This document shows positions 1-64,000 of a stretch of DNA of 64,000 nucleotides, one piece after another. How positions within the stretch are numbered: position 1 is the first letter of the stretch; each line of letters begins with the position of its first letter. The notes beneath the pieces are model-generated. The model worked only from the letters and a program-made list of their open reading frames with translations. It did no database searches and was not told where the DNA came from. Source of the DNA: Adineta ricciae (Eukaryota > Rotifera > Eurotatoria > Adinetida > Adinetidae); NCBI GenBank assembly GCA_905250025.1, contig CAJNOJ010000017.1, positions 124,001 through 188,000 on the forward strand, written 5' to 3'. A program made the position numbers and the translations under genes.

Positions 1-9
1 TTATCTTAC

Positions 10-138
10 TTGTTTTATACTGTCAAAATAACGGATAAATGATTGATATGTCAGACTAGTACCAAGAAGGATAATTACAATCAAACAAATAATGGTCAGT
101 TTACGATTTTTACAACGAGGAACATGTAATGACGGCAT
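10..138 (-). CDS. First exon of a type II membrane protein (partial)
   Basis: The 43-codon exon begins at an ATG at 138 and ends at a donor (CAA|GTAAGA) 10 bases from the window edge, so the rest of the gene lies to the left. It reads a short basic cytoplasmic head (MPSLHVPRCKNRK) followed by one hydrophobic segment of about 20 residues (LTIICLIVIILLGTSLTY). This is the layout of a signal-anchor Golgi enzyme, but nothing of the catalytic part is visible and no family can be named. An in-frame ATG at 162 would add eight residues. A TTTTTAG acceptor lies between the two ATGs, which favours the 138 start. Confidence 0.5.
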
Positions 139-2541
139 AAATTCATCCGAAGCTAAAAACATTTGCGTCAGTACAGAAAGAAGAATGCAAAATAACGATT
201 TATTTCTCACGAAAAATATTTATCAGTCTTTACCAAATGTTGGTATAATACTCAGTAAGTTTACAATCCTTTTTTCAATTTTTTCTCTTGGAAATACGAG
301 GCGTATCAAATATCCATTACTCCGGATTTTCTTAGTCGAGAAAAAAACGCTGTAAAAAGCAGCTACTTGCGGCTCTACTCATTCTCAAAACTAACAGTTA
401 AGTCTAATGCATTGATTGAAAGAGAATTCATCGTCTCAGGAAAGATAATAACGATGATTATGAACTATTCGAAAGTCACGTACAACGTTAAAGACATTAC
501 ATATATATTTAAGCAAAAAATAGCACGTTTCCTCCCCACGAAACCGACATTTCTTCCGACTGATTCTCCTTCAAAAAGATTTCACGCACTAAATTCCTTC
601 CTCGCGTTTTATCGACAAATACTGGACATATCGAAATCTAAAGTCTCTTCTTACACTGTATCATATTAAAACGCGTACCTGGTACCATCATTAGTACGGA
701 TTGACTGCAATCTTATCTTTTCAAACCTTGCTGTGTTGCAATGGATGGATCCATTATCGAAATAATTATACTAAAACCTTTCTAACAATGCTTTCTTCTT
801 ACTAAAATATTTATACATGTTAATCGAGCTACTCTTGCTTGTTTAAATGTCTAATTAACCAAATAATTCAGTATTCTTTTAACAGAACTATTGATGAATC
901 TATTGGGATGTAGGAGCCTGTTTTATAGTTCAATGCGCCTTTTCTTTGAATCATAGTCGTGGATTAAAAGTGATACGAATGAAAGTTGAAAAAATTTACC
1001 GTAAGTGTTAGTGTCAGACGACCGAATGCTTATTGCGATCGTTGGATGACGCACCTGAGATAAGAGAAAAGAGAAGTCAACTTTTGTCTTTTCTATTCGT
1101 TTCTGTAACTGATAACAAAACTTCACGCAGTAAAACTACTCATGTTTTTTATTTGCCCGCTCATATCATCATTGAATACGAAAGGAAATCTTACTTGCAT
1201 CAAGTTTCGTCAATTCAAACATTCATAACATGCGATTTATCGTCTCAATGAGTTCCGCTTACACATTTTCACGTTTATAATAGATGTGCATCAAAGTTTC
1301 ACTGTCGTGTGCGTCATTTTCTGTAAGATTAACGAACAGTAATGTACAATATCAAATAACATCGAAAGACAATGGCTCTTTTATTGGAGAAGACGGAGAG
1401 AAAAAGATTTCATCAGAAGATATCATTTTACCATTGATTTGCTTCATCAGCGATGCATTCATACTGCTGGATTAGAAGTACGGTCGACTGACTAAAAATA
1501 ACAACTTCGTTTAATTGATTCTGATAAAACGATCTGTTCGACTTACATAATCATAATCATGAGTTCACTTCAAGACGACTATTTTCTATGGACATGAACA
1601 TGGTTAATAGATATCTGTGCTTGAACACAGTATAAACTAGCGTATAACTTGCACGACAATGTTTTATTCAATGTTATGACATTGTAAATGACACGAGAAA
1701 TATAAATGTCTACCTTGAAGTGTGCTGTTCATCGTATTTATAGAGCAAACATTCATTTCCGTTTATTAATATGTGTACGCAGTAGATCTTAACCTTTATG
1801 TCTGCAATAGACAAGAACATCTTAGGGAAAGACAAATGACAGTTTATTCTCTGATTTTTGCTTGTTTTATATGTTATATAAACATAACGTGAATAATGCT
1901 AACATAACCAACAGTTATTCAATGAAACTTCAATAGATGAAGCTATTACTGCACCCTCATTCATTAATCAACAATGACGAACGACTGAAACTGACGACTT
2001 CTTTTGAAGTCATCAAATATGTTAATGTTACGGAAGAGAATCAATCAAATCCAAAACGATCTGTCAATGTTTTTCTATTTGCTAACGATGATCAACATCA
2101 TGTGTGTTTACAACCAGAGAAGCTATTTCGTATATGTAAGGATAATAATGGAAATAGCACGAGAATGAAAGGTTATTACTGGCATGCAATGAGAATTTTG
2201 GCCAGAAACTATTATAAATATTGACTATAGTAATACTTATTTGAGGTACTTGAAAATCTCTAAATGGGCGATAGTTACAACATGAAAACTATTGTCTAGC
2301 TATCTGCACGGAAGAAATTTGTTGTCTAACCTGATATTTTTCAATAGAGAAGAAACGAACCGAGATATTAAAAAAAAACAAATTTAACAAAATAGAAATC
2401 GAATCATTAGTTTATAAAAAGAATGTTTCGAGCACAACTGAAAACAATAATTTGTTGTAATGGATTGTCAACATTTGAGATCCAAGTCAGGCTACGATGA
2501 GACAGATACATTTTTAAGTAATCCAGCCATTTCTTCAAGTG
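139..2541. other. Intergenic stretch without a supported gene
   Basis: AT-rich DNA between the left-edge gene and the end of the glycosyltransferase-like gene. The only open stretch with any coding look is at 1937-2224 on the plus strand (95 codons from ATG, preceded by AATAG). It has no recognisable domain and no splice partner, so it is not called. I see no RNA gene or transposon here. Confidence 0.5.
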
Positions 2542-4401
2542 TCATATATTTCGATTCAAGTGCCATTCGCATCGCCTACAATGCAGAGCAAGAAATGATC
2601 GCGAAACTCTATCTCCTTTTTTTCTTACATATGCTTGGGCAGTCATATCGTTTCGATATAATTCCAGTTCACTTTGATTGTAATGGCCGAGTTTAAAAGC
2701 AAATTTAGAAAAACGTTCGTTTGTATGCCAACAATGTAAATTAAGACGTGTACCTTGCTGGATGTATGAATTACTCTTGTCGGTCGTTGATTGATCGAGA
2801 AGATTGTTACCAATAATGATTCGAATTTCATTTGTAGCAACTAAGTGATTCAATGCTAAATGCTGACCGTAGAGAAGTAACACACCGTAATGCCTGAAAA
2901 TTAAATGAACATTTCAAATGCAGAAAAATCAAGTTTTGAACATAATTATGTACCATTCGGGCCACATCAACGTTCCTAATTTCGATTCTCGTTCCGGAGT
3001 TGCAAATTCATATTGCGCTAACCATAACATACCATTCAAAGTTTGATTAGCTACTAGATATCCATCATATGGCGAGCCATACCTATAAAGAGAGAAAGAA
3101 ATGAAGAAACCTATGAGTTTAATTTAAAAATGAAATTCGAACGAACCAAGTGGAACCCATGCCAGAGATGCCAGCATGAGCAAAACCCATGTCACGAGAA
3201 ATGCGTTTTAATTTTCGGCGATTGAAATCTGTTCCATAGCCACCACCACCAGTTATAAACGAACAATTTTGTGGAATATAATTAGCAAAATGCCGATAAA
3301 TAAACACATCTAAAGTATCACATAATTACGAACAATCTTTGGTATTTCCTTTTCAAAATATAACTTCTGTTAATCTACGTCGACTTACTTGTCTCTATCG
3401 TAAAATAAGTTTTTCAATACTACAGACAAGCACTGACTACTTTTCAGAATCTTGACTATTTCTAACAAATAATATGAAACCAATTACCTACCGATATCTG
3501 TTCGTAGAATAAAATCATACATTTTGAAAGTCCAATAACCTTCGTAGATTGTATTAATAGAATCAACATAACCATACGATCGAAGATTTCTGTAGAGAGA
3601 ATCAGAACGTTGTGCATCAAATGTTTGCGCATCGGTTGGTATAGGAACGCCAATAAAAGGATCTGTCATATCTTTATAGGATGCCATAACGCTTTTGGCA
3701 TTATCGAATGCAGTTTGAAAATTATCCTTTATCAGTTGTGCTGTTCGATATTGTACAGGTACATAGAGAAAAAGTCGGCATATCGAGGGTTCGTCTTTAT
3801 TCGTTCGTATGCGATTCACACAACCGAGACTTCGAAACTCTGAGGAAAAGTTATATGTGAATATCACAAAATCCGTTCGCCACGTTCGTGGTTGAGTACG
3901 CAACATTTCAACCCATGAACGATAAAGCCTAGAAAGAATAGTAGAATTCAAGACGCTGAAAGTTTAAATTTCAGACACGACAAATTTCTTCTTAAGAGCT
4001 ACTTGATCTTAAGTCAATAGTGAAGCATAAAATCAGGCCAAGTACGAACGCAGTCGATATTTCTTGCGTGCTATTGCTTACCATCTGACTTCTGGAAAGA
4101 AATAGTCACGTTGGTGATGTGGATAAAAAATAAGGATTGCACGTTGGACTGCTGACGTATTCTTGACTTCTGTACATGTCACAGTTTTGTTTGAAATTGA
4201 AGTTTGAATGAATACCGATGAACCTGCGACATTTGATTTAGTTTTTGATGTTTCTGGACAATTACATGCGGCAGATTGACGAGGTCTTTCCTCAGACGCA
4301 GCATCACCACCATTTGAATGACTGAACACAAAGACGATTAAAATAAAACCTACAGATAAACCAATTGCCGATAACAACAATCGGTGTGAAATACGGCGCA
4401 T
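2542..4401 (-). CDS. Type II membrane, glycosyltransferase-like protein (DUF7164-like)
   Basis: Five exons join in frame: 4401-4082, 3928-3492, 3309-3147, 3082-2954 and 2893-2542. They give 466 residues. The start MRRISHRLL at 4401 lies 5 nt after a TTTTTAG acceptor. Residues about 8-27 are a signal-anchor segment, followed by a Ser/Thr/Cys-rich stem and a lumenal domain of about 370 residues. That domain contains DxDVFIYRHF, a glycine run GGGGYGTDF, STWYGSPYDG and, near the end, NERFSKFAFKLGHYNQ. From memory these blocks match uncharacterised nematode and rotifer proteins of the DUF7164 kind, which look like Golgi GT-A glycosyltransferases. The acidic 'TDID' could be a metal-binding DxD motif. 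The family assignment is recall and the glycosyltransferase role is inference. Every exon phase fits, so the gene model itself is secure. Confidence 0.8.
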
Positions 4402-4408
4402 GACTCCT
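4402..4408 (-). other. 3' splice site just upstream of an ATG
   Basis: The sequence before the start codon reads GTTTTTAG|GAGTC-ATG on the minus strand. A second acceptor (TTTTATTCTAG) lies about 18 nt further upstream. It fits either a 5'-UTR intron or spliced-leader addition. Confidence 0.45.
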
Positions 4409-6073
4409 AAAAACGCGAACAACCAACTACGCTAGAATAAAAATCAAATATTATTTTCATACTATATTCGAACGCTACAGATTTTTTCTTCGGGAAACAA
4501 AAAACACCTGTATATGAGCCGTGTCTTTTACTACACACATGTCTGTTAGTTTCTTCCTACGCGGAGAAAATATTTTCACATCAAACGAGCATAGGAGAAA
4601 GAATATGTCGTCGTATGAATGATGCTTTACTCTTCTGCTCGTACGTTTTTTTTCTTCTCTCGAATTTATTAATCAAATCAAATTATACACCGTCCAATGC
4701 AGAGACGAAGGACATCCATAAAAAAAAGTGAATCACCTGTGTTTGTTGCATTATAACTAATGTATTTCTACACTCTGTGTTGATATTAAAAACGTATGTG
4801 ATTCGTAGAGGAGAAAATACATTTTTGTCTTCGAAACGCAATTACATAAGAAGATTAAACTTGTACCTATCAACGACTGAAATCTGATTGTTAAAGATTA
4901 GAGTTAAGCTTTCAAAATTTATGAAATCATCAAAGGCTCGATTGTTTTATTATAGACTTAGAACCAGAATTTTGAATTAGTTAATCTTGGTAGGGAATTT
5001 GTAGAGAACTAATTTTGATTAGATGCGAAACCGTAGTAAAGACAAAAGGTAGAAGACCAAGTAGTTTTTTGCTGTTTGAATAGAAAGACGAAAGAAATGA
5101 GGAAAAAATACCTGATATTGCTTCAAGATTGTTTACTTGCAAAGAAAAGACATATTTAAAAATAAAAATAAAAAAAAAACAAACGATCTTCCATATTGGA
5201 GATTTCTTTTTCAACCTTTCAAATGAGAAAATTCTTCGCCGCGTTTTTTTTTCTCTTTGCATATTCGTAAGAAAAGGATGATGAATAAACGATGAGATAG
5301 TTTTCTTATTCTACCGACGATTGACTTACGCAGAAGCAATATTCTTAGATGTAATGGTAATTCTTTGGATGCACACGCTGGAATTACCCTTGTAAACTTG
5401 AGCTCAGTTCGACAATAATGTCATTCATTATGACGGCAAACGGAGACGTTGTCTAAAAGGGAATGGTACTTATGGAATTCCTTTTTTTTTTATCTTTTTT
5501 CTTGTTGTGTTGCCTATTTGACAGCCATGAGTACACGAAGAAGAAGAAGAATAAAGAAAGATTGACATCAGTTTTCTTTCGGGTGTAAATTCTTTCGATG
5601 CATTATCGGAAACATTCTTCCCGAGTTGAGAACAGTTTCACATTGATGTGATCTATGCTTTTATACTAATGCATTATGACCGACTTGAATTCAAGACGAA
5701 TTATTTTTTCCTATGAGACGGAAAGACAATTGATGATCAAGAATGATCGTCAACGAACGATTTATGTGAAGTATAAACAAATTTTCCAATTTGTTATGTT
5801 AGAGTGATGAAGTAAGATTAAAAAGATATAATCGATGTGTGCGTCTTTTTGACACGAGAAGGTCGAATAGAAAATAATTTAATCTTTCGAGACAGTTTCC
5901 TGTAGAATAACTACGTTCATACGCTTTGAAGGACTGTAGCAGGAAAAAACATTAAAACATGTCTTGAATCCGTGATTATTGCATAAGACTTACGCAATTT
6001 TGCATTAGTCATACAAAAAGAAAGAATAACAACAGCAAATCAGTTATTAGTGTTCTATCTATCTTCGAATCAC
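4409..6073. other. Divergent intergenic region
   Basis: This stretch separates the minus-strand membrane protein from the plus-strand phosphatase, so it should hold both promoters. It contains A/T runs and short purine-rich repeats (GAAGAAGAAGAA near 5540). The 93-codon minus-strand ORF at 4981-5262 is low in complexity and lacks splice or domain support. No TATA box can be placed with confidence. Confidence 0.45.
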
Positions 6074-6574
6074 ATGGCACATCAACAACAATCGAAATTG
6101 TCGATAAAATCTTTCGAATATTCTGAACTGATTGACAATTTCCTCTATCTTGGCAGTAGTCAAACGTCAAAAAATCTCGCTGGTTTGCATTCAATCAACA
6201 TTACACACATTGTAAACTTAGCTGGCAAATGTCACTACCCGTCGGAATTTACTTATGGGACATTTCACATCGAGGATGGTGTGTCTAAACACAAATGTGA
6301 ACGAAATCTTCCCCTGATTCTTCAATTTATTGACCAAACTCGTCATGAAAAGTCAACCAATCGTGTTCTGATTCATTGCCGTGCTGGAATGAGTCGAACA
6401 CCGTTCATAGCTATTGCCTATCTGATGCATTCGACGAACATGTCACTCATGGACGCGTATCAACTTGTTAAAACATGCCGACCACAAATACGTATCCATG
6501 AAGAACATTGTAAAACACTATTGGAAATGGATAAAAGCAACAGTTGTACATTAGAATATCTGATGAAGGAATAG
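6074..6574 (+). CDS. Dual-specificity protein phosphatase
   Basis: An uninterrupted 166-residue ORF from ATG at 6074; upstream codons of the frame lack another ATG. It has the atypical DUSP layout: an N-terminal IxxNFLYLGSSQ block, the general-acid loop FHIEDG, and the catalytic loop HCRAGMSRT, where Cys is the nucleophile and Arg binds phosphate. The C-terminal part has the usual (I/L)AYLM...CRPQIRIHEEHCKTLLE helix block. It should remove phosphate from Ser/Thr or Tyr of a protein, most likely in the cytosol. There is no KIM/rhodanese domain, so it is a small atypical DUSP and not a classical MAP-kinase phosphatase. The precise orthologue is not clear. Lack of introns is unusual beside its intron-rich neighbours and could mean retroposition, but a 5'-UTR intron (TTATTAG at about 6050) is possible. 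Confidence 0.9.
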   Translation: MAHQQQSKLSIKSFEYSELIDNFLYLGSSQTSKNLAGLHSINITHIVNLAGKCHYPSEFTYGTFHIEDGVSKHKCERNLPLILQFIDQTRHEKSTNRVLIHCRAGMSRTPFIAIAYLMHSTNMSLMDAYQLVKTCRPQIRIHEEHCKTLLEMDKSNSCTLEYLMKE

Positions 6575-7096
6575 AACGGTTAGTTTTTTTGTGTTTTCCA
6601 AATTTTCGATATCATTTCTTTTTCAACTTCTAGCTTTCACTCTCACTTACAGACGCTTACATGCATACAGAAAGAACAAGAAAAAAAATTGAATCAATCA
6701 AAAAAAAAATAATTACCATCGCACGAAGATAAACGTAGGGACAACGAAAGACTTGTGAAGGAAAGAAACCAGAAAACAGGTAGAGTCAATCTTGCAAAGA
6801 GTAAGGCATAGGGAACAGAAAATATTATTAATAATAATGAATAAATTATTATATAAAAAAAAAAGGAAATTGAAGGTTCATACACGTAAACCATGTATAA
6901 GAGAGAAAGTTAAGATCGTTTGGCGTACACAAAAACAGAAAACCATCAAGGTTTACATTGTGTCAATATACATAAATGTATATAGATATGCATACGAAAA
7001 CGCAAGCACCATTTTCTACATGTTCGAACTTAAATTCATATGTAGAAGAGATTGCAAGATAACATGCATAAGTGTGGAAACAGTCAAGGAAAAAAG
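6575..7096. other. Convergent intergenic region
   Basis: Sequence between the end of the phosphatase gene and the end of NRBP. It is A-rich with several AATAAA-like hexamers on the plus strand and should contain both 3' UTRs. The 102-codon plus ORF at 6792-7100 is lysine-rich low-complexity translation and is not supported. Confidence 0.45.
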
Positions 7097-10000
7097 TTAA
7101 GTCGGTAAAAACATAACCGGTTGTGACGGAGAATTTGACCATGCCGACAGATTGTTTCCGTCGAGTAGAGGAGGACCGTTGGTTGGAGATGATGTACTCA
7201 GTTGATTTTGTAGAGCTTGGGATGTTATAAGTGCAGCTGTAGCAGCGACAACAGCTGTTTTCTTCACGTCAAGTAACGAAGTTGAGGTGCCATTCAGAAC
7301 GTCTGGAGATGTAATTGTGGCATTAAATGCTTTGTCTATTGATTGTTCAACACGTGCATAGTCACTCTGAAAAGACCAAAAAAAACCATTGTTTTCAATG
7401 GGACACGGGTAGTTGGAAAGCTTACCTCATGAATTAAACCGAGTTCTAAGAGTTCTTTTGCTATACCACTTGGCGTTTCATCTGATTCGATTTCTGCCGT
7501 CATATCACGCTGTAATCGATCTTGAAATTTCACACTGATGAATAACTAGAGATAAATTAAATGGAATTTCATAAGAAATCATCAGTCGTCCGTTTACCAA
7601 AGATGATCGAGTCTCTTTCGTTTTTATTTTACATTGTATATCGATAATTCTTCGATTTTCTTTCTCATTACTATTGGATAATGATGCTGTAGAAGAGCTA
7701 CTATTCATAAGTGTCGTTGAGGAATCATTTGTATGATGATCTGCATCATTTGTTGTCGACGTTGTTCGTTCGTACGATGATGTGGTCGCTCGTGACTTGA
7801 CTCCATTCGTGAACGCGGCGTTTGAATTAGAATCGTTTGCATTAATCGAATGGAATTGCGATGGATCTGTAATTGATTGTATGGGTGTAGTTGAATCGCT
7901 ATCTGTGTTCATTAATGTTGATGGTTGAAATGATGATAATGACGAGGAAGTTGGTATAGTTTTATCTGAGACAGGAGATTTTATTAGGAGATTTAGAGTA
8001 CTATTTGTCGGAAATAGTAAATGGTAGGCTGTGATTGGATATAAGCCATTCTGAACATCTTCGAGAAGTTTATCGAGATCAAATGATGGACAATCTTTGT
8101 AACTAAAAGCGAAGAAAGGAGATTCGAGATATTCAGGGACGGAAAAATACATACGTGAAGATAACCGGTTTGACACCTTCTCGAACCGATTCAGATTCTG
8201 CAAAGATCTGATCCGATAATGAAAGATGATGAAAAGGTGAAACAAATGATCGATCTGGCTTCGAACCTGTGCGAGAAAGACACATATAAATATGCTAAGT
8301 TAGTTCGCGAAAACATACGAATATCATCTGCCAACGAATGAACGGACAGAAGTTTTAATGATGGAATTTCAAACAGAGCTGGATGGAAGAGTAATTCACG
8401 TGCTGTCGGTCGTCTCACAGGATCAGTTTGAAGACATTTTAAAACGAGATCCTAATGTATGAGAAATACAAATGAAAATTTTATTTCTCTAAAAAAAAAC
8501 CTTGTTTGTTTTTCTACCTTCTGCACAGAATTATCCAAATTTGCAATCGCTTCATTCACAATATCATCAGTTATGGCATGCGTATCACCATTGCCGCCCA
8601 TTTCAAGATTACACATCTAGATATAAAGAGATTCGATCTTCCGACAATTTCGAATAACAACAGGATTATTTGATATCTTCTTCCATGTCTGTTTATCGCA
8701 TATTTAACATAATTAATTTTTTAGTAGTTATGCAGACAGTCCGAATAAGCGTAGGTTTCGCCTTCCTTCATAAATTCATCTCGCATACGAGTCGAGTTGA
8801 CTTTAACTATAATTAGTAGCAAACGAACGATCCGATTTTGAAAAATCTCACTAGGCTCTCTTCTCACTCAAAATTATACAATGTAATAGTGACTTATTCA
8901 TCCAAAATAATGGAAAATATCCATTATAACGTTTCGCAACATCCTTTTCCATGTCTGCTATTCATTATTCATCTAAGCAAACAACAAGCTCAAGCAAACT
9001 TCCCCTCGTGTGATGATTCGTTTACAAGAAAAGAAACAAACAATACCTCAAGTGTTACCATGCCAAGTGAATAAATATCAACGGCTGTCGTAATCTGATT
9101 TAATTCTACAATTATCAAATACGATGCGAAATGTATTCGCTTCTTTCCGACAACAAACCTTCATCGATTTCTGGAGCTTGAAAATGTAGATTCTTCGCCG
9201 ATGAATCCGAGATACTTTTCACATGTCGATGTAGGACATCCGGCGCGACTAAATTGCAAAAAAGAACACATGTAATCGGTTTTAACAGATCGATTCAATC
9301 ATTCACACGGCAAAAAAAGACTGGTTGAAGTGTTTTGGCTTTCGACCTTTTTTTTTGAATCAATTAGTTACAGCTGAGCAGACAGAATCGAAGCAAAAAT
9401 GTAAATAGAAAAACAGTAATAAACATCAAACGTTAGAAACCTACCGATGCTCATGTCAGCAAATGCTTTCAGCTGAGGATAATGTACTATATATACAACG
9501 ATTATCTTTACATTTACGAACTACGTTAATATGTCGAGAGAAAATCCATCACCGAACGAAACTTACTGGATCCAATCTTTAGAAGACCGGTATTCTGTAT
9601 AAAAATTGTATCACAGGTTAAATTACCATGAATAATTGGTTCTTCACATGAATGTAAATAACTAATGACGAATAAAAACATATACATACATCAATGTGCA
9701 AATAGAATGTTGATATTAGTATTCTAAACATACTTTAAAGCAGATAATAATTGAATACACCATCGTCTCCAGGAATTTTTCGATAAACTTTGTTTCGTCT
9801 TCTTTGTTTTACGTAAAAATGCTTTTAACGAGCCACTTGACATGTATTCCGTAATAAAAACAACCTAATACATACCAATAGCAGTAAATATGCATTTGTT
9901 TTTCTCTAAAAATAAACAAAAGCTTACTCGGGGACGATCATCTGCTTTGGCACGATCTTGCCAATAGCCGTGAAATTTCACGATATTCATATGATTCAGT

Positions 10001-10547
10001 TCGATTAATTTATCGAAGACTTCACTAACTTTATTCTAAATAAGTGAAAATCGAGGAAGAATTTAGCGAAGAATGGAGACATACATGTTGACTATCACTA
10101 ATCTTTCTTTCAGAAAATAAAACTTCATTCCAAACAACTTCTACACCTTCTTCGGTATCCATGGCTAAATAGGATGCATCGATACCTGGAATGTCACGTT
10201 GAGCAACCTTGAAAACAAGTTTGGCACCTTTATCTCATACAATGAATAGAAATATATCGATTACTGTTTCACGTCGTTTTTGCCAGCGAGAACATGGACT
10301 TGACTCGATATAAACAGGTTCGCCGTCGTCGTCATCGTCATCATCAGTATGTGCTTGATGTTTATTTGAACCGCTACTCGCCGTTTCACTAACACCACCG
10401 CCATCTTTGCCCTTAAAAAGACAGATAAACGAGTGAGTTTTTCGTTATTCAAATAGGTAGGTCGAGTTAGATTCATTCGTGATTATGTCTTGAAATGGGG
10501 CTCACCTCTTCTTCCACAATAATCGTTTCTTCCTTTTCCTGATTCAT
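7097..10547 (-). CDS. NRBP1: Nuclear receptor-binding protein (NRBP) pseudokinase
   Basis: Many short exons on the minus strand give a protein that can be followed along the human NRBP sequence. In order they carry an acidic N-terminus starting MNQEKEETIIVEEE at 10547, SPCSRWQKRRE, a PGID..YLAMDTEEGVEVVWNEV block, EYMSSGSLK, and IIHGNLTCDTIFIQNTG. Then come RRPTARELLFHPALFEIPSLKLL and a C-terminal DLDKLLEDVQNG(L)YP region. The catalytic HRD is replaced by HGN, as in animal NRBP proteins, so it should be a pseudokinase acting as an adaptor in ER-Golgi traffic and ubiquitin-ligase scaffolding (Drosophila Madm family). An insert rich in Ser/Thr/Asn (about 100 residues, near 7650-8000) is not in vertebrate NRBP. 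The last exon (stop at 7097) ends SQPVMFLPT. An intron donor (GTAAAC near 7599) inside an open frame was chosen because it restores family alignment. Confidence 0.9.
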
Positions 10548-11478
10548 TGTTTTTACGATATAATTTCAATTATAACGTAAGTAACAAGAACAAGGCTAAG
10601 AAATGTTCATCAATAAAGTTCTGTTCTGTTTCTACCTTTCCTTTTTTTTCTGTTTTTGGTAGATTATAGACGAGAAACGCCCTTGTTTGCTGCGAAGTAC
10701 GTCTCAAAAATGTCGATATAAGCGCGCGATAATAACGACAGATATTAGCAGAAACTAAATAAGGTTTGTTAATAGTATTAACTGTATGATAGATAGAGTA
10801 AGAGCAAGATGGATAGAGGGAGAGAAACAGAGGCAAAGAAGGAAAAAAACATAAACGCGACGACGACGGCGATCGAATAGCAACATGCATTTTTAACGCA
10901 GCCATAGGCGACGTACATATGAAAGAACGAAAGAGAAAATAAAATCACTCAGCTGTTCGAAGCTCCCGTCTTTTTCTCCCTCTCTCTCTCTCTGCCTCCG
11001 TCCTCACAGTCTATACGATGCACAATGAGCGCGTCTCGTAGCTAGGGATCACGTGTACTTTTTGATGTATTCTCATGTGTACATATCTTCACATAGTAAT
11101 TTTATTTATCTTTCCATACATTGCGAGATAAATCAAATATCTGGTTATTCACCAGACAATAGAAGAAAGCCCTCGAATCTGTATCGGTTGTTTTTGTCGA
11201 TGTGTGAAAGCAAACAAAAGCTGATTTCTAATCATCAGTGTAGTTGTGCTCATTTCTCAGGGAGATTTGCCTACCGGCGACAACGGCAGGTGGCTTCTTT
11301 TTTCCATCATCATCGTCATCCGTGAGTATGTTCATTCATGTATGAGACGAGAAACAGTTGGATGAATGGATGTCGATTCGCTTTTTTCTGGCTTTTGTAA
11401 CGTGCTACAATAAAATCATACAATCAAATATAAAGAAAAACAGCGTAGATCAATGTCGTGCTTCTTCAATCGGGAACT

Positions 11479-11499
11479 ATAATAATAATAATAATAATC
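11479..11499. repeat. AAT microsatellite
   Basis: About seven perfect ATA/AAT units in non-coding DNA upstream of NRBP. Confidence 0.85.
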
Positions 11500-12044
11500 A
11501 GAAGAACAGAAATGAATAAAGTCCAAACATATGGTGTGCATATATATATATACTCATTCACGGCTACTATTTCGATCAAAATGAAGAAAACAAAACGAAA
11601 GGAAAGAAGTTCTTCTCTGAAGTTTTTTTTTTTCGTTTTTCATGTTTTTTGGTCTCTATCCAAGCAGATGTTTCTTTCTTACATGATGTTGTTTTCGCGC
11701 TTGCAACTAACAAGAATGCCTATGAATGTTGATTTCTAAATACAAAATATGAAGGTTAAGCTTGCAGGTGCGAGTCGCGAGCTTGTTTTCGTTCGTTCGC
11801 TCTACTCGAAAATTATTCTGTATGTATCGACATACATGCACACTAACGAACGTCGCAACAAGATCATGTGCCGTTATTTCTTTTTCATTTTCTATCGTTT
11901 ATACTCGAAAAGAGTGTATCTCGTGCTTCGAAAATAGAAAAAAAATAACACGTATTTACACTAAATCAATTAGATTCGAACTTTTAAAGTATATAAATCA
12001 ATATAATCAAAGCATGAAATATGCGCAGTGAAATTTGAATTTAC

Positions 12045-12110
12045 CTGTTCGCCACTTCGATGGCTATGGTAGCCTGAACTTGTTCGAGTAATCGTTGCAA
12101 CGCGCAACAT
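12045..12110 (-). CDS. Possible alternative first coding exon of NRBP
   Basis: Twenty-two open codons run from an ATG at 12110 to a good donor (GAACAG|GTAAAT), ending in phase 0. That is the same phase in which the NRBP exon starting near 10412 (GGC AAA GAT) begins, so splicing here would replace MNQEKEETIIVEEE with MLRVATITRTSSG... The Ser/Arg/His-rich sequence has no domain. This is inference from phase and splice signal only; it could be chance. Confidence 0.3.
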
Positions 12111-13615
12111 TAGAACTAACTTGATAGGTTCGATCTATTCATTTGAACACATACACACACAATAGGTGAAGTTGAATATCTTGGCAACTGGAGAAGAGAA
12201 GAGTATGGGTCGCGACACCAGTTGAATCGTCGGCCAGTTGGTAGTGATATTGAAAAGTGCACACGAAAGAAAGAGATGAAGAAAAAGAAAAGGAGAAAAA
12301 AAGAAAGAATAACTATCTACCGTTCTCGGCAGCAGCAGAAGGAGAACATATACACACCCTCACATACATATATATATAGAATATAGAGAGCAAAATAAGA
12401 TAAAACTTTGACACGTAGTCAAAGAGAAAGTGGAAAATAGTGATTTTGTCTGCTTTCCAGTTTAGATTGAGATGGACTCGGATCACTTTTAGTTATCCGT
12501 TTGTTTTTTTCTCTCTTGCGTCGTACTTTTTTCATTGAATTATATTGCAAGAAAATATTACCTGTAAAACCCGATTAATTATCGTTAACATCGTACAAGG
12601 AAAGAGAAAAAGGTATCTATTAGTCATATAGTTCGGCATTTTTTCAACATATACCCACTTATTATCAAATAATAAAAAAATGCACTTGAATCAATGCCCA
12701 ACCGAATACGTATAGTTTTATGACGAATAGTTACAATATCGTACATGTGATACTTATCTTTACATTCGAGGGTTACGAATATTTGCATATAGGAATTGAA
12801 TACAAAAAAGAATAAGTAGGAATGTCCGAATAAAAGATAGAAAGGTTTCGTTATCTTTTCATTGGAATATGCACATCTGTTAATTGATAAAAGACGAAAA
12901 TACTCACATTGTGATTGATGCAGATTAGGTTTTCTTTGTCAAAATCCAGATGATGAGGTACAAGGTCGTCTGATAAGCTTATCTTACGATTCTTTGCACC
13001 GAAAATGGATTGTAGCTATGATCAATCTCTAAGTTCTCCTTTGCACTTGTCTTTTATCATTCAAGGTGAACTGTCAATGAATGAAATGCGTTAGTAAACA
13101 TTTTCAAAAATGATCTCTTAACTTTCATCGAAATTTCAGTGTACAAATAGAAATAGATATGATTGACCTGATAATGAACACATCAGAACACAGTTGTCAA
13201 CAACTGTTCGATAACGTTACGTAATACGTATTGCCTTTACTTTGTTACAGTACGTGCTGTTATTGAACATATCAAACAATCAATAATAGTTCGGTATGTT
13301 ATCTAAGATGTGTTTACAAACACTGTCACACAGGCTTTCCAGCGTTTTAATTAAAATCATGTAGCCATGCGATCCGCAAATAATCATTCCATGTCAATGC
13401 AGTTAACAAGATTTTAAAACTTCACTGCTTCTGCCAGATGTCACAACTACTATGGTTCGTTAACTAAATGTTATTCAAAGGCTTCTTTTATCTTTAAAAC
13501 TGAATGACTGGTTAGGATGAAGAATTTTTATTGCTAAATGATTAGTACAGAAAAATTCAGCGGAATTAAAAGACAGTTTCGTAGCAAGTTAAGAAACAGC
13601 GTGTTCGAGTGTAAA

Positions 13616-13840
13616 CTATCCTCTAGTTTTGAGACATTTACTTATTTTCGCTGGTCGATGTTGACAAAGATTGGGAAAGCAGCATGGTAGACGGCGGACA
13701 CCACATGGTTCACATTGTGAAGATTGCCGACGAACACGTTCGATTCCTTCTAGAACACTGCGTATGTCTTCATTCATTTGCGAACGTACAAATCCACACA
13801 ACAGGATAACGATTATACATAGAATTGCAAAGTATTTCAT
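13616..13840 (-). CDS. Secreted six-cysteine prepropeptide (cystine-knot-like)
   Basis: A single-exon 74-residue precursor. The start at 13840 is chosen because it opens a clear signal peptide (MKYFAILCIIVILLCGFVRS), with cleavage expected near SQ. A short acidic propeptide follows (MNEDIRSVLEGIE) and a furin-type site RVRR. The predicted mature peptide has about 36 residues and six cysteines in the order C-x2-C-x6-CC-x4-C-x9-C, with basic residues between. The C-C-CC-C-C order is that of inhibitor-cystine-knot peptides, though the first loop (two residues) is short for that fold. It should be secreted; it could be a neuropeptide, an antimicrobial or defence peptide, or a channel-active peptide. 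Function cannot be told from sequence. A TATA box sits about 50 nt upstream. Confidence 0.8.
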   Translation of the reverse strand: MKYFAILCIIVILLCGFVRSQMNEDIRSVLEGIERVRRQSSQCEPCGVRRLPCCFPNLCQHRPAKISKCLKTRG

Positions 13841-13888
13841 GGTTAGGAATAAACACAAATGATATGTATACACAATCTGTAATACAGA

Positions 13889-13896
13889 TATTTATA
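13889..13896 (-). promoter_or_regulatory. TATA box of the cysteine-rich peptide gene
   Basis: On the minus strand the sequence reads GTATAAATATC, a full TATAAATA match. The ATG is at 13840, so a start about 25-30 nt downstream would leave a 5' UTR of only 20-30 nt. This fits a highly expressed small secreted-peptide gene. Assignment is by position and motif only. Confidence 0.6.
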
Positions 13897-15209
13897 CATG
13901 TCTCTGTATGCCCTATGAATCCATAAATTGGTACTATGTCAATAGAAAATACATTTTATCTACAAATTGCTGTTGTTTGTGTTGATAATTGGCCTGAATT
14001 CGTGGTAGAGAATTGCTATTCACACAAATCAAGTATGTCATTATGAAAAATTTATCTCGATCTATTTAAAGAAAGTACGGCGTATATTAGAAAATAGGAA
14101 TACATACGTAATTGATACACAAACAAAATCGGATACTAAAAAAATGTGTTGTCATACGAAATTTCACGAGAAAATAGATCGTTTTTCAACAAAAAGTAAT
14201 AAATGGATATTTGATCGAGTTCGGTCAATGTGAATACGATTACAAAACACACATCAATCTTTCATATTTATTCTACTCATCACATGTATACACCAATGTC
14301 TTGAAAGCATCAGTAGACTGTTTGCTCTCCTCACGTATAAACAAATCATAATGTGAAAAACGGAAGATGCATTATTTTCAAGGAATATAAAAAGAAACTT
14401 TTAGTTTTAGTTCAGTTCACATGTGAAAAGTATGTGCTCTATGGAAATGGAAAGAAGTTTATTTGTTTTTCTCGTAGTACTGCACTATTTGATACTTCTT
14501 CTCAATTTACCATTCAAAGATCAATCGAAACAGTAAACAGCTTTGTTTTTTACTCTTTAGAAGTGAATAATATTTGAATTAACGACATACTTTAGAAGAG
14601 AAAATATTGCATTCTCAAGTACTCATCAAGCAATCTCGTTTGAAACGGACTTTTTCTTGTTTGTCATGAAATATCTCAACGACTTCAGAATGCTTATAAA
14701 TTAATTTATTACGAATGAAGCTCTAGACCGATGTAGATCGTTTTCAAAATAAAAGAAACTCAAGAACGAAAAACGCGATGAATAATCTTGCACTTCATCG
14801 TGAAATAAATATTTGTGTATCAATAATTCGCATCTAGATTTCATTTTTCGATTTGCCTGGATTTTGCCTATGCATCCATTGATGTCATTAGAAGAAAAAA
14901 AAATGTTCACTTGTAGACCTTGATTTATCCGAGAGCATTTCACATCAACGCGTATGTTTATTCATGAGGAAAGCGAGTTTATAAAATGCTTTCTAACTAT
15001 ATGAAATTTTTATTAATTGCCGCCAGTCAATTAAAAAGCGTATAGACCATATACTGTTCTAAAATAGGAAAAGCATCGTACTATCACACACATACGAAAC
15101 AAAACAAAACAAAACAAAACAAGCTAAACTATAAAATAATAAAATAGATTGAAGTATTGCTAAGCAATAAAATGTTTGCTGGTTTAACTTTCATGTCGCG
15201 GTCAGTGTG
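13897..15209. other. Intergenic region without a supported gene
   Basis: AT-rich DNA upstream of the peptide promoter and downstream of the mesothelin-like gene. It includes a short AAAAC pentamer array (15096-15122). The ORFs at 14353-14577 (plus) and 14701-14943 (minus) show no domain or splice context. Confidence 0.45.
15096..15122. repeat. AAAAC pentanucleotide repeat
   Basis: About five tandem AAAAC units lie about 90 nt beyond the stop codon of the minus-strand mesothelin-like gene, probably in or just past its 3' UTR. Confidence 0.85.
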
Positions 15210-18200
15210 TTAATTGAATCGAAACATGAAACTGATCGATACGATGGGTAGAAGCCAGATGGTTAACATGGAGAATGAATATTTCGCCATTGTGCCTAGA
15301 AAAACGACAAGTTTCAGTTGATTCATTCAAAATAATCATAAATGAATTTTTGAAGAAAAAGAAGATGATTTAATGATTTTCTAATTTCCCCTTTATCATG
15401 CAATGATCTCTATTCCATACCACTCATATTCGGTTCATCAGTATTATTCGTTGTCTTTTCATTGAAATAAGTCAGTTCTTCTATATTGAGGATTGGGATT
15501 GAGAGGTAATGAATAAAAAATCTTGGAAATTTAGCTACTCACCTGATGTTTTGAATGGATACAAGATTTGGTTGATGATAACCATTTGTTTTCGACTTAG
15601 TGAACTGAGTAAACTATTTGGAATAGTTTTAATTTGTTCAATATTTAGATTTTGTAATTGTTCATTGTTAAATGATTTAAAAATGTCTTGAGGAAGACGT
15701 GAGAGTGCTTGTTGAGGAAAGAAATTCCACAATTCAGGAGACAAGGCACTCAAATCTCCAGATTTCAAACCGGCTATTATCAAAGAAAAACAATGAGAAC
15801 GCTTCTCCTAGAAATTGAACTACCCACCAGCGATTGTACCCAATGAACCAAAGATATGTGGTCGGTGAATCTCAGTCTGATAGATAGTTTTAACAACATC
15901 GAACAATGTTGATGAATAATTGACATTCGCTTCATTTGGACATTCGATATTGGCCAAAATAGATAGATACGATCTGTTAACATATGAAATTGAATATTTG
16001 TTAAAGAAAAGAACGATTTTTACTTGACTTCTTCAGGTGGAATGCGACGAAGAAGTCCATCGTCAATCGCACATAGGATCTTGCCAGCATTTTCAAGTAG
16101 TGTCGGTGTGAGGCGTTGTTCAAAACTGAGTGCTAGTTGTGCCAGAGATTTCAACTGAAAGAAAAGAGAAAATGAAATAGAAATAGAAATGTTTAGGTTG
16201 AGTTACTTGAGCCAGTGTCCAACCGTTGAGATTTCCAATAAACGAGAGGAAATATCCATCGCGGAAGTATTCGGTTCGTAATTGTAGCAATTCATTTGGA
16301 TTAAAACCGATCAAGATCGAATTCAATTGATATAATTCCGATTGACTTAGAGATTGAATGTGTCGACCTTGATTTTGTAATGCCTAAGATATCAACAGAC
16401 AATCGAATCATTTGCGGAATTATGTTCAATTCAAACCTGAATATATTTTTGAGCAATTTGTTTTGTTAGATCACCGCTGTATTGTTTTACTGCACCAAAC
16501 GCATCTATACATCGAACGAGAACATCATCATCAAGCGACGAAATTTGTTCCGACGAGAGAGCTGAGACAGCTGAACCCATCTGTCGTAGCTCTTGACAAG
16601 TTATATTATTTCGTTCTAAACGTCATTATTCATTGATATACGATCTACATATGAAGAGTCTTACTTTGACTGACTTGTCGACGATTACGAGAAGGATGTA
16701 ATGAAGAATATTGATCTAAGAATGCATTGGCCAACGTTCGTTTAATACCAAGAGTTGATTTGCTCAAGAAATCATCTGCGTCAGGTATTTTACAGTTTTC
16801 ATCACGATTGTGAAGTTTGTCCAAAGATTTCGATAGGTAATTTGCTCGCTGTGCTAATACATGCTAAAAATCATCATGTTGTTTAGTGCGCGTCTTTAAA
16901 TCGATTAACTTACTTTCGGAGCAGATACCTCCGCCGGTAGATAGGCTGCTAATTCACCAATAAGATCAAGATACAGAGCTTTGAGTCCGTCATCGACTTC
17001 ACCAAGTGCATCGTTAAGTCGAGCACCAAGTGCATGAGCTTCAGCTTTAGCTGGTTGAAAACAGTTCGATTTGAACAAGTTGATCTTGTTAATCAAACCA
17101 TCAGTTGTAATTCGACGAATGTCACTCGCGCGTAAACTTGTAACAAGGAATGGTCCCAGCTGAGACAGTTTGAACGCATCGATGTCGCCTGTTGCTGAAC
17201 CCTAAACACAATCATACGGTTTTATGTGAAGAAAAAGAGCGATGTATACTCACATAGCATCTTAGAGCGTAATCAGCTAAGCGGAAACGATTTTCATTTA
17301 CAATTGAACAACAAGCTGGTTCACGGATGGAACCAATTGCGTTCCAAAATCGATTGGCTTGATCTTTATCTAAATGATTGATAGCATCAAGTTCCGCGTT
17401 TGTCATCGTTGTAAACAATTGTGGATTGAGGTCGTCAACAAGATTGTCCTCACGGAAAAGTCCTTTGATATAATCATCGGTCTTTTGTGTTGCTTCACTC
17501 GTTTGTAAACCGCGGCGTAGAACATTTCCAAATGCGTAACGCTAAATATACCTCATTGAGAACTGAGTTGGCGGAAGAGAGGAACTTTTTCACTTACAGT
17601 ATTCGACTGCATTTGACTATCAATGTTTTTACTTCTTGCACTACCAAAAACTTGTTGAATAGCCTGTAAGGATTCTTCCGGTTTGATCTTTTCCACATCG
17701 GTTTTAGTTAAACCGTTGATAAAATTCATTATCTTTCCCAAGTTACTGAGACTGCCATCGAAACTTCGTTCGGAATCTAAGTGATTCGCAATGGCTGCCG
17801 AGGCCTAAAATGAAATCTTTGAGATGCAAGGTACGTTTGTTCTTCTTCATTACTTGAGCAGGAGTGAAACGTATCAAACGAAGAACGTCAGGGGCTAATT
17901 GAAGAATTCTAGTCAACGTTTCAGATTTGATATATCTCTTTGCATAATCCGAAGCCAATAATTGTCGATATTTCGCGAGATTTGGTTCAGTTGCGTACTT
18001 CAAACGAACATTAGAATAAGGAAAGCCAATCTCATCAATACGCTTACTTGATCGATCAAAAGTCGAATTTTGCTGGGTACGAGTTTTCGTATGAACGACG
18101 GAGATGTATTATTGAACAATGACGGTAAATCTCCTCGACCCCGAGTTAAGATCTGTTTGAGAATGGCATTGTCCAGTCCAGGAATGAGATTACCTAATTT

Positions 18201-21200
18201 GCCAAGCATGCTCTTTCCCCAAAGATTTTGAGTCGAACGAGGAATCTTATTGATGATTGTTCGAGCCTGGAAGAAATTCAAAACGTCATTTCTGTCCAAA
18301 AAAAACTAGAATTTACCTCGTTGGGTGTCAAATCTTGTGAACCGAGTTTTTCTAAGGTTTTCTCATCACGACCTAATTCAGCCATAAGTTCACCGCTCAA
18401 CTGACTGATCTCATCAGCCTGGTAGATCGAACCAAAAGCGTCTAAATGCAAATTTTAATGCGATTTTCTCTGCAATTCGTTCATGAACTATCAATTTTAC
18501 CTGAAACTTCGCGCAGTTTATGAGCCGAAACATCACGTTCGAGATCGTATTCCTTTTTCACTTCATGTACAAGATTTTCACAGCTCTTAATTTAAAAAAA
18601 AAACAAACAAATTTCTTCTTTACTAAAATTTTCTTCTCTCTTACTTCCGGACTTGGATGACTTTTCAACAATTCTTTCAATTCGTGACGATTGGAAAACA
18701 GATTGTTTAGATCACATCCACTGTAGCATTCTTGCCATCGTTGTACCAATCTGATGGAAAATGTGCAAGAGAAAAGCATTATCCATCAGCATCTCTTACT
18801 GTAGATTCGGTCGGAAATAACGATTACTTGTTTTCTTCGATTCAATCGTTCGATTAAGCAGGGCAAGCGCTGTCGTACATGATTGATCATCTCGAACACT
18901 TGATTGTTCAAGTAGCGGTACCTTAGAAAAAGTATGCAATACAAATCTACACGAACGAGTCAAGTCGATTTACAATACGATCTCCGACAGCATTGATAAT
19001 TTGTCGCGTCGACAGACTTGGCATTGTGCGTGCAATCATGTTCAATGTACTTGCATCGTTACCTGTCAGACTTGATGGCGCATTATTTTGCGCAATTTTA
19101 CCTGTAGTGTCGGTTAATGTTCGATAGATTTTACTTGCAACCGCATCACGTTGAACAGGGTTCAAAAAATGAAGCCAGGTAGCACTAAAAGATGATAGGC
19201 ATAAGTAAAGACTTGTGCTAAGAGAAGAAATCGTACGCACATGTTACGAATGACGCTGTTTTCATTGAAAATCGTATCATGGGCAAGAAAATCAATTGGA
19301 AGGTACCGAAGAAAGGATGCACCTAATTTTTCCGTGATTAATTGTTGGAAATTAGTGGCATTGAGCTTCGTTTTGACTCGATTGATATAATTTTGCACAA
19401 GAATTGATTTTTGTTCGTCACTAAAATCCTACAGAGAACAAATTGACGATGGAAGATTGCTTCTTCAGTGTTACTTGTCGATTCGAGTTGAAATCAAGAA
19501 CATTCGACACGGTATTGTCATCGGAATACGAGAGAAGATTATTTAATTGTGCATCAGGTAGATTTCGAGCTGGAATTTGTGTTAATTGCCGTGGTAAATC
19601 GATCAATTTTAAGATTGACTTCCAAACAGATTCCTAGGAAACAAGATAACCATTGATTCTTGTCGAAATCAAGTATTTTCGTCTGTAAACAACCTGTTAA
19701 TCAGACATTTGTTTCCTTATCTCAACGGAAATAGTTGTTCTGCTGATGCTGATGATAGTAGAGAGCATAAATTATTATAGAAAACAGTATCTTAACAGAA
19801 GGATCCGATCAAGAATGATCTCATCGAAGTAACATTAGACATTGACGTTTCAGTAGATATTTTCCGATATTTCTTGCAAATGCAAATCAATAGATAATAC
19901 ATCCCCAACAGCGTTTTACGTAGGCAGACAGATAGTTCCACTCTTCGGGAATATTCTCGAGAGTCGCGCGTTTGAAATGTCGCATATATGCACTTTCCAT
20001 TTCACCAGTTTTTAAATATTAATCATCACCTTGAGGTGCTAACAGTTGTTCTTCGATCTCTGCGTTCCAAAAGACAATTGATGTGACATTGTACATAAAG
20101 GCGGATGAAGATCATCAGTCATGGTCATTCTCGCTTGCATTGACATCATCGATTGCATGAAGTAAAGTGTTAATCTATGCATCTGAGGTCAATATCATCA
20201 TGTTGACTATGATGAATTATAATCTATCCTTGACAAGTCTCTGATTTATAAACCTTGCTTAACCTTCAAACAACAAAACGAGAACAACTGACGATATCGC
20301 CCAGCAGTGAAATAAAAGCTTTGTTTGTTTTGACAACGATTGTAATTTCTGCTGCTCCCAATAACATATCCCACTCATCCTTTTTTTTTGGTTTCCTGAC
20401 ATAATTGACGATATGTTCTAGTAAGCAGCTATGTAGATAAGCGTTTGTCCTCGTCGAAAGAATTCTACTCACGTAGAGATCAGTTAGAAAGGCAAATAAG
20501 CTGAACTTGACGTCATCACCTTACGACTAGCGAGTTCCTTTGATTGATAAGTTGTCTTCTTCTTTTATCTTACTCTCAAGAATAAGAAAATAAAGTGCAA
20601 TGAAGCAATTTAAGCAATGAAAGGTAATTTCTAACTGCGCAAGCTAATCATGTGAAGTAAATGAAAGAAATCGATTAACGATAAAAAACAAACAGATCGA
20701 ACCTTCACGTAGCGATAAATTGGTTGTAGAGCAGGAAATATATCCCGTGCAGTTTGTTCATTAAGTGCTGTGTCTCGTTGAATATTAGCTGGAAATAATC
20801 GAATTGCTTCTTTGAATTTCGCGAACACTCTAGAAGCAAGATGAAATATGATTATTCGATCGGGTTTGATGCGTTTATATTAACGAACTTGTCGACATTT
20901 TCATTTGAAGGTACTAGAAGAAAAGAAGAAGAAGAAGGAAGTCATTTTGAAGGTTTCAAATGGTATTTAAACTTTCGAATGGTTTCTGTTTGATTTAACA
21001 ACGAAGGATCGATGTAATCCTTTGTTGAGAGCAATAGTTCAACTTACTATCAAAATCGAGAAATTGCGGTAGACTTTGTTCAAGTCGTGTCAAAATATTC
21101 TGGTCTTGAGGCGTTTTAATCGCTTTCGTAAACACATCTCGAAAGTTGATTTCGTCCGCTTGACCTAAAAAACGCGAAACAAACGGAATTTGTCTTTTCC

Positions 21201-21371
21201 TCCGTCATTGATCTGTCTTTTTTTCTCGTCGAACAAGATAAGTTATGTTCAAAAGATAATTGATAAGGTCATGGTTAAACTACGAATCTGTTTGAACTTT
21301 CAGATTTACTCACCCGATCGTGCTAATATCGTTGTAATGAAGATGACGATCGTTATAAACGAATATTTCAT
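15210..21371 (-). CDS. Mesothelin/stereocilin-like secreted, GPI-anchored repeat protein
   Basis: A chain of about twenty exons separated mostly by 45-60 nt introns. The start at 21371 opens a signal peptide (MKYSFITIVIFITTI). The body, roughly 1,300 residues by estimate, is built of imperfect helical repeats of the type 'LSALSPELWNFFP...', 'IEQIKTIPNSLLSSLSRKQM', 'LNAIDHL', 'LPSLF'. These resemble the mesothelin/otoancorin/stereocilin superhelix. The last exon ends in a hydrophobic tail (MLTIWLLPIVSISFMFRFN) directly before the stop, the mark of a GPI-anchor signal. It should be an extracellular, surface-tethered protein for adhesion or apical matrix attachment. Family assignment is by repeat pattern. 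One intron (about 20705 to 19637) is near 1.07 kb, far longer than the rest, so two adjacent genes cannot be fully excluded. Confidence 0.7.
19637..20704 (-). other. Unusually long intron of the mesothelin-like gene
   Basis: The exon ending ...ALQPIYRYVK near 20704 is followed by about 1.07 kb without in-frame coding sequence. The next exon begins at a TTTCCTAG acceptor at 19637. The 68-codon minus ORF at 20266-20472 lies inside it but has no repeat-like composition. Its content is unexplained AT-rich DNA. Confidence 0.5.
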
Positions 21372-22374
21372 CGTTGTTATGTGTGATATTCTAGATTAAC
21401 ACAAAAGTGTACTGATGCGAAAGGCAAAAGAAAACGTAATCAGGAGATTCGATGCCACAAACAAGAAAAAAAACGAGACTCACTGATAGTCTCAGTTCAA
21501 CTGAGCTGTCTACACACAATTACTATCGATTAAAAAGAGAACTAGAATTGGGAACAGCCTACACGCACATAAAGAAGAAAAGTTAATAGATTGTTGTTAT
21601 TCTTTTTTTTCTACTACTTGTGGTTTATTCATTGGCGACGATGTAGAGAGAGAGAGAGGGAAGGAGAGATAGAGAGCGAGAGAACAAGGCAAACATTCCG
21701 TCTCTCTAATAAATGCGACTCCTTTTTTTTTCTTCTTCCTCTCATTATCGCTTTTTTGCATTTAAGATATATATATATCCTGTACGTATCCCTGTTGAGG
21801 AGCGAGACATCAAGAGTAAAAATGGTGACAAAACGTTTATTTCTTGAGTAATAGACATTTGAATAACGTAAATATCATGTTTCGATGTGGAGATCGGAGG
21901 CGTTTTTCGATCCTAACGGCTACTATACCCAGAGAGGACTTAATTGAGGAAAAAAGGTATCTATCATGTCATAAAAGAAAACAAGCCTATGTAAAATCAA
22001 TCGAACAATTTTTTTCTTTTCATTCGTTTTTGTTTATACATCACTATGATCTCTCTCTTTCTCTCTCTACGCGATGATTTTGTCTGTTAGGCATGCACAA
22101 GTGAGAATATGTTGATAAACTATCTTTAATTCATCACGTCGATACTTTCGATCCATGTACTTTTCTCGTCTTTCTTCTCCTCTCGTTCGCTCGGTAATAT
22201 ATACACATACTAATCAATCGCAATCATTGTAAGCAACCGAAGGTCAAAGAATTTATTCGAATGATTTGTTTCAACAAAGGAATTCCTCTGTTGTTTGCCT
22301 ATTTTGAAATCAATTAGATAATGAAAAATGAAAATGATTGTAACAAACAAGTGAAAAAGACAAGATGTTGTCTA
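21372..22374. other. Intergenic region
   Basis: Upstream of the mesothelin-like gene and downstream of the prolyl hydroxylase, both minus strand. It contains a purine-rich GA tract (about 21641-21690) and T runs. The plus-strand ORFs at 21591-21851 and 21844-22077 are low-complexity. No promoter element is certain. Confidence 0.45.
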
Positions 22375-24243
22375 TCAAATAAGATTATGATTGACATGAC
22401 GATATTTTAAGATATGTTGGTAATTCCATTCGTCTAGAAAACAAAATAAGACGTTTAAAATATTAACGAGAAGAACAATCGTCTTACCATATGCGCGACA
22501 ACTTCCCATGTCATACTCATCACATGAGACTTGTATTTGACCTGGTTTTCGCTCTGGTAGATCGGGTTCTGGCGGACGTCTGCCCAGTGAATAGAAGTTC
22601 TCATAATAGTACCTATTCAAATATCAATTAATCCTTCATATTTTTCGTCTGAATAGAAACTTACCATCGTTGTAAGACGAACTTTCCTTCTTCATCACCG
22701 ACAATATTCGCTGAATGGAGACTTTTCTCTTCACATTCACCTTTTTCATTCATATTATTCCAAACAACCACTCGGCCCTCTTTCGGTTTGATTTTTATAT
22801 CCAATTCTTCAAAAAAAAATGTTAAATAGTTTCTGCGACTTTTGTAAAAGAAAAGCGCCCTACCAGGAAATTCGGTTTCACCGCCTTCCATTACTGTATT
22901 CAAATAGGCTAGAAACGTAGCATAACGATCTTGTTTCAAACCGTTCAACGTACAATCATGATGTGCTTTGTAACCTTTTCAGAAAATAAAGCGAATTTCA
23001 TGGGCAGAGTGTGCTTGAACTACTTACCAATGCCTTTGTCAGTTGATGTAATTTGAAATTTTCCTCCGTGACTTTGTTGTAACGCTGTACCCTCTTCGAT
23101 ACGTGCGGATAGTAGTTTCGAAAACGCACTTTCCCCATGATAGAACGCAGTTGAATACGACCATTTCAAACCCCATTGTTTCAGCATGGATGAAAATGTT
23201 TCATTCATGCACGTTGTTCCTTTGGTAAAATCATTCGGTGTCACGCGAATTTCAGTGTCGGGTCTTAAATCTTTCAAATGTTTTCGTAATGTTTGAATAC
23301 TATCAAAGCATATGATTGGATCGATTTTTTTCATTTCTTTGACATGTTCTTTATGTACTTTGATTAAATTAATACATTCATCATGTGAAAGAAATTCTTC
23401 GAATAACCAATGTCTAAATAGAAGAATGATAAACAAATGAAAAGTATGAGCTAAACGTCAAGAAATTCTTATGAGCACAGAGCAGCCGATCGGAGATTGT
23501 AATCTTTACTTAACACTACTATTGTGCTCTTTACCAGCACGAATAGCGATAGGTGGTACACGACGATGACCACCATTGGAATTCGGTATAGGAATCCATA
23601 GTTTTTTGGTTTTTATCATGTCTGATAGTATACTTGTGCTTTAGACTAAGGATGATGTACAGATGTTTAGCAACATACTTATTGTGACTGATTTGAAGTT
23701 TTTCACTGCATCTGGAATTTCTTTATTTCGCCCAGTGACATCGATAATTTCCGGTTGTTGAGGAACTTTTTCTAATTTGACACGTTGGGATTTGCTGGTT
23801 GTTTCCTCCGATTTTGGTGATGTTTTCGGTTCTTTAGGTTTTTCGGTTGTAGTCTCGGGAAACTTTACAGTCAATGGTTCATCTTTGAGAAGTATAGGTT
23901 CTTCGTCAACAGTAGGGTCATTCTTTACCACCGGTGTTTTCGCTGTCGTTGTCGTCGTTGCAGCAGTAGTAGTAGCTGTTGTAGTTTTCGGTACTTTCGA
24001 GGTTACTACTGAGACAGCTGCTGTTGTCGTCAGCGTGGCTACTGTCGTAGTTTGTTGAATGGGAATAACATTAGGTGGCTGTTGATTCAACAGTACTGCA
24101 ATTTGTGAACCAATATTTGAATATAACGCAAGAATTAATGGCTGTAAAGAGACAGCAATAACTCCTCCCGCAATGGCAACAATCAACAGAGTCGATGCAC
24201 TCGTTCCTGTTTGCACATTTTCCGCCTTTTTTTTACCTGACAT
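22375..24243 (-). CDS. Membrane-anchored prolyl 4-hydroxylase (2OG-Fe(II) oxygenase)
   Basis: Seven exons join without phase error (24243-23679, 23621-23510, 23413-23028, 22974-22864, 22806-22665, 22612-22488, 22433-22375) to give 499 residues. Residues about 19-42 form a signal anchor, followed by a Thr/Pro-rich stalk of about 100 residues, so the enzyme should sit in the ER or Golgi with its domain in the lumen. The double-stranded beta-helix carries the iron ligands HHD (KAHHDCT) and the distal His of SLHSAN, with the 2-oxoglutarate lysine in DEEGKFVLQRW. It should hydroxylate proline in collagen-like or other secreted proteins. The His-to-Lys gap is 11 residues against about 10 in human P4HA1. 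The N-terminal peptide-binding domain of P4HA is absent, so it is nearer to the transmembrane or plant-type P4Hs. It is the last gene of an operon-like array. Confidence 0.88.
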
Positions 24244-24258
24244 TTTATCTAGAAAAAC
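24244..24258 (-). promoter_or_regulatory. Trans-splice-type acceptor before the prolyl hydroxylase ATG
   Basis: The minus strand reads CATTGTTTTTCTAG|ATAAA-ATG: a pyrimidine tract and AG five bases before the start codon, within a 98-nt gap after the TMEM126 stop. No cis donor in the gap gives an in-frame join. Confidence 0.55.
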
Positions 24259-24341
24259 AATGGAAAACCTGTCTATTTTGTAAACAAACTAAGAGATTGA
24301 CGACCAACAGGAAAAGATTACACCGTATAGATTCGTTTATC

Positions 24342-25756
24342 TTACTTTACTTTACTGGAAAATGCAGTAGTAAAAAAATCTTCTATCGCACCCATAATCT
24401 TATTTCGTTTCTTCGGTTCTCGGTATTCTCTTGGCTTTTCATTAATCGAATCCAAATATTGTCGAAGATAACTTCGCCAATAGTAACTTTGTCCGAGGAG
24501 TACGAGCGACGACATAAACCCATTTAATAGCGGATACAGAAAAAAATGACGATGTGCCATTCCTTTGAAAACATGTCGGGTGAAGAATTCTCGCCATTCC
24601 GGATACGCTCGCAGATTAAATTGCGGCAAGCGAATACTTTTATTTAAAATACATGATGATAGATTACCACAAACACCAATACCGGTTCCTAATGCGATCG
24701 GTATGAGACTTCCGGTAGCAAATGCACGTATTTCTAAACATGTGGGACACAGTGCTGGATCATCGGACACCATTGGCCGAAGAACTCCCATATAATAAGC
24801 GCTTAAATGTGCAAAAGTAACAGTGAAAAAGGCAGCACCGCTTGCTGGACGTACAGTTGTCGTCAGATTAAGGCAGAGATTACGGCCGATGCGATTGCTG
24901 ATCATTCCAGCTAAAGAATAGAACAAAACGAGAATTTAATTAAACAAAACGTCTTTTCTTTGAGATTGATGATCATGAACATGTCGATTAATTGAATTTT
25001 CTTTTTTATCATTAATTTCATGCATTATTCATTTGCCGTTAGCATGATTTTTCTCTTTTCTCTCTTCTTATCATGATCTTTCTTCTAATCAAATTTTCTT
25101 TTCTTTTATCTACGTATCTACTTACGTAACATTCACATATATATCAATGAACATATTCCGAATTCTGTTGAGTGTCAAATGTAAAATGCAAATGGAATAG
25201 TGAATCGATTTCGGGCTGAAATGTTAATGGGTCAGGAGAAAAAGATGTTGGAGAGAAGTATTTAGCAAACGTTTTGTTATCTACATGCCACTCTAACTCA
25301 AGTGTAACTGTTCGGACTGACTGAACAGCGAAGAAATATGCCAGTAGCGATCATTAGAGAAAATGTATAGTTCACCACACATCAACTCGTTTTCTTTATC
25401 TTCTGTGTGAAAAGTAATGATTTGTTCAGTTGAATCATACATCGAATAGACTGTCTTTTTTGTCGGAGAATAAAATGAAAAGAATTCATACTCGACTAAC
25501 CTACAAAACCGCTGGAAAATGATGTAACTGCATTTCCACCAATAATTGGCCAATTCTCTGCTAATGACATTGATTGAATCGCAGATAAGTTTTTAAAACC
25601 AATCTTGTAGTAATCTTGATGTTGTTGAAATTGATTGAGAAGCTGTTCTTGTTGTTGTATACGATTGGTAGTGCTCGAATCATTTGGGTTTTGATATATG
25701 AATTCATTGATAGACTGATGTGGTCGAATAATCTGAACTCGATTTGGTTCACTCAT
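24342..25756 (-). CDS. TMEM126A: TMEM126 family protein (complex I assembly)
   Basis: Two exons, 25756-25501 and 24910-24342, joined in phase 1, give 274 residues (human TMEM126A has about 195). The N-terminus is long and Gln/Asn-rich. The core follows the family: AENWPIIGGNA...VAGMISNRIGR, a membrane segment near FFTVTFAHLSAYYMGVL, a CPTC motif (PALCPTCLEIRA), a glycine-rich segment, YPEWREFFTRHVFKGM and LYPLLNGFMSSLVLLGQSYYW. Several hydrophobic helices fit the mitochondrial inner membrane, where TMEM126A/B assist complex I assembly. Whether it matches A or B cannot be told. The single intron (589 nt) is long for this genome. The start codon is only 13 nt from the stop of CCDC115 upstream. 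Confidence 0.8.
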
Positions 25757-25769
25757 CTAGAATCAAAGT
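25757..25769 (-). promoter_or_regulatory. 13-nt intergenic spacer ending in a 3' splice site
   Basis: Between the CCDC115 stop and the TMEM126 ATG lies only ACTTTGATTCTAG (minus strand). The spacer ends in TTCTAG directly against the ATG. It is too short for a promoter, so the downstream gene is probably released from a shared transcript by trans-splicing. Confidence 0.6.
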
Positions 25770-26243
25770 TCAATTTACAGTTTTTATTTGTTCGGAATTT
25801 TCTTTCGATAAAAATGATTGTTTTTCTTTTAATAACTGTTCAATCTGTGATTTTAATTGTAAAACATTGTCTTGTCGTTTACATGATTCTAAAACTAAGT
25901 CGATTGTCTTTTGAAAAGCTTTTTGACCCTGTTTCAATACATTTGGACTGAGAAGACCAAACCATTTCAAAGCATCATCACCATGTTCTTTATCGATTTC
26001 TTTCTCGACTTGAAATGGCGATACTGACGATATAGAAATTTTCGTTGCAGCGATCATTGGATCTCTTTCGGAATATTGCAAACGCGAGAGGTTATTTACA
26101 CCCATGATAATACGTGCACGCGACAGATTAAAGTATCCTTGTTTGACAGTGTCATCAAGCAGTTGTTTACAGGCGAGTAGATGACCAAATTCTTCTAGAT
26201 AATCCAGAGTTAGTTTATCAATTTGTTCGCAGAGTGCATCCAT
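25770..26243 (-). CDS. CCDC115: CCDC115 / Vma22-like V-ATPase assembly factor
   Basis: A single-exon 157-residue protein. Its N-terminal helix (MDALCEQIDKLTLDYLEEF) and the block GYFNLSRARIIMG match CCDC115 (human: a similar 'W/F..L(A/S)KARYAMG' block). The central DALKWFGLLSPNVLKQGQKAF corresponds to the family's D.LNWFGILVP..L..AQ motif. The C-terminal 40 residues are a coiled coil rich in Lys and Gln. CCDC115 and its yeast counterpart Vma22 work at the ER/ERGIC in assembling the V0 sector of the V-ATPase. The protein is slightly shorter than the human one (180 residues) because the middle linker is short. It is first in the array CCDC115 > TMEM126 > P4H. Confidence 0.85.
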   Translation of the reverse strand: MDALCEQIDKLTLDYLEEFGHLLACKQLLDDTVKQGYFNLSRARIIMGVNNLSRLQYSERDPMIAATKISISSVSPFQVEKEIDKEHGDDALKWFGLLSPNVLKQGQKAFQKTIDLVLESCKRQDNVLQLKSQIEQLLKEKQSFLSKENSEQIKTVN

Positions 26244-27046
26244 CAGAAAAGGAACGAAATCTTAGAGAAATGTGGACGATGATGCACTGCAATTGCTAGA
26301 AAACTCATCTTTCGCCATTCGTCCACGTTGTATGTAGGTCCTCTAAATAGAAGACAAATTTATGCGAGGGCGTTGGTTATTGTGAAGAACGACATGACAT
26401 TTTTGAATAAAATTCTAACTCGCGAAAAGGAAAAACAATCATACTGGACTTTTGTCATGATTAGGCTCGGATTAAAAGCTTCATTAGATGTTTGCTGTGT
26501 TCCATCCATCTAACTCTTCAAATATGTCACAAGTCTTTTCTAATTACAAGATTAATTGTAGTGTATAAGTATGAGATTGTCAAGTATGATTATAGATGCT
26601 TATAATTCTTAGTCAATTATATCAAACGTCATTTGCACAGACTCCATGTCATTGAAAAGAATGAGTGTAGAAGAAGAGAAACTGATGAGAATTGGATTTA
26701 CGTTCGCAGAAACCAATTCGTTAACAAAGGACATCTATTGAGAACGGTCATATATTCATGATCTTCTTAGGTGAACTATGGAATATGGATTTGTCATCTA
26801 GTCCTTTTTTTAGTGCTCTCGATACTTCACTGAAAATGACAGCTCTTGAAAGATAATCAGACTGCGTTCATTTATGCGCATATGATAAGAAAATATGAAT
26901 AAAGATTGTTTTGCATATCTCACAAATAAGAATATATGCTTGTTTTTACATTCCAATTGATTTTCTCTTTATTTCGTCGTGACGAAAATAGTAGATCATA
27001 CTTATCGAACTTCTAACCGAGTTCTACTTTAGATTAAACTATCCGA
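26244..27046. other. Divergent intergenic region
   Basis: Separates the minus-strand operon-like array from the plus-strand thioesterase pair, so it should contain both promoters. The only sizeable open frame, 61 codons on the plus strand at 26328-26513, has no support. No TATA element is convincing. Confidence 0.45.
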
Positions 27047-28767
27047 ATGACTGAACCGGTAGTCATTTACCCGAGTGGAAATCATACAGCCACTGTAAGA
27101 CGTAATATTGTCGTAAGAAAATTAATTCTCTTTCTAGTTCATCTTTCTACATGGATTAGATGACATCGGGTAACTTTAACAACGGTTGCCTTACGGTTTC
27201 GATTGTTCTTTTCATTACAGTAAAACATGGTTTGATGACTTTAATTACTTTAACCTGCCGAAAAGTCTTCCATACATGAAATTTGTATTTCCGACAGCGT
27301 GAGCGACGAATTCTGTTATTCCGATATTTGTATTCATGTCTTCTTTCTCAGACCAATTATGAAAATTTCGAAAAATAACGGTGAAGAAATGACGAGTTGT
27401 AAGTAATCAGATGATTAGAAACCGAATATCAACTATTCATTATCGTAGGGTTTGACGTTCACGGCTTTGATCAAATTGCAAAAGAAGATCAACAAAGTAT
27501 CGAAAGAGCATCGCAGTTTTGTTAGTCCATTTTAGTAATTAATATTTGTGTAATCGTCTAACATTGTATTCTTTGTAGTGAATAGTTTTGTCGAGGCAGA
27601 AACGAAACATGGCATTCCAGTAGAACGCATTGTAAGAAAAATTTGCTTTGAATATGAAAATTTCTATAGAAGCATCTTTCTGCTAGATCATTGGAGGTTT
27701 CTCGATGTAAGAATTCCTAAAGGTGCCATTTGATTCGCATATTCTGATTTAAATTTCAGGGGCGGTGCAGTTGCTCTATATACAGGTATCAAGTTTGTTA
27801 CTCGAGTGTTATCGATGCTTACTAAGGATATGTTGTTTTCGAAGTGTTAACATCGTCTGATGCATTCGGAGGTGTCATCAGTCTTTCGACATGGTTACCT
27901 CTGCGATCAACATTTCCTAAAGTAAATCTGAGGGTATTTTTCAGAGAAATTTTTACACGTTGTTCTATTCTTAGGCACTGATAGCTGGTGAGAAGAAGAA
28001 GACTATACCGATACTTCATTGTCATGGTAAATCACTCGAGAAAGAGAATTTACACTTTTGATTTGAAACTTCAATAGGCAACAAAGACTCGATCATACAT
28101 ATCGATTGGGCTCGATTAAGCGAAGAATGTTTCAAATCCATGGGATTTCAGAAATATACTTTCAAAGAGTATGATGGTATGGATCATACTGATTGTGAAC
28201 AAGTAAGCCATTTCTCATTGAAGACGAAGTGTGTACATAACAAAGTCAAACGTTTACTCTAATGTGAAGAAAATGCCTTTATTTTGACGCGTGTAAGTGT
28301 ACTCGAAAAGCAGATGGGTTAAAGAATATTTCTCCTTTTGAAAGTATCAGAGACCATACGAGCGATTTTCTCGTGAAATGAAGTGTATAATAGATCTATT
28401 CAAGCGTTAGTTGGACAATTCTCTTTTTCCCACGATTAAATCATGAATATGAAGAGAGAAAAGAATAGATAAGTGCTTCATCAAAAATCCGTGCTTAGTT
28501 TAATGTATTGACGATCAAGAAAATGTTCATAGTTGGTAGATTGTTCATTTACATAACGATTGTTTTTAGCGACAGGGAAAGAGAGCGTGACGTAAGAGAA
28601 AGATGATGAGTTTCTTTTCTGAAAAAGATCATTCTCAACGACGGGCAAAGAGATACTTGTATGAATAGTATGTGGGTGAAATTACCTTCAACTAATTAGA
28701 TGCTTTTTTTTCATTCTAGGAAATGAAAGATATAATTGATTTTATTCAACAATACTTCCAGAAATAA
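27047..28767 (+). CDS. Acyl-protein thioesterase (LYPLA-like), copy 1
   Basis: About eleven short exons starting MTEPVVIYPSG at 27047; the preceding in-frame codons contain a stop. The alpha/beta-hydrolase motifs are all present: FIFLHGLDDIG (oxyanion region), WFDDFNY...LPYMKFVFPTA, the nucleophile elbow IIGGFSMGGAVALYT (G-F-S-M-G), ISLSTWLPL, the acid loop PILHCHGNKD and the catalytic histidine in DGMDHTDC. It should remove palmitate or other acyl groups from protein cysteines, or act on lysophospholipids, in the cytosol. HGLDD replaces the usual HGLGD. The last intron (about 28200-28720) is near 515 nt, long for this gene. The last exon reads EMKDIIDFIQQYFQK. It lacks the membrane-targeting N-terminus of copy 2, 101 nt downstream. 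Confidence 0.88.
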
Positions 28768-28868
28768 AACGATTTGATATACTTTGCTAACGAGTATTTC
28801 TTTTCAATGCTTTGCTTGCTATTCATTTAAGATAAGAAACAATTTTTCACACTATTTTCTTTGATTGA

Positions 28869-30246
28869 ATGGGAAATTCATGTTCAACAACATGGCCATT
28901 GAATCATTGTTTGAATGCACCTCGAACATCGTCGCAATCTGAAGATCAGAACAGCATTTTGAAAACTATGTCGGAACCAGTTATTCTTCCTGCCAGTGAC
29001 AAACACACAGCAACTGTAAATAAAGAAATATTTTCATAGATATAAAATGAAAGCTTCTTTCTAGGTCATCTTCTTACATGGCCTGGGTGATTTCGGGTAG
29101 GTCAGAGATGAAGTTTAATAATCTTTTGTATTTGTTTGTATGTGTTTAGAGGAAGTTGGTATGATGCATTTAAAGCGTATCAGATAGTAAAGGCACTTCC
29201 ATATGTAAAATTTATTTTTCCAACAGCGTATGTTGTTAAGATCTGTTTCGGTGATTTCGATCGGATTTATTATTTTTCTTTAACAGTCCAGTTCGAAAAG
29301 TAACATTAAATATGGGTTTGGCAATGACAAGTTGTTAGTACAAAAGAATCGAATATTTTATAGGAAATCTCATTTAATATATCAATAGGGTTTGATATTC
29401 TTGGTCTTGATCAAAACGTCAAAGAAGATGAAGAAGGAATCGAGAAATCATCGATATTTTGTAAGTTGTCATCTTCATAGCTAACTCTTCACTTCATGTT
29501 TTTCTTATTCAGTAAAGGAGCTCATTGAAAGCGAAATTATCAATGGCATCTCACCTGATCGTATAGTAAATATAACTATAGTTTGTTGACGTTCTACAAC
29601 ACTTTCTTTTAGATTATCGGCGGCTTTTCCATGTAAGTTCAATCACTTCATCGAAGTTTTACTTATGTTTTTCATATTCTTGCAAGGGGAGGAGCAATCG
29701 CTCTTCATGCAGGTAGAGTCTCTTCGTTTGGTTGCGTGTTTGATCTTAAATTCTCTCATTATTAGCATTGACATATGCTCATACACTCGGTGGTGTTGTA
29801 GCACTTTCGTCATGGTTACCTTTAGCATCAACATTTCCAGATGTGGGTTTCCTTGATTGAGTTCGAAAGTTGAATTACTTGTTAATTGTTCTAGGCACTT
29901 GTGTCTGGCGGCAAAAAAGTAAATTTACCTATTTTACAATGCCACGGTAATTTGAAAAAAGAGAAAGAATGTCGTTCTATAAATGTAATCTTATTCGTCT
30001 TCCGACGTTAGGAACTGAAGATCCATTAGTGCAATTAAAATGGGCTCGATTAACCGAACAAGCCATCAAAAGCATGGGCTTTAAACAGTATGCATTTCGA
30101 GAATATCATGACATGGACCATTCAACGTGTGATCGAGTATGACGAAACGATCTTGTCGAGATGATGAATTGAGATATTTTATGAAATTATAGGAAATGAA
30201 ATGTGTCAAATCATTCATTGTACAAAATCTGCCGAGAATAGATTGA
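28869..30246 (+). CDS. Acyl-protein thioesterase (LYPLA-like), copy 2
   Basis: Tandem paralogue with the same exon pattern as copy 1. The ATG at 28869 is in frame with the later ATG at 28971 (MSEPVIL) and adds the N-terminus MGNSCSTTW: Gly2 with Ser/Cys is a myristoylation and palmitoylation signal. Motifs are VIFLHGLGDFG, LPYVKFIFPTA, IIGGFSMGGAIALHA, VALSSWLPL, ILQCHGTEDP and DMDHSTC, giving the Ser-Asp-His triad. The last exon is EMKCVKSFIVQNLPRID and the stop is at 30246. It should depalmitoylate proteins at membranes; human LYPLA1/2 are themselves palmitoylated at an N-terminal Cys. Human LYPLA proteins are about 230 residues and this one is slightly longer because of the N-terminal extension. 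Confidence 0.9.
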
Positions 30247-30469
30247 TTTCTACGTTTTCGACAGTCACAAATCACAAACTATTACATAGTATTCTTGTCA
30301 AATTTAGATATATCGATGCATCTATATATTTGCATGTTTTGATCGTTTGTATCTCATTGTTTTTAGTGTTCGACAATGTGACATGACAATAGAAAATATG
30401 TTATCAACAGAGTACAGTCTTTTATATGAAATTTTAAGAAAAATAGACAGAAGATCTGTAACATTCAAC

Positions 30470-30475
30470 TTTATT
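30470..30475 (-). terminator. Poly(A) signal overlapping a stop codon
   Basis: On the minus strand the RNA-repair gene ends GTT-GAA-TAA-AG, so AATAAA overlaps the stop codon. The 3' UTR is probably very short, and the convergent thioesterase gene ends 224 nt away. Confidence 0.5.
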
Positions 30476-33169
30476 CAACATCATCACCATCAAAAATAAG
30501 CCCATTCTTTCTTATCGGTGCTTTGTCCCAATGTTCCGTTATCCCAGCAGTGAAATCAGCTCGTACAATTTTACCACGATTGATCACTTGTCCGTTTTGT
30601 TCTTCTTTGACATAGATACCTTCGACTGGACCATCATAGAACTGAGACGGTTGTTGAACCATTCCTTTGAGAACATTATCTGCCGGTCGTGGTCCTCGAT
30701 ACATAACATAGACAAGTGAGATTTGCGTTCCTTCAAGTAATCGTTCGAGTGTGTCACGATCGGCCCATGTTTTTGTTCGCCGATCGTACAAATCAAACGC
30801 AAGAAATCGGTCAGGTAATCGAGAATAGGGAATCGAATGTCTTGCAACGAGCCATTCGCCGTAGAGAATGTATCGTTCAGGAAATGAATTATCCCGATCA
30901 AGAATATTGTAAAGACCTTCGCGATGTGCTTCAATCCATGTATAGAGTGGACGAAATTGTGCATGTGTATTCGATGTGACATAATGTGATCGATTCTGTA
31001 CGAGTAGTTCTCGATCAGCTGATAACGAAAAGCCCATATTGGCACCGTCGACTTTTTCTGTAATGACAACATATGGCGAATGTGTTGATTGATTGAATGA
31101 AACTAGAAAGTCGTCTTCGGCCGCTGCACCTAAATTCATCAGATGACCCGTGCGTAAAAACTTCAATATACCGACCGGTGTTAGTCTTCTAATGAGTTCA
31201 TTGGCGGCATCGAACGAGCGAATAACACATACAGCTGCAAAACCTTCATCTAGTCGTGGTCTTTCCATTTGTCGCTGCATACTTTGAACTGCTGTTCGTA
31301 CGCGTTGACCAGGCACGAGCGTTGGATGATCAGTACGCTGCTGTGCGCGAGAGATACACAATTGAGGATCATAATCAAAATACACACAGATGGGTTTTCG
31401 TGCCCAATGCGCGATACCTAACCATTCCCTTCGATCTTCTCGATTGGGATTACAACGATCAAGAATCGCTTTCGAATATTTACCAGGTCGACCTAATTCA
31501 CGTTCACACGTATCACGTGATCTGGTTTCATCTTGAGAGACGATTGTCCATTGTTCATCACGTATGACCATCATTTGTGCTACATACGATTTTCCTGATC
31601 CAGGTAGACCACAAAGCATTACTAAATCAATATTTCCATCTAGGAGTCCTTCGATTTCAAGTGGAAGTCCTTCTGGCTCCGCTGGTAATGGTGGCAAAGG
31701 TGATTGGCGTTTCCACACAATACTTACAAATGCATGAACAAATCGTTCTTGCTCTTCGGTTTCGATACTACCTGGTCGTAGTTGTCTCAATTTTTCAATA
31801 GCTTCACCTGCAGACATACGTGGCTGTGTCCATTCTTGAGCAGATGGTGACTGGAAACCGTAAACAGTCAGATAACAAGCAATCATCGTACCAGCTCGAC
31901 CTTTACCGCCGCCGCAATGGATTAGCAAAGGTGCATTTGCTTGATCAGTCACCAGTCGAAAGAATAAATCGACTTGTTCAATGGTTGGTGCGTGATAGTT
32001 TCCAACCGGAAGGTGTGTATGTGATATGGTTTTGTTAAAGAACCATTCTTCAGGCAACGGATCTTCTTCAGTTAGCGTGACTACATGTCGAACACCAATA
32101 TGGGGAGAAGCCAGTGCATCAATATCACGTTCATGACGAGGAGTTGACATGACCGAGAGGAAAAATGGCACAATCCAACGAAAATAACGTGGTAATGAAA
32201 ACATTTCTAAAGTTTGTTTGGAATCATACAGTTTCATCTCCGATAGGGAAAGTTACGATATTTACCTAAATTTTGATTCACACTTCTTGGATCTACAAAT
32301 GGTACTAAAAGATGATCACGTGTATTCTGACTAAATTGTGGCTGTTCATCCGAATATATATTCACGAAATGTTCACGAATGATTTGAGGCCAATGTGTAA
32401 ACAAATGCTGTCTCAATTCATTTGGTATTTGCTCTAATTCATTTTCGCCAAACAAACATCCCCATTCGGTGTACATGGAGGCGCAGTTAAAGATCTTTTT
32501 TGAGCAATATTCACGGAGTTTTTCATTTCCATGTCCTGGCACGAGTTGCATTGTTCGAGCGTAAGCTAACATCGCTAATTTGTGTTGTTCGTTACGTCGT
32601 GCGATATCACCCAAGCGTAGCCAACTCTTTTCCGAATCAGGAAATCGACTACACATTTCTCGTGCGTAGATAAGGACTTGATCATATTGGTCAGACAAGT
32701 TGTATGACAGGACGAGATGATCAATAGTATTTAAATGTTGATTTTCCATTGAAAATGGTTCAAGCAATGAATAAAGACTTTTATCCAACGAATGGTCATC
32801 GTTGTTACTTAAGGTTATATGGAATTGCTTGACGGGAAGTCCATACTTTTTACGAAAGATATTTCCAGCATTCCAAATAATCACAACCCAACATACACCT
32901 CTGGGATCACCTCCAAGACCTAGTGAGAATAAATGTTTTGTATCGATTTTCGATGCACTATCATATAAATCATCTGCTTTATTCGATGGATCACTTGCTA
33001 AGTGCCGTAGTTCATCCTTAGTTATCAGTGTTATATGGTACGGAGCTGATGGAATGGCAGTAATACCAGCAGCATCAGCGATGTTCTTTGCAATTAAATC
33101 AATAGGAGCGCCGAATACACCGATATACCCTCCACCGCGTTTTATAACCATTTCGTTGCTTTCTGCCAT
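30471..33169 (-). CDS. Four-domain RNA repair enzyme: 2H phosphoesterase, phosphatase, polynucleotide kinase, RNA ligase
   Basis: Two exons (33169-32266 and 32206-30471) joined across a 59-nt intron give 879 residues. Residues 1-150 hold two HIT motifs (45-47 and 117-119), the 2H phosphoesterase signature for opening 2',3'-cyclic phosphates. Residues 150-300 look helical and TPR-like. At 398-405 HCGGGKGR is a dual-specificity-type phosphatase loop. A Walker A motif GLPGSGKS (501-508) begins a kinase domain with a DRCNPNREDRREWL block. The ligase has motif I KVDG (Lys 686), III YILYGEWL (747-754), IIIa FLAFDLYD (769-776), IV VEGIYVKEE (829-837) and V RGKIVRADF (845-853), as in T4 Rnl2-like enzymes. 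One chain could therefore heal both ends of broken RNA and seal them. It resembles the 'Swiss Army Knife' RNA repair proteins described by comparative genomics. The combined model rests on intron phase. The start at 33169 follows a CTAG acceptor by 10 nt. Confidence 0.85.
32207..32265 (-). other. 59-nt intron joining the two halves of the RNA-repair gene
   Basis: Starts GTAAAT and ends ACTTTAG, length 59 (2 modulo 3), exactly what is needed to bring the upstream frame (...VNQNL) into the downstream frame (EMFSLPRYF). Read unspliced, the two frames overlap as ATGA and look like separate genes of 311 and 588 codons. Confidence 0.8.
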
Positions 33170-33899
33170 GCTCGTTTTCCTAGCTCTTGAAAAGAAAGTT
33201 ATAATGATATTCAATCTTATCTCGATGTGTTTTTTAAAGGCATACCGAAAAGTGAAGTGAAGAATATATCTGACGACAGAAGAGCAATGCGATTACTATT
33301 GCTTTGATCGATAGTTCTGTCAAGTAAGTTTAGTACTGTTTTATACTCTTGTCTCAAATGAAAAATAATGATTCATATAAAGAAATTTCACAACCTCTAG
33401 TCTACTTCCGTAAGTGAAGAAGACGCCTTCTCCATTTTCATAGGACTTGTGCAATAACATTGCTTTTTATTTACCTATTTCGTAAGTACGATTGGCAGAA
33501 CAAGAAAAATGTATGACTCATAGAGCTGTAAAAGCAAGAAAAAGTTATAGATATCACCAGAGTTCTAGTGGGACAAGACGAGATGAAAATATCATAGCAT
33601 AGAAGAGCCAAATGTTTCCCATCGGAGTCTATGGAGATTTCTATTTTTGTCAAGATACTTCCAAATATTGTCCCATAGCATTGACGAATAGAATTAAATC
33701 CAGAAAATTTTTCAATATACAGTGGTGTGAAAAATTATAGAATCACATGACTGCGCTCATTAGTTTATTTCAGCTCGGCCCTTTTGAGTTCCTCAAAACA
33801 ATTGAGTCGATGTTAGTTTGTACATTCGAACAAGCTTTATTAGAATACATCATCAGTTTTCCAAAAATCAGTTGGTAAGTTGGAAAAAAAACTAGCTTC
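33170..33899. other. Intergenic region with a Tc1/mariner-like end
   Basis: Upstream of the RNA-repair gene and downstream of the next minus-strand gene. It has no supported coding sequence; the 60-codon minus ORF at 33471-33653 is chance. A transposon-like terminus begins at 33720 and is listed separately. Confidence 0.45.
33720..33750 (+). mobile_element. Tc1/mariner-like terminal sequence (solo end)
   Basis: CAGTGGTGTGAAAAATTATA follows a TA dinucleotide at 33718-33719, the pattern of a Tc1/mariner terminus at its TA target. No transposase frame is present and I do not find the matching inverted end (CACCACTG) nearby, so it is a remnant or a decayed MITE. Confidence 0.45.
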
Positions 33900-34738
33900 T
33901 CAAAAATCATCAGTTTTTGCCTGTGAAAAATTATANTTTCGATAGCCAGTCGAATAAATCAACGCTTTAATTTTATCCTGTAATTCATGAAAGTTCCATC
34001 CGACGATTTGTTTTTGGCAAACAATTTCTTTGATATTTCTCTCTGAGCGTGTATATTGCTCTATAGCATCTCGTAAAGATACCGTTTCTCCCGCTTTCAC
34101 AGTTTTATTTGAAGGAATCACTGCGACACGCCACCATTGTTGAGACACATACGATGAAAGGTCAAAAGCAAAATTGAAGTCAGTCACTTGACGAGTGCGA
34201 TGAACAGGACGTGTGTGATAGCTTCCGTCAGCTGAACGGTGCTGCTCGTAAGTAGTGTAGTGCTATATACATGTGTAGAAATAGAGATCGAGATCAAAAT
34301 AGATTTAGGTCATACCTCAATATGATAACCGTGAATATTAACACTAACAGCTGGTTTTTCATTCAAATAAGTCATGAAATACAGCCATAACTGATCAGGG
34401 TTTCTGTCAATCAAGGGGTCAAATGAGAGAACACCTTTTCCATCTCGTTCAACTTCCGCTTTAGATGCTTCAGTATACGGTGTGACTTCATTGTAGTGTA
34501 GAACAACGTTATTAGGTACAATGGATATATCGAAATAGTTTGGTGGTAATTCACTGATATCAGGAGCTGATGGAGCTGGATATTCACTTGGATTTGGTAC
34601 GCCTTTTCCATCATTTGGCACCCCCATGTTTACATTCGATGTGGACATTGCATCCGGAGAAGGTGCCCATGCTTGAGCATCTGCTGACGATAGCTTGTCG
34701 CCGACAAAACCTGATGGTGCAATGGTATTTTGAGCCAT
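33900..34738 (-). CDS. Unrecognised conserved-looking protein, C-terminus uncertain
   Basis: Two exons (34738 to about 34315, and about 34263 to 33900) joined HGYHIE|HYTTYEQH give about 260 residues. The N-terminal 55 residues are Ala/Pro/Ser-rich and probably disordered. The rest is a folded-looking domain with FDISIVPNNVVLHY, LWLYFMTYLNEKP, VSVNIHGYHIE, VTDFNFAFDLSSYVS, LRDAIEQYTRSERNIKEIVCQKQ and IKALIYSTGYR. I do not recognise a named family; I recall similar uncharacterised proteins in fungi and protists, which is not proof. After STGYR the frame runs through an N base (33936) and a short AT-rich tail to a stop. The tail contains the same TGTGAAAAATTATA string as the nearby transposon end, so the natural C-terminus may be lost or lie further left. 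Confidence 0.6.
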
Positions 34739-35823
34739 GTTATCTCGAGAGTATGTTGTTACTTAAAACTTCGAATCGTGTTTATATAAAAACGAATCAA
34801 CGAATGATAAGATAAGCGTCTACGCACGAAATGCTGACACAAACTTGACTCATGTTTATCGTTGATTTCATCGGAGTGGTGCAAGATGAATACGAATGTT
34901 TAAAAGTTAGATTTATTCGTTTCTTTTTAATAAAAATTCAATAGCAATGAGAAATAATGCGCACTCAATATTGAATTTCTCATTTCTAATAGTTATTCAA
35001 AAAAGATTTCAAGCAGTTTTCTGCGCGATACCCAACAGAGCGTCTTATCAAACATCTGATCAATTCAAAGGGAGAAGAATTCCCTTTGCTATCAGTCATA
35101 TATTCCTCAGAGATCTCTAGAATATGTGGCAGTCGGTCGAATACTTCCTATTGAAGATAGTACAAACAGTGTACATCCATCTTGATTAGGAAATGAGATG
35201 AATCGATCCATTGTCATATTCAATTCATCTTTTTTTTTATAATAAAATTAGAAAAAAAACGTAATTACTTATTTGAAGGAAATTGCTATTAAATTGCGAA
35301 CTTTTCTTCAACACAAAAGTCATTAGATTTTCATAGATAGTTCCAATTTCCTTATATTTTGTCGTCAATATTTTCAAGAACAAAAGGTTCAACGTATCTT
35401 TTCTTGGTAATTTCTAATTACTTTTCTTGTCGAGCTCGAATCTGATATTGAATTTGCTGATTAAAAGAAGTCATTGAAAACTCTATTCATTTTTTTCTCT
35501 TATTATTGTTGACATGAAATCAAAACACGTTTGATGTATGTATTTTCATATACACTGACAGCCACAAGACGAGAAAAATCCAACGAACAAAGAAAAAGAA
35601 GAGAAAACGAGTGTGTGAGAAAGAGAAGTCTTGGTAGGAAATAGATAGATAGGTTTGTTTATATAAAGAAATGTAAATGACAGAAGAAAGAAACAGATGC
35701 ATGCGCATTCTCGTCAGATATGGAAATATGAATAACAATGACTTCAAGCAAAGTTTCATTGTAGTTGGTAATTAATTGGACTAGTAAGAGGAGAAAAATT
35801 AACTATTCACATAGGACAGATCA
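34739..35823. other. Intergenic region without a supported gene
   Basis: AT-rich sequence upstream of the unrecognised gene and beyond the calcium-sensor stop. The 79-codon minus ORF at 35520-35759 is hydrophobic low-complexity translation with no partner exons. Confidence 0.45.
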
Positions 35824-38800
35824 TTATCGTTCAGGATCGCTTGTATCGGCTGTTAACATTTGATATAAGACTCGATCGGCCATACAACCTCGAATGAATT
35901 CTTCTTCGGTAATAACTCTATTTACATAGAGAGAAGCAAAACAAAGGAATTCATTTAATATTAAATATTCAAAACGAATGAATTTGTCTTACCCGTTTTT
36001 ATCTTCATCCTAGACAGAGAGGGAGAGAGAGAAAGAAAACAGAAAGATTTCTTTCAATCAATCATACTCTAACTTACCATAACAGCAAATATTTGTGCTG
36101 TTCGACTTTCCGGTGTATCGTTTGCATCGCGGCTTTCTACGGCCCCATTCGTTGCCTTTTGAGTCGAAGCAGCACCGAGTAAATCATAGATGGACTGAAT
36201 AGAACGACTTTTATTTTTCTGACATGACATAAATAATTCCTACTTCGATAATTTTCAGCATTTCCTGTCGATCGATACTTCCATTCGAGTCGATATCATA
36301 CATTTTGAAAGCCCATTTCAATTTCTTCTCGGGATTACCTTTAGCTAAACGACGCACGAGCAATTTCATTCTTTCAATACTTTCTAAAAAGAATTCATAC
36401 CTGTTATATTAATTGCCATGAGAAATTCTCTAAATATACAAAAGAAAGTGAAAGAAGAAAAAGTAATGAGACCATCGATGTCACCGAGCAATTCACGTCA
36501 TCAATATCCTAAGGCATTAGTCAACGAATAAGAAGAACAAATTCCGGAGATAGGATGAATAATTGATTAGAATGACAACATTTGCTCATGTCATTGACGA
36601 TTGGTAGATTTTACAACAAAAGAACTTCGATTAATGAATAACATGGAACGGAAATTGTCAACAATGTGTGTTTTAAGATGATCGACTTGTTAATTATGTC
36701 TTCGAAGAAGAAGAAGAAAACAAACAAAACTTACTTGAAGTCGATCTTGCCCGAATTGTCGGCGTCAAACGTACGAAAGATGTGTGTACAAAACGCTTCC
36801 GCCTGACCATTTGGAAAGAATTGTCGATAGACTTGAATGAACTTTTTCTTTGTTAATTCACCATTGGGACAATCAAGCTAAATGAATCGACAAAACAATC
36901 ACGTTCATTGAGTTCGAAATCCACAAGATTATTTGACTAATTTCTCGTCTTCATTAAAAACCAATGAGAGAGATATTCAATTCTAATTGGATTTGCTTCG
37001 TTTCTCTTCTTTTTTCCGGAGAGACAAACGACATGATGACGCGGAAACATTCATTTCTTAAGATGTATCAAACTGCTTGTTGACATATGATAATCATTCA
37101 ATCTCTTTATTGCCGACAATTAAATATGTTCATCTCAGCTTTCCATGCTCATTTCTCGCTCTAAATATAGTCCGCCCGATTTCTATACTAATCGGTTAAA
37201 TAATAGAATGATTAGAAATTCTCCATGGAATATATTAGAACGACTTGAATGCAGCATGGAATCAACTTGCTATTCTCTTCGATTAATAAAACGACTCTCA
37301 CATATGACGAATCATTAATTTCGATAACATATGACATCAGCTTCTATCGAGATTCCTGTGTCAAGAATACAATATTAATTTCTTCGTTGTAAAATCGATC
37401 TACGTTGAGAGAGAAATATAATGTAGAAAAAGAAATGTTCTGGCCGTTTTTCCTGTCGATTGACGGTTCTACATACTTGTCTTCCGTTGTAATTGCTCAA
37501 ATGACGATCATTAAACTCTTTTTTTATCGACTATTTATATATCTGCTTGAATGAAAAGGACTATTATGGAAATGATCGTGATGATTGATATCTTAAGATT
37601 GGTTTCTCATTTGAAATTTAATCAATTATCAAGAAATCTTTCCGGTTGAATGAATGAGTTCGTCTTCTTCTTCTTCTTTGTAAATAGATTCAACTATATT
37701 ATTTATTCGCTCTGCTCGTGTCTCCGGGGATTTCACTCGACTTCGTTGATCATTTGATAAGTCCGAATAACATCAGCAAATCGATCATTCTCTCTTCTTT
37801 TCTTTTGTATTTCAAACAAATCGCATCATTTGCTTCTTCTCTTTGTTGTTATTGTTTTTTTTCTCACTCGCAACGTAGACTTCGCTATTTATAGCGCTAG
37901 TACACACTAACTAAATAAAAATATAATTATATATTTAAATATCTTTCTCGTTCTTGATCTATTTCGCTAATGCTTCTTCTTCTCCTTTCCGCAAACATGT
38001 TTTCAGTTGTGTTCACGAATCAATTTCGAGACTATCGTCAAACGACGTGATCTGCGAGCGGCGTATCTTATAGCGGAAAGCCTAGGAGAAAAAAAATCAT
38101 CTATTCAAAACGTTTTGTTATATGAAATTGCGATTTGTCATGGGAAATCGTAGAACAGCAGAAGAAAAGAAGAAAAGTGTATATTCGTATTTGTATTCAC
38201 ATCTTCTCATTCGCACATTATTCATATATATCTATCTATCTTTCGAAAGTCAAGATCGCTTGTGTCAATGCTTGAGCAAGAAAATAGATAAATAATAAGG
38301 AGGACAAATATACGATGTGTGTACTTGTGCAATTGACTTCTTGACTTGATCCTATTTTCTTTGACAATACACTCACGCATCTGTCATCAGAAGACGTTCC
38401 TAGCAGCTATCCAACGAGAAATTAATTCGGGATATATTCATCTTAAGATCTAGTCAACTGACAAACTATGAGATAGAAAAGAAGAGCTTTTGTAGTTCGC
38501 CTCGCGTGTTCTATCTTCGGAGAAATGAGGCGCGATGATGGTAAGAAAGCATGAGTTAGGAGATGTAAGTCCTAAATGATTCGAACATTAGTCAGTCACT
38601 AGCATAGACTCTAACAGGAAAAGCAATTTCACAGTGCCGATGAACCATATGATTGTTTGATGTATATAAAAGCAAGAAAGAAACGATATTTTGCCTATAC
38701 TTCTAGTCCTTTCTTCTCGTTTTTCGTACATTGCCATATTGATTGGTACTTACAATGAAACCTTCGTACCATTCGATAATTTGATCTTTGGTAAATTCCG

Positions 38801-38864
38801 TATTCTCTTCAAGAAATTCTAAATCCGATTTGGATAATTTCTTCTTAGATGAAACACAACCCAT
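35824..38864 (-). CDS. Neuronal calcium sensor family EF-hand protein
   Basis: About five or six exons. The first (ATG at 38864) reads [21 protein letters not shown], a myristoylation signal with an adjacent Cys, then [14 protein letters not shown]. Next come [17 protein letters not shown] (a degenerate first EF-hand, Cys-Pro in the loop as in all NCS proteins), [10 protein letters not shown] plus [23 protein letters not shown] and DEDKNGVITEEEF. EF-hands 2-4 thus have complete calcium ligands. The C-terminus is [20 protein letters not shown]. It belongs to the frequenin/hippocalcin/neurocalcin group and should act as a calcium-myristoyl switch on membranes, regulating kinases, channels or guanylyl cyclase. 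The exact subfamily is unclear. The first intron is about 1.9 kb, far above the genome's usual size, and may carry regulatory sequence. Confidence 0.88.
36880..38753 (-). other. Long first intron of the calcium-sensor gene
   Basis: Nearly 1.9 kb between exon 1 (ending EGFI|GTAAGT) and exon 2 (CATTTAG|CTTGATTGT). It contains CTT-rich tracts near 37665 and AT runs near 37920, but no open frame of note. In a genome of 50-60 nt introns its size suggests a regulatory role, which is inference. Confidence 0.6.
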
Positions 38865-39058
38865 AATCTTCTTTGTTATTCTTCTTGTCAGAATGATAAG
38901 AAATGATAAGCATTGCTCAATTAATACAAATTGTTATGAAGATGTTCAATAGAAAAATCAAATACGAACAGTGTTTTGTTTTCCTAGAGACATTTCAAGT
39001 TGTTCCATTGTGAGAAAGCAGGACTAAGTTGTTGATTCTGACTTCTCTCCCTCCCTTC

Positions 39059-39090
<32 letters not shown>

Positions 39091-39591
39091 TTTCCTCACT
39101 TTCTCCTTTTTTTTGTATGTTGTCTCTATGTGTGTTGTGTTTGGATGATGATTTTTTCTCTCGTGCGCTGTTTTTCTTCTTGACGTTTTTTTTTTGAGAA
39201 ATAGCAAAAAAAAAGAAGAAAAGAGAAAATGCATGTCGATGAAACAATATAATGGAATTGAAGAGATAGAAAGAGGAAAAGCGAACTGCTCTTCTATCTT
39301 CATCATTACAACCATCACCAAATTTTCTAATTCAATTGACAAATACATATATTACTCGTCTATGTCATCAGTCTTCTGATTATCAATCGAAGCTGCATTA
39401 CGTTTTGTTCCTAATGGCTTAGATAAACATCAGATGAGGAAAGGACATTGTGAATGTCAACTTGTTCGCAAATACGTGTGCATTTTCAAATTTCAACTGA
39501 AACTTTAGTTTATTTCAAATGTTTCGTTCTAGCACAGAAAACAAACTCTTTCATTGAATGACATTATTCGACAAAAGAACTAATCATCTTT
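38865..39591. other. Intergenic region with microsatellite
   Basis: Upstream of the calcium sensor. It contains the CT repeat listed next and A-rich sequence; the Lys/Glu/Arg-rich ORFs across it are translations of the repeat. Confidence 0.5.
39064..39091. repeat. CT dinucleotide microsatellite
   Basis: About fourteen uninterrupted CT units at 39064-39091, flanked by pyrimidine-rich sequence. It lies about 200 nt upstream of the calcium-sensor start. Confidence 0.95.
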
Positions 39592-41495
39592 TTAATAAAT
39601 CGACCACGAAGAAAAATGATTGTCAAGATCGATTATATCCACAGATAATTCACTATAAGCTAAAATCAGTTTAGTATCAAATATCGTCACTGATTGAATA
39701 AAGTTTTCAGTCGGTGAATTGATTTTGGTTAAGTAATTTTCACGGATTAGACAATGTACACAATTAGATTGTCGATCTAAAACAAACCAGACTTGTTTGC
39801 CCGATTTGCTTTTATTTGTTGTTGAACCACGAAGTTGAATATTCGATAAAAACGTTGTGACAATTTTCGTTGGTTCAAGTGCATCACGGACGGACAGTTT
39901 TTTAATTAGATCATAATTATGAGATTCATCACAGAAGTATAAATGAAAACCATGGTTATCTTGAATTAAAAACGTTATTAAGCCTTTGCTTGTGACTGTG
40001 AAGCCGAGAAAGTATTGAATATCGGGATAGCGCCTTGTTAAATTTATACTGGCTTCATGATGAAAAGTTTCTATGGAACATTTTATCAATAACTGTTCAT
40101 AATCTTTCGTTGTATACAGATAGTAACAGAAATCGTCAAAAGCAATCGATTGTATCTGATTGTTAGATTTTATTGCTGTTTGGTAGGAAGGATTAGTAGT
40201 GAGTAGGAGTAAATCTTTGTAAAGAGTATCGTAAAGAAAGTATTGCCTATCGAAATTCTCTTTGATGATGTCGAAGAGGAAGATTTTTGTTGCTGTGATG
40301 ATGTAGAATAAGCTACCATCAACATGACCAAGTGAAAGAATAATATCTAAACAAGAGAAGAGATGATGGTTAGTCCTCGAAAAAAATTTCAGTTGAGTGG
40401 AAGATAATAGCGGAATGTGATTATCTGTCTTTGTGGATTGAAAGGACTGATCAGCGCAAGGCTTTGTCTCCATATTGTTATCCAATCCGAGAAGTTCATT
40501 CAGTTAATGGAACTAGCATCTGTCTTACCTTCATCCCAGGGAAATTCTTTGGTTTCATCTTTTTGTGTATCGTAAAAGTAGAGTAGTCTGGATGTATTCA
40601 TATTGTACAGAAGAATAAATCGTTTGTTGGCAGCAGTGAGCAATGCATCGTTGCACGGAACGGTTGGCTTGGAGATTTTCTTTCGTGGTGCTGTGGTGAG
40701 ATTTTGTTGTCGTTGGAAATGTTGCGAGACTTTAGCAAAGTTAAATTGAGATTTTCTGAGAAACAAAATAAGAACTAGTAAGAAATAATTCTTCAAAAAG
40801 TGGAAAGTATTACGATGTTATCGGAACGGTATCTCGTATGAGTTGAGTTAAATCAATTTCATTGCTTTCAATTCGCGTTTGGATAGATCCTTGCTTCTGT
40901 TGGAATGCTTCGATATCAGCTCGTTTGCTAAAGGTCGTTGATTGTACAGGTGCTTTCAGTGCTTCCGGAAAGATCAAACGAGATGGATCGGTATGATGCA
41001 TCATCGAATTGCTTTGCGACGATGAATTGGAATGTTTCGGAAACGAAATTCGTTTGATATTTGGTAACACTGATGGCCGATATTGAAATAAATCAGCTAT
41101 TTGACGTTCATTGAGCAAAACTTCGTTGAAAGAATAATCACGATTGAAACTGAGCAACCTCTGAAACATCTTGAACAAACCTATGAGAGCAAAAGCAACG
41201 TTCTTCTTCTCCACATTAATCGTCATCATTTACATGTTTTATTTTCTTCATAGGTTTTGAAAGCTTCTTGTTCGAAATAAGCGAGTTGATTGGCTAATTC
41301 AATTGCATTGAATCCTGTCATTGTACGAAGTTTTTCATCATCATTATCATACAGACGTATGTGCTCGCGAATCGAAGCAATCAGTTTCTCACATGCATGC
41401 TGTTCGTCGTCGAGGATTTGTTTGTAGGAATCAAATTTTGAGTAGATAAATTGAAGACATGCTTCAGAATTCGAACAGGCCTGTTTTTTGTCCAT
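39592..41495 (-). CDS. Coiled-coil and beta-propeller-like protein, unrecognised
   Basis: Four exons. Exon 1 (41495) reads MDKKQACSNSEACLQFIYSKF and a helical region with Glu/Gln/Lys heptads. A 53-nt intron joins NKTC to LFKMFQRLLSF. Exon 2 is Ser/Gln-rich linker, exon 3 starts KSQFNFAKVSQHF. Exon 4 (from the CTTGTTTAG acceptor near 40348) begins DIILSLGHVDGSLFYIITATKIFLFD. The C-terminal 350 residues repeat short beta-strand patterns (LLTAANKRFILLYNMNTSRLLYFYD, IQSIAFDDFCYYLYTTKD, KQVWFVLDRQSNCVHCL), as in a divergent WD or NHL propeller. Similar coiled-coil plus propeller proteins are common in rotifers, often after a B-box, but none is visible here. Function is unknown. It is last in the operon-like array after CHCHD7 and the SMAC-like gene, only 38 nt from the latter. 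Confidence 0.65.
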
Positions 41496-41533
41496 TCAAT
41501 TCATTATTATATCTAAAAGAAAGCAAAAAATAT
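41496..41533 (-). promoter_or_regulatory. 38-nt intergenic spacer with 3' splice site
   Basis: The minus strand reads ATATTTTTTGCTTTCTTTTAG| followed by 17 nt and the ATG. A long pyrimidine tract and AG fill the whole gap between the two genes, leaving no space for a promoter. A two-codon upstream ATG (ATG-AAT-TGA) overlaps the true start. Confidence 0.6.
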
Positions 41534-42157
41534 TCAGTTTGACAAATTTTTCAAAGCATTTTCATCAATTGGACTCTCGATCACTTTCACTTGTTCCTCA
41601 GTTAGTTCTCGTTCATTGCGAACGATTTCTTCTTCCTTCTGTTCAATGATACGCTTCGAGTGAACTAACTCATTCGAAATTAACTGTGTAACAGTTTCGT
41701 CCTGGGTTTGATAACAAGCATCAATTGATTCGTTGACCATTCGATCAATAGTTGTTAAAAGTAAACGTAGACGTAACAGCTCCTTTTTCATATCGTTTAA
41801 AGTTGAGCGCTGTTGAACAAAAACATCCCAGATTTCCTGTTGAACATGACCCGAACCTTCATGTTTCTTGTACTCGTGTAAAATGCCGATCATCGTCGTT
41901 ATGTGCAAGCAGTACCGTTGGGTTAGTTCTGAATAGTAATATAGGGTTTGTTTGAGCAGATTCGATGAGGATGTGAGAGCAATCATTGACGATTCGCGAA
42001 TACATTCGAAACCGGTGCAGTTCAGATGCTGGTAAGGTGTTCGAGGGAGATCAGGCGGTGGAATTTCGATAGGTGCAGATTTGGTTGAACGATTGAACAA
42101 GAATGAAGATGCAAGAGCGAAATAGGATGGATGAAGACGCAATCGAAAACGAAACAT
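41534..42157 (-). CDS. DIABLO: SMAC/DIABLO-like mitochondrial apoptosis protein
   Basis: A single-exon 207-residue protein starting MFRFRLRLHPSYFALASSFLF, a basic/hydrophobic mitochondrial presequence without acidic residues. Downstream the match to DIABLO runs over the helical bundle: a QQEIWDVFVQQRSTL block like human EDEVWQVIIGAR, MVNESIDACYQTQDETVTQLIS like the human AAEAAYQTGADQ block, then a Lys/Glu-rich C-terminal helix. SMAC is released from the intermembrane space and neutralises IAP proteins through an N-terminal Ala-Val-Pro-Ile. Here the likely cleavage region reads STKS-APIEIPPP, which would expose APIE. That is close to, but not, a standard IAP-binding tetrapeptide. The homology is by eye. 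It lies 172 nt after CHCHD7 and 38 nt before the next gene. Confidence 0.65.
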   Translation of the reverse strand: MFRFRLRLHPSYFALASSFLFNRSTKSAPIEIPPPDLPRTPYQHLNCTGFECIRESSMIALTSSSNLLKQTLYYYSELTQRYCLHITTMIGILHEYKKHEGSGHVQQEIWDVFVQQRSTLNDMKKELLRLRLLLTTIDRMVNESIDACYQTQDETVTQLISNELVHSKRIIEQKEEEIVRNERELTEEQVKVIESPIDENALKNLSN

Positions 42158-42176
42158 AACTTGTCTGAAAAGAAAA
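42158..42176 (-). promoter_or_regulatory. 3' splice site before the SMAC-like ATG
   Basis: The minus strand reads GATTTTCTTTTCAG|ACAAGTT-ATG: a strong acceptor seven bases before the start codon, in the 172-nt gap downstream of CHCHD7. Confidence 0.55.
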
Positions 42177-42329
42177 TCGAGATTTTTCTGATGATGTTTG
42201 CCGAGTGAAATTAGCATTGACTTTGTATAAATAATTTACTGTTTTGTTGTTTTTATTTAAAATCAAATAGTGAAAACTCAAGACGGATGAAAGGGTACTA
42301 TTTACAAAAAAAAGTCTCCTTGATATTGT

Positions 42330-43309
42330 TTATATTAAAGGTTTGATTTCATCCGGCACCGTTAGTTTGTTTGTTTCTATCCAAGTTTGTAACTGTTTCT
42401 TCCTAAAACAAATTCTTATTCGTTCATTAGAGGAGATCTCCTAGCTTACCAAATCGGCCGCTGAGATAGTGGCGGAAAACCGTCGTTTCTTAGAAGATGA
42501 TTTGTTGTTGCGAATGATCGAACGGCTGTCTGTAAAAATGACCAAGAAAATCTTTGAGTTTTAACAATCATTTCCAAGTTTTACCAGAAAAATAACATGG
42601 GCAAATTCTCTTCGAGGGAGCTAATAATTTGTTGCCTGAGGTATTAATGAATTCTTTCTCAACCTTCATGATAATGACGTTATTCTCAGCTCATTCGTTT
42701 TTCATAATCTATTTCCGATTTTCTTTTGAAGAATCTTACAAATGCAATTGTTTATATCGCAGAAAAACTGTTTGTTTTATATTCGAATACATAGTCAAAG
42801 ATCTAATCAAATTGGAGAAATTGAATTTGTCGATCGTGATATTATGTTATTTGATCAACGATTGAACAAACCTGGCTCAGCATACAAAATACTATTCAAC
42901 CCCTGGGACATCATTTACTTCGGAGAGCATCTACTCCCACATGATCACACTTACTTGGCATTCATCTCAAATCAATTAAGAACAATTGAGATTTAATCGT
43001 AAAGTACATTCTTACCCAAAAGCGTTTGCATGTTTTGTAATTCTCCATTTCAGCACGACACTGCTGTTGGTCATCGCTGTTCATCAAGATACAAGCATTG
43101 GCTATCTCCGATTCCTAAGTCGACTGTCGATGAGAGTAGGCAATACTGAGCTGTCTTACTTTTAGGCAAGGATTGAGTTCTCTTTGTCGATCATCAAACA
43201 ATTCTTTTCGTTTCTTCGTCGGTAGATCGTGATATCGAAAGACGCCTGGTTTGTAGGAGATATTCTCTTGAAAACTCTTCTCATCAGTATCAGTCACTGT
43301 GGATGTCAT
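42330..43309 (-). CDS. CHCHD7: CHCHD7 / Cox23-like twin-CX9C protein
   Basis: Four exons. Exon 1 (43309) is an N-terminal extension MTSTVTDTDEKSFQENISYKP... ending ELNPCLK. Exon 2 reads ESEIANACILMNSDDQQQCRAEMENYKTCKRFW. Together they place the four cysteines as C-x9-C and C-x9-C in a coiled-coil-helix pair, matching human CHCHD7 (NPCLSESDASTRC...). Exon 3 (from 42531) and exon 4 complete a C-terminus ending VPDEIKPLI. Twin-CX9C proteins are imported into the mitochondrial intermembrane space by Mia40, and the yeast relative Cox23 helps cytochrome c oxidase assembly. The N-terminal extension of about 45 residues is longer than in human. The second intron is about 480 nt and contains an open frame on the other strand. 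It is first in the operon-like array with the SMAC-like gene. Confidence 0.85.
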
Positions 43310-43629
43310 CTAGAAATGATTGGTGCGTTGTTGTTGTCTTCAATAAAGTCAGAGAATCAAAAGAGAAATCTTCATCACTTTTTATTGATAAACTTATCAG
43401 AAGAAAAAAAAAAGAACATAAACAATAACAGTAGTAAGCAACGAACAAACCAAATGGAACAGAGATTTAGAGTTATTTTCACGGAATTTTCTCTCCAGTA
43501 TCATACGATCGATATGATAGAATAGAAAATAGAAAACAGCAATTACTAAATAGCGATATAAGCACTTCAAATTTATGAATGTTTAATAGATAACTTCACA
43601 GTAGCGCTAAAACTAGCTTGAGCACCTGA
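43310..43629. other. Gap between UCKL1 and CHCHD7
   Basis: 320 nt between two minus-strand genes. It should contain the UCKL1 3' UTR and the CHCHD7 promoter or trans-splice site. A-rich on the plus strand; nothing coding. Confidence 0.45.
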
Positions 43630-46600
43630 TTAGTTCGCAGCGAAGACGTCTTCTTGATCGAGCGATCGCGATATTGCTGGCGGCGATGAATCTTGACGAA
43701 AATGGTTGATTTTCGATAGTATTTGCGGTGAATTCAGTAAATCGACTGTGGAATTCATATTTCCGCCTTGACCATACGTGGAATCTTCAGTATCAGATCC
43801 AATAGGATCCGTACCAAAGTATCGATCACCGAAATTTCCTAAACCTGGACAGATAAAACCTGTGTCTGGATCAAGTTGTGTATCACATGCCGTGGTAACT
43901 ATCTTGACTTTCGGAAATGCATAAGCAACAGTTTGAACACCTGGATCGAGAAGGAGAGTACTTTTTCGCGAAAATACATTTATTTTAAACAAACCTTGTT
44001 TAGATACCAACAGAGAAAGTAAAGCAATTCTATCTTCTGGGACGTTGTGATCCAATAAAACTCGAATGGCCATAAGCGCAGCTGCTCCAGTAGCTACAAC
44101 GAAATGACTTAGTTTTATTGGAAAATCTTCCACTGCGAGATCTTATTACCGATAGTAGCATCAAGAATAAATACATAAGCATTAGCAATGTCTCGAGGTA
44201 ATCGAAGGAAATGAAGCTAAGATTTTTTTCCAATTATATATCAATAGGAGGAAAGATCAGTAAATTCTCGACATTATTACCTCTGGTTCACCATTAGACG
44301 GATTCGTTTGAATTAAAATTTTGCCAATTTTTGCATCTTTACATACTTCACTTAATGCTGGTTCTAAACATTCACCGGCTCGTACAATTGACACACCGCA
44401 AACCTATTTCATAAGCACACGATGACAGTGAATTCATTTTTCATGAAATACTCCAAAAATAACTTACATCTGCGTACACATGTTTCTTTCCTTTATATGA
44501 CAGACTTTGGGGCGTTTCCACAGTGACATCCTAGAATGATGTTTCACAGTTAGCTTTTAATAAATTATGTTCCAAATATTCAATACTTCAAAAGGTAATA
44601 ATGAAAGTGCGTATTCAATTAAAACACGCATCAGACGTTTGGAATAGAAAATGAATTCATCACGAAATGTTTGTTTATTTCTAAAATTGCATTGCCAAAA
44701 TGAATAAACTCGGCAGAATGAAAGTAAAACATTGTTACCTAATGATCGTGTGAAGATACTTAATTTGCGCCGTTTGTTCAACAAGATAGAATGTATCGGG
44801 CATACGTAAATCGCGCATAAGTCCCAGATTATTGACAAGTTCATTTCTTACTTTGACGCCACGCTATTTATTCCGAAGAGAGATTAGTCGAAAATAAGGC
44901 GTCAGGAGATGATTAGACATACGTTATGAAGCTCACGATTTACATGACGGACAATTAAATCGATGGCGATTTTGTTTTCACCACCTGAAACAAAAGGATT
45001 GCGTTGTGCAATAGATAGCGATTAAAAAATGCTCTTAGAACATATTTTCACCCTGGAAAATGATACGGCAAGAATGATTTGGTTATTTATAACCAGTCAT
45101 TCCACAGTGTAATGAAGAACATGTCGATATGAGCGAATAATTTGCATTTCTCACCTCTTGGAACGATTAAATCTGCATAGATCATCGTTGGAGCAATATA
45201 ATGATCGTACGATGGTTTCACAAAACGTGTATATTGCTGTATGACACCATCGATCTCTCGACCACGCTCGGATATATCACGTTCTAATCGACGTGCTAAA
45301 CGAATATCTGCATCCGTATCGACGAAGATTTTCATATCAAGAATCTATGATGAATTAAAAAGGAAAGTTGTTCGGGTATTAACTCGATCTCGATTAGAAT
45401 CACATACTTCAAGGATTTCTTTACTAGCAAATGACAAAATGCCTTCGAAAATGACTACATTAGCACCATAAAGTATTTTCTAGAGATGAAAATCGAAAAA
45501 AAGAAGTGAATATTGGCCTAGGCTTGATCAAATATACCGTATGAGATTCACGAGAATGAGTAGTGAAATTGTAGAGTGGAATTTCCACCTAGATCAAGAC
45601 AGGAAGAAAAAGGATCGCAGATATGAGAAGTGATTTGTTCAGATTTTTACTGTACTTGTCTACCCATTTTGAGATTTCTAAGTGTTTCAAGTAAAAGATC
45701 AAAATCAAATGCATCGGGATGATCAAAATTATAATTGTTTTCATTGGCAAGTTCATGTTGTTCATCGTCAAGTACCTGAATATTAATGCAACTACGAGAA
45801 AATATCTTCTTGTCTGGTTACTTTGTAAAAGGAATCCATGCATAACAACGTAACCCATGGTACGTTTAATTTTTCCACAATATTTTGTGCAACTGTCGTT
45901 TTACCGCTAGCACTACCTCCACAAATGCCAATCATAAAGGCTTCTTTGATTTCACCTGTTGCATTGTACCAAGCGGGTCGACCTATTTGACAAAATGAAA
46001 ATAGAAATAACATTTGTTTATGATCATATGTACCTGCTGTATAAATCGGCTTTTGTCCACGAAATGATATTCGATCATCGCCTGAGCGACTAGTTGTACG
46101 TAGCCGTCGTCGACGCATTTTTGTTCCTGGTGACGCTGGCGTTGATGGTGATGTTGTAGTATGTGGCTTACCATTTATAGTCTTATTTTGCTTGGTGAAA
46201 AAACTTACACGACGTTTCGCTAATGTTGGTGAAATGTTCGTTGAATCATTTTGCAAGATTTCATCATCATCATCATCATAATCTGAATCACTAAAACAAA
46301 GATTAAAATCATGGGTCTACAAGTTAACAATGGGTAAATGATTAGAATAGTTAGATCAATGATAAATTATGTTAACTCTTACCATTCTTTACTCTGATTT
46401 TCATCAGTTACATTAGAATCACTCGTTGCATGCAACGTTTTTTCTTTGGTAGCATCTTCTATCGACATTGTTCTTTTTTCAATATCTATGATTGTATTCA
46501 AAATCCCTGACAAAAAACAACCTACTGACTACTCACATGTGATCGAAGTCGATACTTTCAACTCGGCTCTTTTACTTTTTCTTTCGTACACTATAGTCAC

Positions 46601-46894
46601 ACATGTCTATATATGTATATGTATACATACAAGGAAAAGGAATCGCGAAAAACGTCAAGCATGTTATACATGGTTTGACTTAACATTCAACAAGCGTAAA
46701 AAATAATTACTTAGAAGGAAAGAGGAGAAAACATTCGAAAAAAGACAGAAGTATATACAGCGTAGTTTTGCGTTTTGTCTAATATGAAAATTAGCTATCT
46801 TGGAATAAAATAAGAAAATGAAAATGAAAACAAAGAAGAAAATGAACTAAACGTACCTGTCGGTAGTGCCTGAATGCCGTCGATAAGTGCTCAT
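43630..46894 (-). CDS. UCKL1: Uridine-cytidine kinase-like 1 (kinase plus UPRT domain)
   Basis: About eleven exons from MSTYRRHSG (ATG at 46894). A charged, Ser/Asp-rich N-terminus with [13 protein letters not shown] is followed by the uridine kinase domain: P-loop [41 protein letters not shown] and [29 protein letters not shown]. The C-terminal half is a uracil phosphoribosyltransferase fold with [50 protein letters not shown] and [15 protein letters not shown]. The order matches human UCKL1, which phosphorylates uridine and cytidine for salvage. The UPRT half of animal UCKL1 has no proven activity; the ATGAAA loop in place of a canonical PRPP loop agrees with that. A 51-nt open intron near 43940-43990 (GTTTGT...CCAG) was removed because it restores [14 protein letters not shown]. 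Confidence 0.92.
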
Positions 46895-47123
46895 TTTTTG
46901 CAAAAAGAATCTATCTACGAGTAAAATAAATCTCACGTAGTTATACAGTTTTTAATATAATTTCGTTGGGTTGTTTTTTTTTCATCGGTATGTATGCGTT
47001 AATTTTATTTTATTTTCGAAAGATTTTTGCAACACATACATAGAAAACAAAACAAATAATCATGATGGTGTTCAGCTGATTTGTTTTCCTCTTCTTATTG
47101 TGAGTTGTTCGTGGAGACGGTTT

Positions 47124-47883
47124 CTAATAGAGACGTTGTGGTTTACCCATGCTGGATTTCACGTAAAGTGCACGAACGTTTTGCCAGTTTTTTTTCAGTA
47201 ATGAAACAAGAAAGTTAACCGATAAGTTAATGTTAGCAGCTAATTCTTCGGGTGTCATGTTTACATTACCAACGGCAACAGCTAAGCAGATGGTTTTCTT
47301 AGCTTGAAATTTGATTGTTGATTTAATTTCTTCAACTTTTTGTACCAACGAATCACTGTGTGTGATGGCTGTTGGAAATTTACCAGCTTTGTTCAAACCA
47401 GGTCCTAGAACGAACGAAGATCGAATCGGAAAGTTCTACGGTGGAATATCTTTACCAAGAATACGAGGGATTTGTCGAATGACAACATCGGATGCGAGAA
47501 ATGCATCGTATTGATGTGAGAGTTTTCGTACGAGCTTTTTATCCTTGTTTAATTTTTTCAAATCATCAACAGTCATTGCTGGGATATTGTTAGCACGAGC
47601 TTCATCACAATGACGTTCGTCACCCAAAACGCAGACAGTGAATTTTGGTTTGGGGATGTAACGAAGACGGACAGTACCACTGAAACGTTTGTCACGTGAT
47701 GGATCGAAGTTTTTGAGAACGATTTGCAATTCAACTGTTTCGACGAATTTACGTTTCTTGGTTTCGTTGGAGTATGTCAAGACATTATTTGCCGTTTCCA
47801 TGAGCATATCCTAGATTGAAAATGAAAATCACACGAATCTGTTTCAGCTTTCGCTGACTTACGCGAGTGATTTTCGACGACAT
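47124..47883 (-). CDS. RPL10A: 60S ribosomal protein L10a (uL1)
   Basis: Three exons: MSSKITR (ATG at 47883), [22 protein letters not shown] through IPRILG, and [19 protein letters not shown] through GKPQRLY at the stop (47124). The sequence runs along uL1 without gaps and is about 217 residues, the family's normal size. Diagnostic blocks are [55 protein letters not shown] and [11 protein letters not shown]. It forms the L1 stalk of the large ribosomal subunit, which moves deacylated tRNA out of the E site. The short introns carry no obvious snoRNA. A TTTCTTTCAG acceptor about 30 nt upstream of the ATG suggests a 5'-UTR intron or leader trans-splicing. Confidence 0.96.
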
Positions 47884-48973
47884 GTTGAGATGATTCGACT
47901 GTTAAATTCGATCTGAAAGAAACGTACGAAAATCAACATTTAGAACGTAATCCTGATGTCTAAATAATTTATTGCAAAGAAGCTGAAAAATAAACAACTC
48001 TTCTTCGACTGGTGATCCAGTTTATACCATTGAACATTCTGGCAAATATCATTGCAACAGATTTTGAAAGTGAAAATCAAACGATTACTCGATCAAATCA
48101 GACCGGAATCTGAATATCAGGTTTTAGAATCATTTTCGGTTGTTACGGTAAGTTGCTAATGCACTTTGGTACATACTGATTTTGACCAATCAGAAATCAA
48201 GAAACGTCTTCGCTCCCTCCGAAAATTTGCTGCAAGATTCGATCTAGAATATGTCTGATCGTGATAAACTAACGGGCATGCTGTTCTGTCCGTTACGTTG
48301 TCTGTCATAAATGGCTGCTATCTTTCACTTCCGCCACTACCAATCCCTAAAGTACTCTAGATAAAATCAACTAATGTTTCTTGTCAGACTTAGTCTTCAA
48401 TTTTTAAACACAATCTCTGTAACGAGATTTCTAAGTAAAATAGATATTTGAAAGATTCTATAAAATCAACGTTCTTAACAAACTTTTCACGATAGAAATA
48501 GAAATCATCTCGTGTACTACCGTACCGTATGTAACATGTGACGAGTAAGTCCGACAACTGAGTGTATGTCCGATATCAAGCAGATGGTGCTGGTTTACGT
48601 TACATGTCACTATGAAAATCAGTATTTTTTAAATGCATTTTCTACAATAGATTCAGATTTAACGACGATATTTGTTGAAAATTTTACTTTAAAAAATTTT
48701 TTTCCAAGGTAAATCAAATGTTTCGTTAACGCTACAGCGAATCTTAATGCCATCTAGAAGGTCATTCTGATTTCTTGCTCTCTCTCCAGCCAATATCTAT
48801 ATCATCCTTATAGAAATCTTGTGTTAAAATATTTCGTTGCGAAAGATGATTGGCTAAATCAAATTTAACTATTATTCACAAGGAAATATCAAACTAAACT
48901 TCAAATTCTATACTAGTCAAATTCATACACTTCTTTACTCAATTTGATTCTTAATAGTCGAACGAATTATCAA
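47884..48973. other. Divergent region between RPL10A and the mitochondrial carrier
   Basis: About 1.1 kb that should carry both promoters. No ORF of note. An imperfect palindromic pair (GTAACATGTGAC near 48531 and GTTACATGTCAC near 48600) is present. No TCT/TOP-type start is certain. Confidence 0.45.
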
Positions 48974-50280
48974 ATGGCAGTAGCCGCACGTGCGACTGTT
49001 CAATCTCTTGCTAATAAGATTGACGATAATGATATAAAGTTAACCGCGAGTCAAAAGCCTCACATACGTGAACATCCATTTCTGAAAGAAGTAATGTGTC
49101 GGCACTTTTATCTATGCACATTATTTTTCTACTGTTATAGTTTGTTACCAGTGGTTTAAGTGTATCTGTTGCTAATGTTGTGACACTACCAAGTAAGAGA
49201 ATTAACTCATCTTCGATCGAGATGTGCTCATTTCCTAAATCATTACGTATTTCATTTAGTTGAGGTGTTGAAAGTACGTTTGCAATTAGCAAATGCAGCG
49301 ATGACAACGTCAAAATCAGCGATGAAAGCAGGTCTGATCGAAACAACACAAAAAATCTATCAAAAGGAAGGTGTTCGAGCATTTTATTCTGGTCTTATGC
49401 CGGCTATCGTTCGTGGACTTTTCTACGGTGGAGTGCGACTTGGTAAATCTATCGTAATCAGAGAAAAATAGTACATTTCACAATGCTTTTGTAGGCGCTT
49501 ATGGGCCCATAAAGAATATTCTTAAACGTTTTGTCACCGATGATAAGCAAGCAACGGTGAAATTCGTTCGCAATGTTGCTGCTGGTTGTTTGTCCGGTAG
49601 CATAGCAGCTGTAGCGTCGAATCCAGTTGATCTATGTAAAACAAAGCTTCAAGCAAAAGATTCACCATACAGATCATCAATGCATGTGATAAAAGATGTC
49701 ATTCAACATCATGGAATTAAAGGACTATGGGTTGGTACTGTACCGGCAGCTGTACGAACAGGTTCGAAAGATAATCGTGTACGATGGCATGTGTCATTGT
49801 TTGGTATCTGACTTTAGCTGCACTTACAGCAACACAATGTGTGACATATGATCATGCTAAACGATTTTGGATACAAATTACTGGTTGGGGTGAAGGAATC
49901 AATTTACATCTAGGTGCATCATTGATCACTGGGTTTGTAGAATTATCCAATGACTTTTTCATTCGTGAACTTTCGGTTTTCGCAGACTTGTTACCACAAC
50001 AATAACAGCACCACTCGATACAATCAAGACGAATATGTATGCAGCAGGAGATTCTGGTGTTATGGAACTGACTAACAAAATTGTTCATAAAGAAGGTTTG
50101 AGAGGCCTGTTACGTGGATGGTCAGCAGCGTATGTCAGACTTGGTAAGTTATCTATCAAATGTTTCGCTTTCATTCCTTCATCGAACCAAAACATTGTCG
50201 GTCTTTTAGGACCACAAACAACGGTTATCTTCCTTGTTATGGAAAAATTACGTCAGTTTTCTGGCCTTACAGCACTATAA
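48974..50280 (+). CDS. Mitochondrial carrier (SLC25 family)
   Basis: About six exons from MAVAARATVQSLAN (ATG at 48974) to ...FSGLTAL (stop 50280), roughly 290-300 residues. All three carrier repeats are visible, each with its signature after the odd helix: VTLP-IEVLKVRLQ, SNPVDLCKTKLQ and TAPLDTIKTNMY. The even-helix motifs are EGVRAFYSGLMPAIVR, HGIKGLWVGTVPAAVR and EGLRGLLRGWSAAYVR. Six membrane helices in the inner membrane are expected. The signatures and 'YDHAK' resemble the dicarboxylate/oxoglutarate/UCP branch, so it may carry an anion such as a dicarboxylate, but the substrate is not read from the sequence. Intron phases fit throughout. Confidence 0.9.
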
Positions 50281-50649
50281 AAAAAAACGATTACTACTAG
50301 ATCAAATTAATACATGTATTCTAGTCTACTCCTCCCATCTACTCGATCGATATGTTGTCTTCTTCACTATTCCATCTCTATCTTACTGCTACATATATCT
50401 GATACATGTAGCCGAAAAACTTCTCCTTTTTTTTATTGGATTTCATTTTTTTCTCTTTCACACTGCACTCGTCTGTCGAGATTAAAATGTGATTTCACAA
50501 CTGCAAATTAGATAAATTTTTATTATTAAAAGAAACTATGCCTTGCCGAGGTCTTTTTATGTAAATAAATAAATATATATATAAATGATTTTTTTTTAGC
50601 GAATCTTTTGTTCTTTTAGATATTTTCATTCTAATTCGTGAACTTTTTC
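50281..50649. other. Gap between carrier and DNAJC16
   Basis: 369 nt between two plus-strand genes. The end holds two strong 3' splice sites (TTTTTTTTTAG at about 50600 and TTCTTTTAG at about 50620) before the DNAJC16 ATG. This is compatible with trans-splicing or a 5'-UTR intron. Confidence 0.5.
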
Positions 50650-53600
50650 ATGCATTTAGTCAAATATCTCTTCATTTATTTTTTCATCTGTCTGTGTAAA
50701 TTATCAGCTGATAAAAACAATAATTTCAATCCATATGAAGTTCTTGGTTTACCTCGTACAGCATCAGATAAAGATATTCGGCAAGCTTACAAGAAATTAG
50801 CCAAACATTGGCATCCCGATAAAAATTCCGAACCTAACGCTCATGATCAATTTACAAAAATCAATGCAGCTTATGAAGTAAGTTAATCTGTAGCTGACTT
50901 CGAAACAAAAGAAGCTTCTTTGTCTAGATACTTTCGGACTCAACTAAACGGCAGAGTTATGACGAATATGGTACCACTTCACAAGACAATCATCGCGGCT
51001 TTAATACAAATCATTTTCGTGATCCATACGATGTATTTCGCGCACATTTCAGTGATTTTCATTTTTTTCAAGAAGTGCCATCAGGTGCGAAAAAGATTAT
51101 TCATACACGGTAAGAAATTCGAATTAACCATTCAATTATTCTATTCTTATTTGAATTTTAGTGAATTTTTGAGCAATATTTTCCCAAATAGTGATAAGAA
51201 ACCATATGTGCTTTTTGGTAGTACAACATTTTGTTTACATTGTCGTCAACCTTTAATGATATTTCGTTCTCTGGAAAAACAATTCAATGACGTCGGAATC
51301 GGCACAGCAGAATTCAATGTTAATGATCAACGTTTAAGTAATGAATTAGGCATCTTCAACAGTCCATCTTTATGTGTAATTAGTCAACGACGTGTCTATC
51401 ACTTTAATGATCATGGTCGATCGAGTCATTATACAGAGAGCAACATTAAAGAATTCGTCCGGAAATCTATGCCGATCAAACGTCACATACGCATGGTAAA
51501 TGACAAGAAACATCTTGTTGATTAATGACCGATTTGCTTGTTGATATTTTAGTTAGAAACTGCTGATGATATCGTATCGTTAATATCATCTTACAATCAA
51601 ACAAATCGAGTTCATGCGATTTTAATCACACGGCAGAAAACACCAACATTAAAATTTGTTGTACCTTGTTTGCAGAATATCTTAGGAATTCAGTGTGCTG
51701 TATTCAATTCATGTATGAGAAAAAAAAGCACAAGAATTCTTTTCCGTATTTTCGTTTATTTGCTTCATTTTCTTTCGATAGCTGTGATATTGACTAGTCA
51801 ATTACCATCGTTTCTTAGACCAATTTCAACGACGTCTGATACAGTTCTATTGTTTAAAGAAGAGAAAACTCCCGTTGCGGTGATCAAAGAAGTGAGTAGA
51901 TGAAAGAATCGAGCGATTGATGACTGACAATTCGCTTCATTAGAATGATTTAACTTTTTCAAATATTCAAAAATTATTCGAATCAAATCAACTCCTTCAC
52001 TTACCAACCATAACAAATACGAATGTATTCAATTTAGTATGCCAAGCTAATTCAGCGAAGTAGGTCACTTGGAATTGAACGATGGGACGTCATTTCGTAA
52101 TTCTAGGTTATGTTTTCTAATCATTGGTGATCCGTTACTATTCGAAGAGTATCGTTCGTCGTTTCTATTCCTTGCCAAGCAAATTTTTCAACAATATGGC
52201 ACACGTATGGCCTATCTTGACACATCGCCGAACAAACAAATAGCTTTTAGCAAAATTTTCTCATCGATTTATCGCGCCGATGAGAAAAAGCTTTTTGTAA
52301 GTTGTTCATGCAATTGAAATTCAAAGAAACATATTCTTTGTTCGAAAAGATCATTGCCGTTCGTCGATGGCTTGACGATATAATTGAATTAGTGAATACT
52401 GAAATCGAATTTGATTCGAAATCTCTGAGTGAACTGAAGCGTAATCATTTCAATATTGCTGCTGATATTGAAGCAAATCTAAAGCTATTCTTAACAACAC
52501 GTTGGCAAAACGCCAAGAAACATTCACTACCACCGATATTCAACCTAGACCAACAAAACGAAGTAAGATCAACTTGATTCAATTTATCACATTCCTTTCA
52601 TTTTCGTTTGCAGAATTTCGTAACAAAATTGATCAATCAAATTCAAGACAAATGGAACTATTGGTTCGAGAGAAGTCCAATTCTTCGCTCACTGTCAGTA
52701 GAATTCTCATCGATTGTACTCGACATGACTTGTGAAGTTTTCAATAGGTCAGGATATGTTCTAACATATCAATTTTGGTTAATGCTTACGCCGATCATTG
52801 GATTTTTGTGGTATTCAAAACACAATTCAGATACAAATTCAACTCGTACTAATATAAAACAACCTCGAAGATCATTTGCATCTTCCCCGTCCCGAAAATC
52901 GAATGATTTAAAGTAAGACAAAGGACTTTTTCTTCGTTTGTTTCCTCATAAACAAGTCGTTTCAGTCGAGCACATATCAATGCAATCAAATGCTCGGAAT
53001 TTGATGAAAGTTTCCTTCAATCCTACTTAGCTCCTGGTGCGCCAAATGTTATTGTTTTACTTTTAATTGCTGATTCAACAGACGATTCATGCATTGCTCA
53101 TTTTAACAGACAAATTAATTCAATTAATGAGTATGTATTCAGTAAACTTCTGTCTGTTGAATGGTACAAGCATATGGAGTCTGCTAAACAGTTAAGACCT
53201 GCCAAATAAAGCCCTTTGTACTAATGAATCTAAATTTGGCTAATCTATATTAACTAAAGATCTTCTCCTTATGCAGAAAAGTCATATCTTGACGAGGAGA
53301 AAATAAACTTCATCAAGCCTCTCAGTTATTTAGTTCGGTCCGCTGCACCTAACGAAGTTCTTGCATATGCTATAAATAATCAGGTCAAATAGCTGTGCGC
53401 AAAGAATTCTTTAATGTAAACACGAGATTAGGGAGAAAGAAAAGGATCTCCTTCTCTTTTGTTTAATATAACGAAAAATTTTTAATATGATCTTGTCTAA
53501 AGCCTGATTAATTTAGCTGAAAAATTGGAGAGAAGAAAAGCATAATAAATTTATTAGGATAAAGATCTGTATCTCAAAATAGAATGTCGATTAGAATGCA

Positions 53601-54070
53601 CGAAATAAACAAAGAAGAACTTATCGGACTTATTTAGGCCATTTTCAACAAGATATTTTCCATTGTCATTTAGTTCTCGAATGATCTTTGCTGTTCTATA
53701 TCGCGATCGTTCACCGAAATGGCTCAAGGAACTGTCGAGTAATATTGAAGACGAACCAAAGCGTCAAATTGTTCAGTTCATTTCATCAACTGTATTAGCT
53801 TTGTATATACGACGGAAGTTCTTTGTTCCTTATTGGTCATTATCGAATAATAATGCGGAAGATCCAGATGAATCTGGTGCTTTCCTTGGATTAGATAGTC
53901 ACATTCATCATCCTCATCAGCTTCGTAATCGTTCATCGTCAACATCATCGGCAGATTCAGCAGCAACAACAACGGATTCATTATCATTTTCTGATTGGAT
54001 TGATCTTCTATTCGATGGCAACATTAGAAGACCTATATCTGTCGTAGATTGGCCGATGATATTTCGTTGA
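50650..54070 (+). CDS. DNAJC16: DNAJC16-like ER J-protein with thioredoxin domain
   Basis: A long multi-exon gene. The true ATG is at 50650 (MHLVKYLFIYFFICLCKLSA, a signal peptide); the frame's earlier GTG is not a start. A J domain follows with NPYEVLGLPRTASDKDIRQAYKK and the HPD tripeptide (HWHPDKN), completed across an intron by ILSDSTKRQSYDEYG. Then come a thioredoxin-like domain (KKPYVLFGSTTFCLHCRQPLMIF, Cys-Leu-His-Cys) and further Trx-like segments. A membrane helix lies near YQFWLMLTPIIGFLWYSK, with a cytosolic or lumenal tail ending DWIDLLFDGN...ISVVDWPMIFR. The order matches DNAJC16, an ER-resident J protein linked to autophagosome size control. Some middle exons (51.5-53.4 kb) were joined by eye and may contain errors. 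Stop at 54070. Confidence 0.85.
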
Positions 54071-56536
54071 ATTTGTCTTCCTTGCTCTTTGTCTTCCTAC
54101 ACTCTAGTCATTGTCCTAATCGTTTTATACTGTATGCTATCGCTATTGCTACTGCTGTTTATCTCACATGCTGTGTTTCATCAATTAGGCTCTCTCTCTT
54201 TCTTTCAACATACGTGTATATTCTATATGTTATTTTTCGTTTTCTTTCTGGTGAAAGGTGATAGTCGACAGCAGTAGTACTCATCCTTTACCGATCAATC
54301 TATTGCGATAATAAGCCAGCCTATGGTGCTCTTGGCAGGCGATGGCATTGAAAGAGTTCGTTTTTTTTTCTTCTCACTACAGTTTATTTGTATTTTCCAT
54401 CTTCTTCTTTTTTCTTACTATTTATTCTATTACAAATAAGATGGAAAAAATCAGTGAATCAATGAATACCCGATTGCATTTCAATTAGAGTATGCGTGTG
54501 TGTGATGGTAAGAGAAAAGATCCAATATCCTTTTCTTTCATTTCGGGATGTATTGTCATGCAGTCTTAATCAGAAAGAATATGAACATGCAGAGATGAGA
54601 TGAATGAACAATAGTAGTATGCCTATATGTATATACAAAGCATAGTCTCCTTTAACTGACCCCCTAGGTATGTATTGAAGTGTATATGTGAGCACCTCAT
54701 AAGAATCAATCATGTGCTTCAATACGATGTACGATGCATACACAATGTCTATTGAATTAAAGGCAAAGTCTTTCTTAGTTCGATATCATGTTGTGCAAAT
54801 ACAACGGAAGAAAAAAAAATGAACATTCTATTCATTCTAGATTCATCGTGCTCTTGCCATCTATGTCACCAAGCGGTTCCTGTCGAGCAAAATATCTTTA
54901 TTTTGGTCAATTTGAACATTTCCAAGTAAAAGGCGACTTTAATCGATTTCGATTTGCTTGATTATGAATCTGAAGAGAATATCGATTAGTAAAGAATGTT
55001 CTATAAATATATATATTGACAAAATAAACAATGACTCGCGGCTACTTTTGCTTCTTTCTATGTAAAAACAGCAAGAAAGAAGACTAAGATCTGTCGTTGC
55101 ATAGCGAACGAAACATTTTTTTCTTTTTCTTTTTTTCCTTTCTTCATCGATCTTCATTTTTTTTCCTTTTTCTCAAACCGCTACACCGCTCAGCTGTTCT
55201 GTTTTGCGCTCGCACACGCACGCAAATGTAACATTGTCCTTTTCGTCGTCGTTGTCGTCGTCGTCGTCGAAGCCGTCTTTACGTGTTCCTTACTTTTCAT
55301 CTATCTATCTATCTATCCATCTATTGCGGACTACCCACGAACAAAATATAAATGCAGACGATAAAACCTTCTCTCTTGGTACTTGTATCTTTGACTTACT
55401 TTTCCTCGTAGAATTCGTTGAAAAACTCAGTAGACAATCATCAACAATAATCAATACTCAGCGTATAATGACGAAGGTTAGTTGTTGTGCTACTACAAAT
55501 ATGAATATCAATCATCCGTACAAAACGATCCAGTCAAACTCATTAATTATACAGAAGAAAAAGAAAGCTGACAGGCACCAGGTTGCTTGTTTCTCATCTT
55601 TTTTTTTGCCTCCTTGCTTCGCTCTTCTCTTCTACCTCCCGTTTTCACTCGCTCTTCCCTTCTGGAAGTGGCATTACTCTATGAATAATGCATGAGTTGT
55701 TTTGTCACCACTAGCAATAATGTTGCCAGCATGCACCCAGGAAAAAAACTGAGCAGACTTGTTTGCAAGCGAAAAATTGTGCTTGATTATGCTGATTACA
55801 CGGTACCTATGCTCTTAATTAACATTAATATGTATACATATGTATATATATTGAGCAAGACCGATGACGATCAGTTTACGAATGTTAGCAATAATAAGAG
55901 TAGTCATGTCGAAAATATTTTAATAGGGTAGATAGAAGAAAAATAATAATAATAATAACAATAACAGCAAGGTAGATAGATAGATATGCAAACGTGTGCG
56001 TGTGTTCTTCTGAAAACGAGACTATCGACATTTACATCATTTGACAAATTGATTAGAACATGCTAGTAACCGTCCTCGATAAAGAAAGAGACCTAGAGGC
56101 CGTATATACACATATATGTACACGCATACACGCATGAGAAAGAAGAGAAAAGAAACGACGACATTTCGAAAATCGACATTATATTATATTTATTTATATA
56201 TTTATGCATACATATATGTATGTATGTATGAATTTGTTTGATGCAAGCCAAGAGTGATAGAGATGAGAGCGGAGTAAGAAATCTCCGACGATCAGTGAGC
56301 AAAACGAGCAATTGATGAAAAATGTGAATCAATAAATTGAACACGTCTGTTTGTCAATTGATCATTTTTATTTTCTTTTCACTTTAATGTGTTCGTGTTT
56401 CTCATCAGTCAATTCATTTATCCATTACCATCTGGCCGGAAACGATCATCCTTGTCTTTCTTCAACACACACACACGCACAAAATGAGAGGAAACGACGC
56501 ACGTCCTATATCGCTTGAGGAAAGTAGGAGTTCTTT
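54071..56536. other. Low-complexity intergenic region
   Basis: About 2.5 kb between the convergent DNAJC16 and coiled-coil genes. It has simple repeats: a TCG tract at 55243-55270, ATCT at 55299-55325, and AT/ATAC runs near 55850 and 56190. The 163-codon plus ORF at 55204-55695 begins inside these repeats, is Ser/Phe/Leu-rich low-complexity translation and is not accepted as a gene. Confidence 0.5.
55243..55325. repeat. TCG and ATCT simple repeats
   Basis: Interrupted TCG/GTC triplets (55243-55270) followed by about six ATCT tetranucleotides (55299-55325), in intergenic DNA. Confidence 0.8.
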
Positions 56537-59500
56537 TCATTTTTTTCCTTCGTCTTCTTCTTNGATAACATCAGTTCTAACAAGGCAATGATGTCGATTG
56601 AAATCGAATAGTTTAGTCTTACCTTCGAACAGTAATATTTTCTAATATCTGACTATGTCGTATACGTTCTAATTCTTCTTCGAGTAGACGATTTCTAATA
56701 TAGACGTGATTAACAAGGAAACTTCATCTTCAAAACATACTTATCAACGAGTTCGTTTAATCGTTTGTATTCATTGGTGATTTTCTCTTCGACCGATTGC
56801 CGTTCCAAACTTATTTCTCGATTTTTGTATTGTGTATCCTGAATGATTTTATCCTTTCCATGAATCACTTCTTTTTTGCGTGTTAATTCCGTTTTCAATC
56901 GTTCGATTTCATGTTGCAATTGTTCAGTGCGGTATTGAGCTTCACGTCGCTCACGATCCGTTTGTTCCCTAAACACGAAATCCAACATTCGCCGATTCGA
57001 CATCGTTCGCTACTCACAAACGTGATTTGATTGAGCTCAATTTGTCTTTGTATTTGGCTGTGATGCTAGCAATGTTTTGCGAGCAATGTTCCGATTTGGA
57101 GTTAATTTCTGACTACAAGAGAAAACATCGATAATTGAAAGTCAATCGTTGGTTGTATAGGAGAAAAATGATAATAAAATAGAGATAATTTGACATTCAA
57201 GCGTGTTTGGGCATACTGCGTTAGTAAAAATATAGGGATAGGTGCAATTGAGGAAAAAAAATGAGAGAGATAAAACAATGAAAGCAACTGAAACAATAAG
57301 ATTTGGTTTTGTTGAGAAGATTTTCTTTCGAATAGAACTTAGTGTGAAAGTTTTGTTCTAGAGAAAGAGTGAAGAATGTTTCATCTTCGAAAAGAAAAGT
57401 TTTGACAGGCTTGTTATGTATTTTACGATCAGTATGAGCGATAAAATGAACAATTTGTCAAATGAATAAAATACAAGTTTATGTTTTCCTTTGTTGGAGT
57501 GTTTGCCTTTTTAATAATAATGAACCTGTGATGGGTGATAAAAAACACTCGGTTGTACTGGTGGAAAATTCGTCTAGAATACACAGGGATTTAAGTAGAG
57601 TATGGTGTATTGAAAAGAGAGAAAGAATAAAGAACCAGTTCGGTTCGATGTATGAGTGATAGAAAAGTGTGAAAAGAAAAAAGAAATAAACAATACCAGT
57701 TTCTTGCGTAGCTGAACTAGTCAAGTAGTAGAAGAAGATTTACGCGTATGTAAAATCTGTAGAAGAATGAAGACAAAAATGTTCTTCTTAGACATACCTT
57801 TTCTTTCTCGAGTTGTTCACAGCGACGTAAGGTTTGATCAAGTACAACTTGTACACGTTCGAGTTGAAGTGTTGCAGCTGTTACACGTTCACATACATCA
57901 TCATATTTGATCTTAAGTGATATTAAATCATTTTCAAGTTGACCGGCACGTCGACGTTCTTGTTCCAATTCCGATGCATCGTGTGCCATAGTGCTTGAAT
58001 TGAACTAGAAGAATTCAATACAGTTCAAGATCTTCCTAACAGACCGACTCGAAAACAACGTGTTCGTTGAATTAAGATGATAGTCTCAAATATCTCACTG
58101 GATTCTTACTGTTTCTCGATCGTACAACGATCGTTCATGTAATTGTTTTCGTGCATTATCCAGTTCGAATTTAATCGTGTTCGAATATTCAAGCAGTTCA
58201 TTGTATTGTTGACGAACGGTGAATAGTTCATTTTCGAATTGAATTGTACGTCTCTAAAACGATGGATTTCAAATGAGATTTATCAAACTTGCCTGTACCT
58301 CTTTATCGTCATGGCACGGTTCAAGACTAAAACAAGCTATTACAAAAAAAAGATTTTTTCAGTTTGTTCAGATTTTACTTGGATGTGTCATGATCATCGA
58401 GAAATTTATCAGGAAATTGTTGCACGGCTTCGTTCAAGCGTCGGCTACAGGTGGAAATGTGTTGACGTAAAACATCACATTTGAGTTTTAATCTTTCGAT
58501 ATTGAATTTCACACTTTCATCCGAATTTTCAAACTAAATCAATATTGAATCAAATCTGACAGAAGCAATCTGAATTAGTTCGTTACTTTTTGTTCAAGAT
58601 CAACGATTTTGTTTTCAGTTAGCTCCAACTCATGACGAACACGATGTAATTCCCGTTCGAGAGAGCGTTGTTCGATGATGCTAAACAATTGCGTCACATC
58701 GGGACTGGAGGATTGTTGTGATTTATTCATCTAATAAAACAATCTGATTTTATCTGATTAGTTTTCTACAAAATAGTTTCTAATTTTGCTCAATAAGAGA
58801 ACTTTCGATCGAATGGTCGGTTACGGTTCTTCTATGAGCATTCGGAAATCAACAACTACAGATGAATCTGCTTTGACTACACTTACGTCTCTAGATGAAT
58901 TATGATTCTAGAATTTAGTGTGCGTGTTTTATTCGTATCGAGTTCGGCGAAGTGCGCAAATCGAATGAAAACTTACGATGTATCGAAGAAGATCGTTTTC
59001 TTCTTGTTGATACGATGTTCTCAGTTGAAGTTCTTGCAATTTCATATCGGAACGGCGCATTTGTTCGATAGCTGTTTGAATAATTGACGGAGATGCGATC
59101 TCTCCGTGTTGATCTAGCTTTTCATTCAGAAGTGCGAAGGTATACTCAAGTTTAGCTCGGAGAGTTTCTAATTCATGTTGTAATTCGATATTTTGTTGGA
59201 CGAATCTTTGCGAAAAGATATCTGAATGTGCTGGAGATGAAAGGAAAATAGAAAATTCGGTTTATGACGTTCAAATTGGATTCGCTTACTGGTTGTTTGT
59301 TGGAAATTTCGAACTTGATCAGTAAATTCGGCTGGTGGCGCACAAGTTTGATCAATAATATGAATCAAACGATTGATTTGTTCATTTTTTTCCAAAACAA
59401 TCTTATCCAATTGTCGTTGAAATTCACTTTCGAGAAAACGATTTTGATTTTCGAGCATTATCGTCTGTTCACGAAGGTAATGAACATCACGATCGGCGAA

Positions 59501-60433
59501 ATTCACCATTTCTCGTATTTGCTACAAAGAAAACAAAGATAACATTCGCGTCAGAGTTTCCCCGCATTGAAATTCGACTAACTTTCATTCCATTAACGAA
59601 ATCTTGATCATCCAAATTAAGATCCTGTAACAAGTGTCGATATCGCTGTAAAATTGATATCATTGTTTGACCTTTTAACCATAATTTCATGATAATTTCT
59701 CGTTCTTGTCCTTCATGAAGATGAAATTCTCGTTCAATAGCATTCATCACATCTTGATAAGAGAGAAGACCCTAAAATTGCAAAATTTTCAAGCTTATTT
59801 CGTCGGTATCAATTGGTTTTGCGAGCAAAAGAAAACAATAATAAATGATACTTATGATTATTTATTTATTCTCACGTTGTCATGTCATGAAATCTCGTCA
59901 TTAATGTTAGGAGAAAAAACAACATTCAGCTTTTTCATGTTTATACATACTCTTAAACTAACAGACGATGGATAGACAGTCACTTCGGCTGTTTCAGATA
60001 GACGCGGCGACATTAAATCTCGTTGAGGGCGAGGCGAGCGCATAGCCGATGAAGGAGACAATGGTGTTGATGCGAGATTCGTTACGCCATGATCACTCGG
60101 CTCGGATGTCGACGAAGTGTTCAATGGTGGTGAAGCAAGCGGATTATGGGCTATAAAATGTTCCATAGCTGTAATTGGATATCGAGTATTGAAAATAATT
60201 GTATTTAATTCTGAATATTGATCATGGATGATCTGAATCGAAACAATCAGAAGTGTTTTTGTTCACTATCGTTTTACTCACTTGTTGTGGAGATAAAGCA
60301 ACTAATAAGATAAAAACGAAAAGATAACTGAGAGAGATAGCTGAATGACTAAGACTTACTATTCGGTGCAGAGCGCGTGCGTTTGGCAAATTTCGTATCG
60401 TAATATTGGGACGGATAATCCGAGTTAAAACTC
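56537..60433 (-). CDS. Large coiled-coil protein (ciliary/centrosomal type), main part
   Basis: A chain of at least ten exons on the minus strand. Upstream exons read SFNSDYPSQYYDTKFAKRTR (60433), a 20-nt microexon (IALSPQQ) and IIHDQYSELNTIIFNTRYP...MEHFIAHNPL. A Ser/Pro-rich linker and a globular-looking DVMNAIEREFHLHEGQEREI block follow. After that comes almost continuous coiled coil: REMVNFADRDVHYLREQTIM, ELQHELETLRAKLEYTF, HELELTENKIVDLEQK, ELEQERRRAGQLENDLISL, KDKLSSIKSRL, EIERLKTELTRKKEVIHGK and RLLEEEELERI-type ends. The last exon ends in EEEDEGKK at the stop (56537) and contains the N at 56563. It probably dimerises into a rod; location at centrosome or cilium is a guess from composition. 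No family is recognised. Confidence 0.7.
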
Positions 60434-61755
60434 TAGAATGAATAAGAATACGAAAGAAATAATTTGAAAAAGAAAGCCAATAGCAAAATACAATTCAGAC
60501 ATGTATGTGCGCGCATCGAGAGAGTCAGACGCCTATACGTGTGCTATGGATGACATTGACAGTCACAAACATCTCAATCCAATCTTTCGATTTTTTCGCT
60601 TTATCGACACCGTCATTCTATACAAATGAGAAAAGAAAAGAACTTTTTTCGCATTAGTTTACCAGAGAATCGACTGATTACAGTTTGCTTTCGTTACAAC
60701 AAGACATCTCTGCTACGAGGGAGAAAAAAGTCGAAAGAGAGAAATTCATTTCACGATTTGGTGGAAGAAGAAGAAAAATCGATAAAAAGAAAACATAAGA
60801 TTAAAGAAGTTGATCGAACAAAAATTGACGTACTTGTTTGGAGTAATGATTGTTATGATCGTTTACAACATGTTTCGAAGAGTTTTTGTAGTCATTCTTT
60901 TTCTTTCGATTTAAATATCGATGTGTCGATGCTAGAGAAGAAGAACAAAGAAATTATCGAAGATTATCAATCGACTTCAGGCTTCCCTATTACCAAAAAC
61001 ATCAAATATGTCAATGATTAAGTGTTTCACACGAGAAAGAATTAATTCGAACTTAAACGGTTCCTTTGATGTAAGGAAAGAAGCAGACTAGAGAATTCGA
61101 ACCGACATTCATTGTACTTTCGTTTTCATGCGCTTTCGAGTGGTATCAAATCAAAGAAGAATGAAGTCAACAAGGTGCGTCGATGGTAACAAACGCTATT
61201 ATTTGTTCATCTAACTTCATTCTCACTATGGTAATAAAAAAAAAAGACGAGAATGAAAAGAAATCAGAAGTAAAGACACATTAGAAGAACAGAAAGATTA
61301 TGAGCAAGGTGAGGACGGTAACCGTTCGATACTGATCTGATAGATTTCGTTTATTTCTCTTTTTATGATATCAATTTAAGTAGATAAGAGGAAAGATTCT
61401 GTTACACATGTAATGTGCGAACAATCGATGAGCACACTTGTGGCGAGAGATGATCATGTAATCTGTCAAACTTGAAGCGATTGGGTGCTTTTCGAGTGAA
61501 TAAGTAAAAGTTTTAACTAGAATAAACAATATCTACGATTCTTGCATAAATACATCGGACACCTCGTTTTCGAGAACAATAATCTAATGAGATATTTCAA
61601 ATTCTGCTGTTGATTAGTTGTCTCATTCACATTATCTTTTCTCTTCGAATGATTTATAACGCGAGTAATAAAATATATTTTATCTTGGATTCTATGCAAC
61701 TCGCCGAAGAACAACGATTTGGAACAGATATGTAGCAAATAGATGAAGATTTTAC
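60434..61755. other. Putative intron or spacer of the coiled-coil gene
   Basis: About 1.3 kb without a recognisable exon. The 131-codon plus ORF at 60626-61021 is Lys/Ser-rich with no domain and no support. The exon on its left (60433) begins in phase 0, while the one on its right (61756) ends in phase 1, so at least one exon may be missing here or the two parts are separate genes. Confidence 0.4.
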
Positions 61756-62078
61756 CCGTTAATTCAACATGTGCTTTTAGCACATTCATGAGAGCATCTA
61801 ATAGTTTTCGAATATCAATAAGCATTTAGGAATGAAGAAAAAAAATCATTTTACAAACCATTTGCTTCGTAAAATGCGGACATAGGTGCTTCTTCTTCTT
61901 CTTCTTCCGACGTGTCGACATCATCTTCAATCTCATCCCCATATGACGCAGAGGACACCGATCTCGATTGCTGTTGCTCATACAATACATAATTAACAGG
62001 AACTGGTGAAAACACTGAATCATCCAGACCAGCCACAGCTTCTGTCGAAGCAAGTGAATGTGACAGAGGTGTTGACAT
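61756..62078 (-). CDS. Probable 5' exons of the coiled-coil gene
   Basis: Exon 1 (62078-61859) starts MSTPLSHSLASTEAVAGLDD, seven bases after a TTTTCAG acceptor, and carries an acidic run (DEIEDDVDTSEEEEEEAP). It joins in phase 1 to a 42-nt exon (61797-61756) reading DALMNVLKAHVELT, which looks like the start of a coiled coil. These belong either to the coiled-coil gene downstream or to a separate small gene. The link is not proven because the next exon known does not share the phase. Confidence 0.5.
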
Positions 62079-62852
62079 ATTTAATCTGAAAATAGGCAAA
62101 AACGGTCGATTTCAAAATTAGTTCGAGACTTTCAACCGTATGCAGAGAACTCCACACACGCTAATACAATTCGATGTGGCAAATTTCAGACTAATGGACA
62201 GTATCACAAATGATTGACGCATTCTTTTCTTCCAAAATGGATATTTTCTTTCTTCATGTGATATAATAGACGATGAAGTTGTTTTTTGTTCTGAGCGTGT
62301 ATAGTAGTGTGAAGTAAAGCAAACATTTCTCATTCATTCGTCCACGTCTTTAATTAAAGAAGAAAAGAAACGCGAGAGAATCGAAAACAGATGCTAAATG
62401 TTTTCAAAACACAATTAGGGACAATTTCAAGTTTTCTGTCTTAATCGAATCGAACTGATTCATTCAAATTTGTACAGTCCACAGTTGGAAACAAATACTT
62501 GACAAACAACATCATCATCCTTGCAACGAAAATTGTTTATCGAACATGTTAACTTCCTTGCTATGATGATTCATTTGTTTTTTGTATCCTCATCATGAGA
62601 AATTTTCTTCTTTGATTTATTGTTAATGTTTGTTACAATGAAAGCAATATATAAAGCACACGAAAATAGTTAAAAGAAGCAGACGAGGAAACACAACGAA
62701 GAGTATCTCATTTCGAATTTATTTCCCAACTTTGAAAACATTTCATTACAATACGAACTACAAACACACATCATATGTATACATATGTATGTTATCCTAT
62801 GTTGAAGAAGAAGAAAAATATCGTTTGTCCGAATGTTTCGTTGTTTTTGCTC
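62079..62852. other. Intergenic region
   Basis: Between the coiled-coil gene start and the ankyrin gene end, both minus strand. The 71-codon minus ORF at 62118-62333 lacks support; nothing else is seen. Confidence 0.45.
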
Positions 62853-64000
62853 TTATGACGATCGATGACCATCCATGTTTGTATTCCGAGCGTATTCATC
62901 ATAGATTCGGTTTTGTCGATCGATCATTTGTTGGCCTCGATGAGACGCGATGACTTGCATCAATTCGCGTGAATTTTGTTTCGTTGCCACATCGATAACC
63001 GTTTCTTTCTTGTCATTCATCCAACTTGGATCGCCACCATTTCTGTTGATGAAACACAACATGCATGTGATGATTTGTTTTCTTGAAAATATATGCGCAA
63101 CTTACTTGAGAAGAATTTTTAGTGGTTCAATGCCTTCTTCTTTAAGTAAACAACATTCATGCAAGGCCGTATTACCTCGTCTGAAAAACAACAGAACAAA
63201 ATGAATTCATGTGTACGCCATTGTCGAACAAACAAGTGTGAAAACATTTCGAAGATGAAAAATCTACGATTACTATTCAAATAAACTTTTACGACTACTT
63301 GCTGATTCGCGACAGCGAAATTCAATCTTTTTCTCTGCGTTTATGAAAAGATTTTACAACAAATCATGGCCGAAATCGTAGAGTGCAATCGAGTTTATCA
63401 AATAACTTACGGTCCTCTTTTATCTAGTACAGCTTTGCCGTCTTTAATAAGCATTTCGATACACTCATGATGATGATTACGTATAGCCAATTGTAGGACA
63501 GTGAAACCTTCTTTGTTACGCAGATTTGCATCGGCACCTTCTTTTAATAATTGTTTTACTTCGTGTAAAATATCAACGCGATTGGATGATTTTCTGTTAG
63601 TATCACCACCTTGTCTTTCGAGTAGTTTCAAAAGAGCACGATTTGGTTGCTAATTAATCAAGAGAATATTTATAGGAGAGAAGTATGATCTGATTTAGCT
63701 TACACTATCGATACCAGTCGCGCTGGCCGATTGGGGGCGTTTCTTAGGTCGCTTCTTGGTTTTTGTTGTTTTGCTTTTCTCCCGTGTATATTCATCTAGA
63801 GAATGAATATTAGAAGAACAGAGAGGTCTATTTTCAACGAGAAGAGATACCATCTGAATTGAATGCGCTTGAGAATGTTGAACTACGTTCACTATTCATT
63901 GGATATTGTCCGTTGGTTTCATCGATATAAAACGCTGATTGACTTAAACTTTCTGGTTTACGAAAAACAGCTTGAATTGATACTTGATATTCATTTTCAT
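62853..64000 (-). CDS. Ankyrin-repeat protein, 3' part (5' end beyond window)
   Basis: Four to five exons; the reading enters from the right edge with ENEYQVSIQAVFRKPESLSQS. A Ser-rich segment and a basic stretch follow (EKSKTTKTKKRPKKRPQSASATG, a possible nuclear signal). Then come ankyrin repeats: VDILHEVKQLLKEGADANLRNKEGFTVLQLAIRNHHHECIEMLIKDG, RRGNTALHECCLLKEEGIEPLKILLK and NGGDPSWMNDKKETVIDVATKQN. The last exon ends MDGHRSS at the stop (62853). Typical ankyrin signatures (TALH, LLL..GAD) are present, so it is a protein-binding scaffold. The full domain order is unknown because the N-terminus is outside. No orthologue is named. Confidence 0.75.

Follow-up and report, generated by a model that had tools for sequence, protein, structure and literature searches.

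Does a single gene of the rotifer Adineta ricciae encode all the activities with which a broken RNA would be healed and sealed, and does such a gene belong to a kind of protein that already has a name? This question is raised by two ORFs on the minus strand of the window (the whole stretch of 64,000 nucleotides analysed), in which a sequence-only reading had seen one chain with four catalytic modules. Judged by its predicted domains, the locus probably encodes a Swiss-Army-Knife (SAK) protein, an enzyme that would heal and seal RNA within a single chain.

Indeed, when the two exons were scanned apart with hmmscan against Pfam, exon 1 matched the full 2H-SAK profile (1-124 of 124; E 2.4e-21; 76.7 bits, cut-off 27) and exon 2 matched the full PTP-SAK profile (1-153 of 153; E 1.1e-60; 204.6 bits, cut-off 27), nearly all of RNA_ligase (2-169 of 171; E 5.4e-35) and, as a partial match, AAA_33 (E 2e-12; best stretch at profile positions 1-36 of 143). 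These domain matches are far beyond chance. With the splice predicted here, the four modules (2H, DSP-type phosphatase, P-loop polynucleotide-kinase-like domain and RNA ligase) lie in one chain, as had been proposed (Table 1), and Pfam places the HIT pair in 2H-SAK and the HCGGGKGR loop in PTP-SAK. Two other claims are not supported, namely that no named family fits this protein and that the phosphatase is an odd fourth module. Pfam's descriptions of both 2H-SAK and PTP-SAK refer to the Swiss Army Knife proteins, which gives this architecture a place under an existing name, and, PTP-SAK itself being named for these proteins, the phosphatase module is not foreign to them. On domain content, the predicted gene belongs to this already named kind, for which a 2016 article by Burroughs and Aravind is said to be the founding paper, and what is unusual in it is two letters of the phosphatase active site.

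The likeness to SAK proteins, drawn from Pfam names, consists of the two SAK-named domains far above cut-off, together with a kinase and a ligase in the predicted chain. The differences are (i) residues N371 and A406 of the phosphatase, (ii) a TPR-like stretch after the 2H domain and before the PTP domain, with TPR_14 at 18.5 bits (cut-off 23.5) and the TPRs of solved PEX5 at E 4.3e-6 (whole sequence) and only 0.024 (best single stretch), and (iii) the HAD domain, for which the Pfam scan listed no match in either exon; in the available part of PMC7765460, a table row has a phage polynucleotide kinase matching "HAD domain in Swiss Army Knife RNA repair proteins". In the available part of PMC11090510, the Swiss Army Knife wording occurs only inside a reference on Cdc48. 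In PADLOC, exon 1 gave one weak HerA match (E 0.039) and exon 2 no match; in PHROGs, exon 2 matched RNA ligase (2.2e-16), with weaker matches elsewhere in the exon.

Table 1. Predicted gene, exons and domains (window coordinates; residues counted on the spliced model)
Feature	Position	Strand	Details
SAK gene	33169-30471	minus	two ORFs and inferred 59-nt GT-AG intron; 879 residues plus stop
Exon 1	32266..33169	minus	904 bases; ATG at 33169; codons 1-301 and base 1 of codon 302
Intron (inferred)	32207..32265	minus	59 nt; GTAAAT...CTTTAG; phase 1
Exon 2	30471..32206	minus	1736 bases; ends at stop TAA
2H phosphoesterase domain (2H-SAK, PF22547)	32792..33130	minus	residues 14-126; H45xT47, H117xT119
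TPR-like helical stretch (weak)	32519..32719	minus	residues ~151-217
DSP/PTP phosphatase (PTP-SAK, PF22784)	31737..32192	minus	residues 307-458; HC399-X5-R405, N371, A406
P-loop polynucleotide-kinase-like domain	31245..31625	minus	residues ~496-622; K507, D527, DRCN 551-554
RNA ligase nucleotidyltransferase domain (PF09414)	30570..31073	minus	residues 680-847; K686

PTP-SAK, AAA_33 and RNA_ligase all lie within a single ORF (30471-32237), and the 2H domain joins this PTP-kinase-ligase chain only through the predicted splice. Left unspliced, ORF 1 would stop at 32234 and ORF 2 would start with the ATG at 32237, each domain remaining whole on its own side of the boundary, as would be expected of two adjacent genes coding for a 2H-TPR protein and a separate PTP-kinase-ligase protein; however, the preferred intron links the ORFs in frame and Pfam gives both of them domains named for one protein kind, and two genes seem very unlikely. 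When donors from about 32230 to 32468 were scanned with intron spans of 30-200 nt, 15 GT-AG pairs could join both ORFs in frame, yielding 832-884 residues, so we infer the exact splice; the 59-nt intron was preferred among these pairs, its signals being judged best by eye. G+C by codon position (0.57/0.40/0.29) is much alike in the two exons, a pattern that coding sequence would show. On the spliced model, a script search agreed with all the motif positions and the 879 residues given by the sequence-only reading: HIT starts at residues 45 and 117, HCGGGKGR at 398, GLPGSGKS at 501, KVDG at 686, YILYGEWL at 747, VEGIYVKEE at 829 and RGKIVRADF at 845. A six-frame search without introns of the animal's own genome (130 Mb, 1033 contigs) found no SAK locus beyond this one, and located six PF09414 places and nine places of PF13563, which we take to be a 2H family.

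In the 2H module, both HxT/S motifs are present (H45-I-T47, H117-I-T119), and H45, T47, H117 and T119 are invariant in all seven rows aligned (the predicted protein and six bacterial members). The bacterial members are stand-alone 2H-SAK proteins (ORFs of 183-247 aa) from 6 of 398 genomes of the phylum holding Piscinibacter, and the domain is not exclusive to SAK proteins, since such members exist. No 2H-SAK match above cut-off was obtained in 377 genomes of a second bacterial phylum (one weak match, E 6.2e-4), in 14 named control genomes or in 30 genomes from the 80 ligase loci described below, the last being a weak test without a match anywhere. Likewise, phmmer detected no PTP, kinase or ligase within the 9.0-9.5 kb around the six stand-alone genes, a weak test because the same run recovered only two of the six 2H genes themselves. 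Exact 8-residue patterns, also a weak test, gave 12 matches in viruses and no relative. By eye, the stand-alone proteins (L252-L257) have hydrophobic starts resembling signal peptides.

The phosphatase is the module whose chemistry appears in doubt. Its C-X5-R loop is intact (Cys399, Arg405), and to this extent it resembles the ordinary dual-specificity phosphatase that had been proposed. However, it has Asn371 at the position that we take to be that of the PTP general acid, and Ala406 directly after the catalytic Arg, where a Ser or Thr presumably plays a role, so that both the general-acid Asp and the Ser/Thr are absent. At these two places, the 14 bacterial rows compared have Asp (13 of 14) or Glu (1 of 14) and Thr (14 of 14), and 25xa and 4erc have Asp and Thr. 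The bacterial rows are the best loci from 98 genomes with PTP-SAK at 1e-15, extracted by a script with the pattern HC-X5-R-[S/T/A]-G (14 of 14 loci gave a row). PTP-SAK is a broad model: at 1e-15 it is found in 94 of 294 genomes of one phylum and in 4 of 398 of the phylum holding Piscinibacter. The predicted protein scores 204-208 bits on it, against a best of 105 bits among the 692 bacterial genomes of the two phyla and at most 43.8 bits for the other matches in its own genome.

The loss of the acid Asp or of the Thr after the Arg strongly slows classical PTPs, and the replacements by N371 and A406 could mean that the domain has little or no phosphatase activity and serves to hold phosphorylated RNA ends and to steer the remaining modules. 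We consider this unlikely, as Cys399 and Arg405 are retained and the whole PTP-SAK profile fits at 204 bits, which suggests that phosphatases of the PTP-SAK kind may use another acid. Either way, the odd site poses a sharp and cheap biochemical question.

The kinase module matches the solved P-loop kinases 9drz and 9d8a (E ~2e-17; 33-39% identity over the aligned parts), the latter named for the fungus Rhizopus azygosporus, and has in common with them the P-loop residues and the QD, SR, DRCN and DHPT motifs. It matches solved bifunctional polynucleotide phosphatase/kinases at 4.5e-4, the PNK-3'Pase model at 2.4e-7 and the bacterial Pnkp model at 1.1e-6, both models far under their cut-offs. 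In viruses, 44 loci matched the kinase, with best identities of 25-50%.

The ligase had been read as Rnl2-type. The motifs are indeed present and the domain is RNA_ligase, whereas the RNL2 model TIGR02307 gives only 13.2 bits (cut-off 197.15) and the nearest sequences are short bacterial ligases among the matches listed; by sequence, the module is of this short bacterial type and not a canonical Rnl2. The K686, D688, G689, GEW, FD, EG and R.K columns are invariant in 22 of 22 rows, that is, the predicted protein and 21 of the 80 genome loci kept. By alignment, the main catalytic residues of the 2H, kinase and ligase modules are present. Furthermore, tblastn of exon 2 matched 20 plasmid records (up to 39.5% identity) and six phage records, in each case in the ligase part. 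Scans of genome contigs confirmed at least 532 ligase stretches, of which 80 were kept, and scans of viral contigs at least 59; 59 viral and seven plasmid loci complete a set of 146, in which L039 repeats L025. In this set, single-sequence phmmer found the ligase in 146 of 146 loci, the kinase weakly in four and neither PTP nor 2H in any, a method which can miss distant domains and which missed most HD-kinase genes in these same loci. With no fused relative carrying PTP or 2H among these 146 prokaryotic and viral loci, the arrangement is unconfirmed by kin.

In a quick tree of 84 ligase rows (50 of the 80 genome loci, 25 of the 59 viral, six of the seven plasmid, two of the five other ligases of the own genome, and the predicted protein), the ligase joins three Myxococcota rows, among the matches listed, with support 88, unstarred and on a long branch (1.93). 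A bacterial source was considered and is not claimed, because this branch is long and unstarred, long-branch warnings were raised and the only eukaryotic rows are those of the own genome. In the own genome, a second ligase (contig C265, L002) looks Rnl2/REL-like by eye (EKIHGANF, GEIFGG).

An HD + AAA_33 protein is encoded directly after the ligase in all three nearest Myxococcota loci. A search with one of these proteins listed 13 ORFs in 13 of the 146 loci; five lie among the 80 genome loci, three among the seven plasmid loci and five among the 59 viral loci. Among these, the gene directly follows the ligase in five of five genome cases and in two of three plasmid cases, the third plasmid case lying after a small gene, and only one of the viral cases (L115) is adjacent to the ligase. 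AAA_33 plus HD was confirmed by Pfam in five of the five proteins tested (L029, L030, L033, L034, L044), with the HD domain of L033 just under cut-off. A ligase with a downstream HD/P-loop kinase gene was noted in five genome loci (L033, L034, L044, L080, L106) and three plasmid loci (L028, L029, L030). The two genes likely form a bacterial heal-and-seal pair; a reference-list title in the available part of PMC9146567 names HD-Pnk as an end-healing enzyme. The pairs resemble the predicted protein in their ligases, 40-41% identical in the closest rows listed, and in an AAA_33 kinase, but they are separate genes with HD instead of 2H and PTP. In four of the seven plasmid loci (L025, L026, L027, L031), the ligase instead comes after a DUF3696-type AAA gene and a small gene without a name, the latter having no Pfam match in L025 and L026. 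In L057 (1028-4672), the ligase ends an open frame of 1215 aa; the MAG bears the label Klebsiella pneumoniae.

Taken as one chain, the protein is most likely a complete heal-and-seal enzyme. The 2H domain would open the 2',3'-cyclic phosphate that a ribonuclease cut leaves behind, the PTP domain would then take off the 2'- or 3'-monophosphate so formed, the P-loop kinase would phosphorylate the 5'-OH, and the ligase, adenylylated on Lys686, would pass AMP to the 5'-phosphate and seal it to the 3'-OH; the four modules would presumably act on the same RNA end and in this order. Alternatively, in a Trl1-like order, the 2H domain would leave a 2'-phosphate, kinase and ligase would seal, and the PTP domain would only later remove the 2'-phosphate of the junction, a job done in yeast by Tpt1. 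2H enzymes often leave 2'-phosphates, and the placement of the PTP domain between 2H and kinase leaves the step order unfixed; however, the PF09414 ligase is near bacterial ligases, some of them beside HD-kinase genes among the matches listed, and this setting suggests 3'-OH sealing; the Trl1-like order seems quite unlikely. Trl1 itself, the tRNA ligase of yeast and plants, combines cyclic phosphate opening, 5' phosphorylation and sealing in one chain, but with a different ligase branch and domain order and without a PTP. The RNA joining known from animals is mainly of the RtcB type. According to the available part of PMC9931718, a human 5'-phosphate/3'-OH ligase has been reported only lately. 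In bacteria, the Pnkp1-Rnl-Hen1 complex repairs ribotoxin-cleaved RNA, as stated in the available part of PMC4411300; it likewise unites a kinase-phosphatase with a ligase, but in three proteins with other domains.

As to the substrate of the complete enzyme, our leading guess is ribotoxin-cleaved tRNA or rRNA, which we rank above desiccation damage. Repair of desiccation or radiation damage, and not defence, seems somewhat unlikely as its role. In the available part of PMC10809525, Adineta vaga RNA ligases belong to the common response to rehydration and radiation, and two further ones are up after radiation only, these being genes that were not matched to the present one. Against this, the available part of PMC11258130 reports about 15 RNA-ligase genes per rotifer species, with RNA-ligase functions enriched in the response to a fungal pathogen (50-70% of the genes upregulated) and not in desiccation, again for genes not matched to the present one; its authors suggest ribotoxins, cite the domain PF13563 in this context and have PF09414 among the domains of their trees. 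Very unlikely, in our view, is a bolder reading in which the PTP domain, devoid of ordinary catalysis, would recognise ends that bear a 2'- or 3'-phosphate, with sensing and mending of ribotoxin cuts thereby united in one chain, as an animal RNA-repair immunity factor made from microbial parts. Healing and sealing combined in one chain would, in an animal-type genome, offer a clean single-gene test of whether RNA is repaired after toxins or after drying.

A homeologous copy of the gene was sought on contigs C330 and C456, and neither compared stretch contains a SAK gene. C330 is colinear with window positions 43807-52041 in four pieces (65-74%), and a 36-base match near its first base falls at 39324; the colinearity over 43.8-52.0 kb fits an old genome duplication, as known in bdelloids. 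For C456 (19.8 of 67.9 kb compared), blastn matched only window positions 34312-34546, at two places of the contig (74% and 70%); this contig has two DSP-like places, and tblastn of the predicted protein against the stretch gave phosphatase-level matches (25-28%). TGTGGG arrays gave 28 overlapping matches on six contigs, the reversed control (30 matches) being uninformative because reversal only shifts the phase of this repeat. Elsewhere within the window, Pfam matches to Smac/DIABLO and UPRTase were observed.
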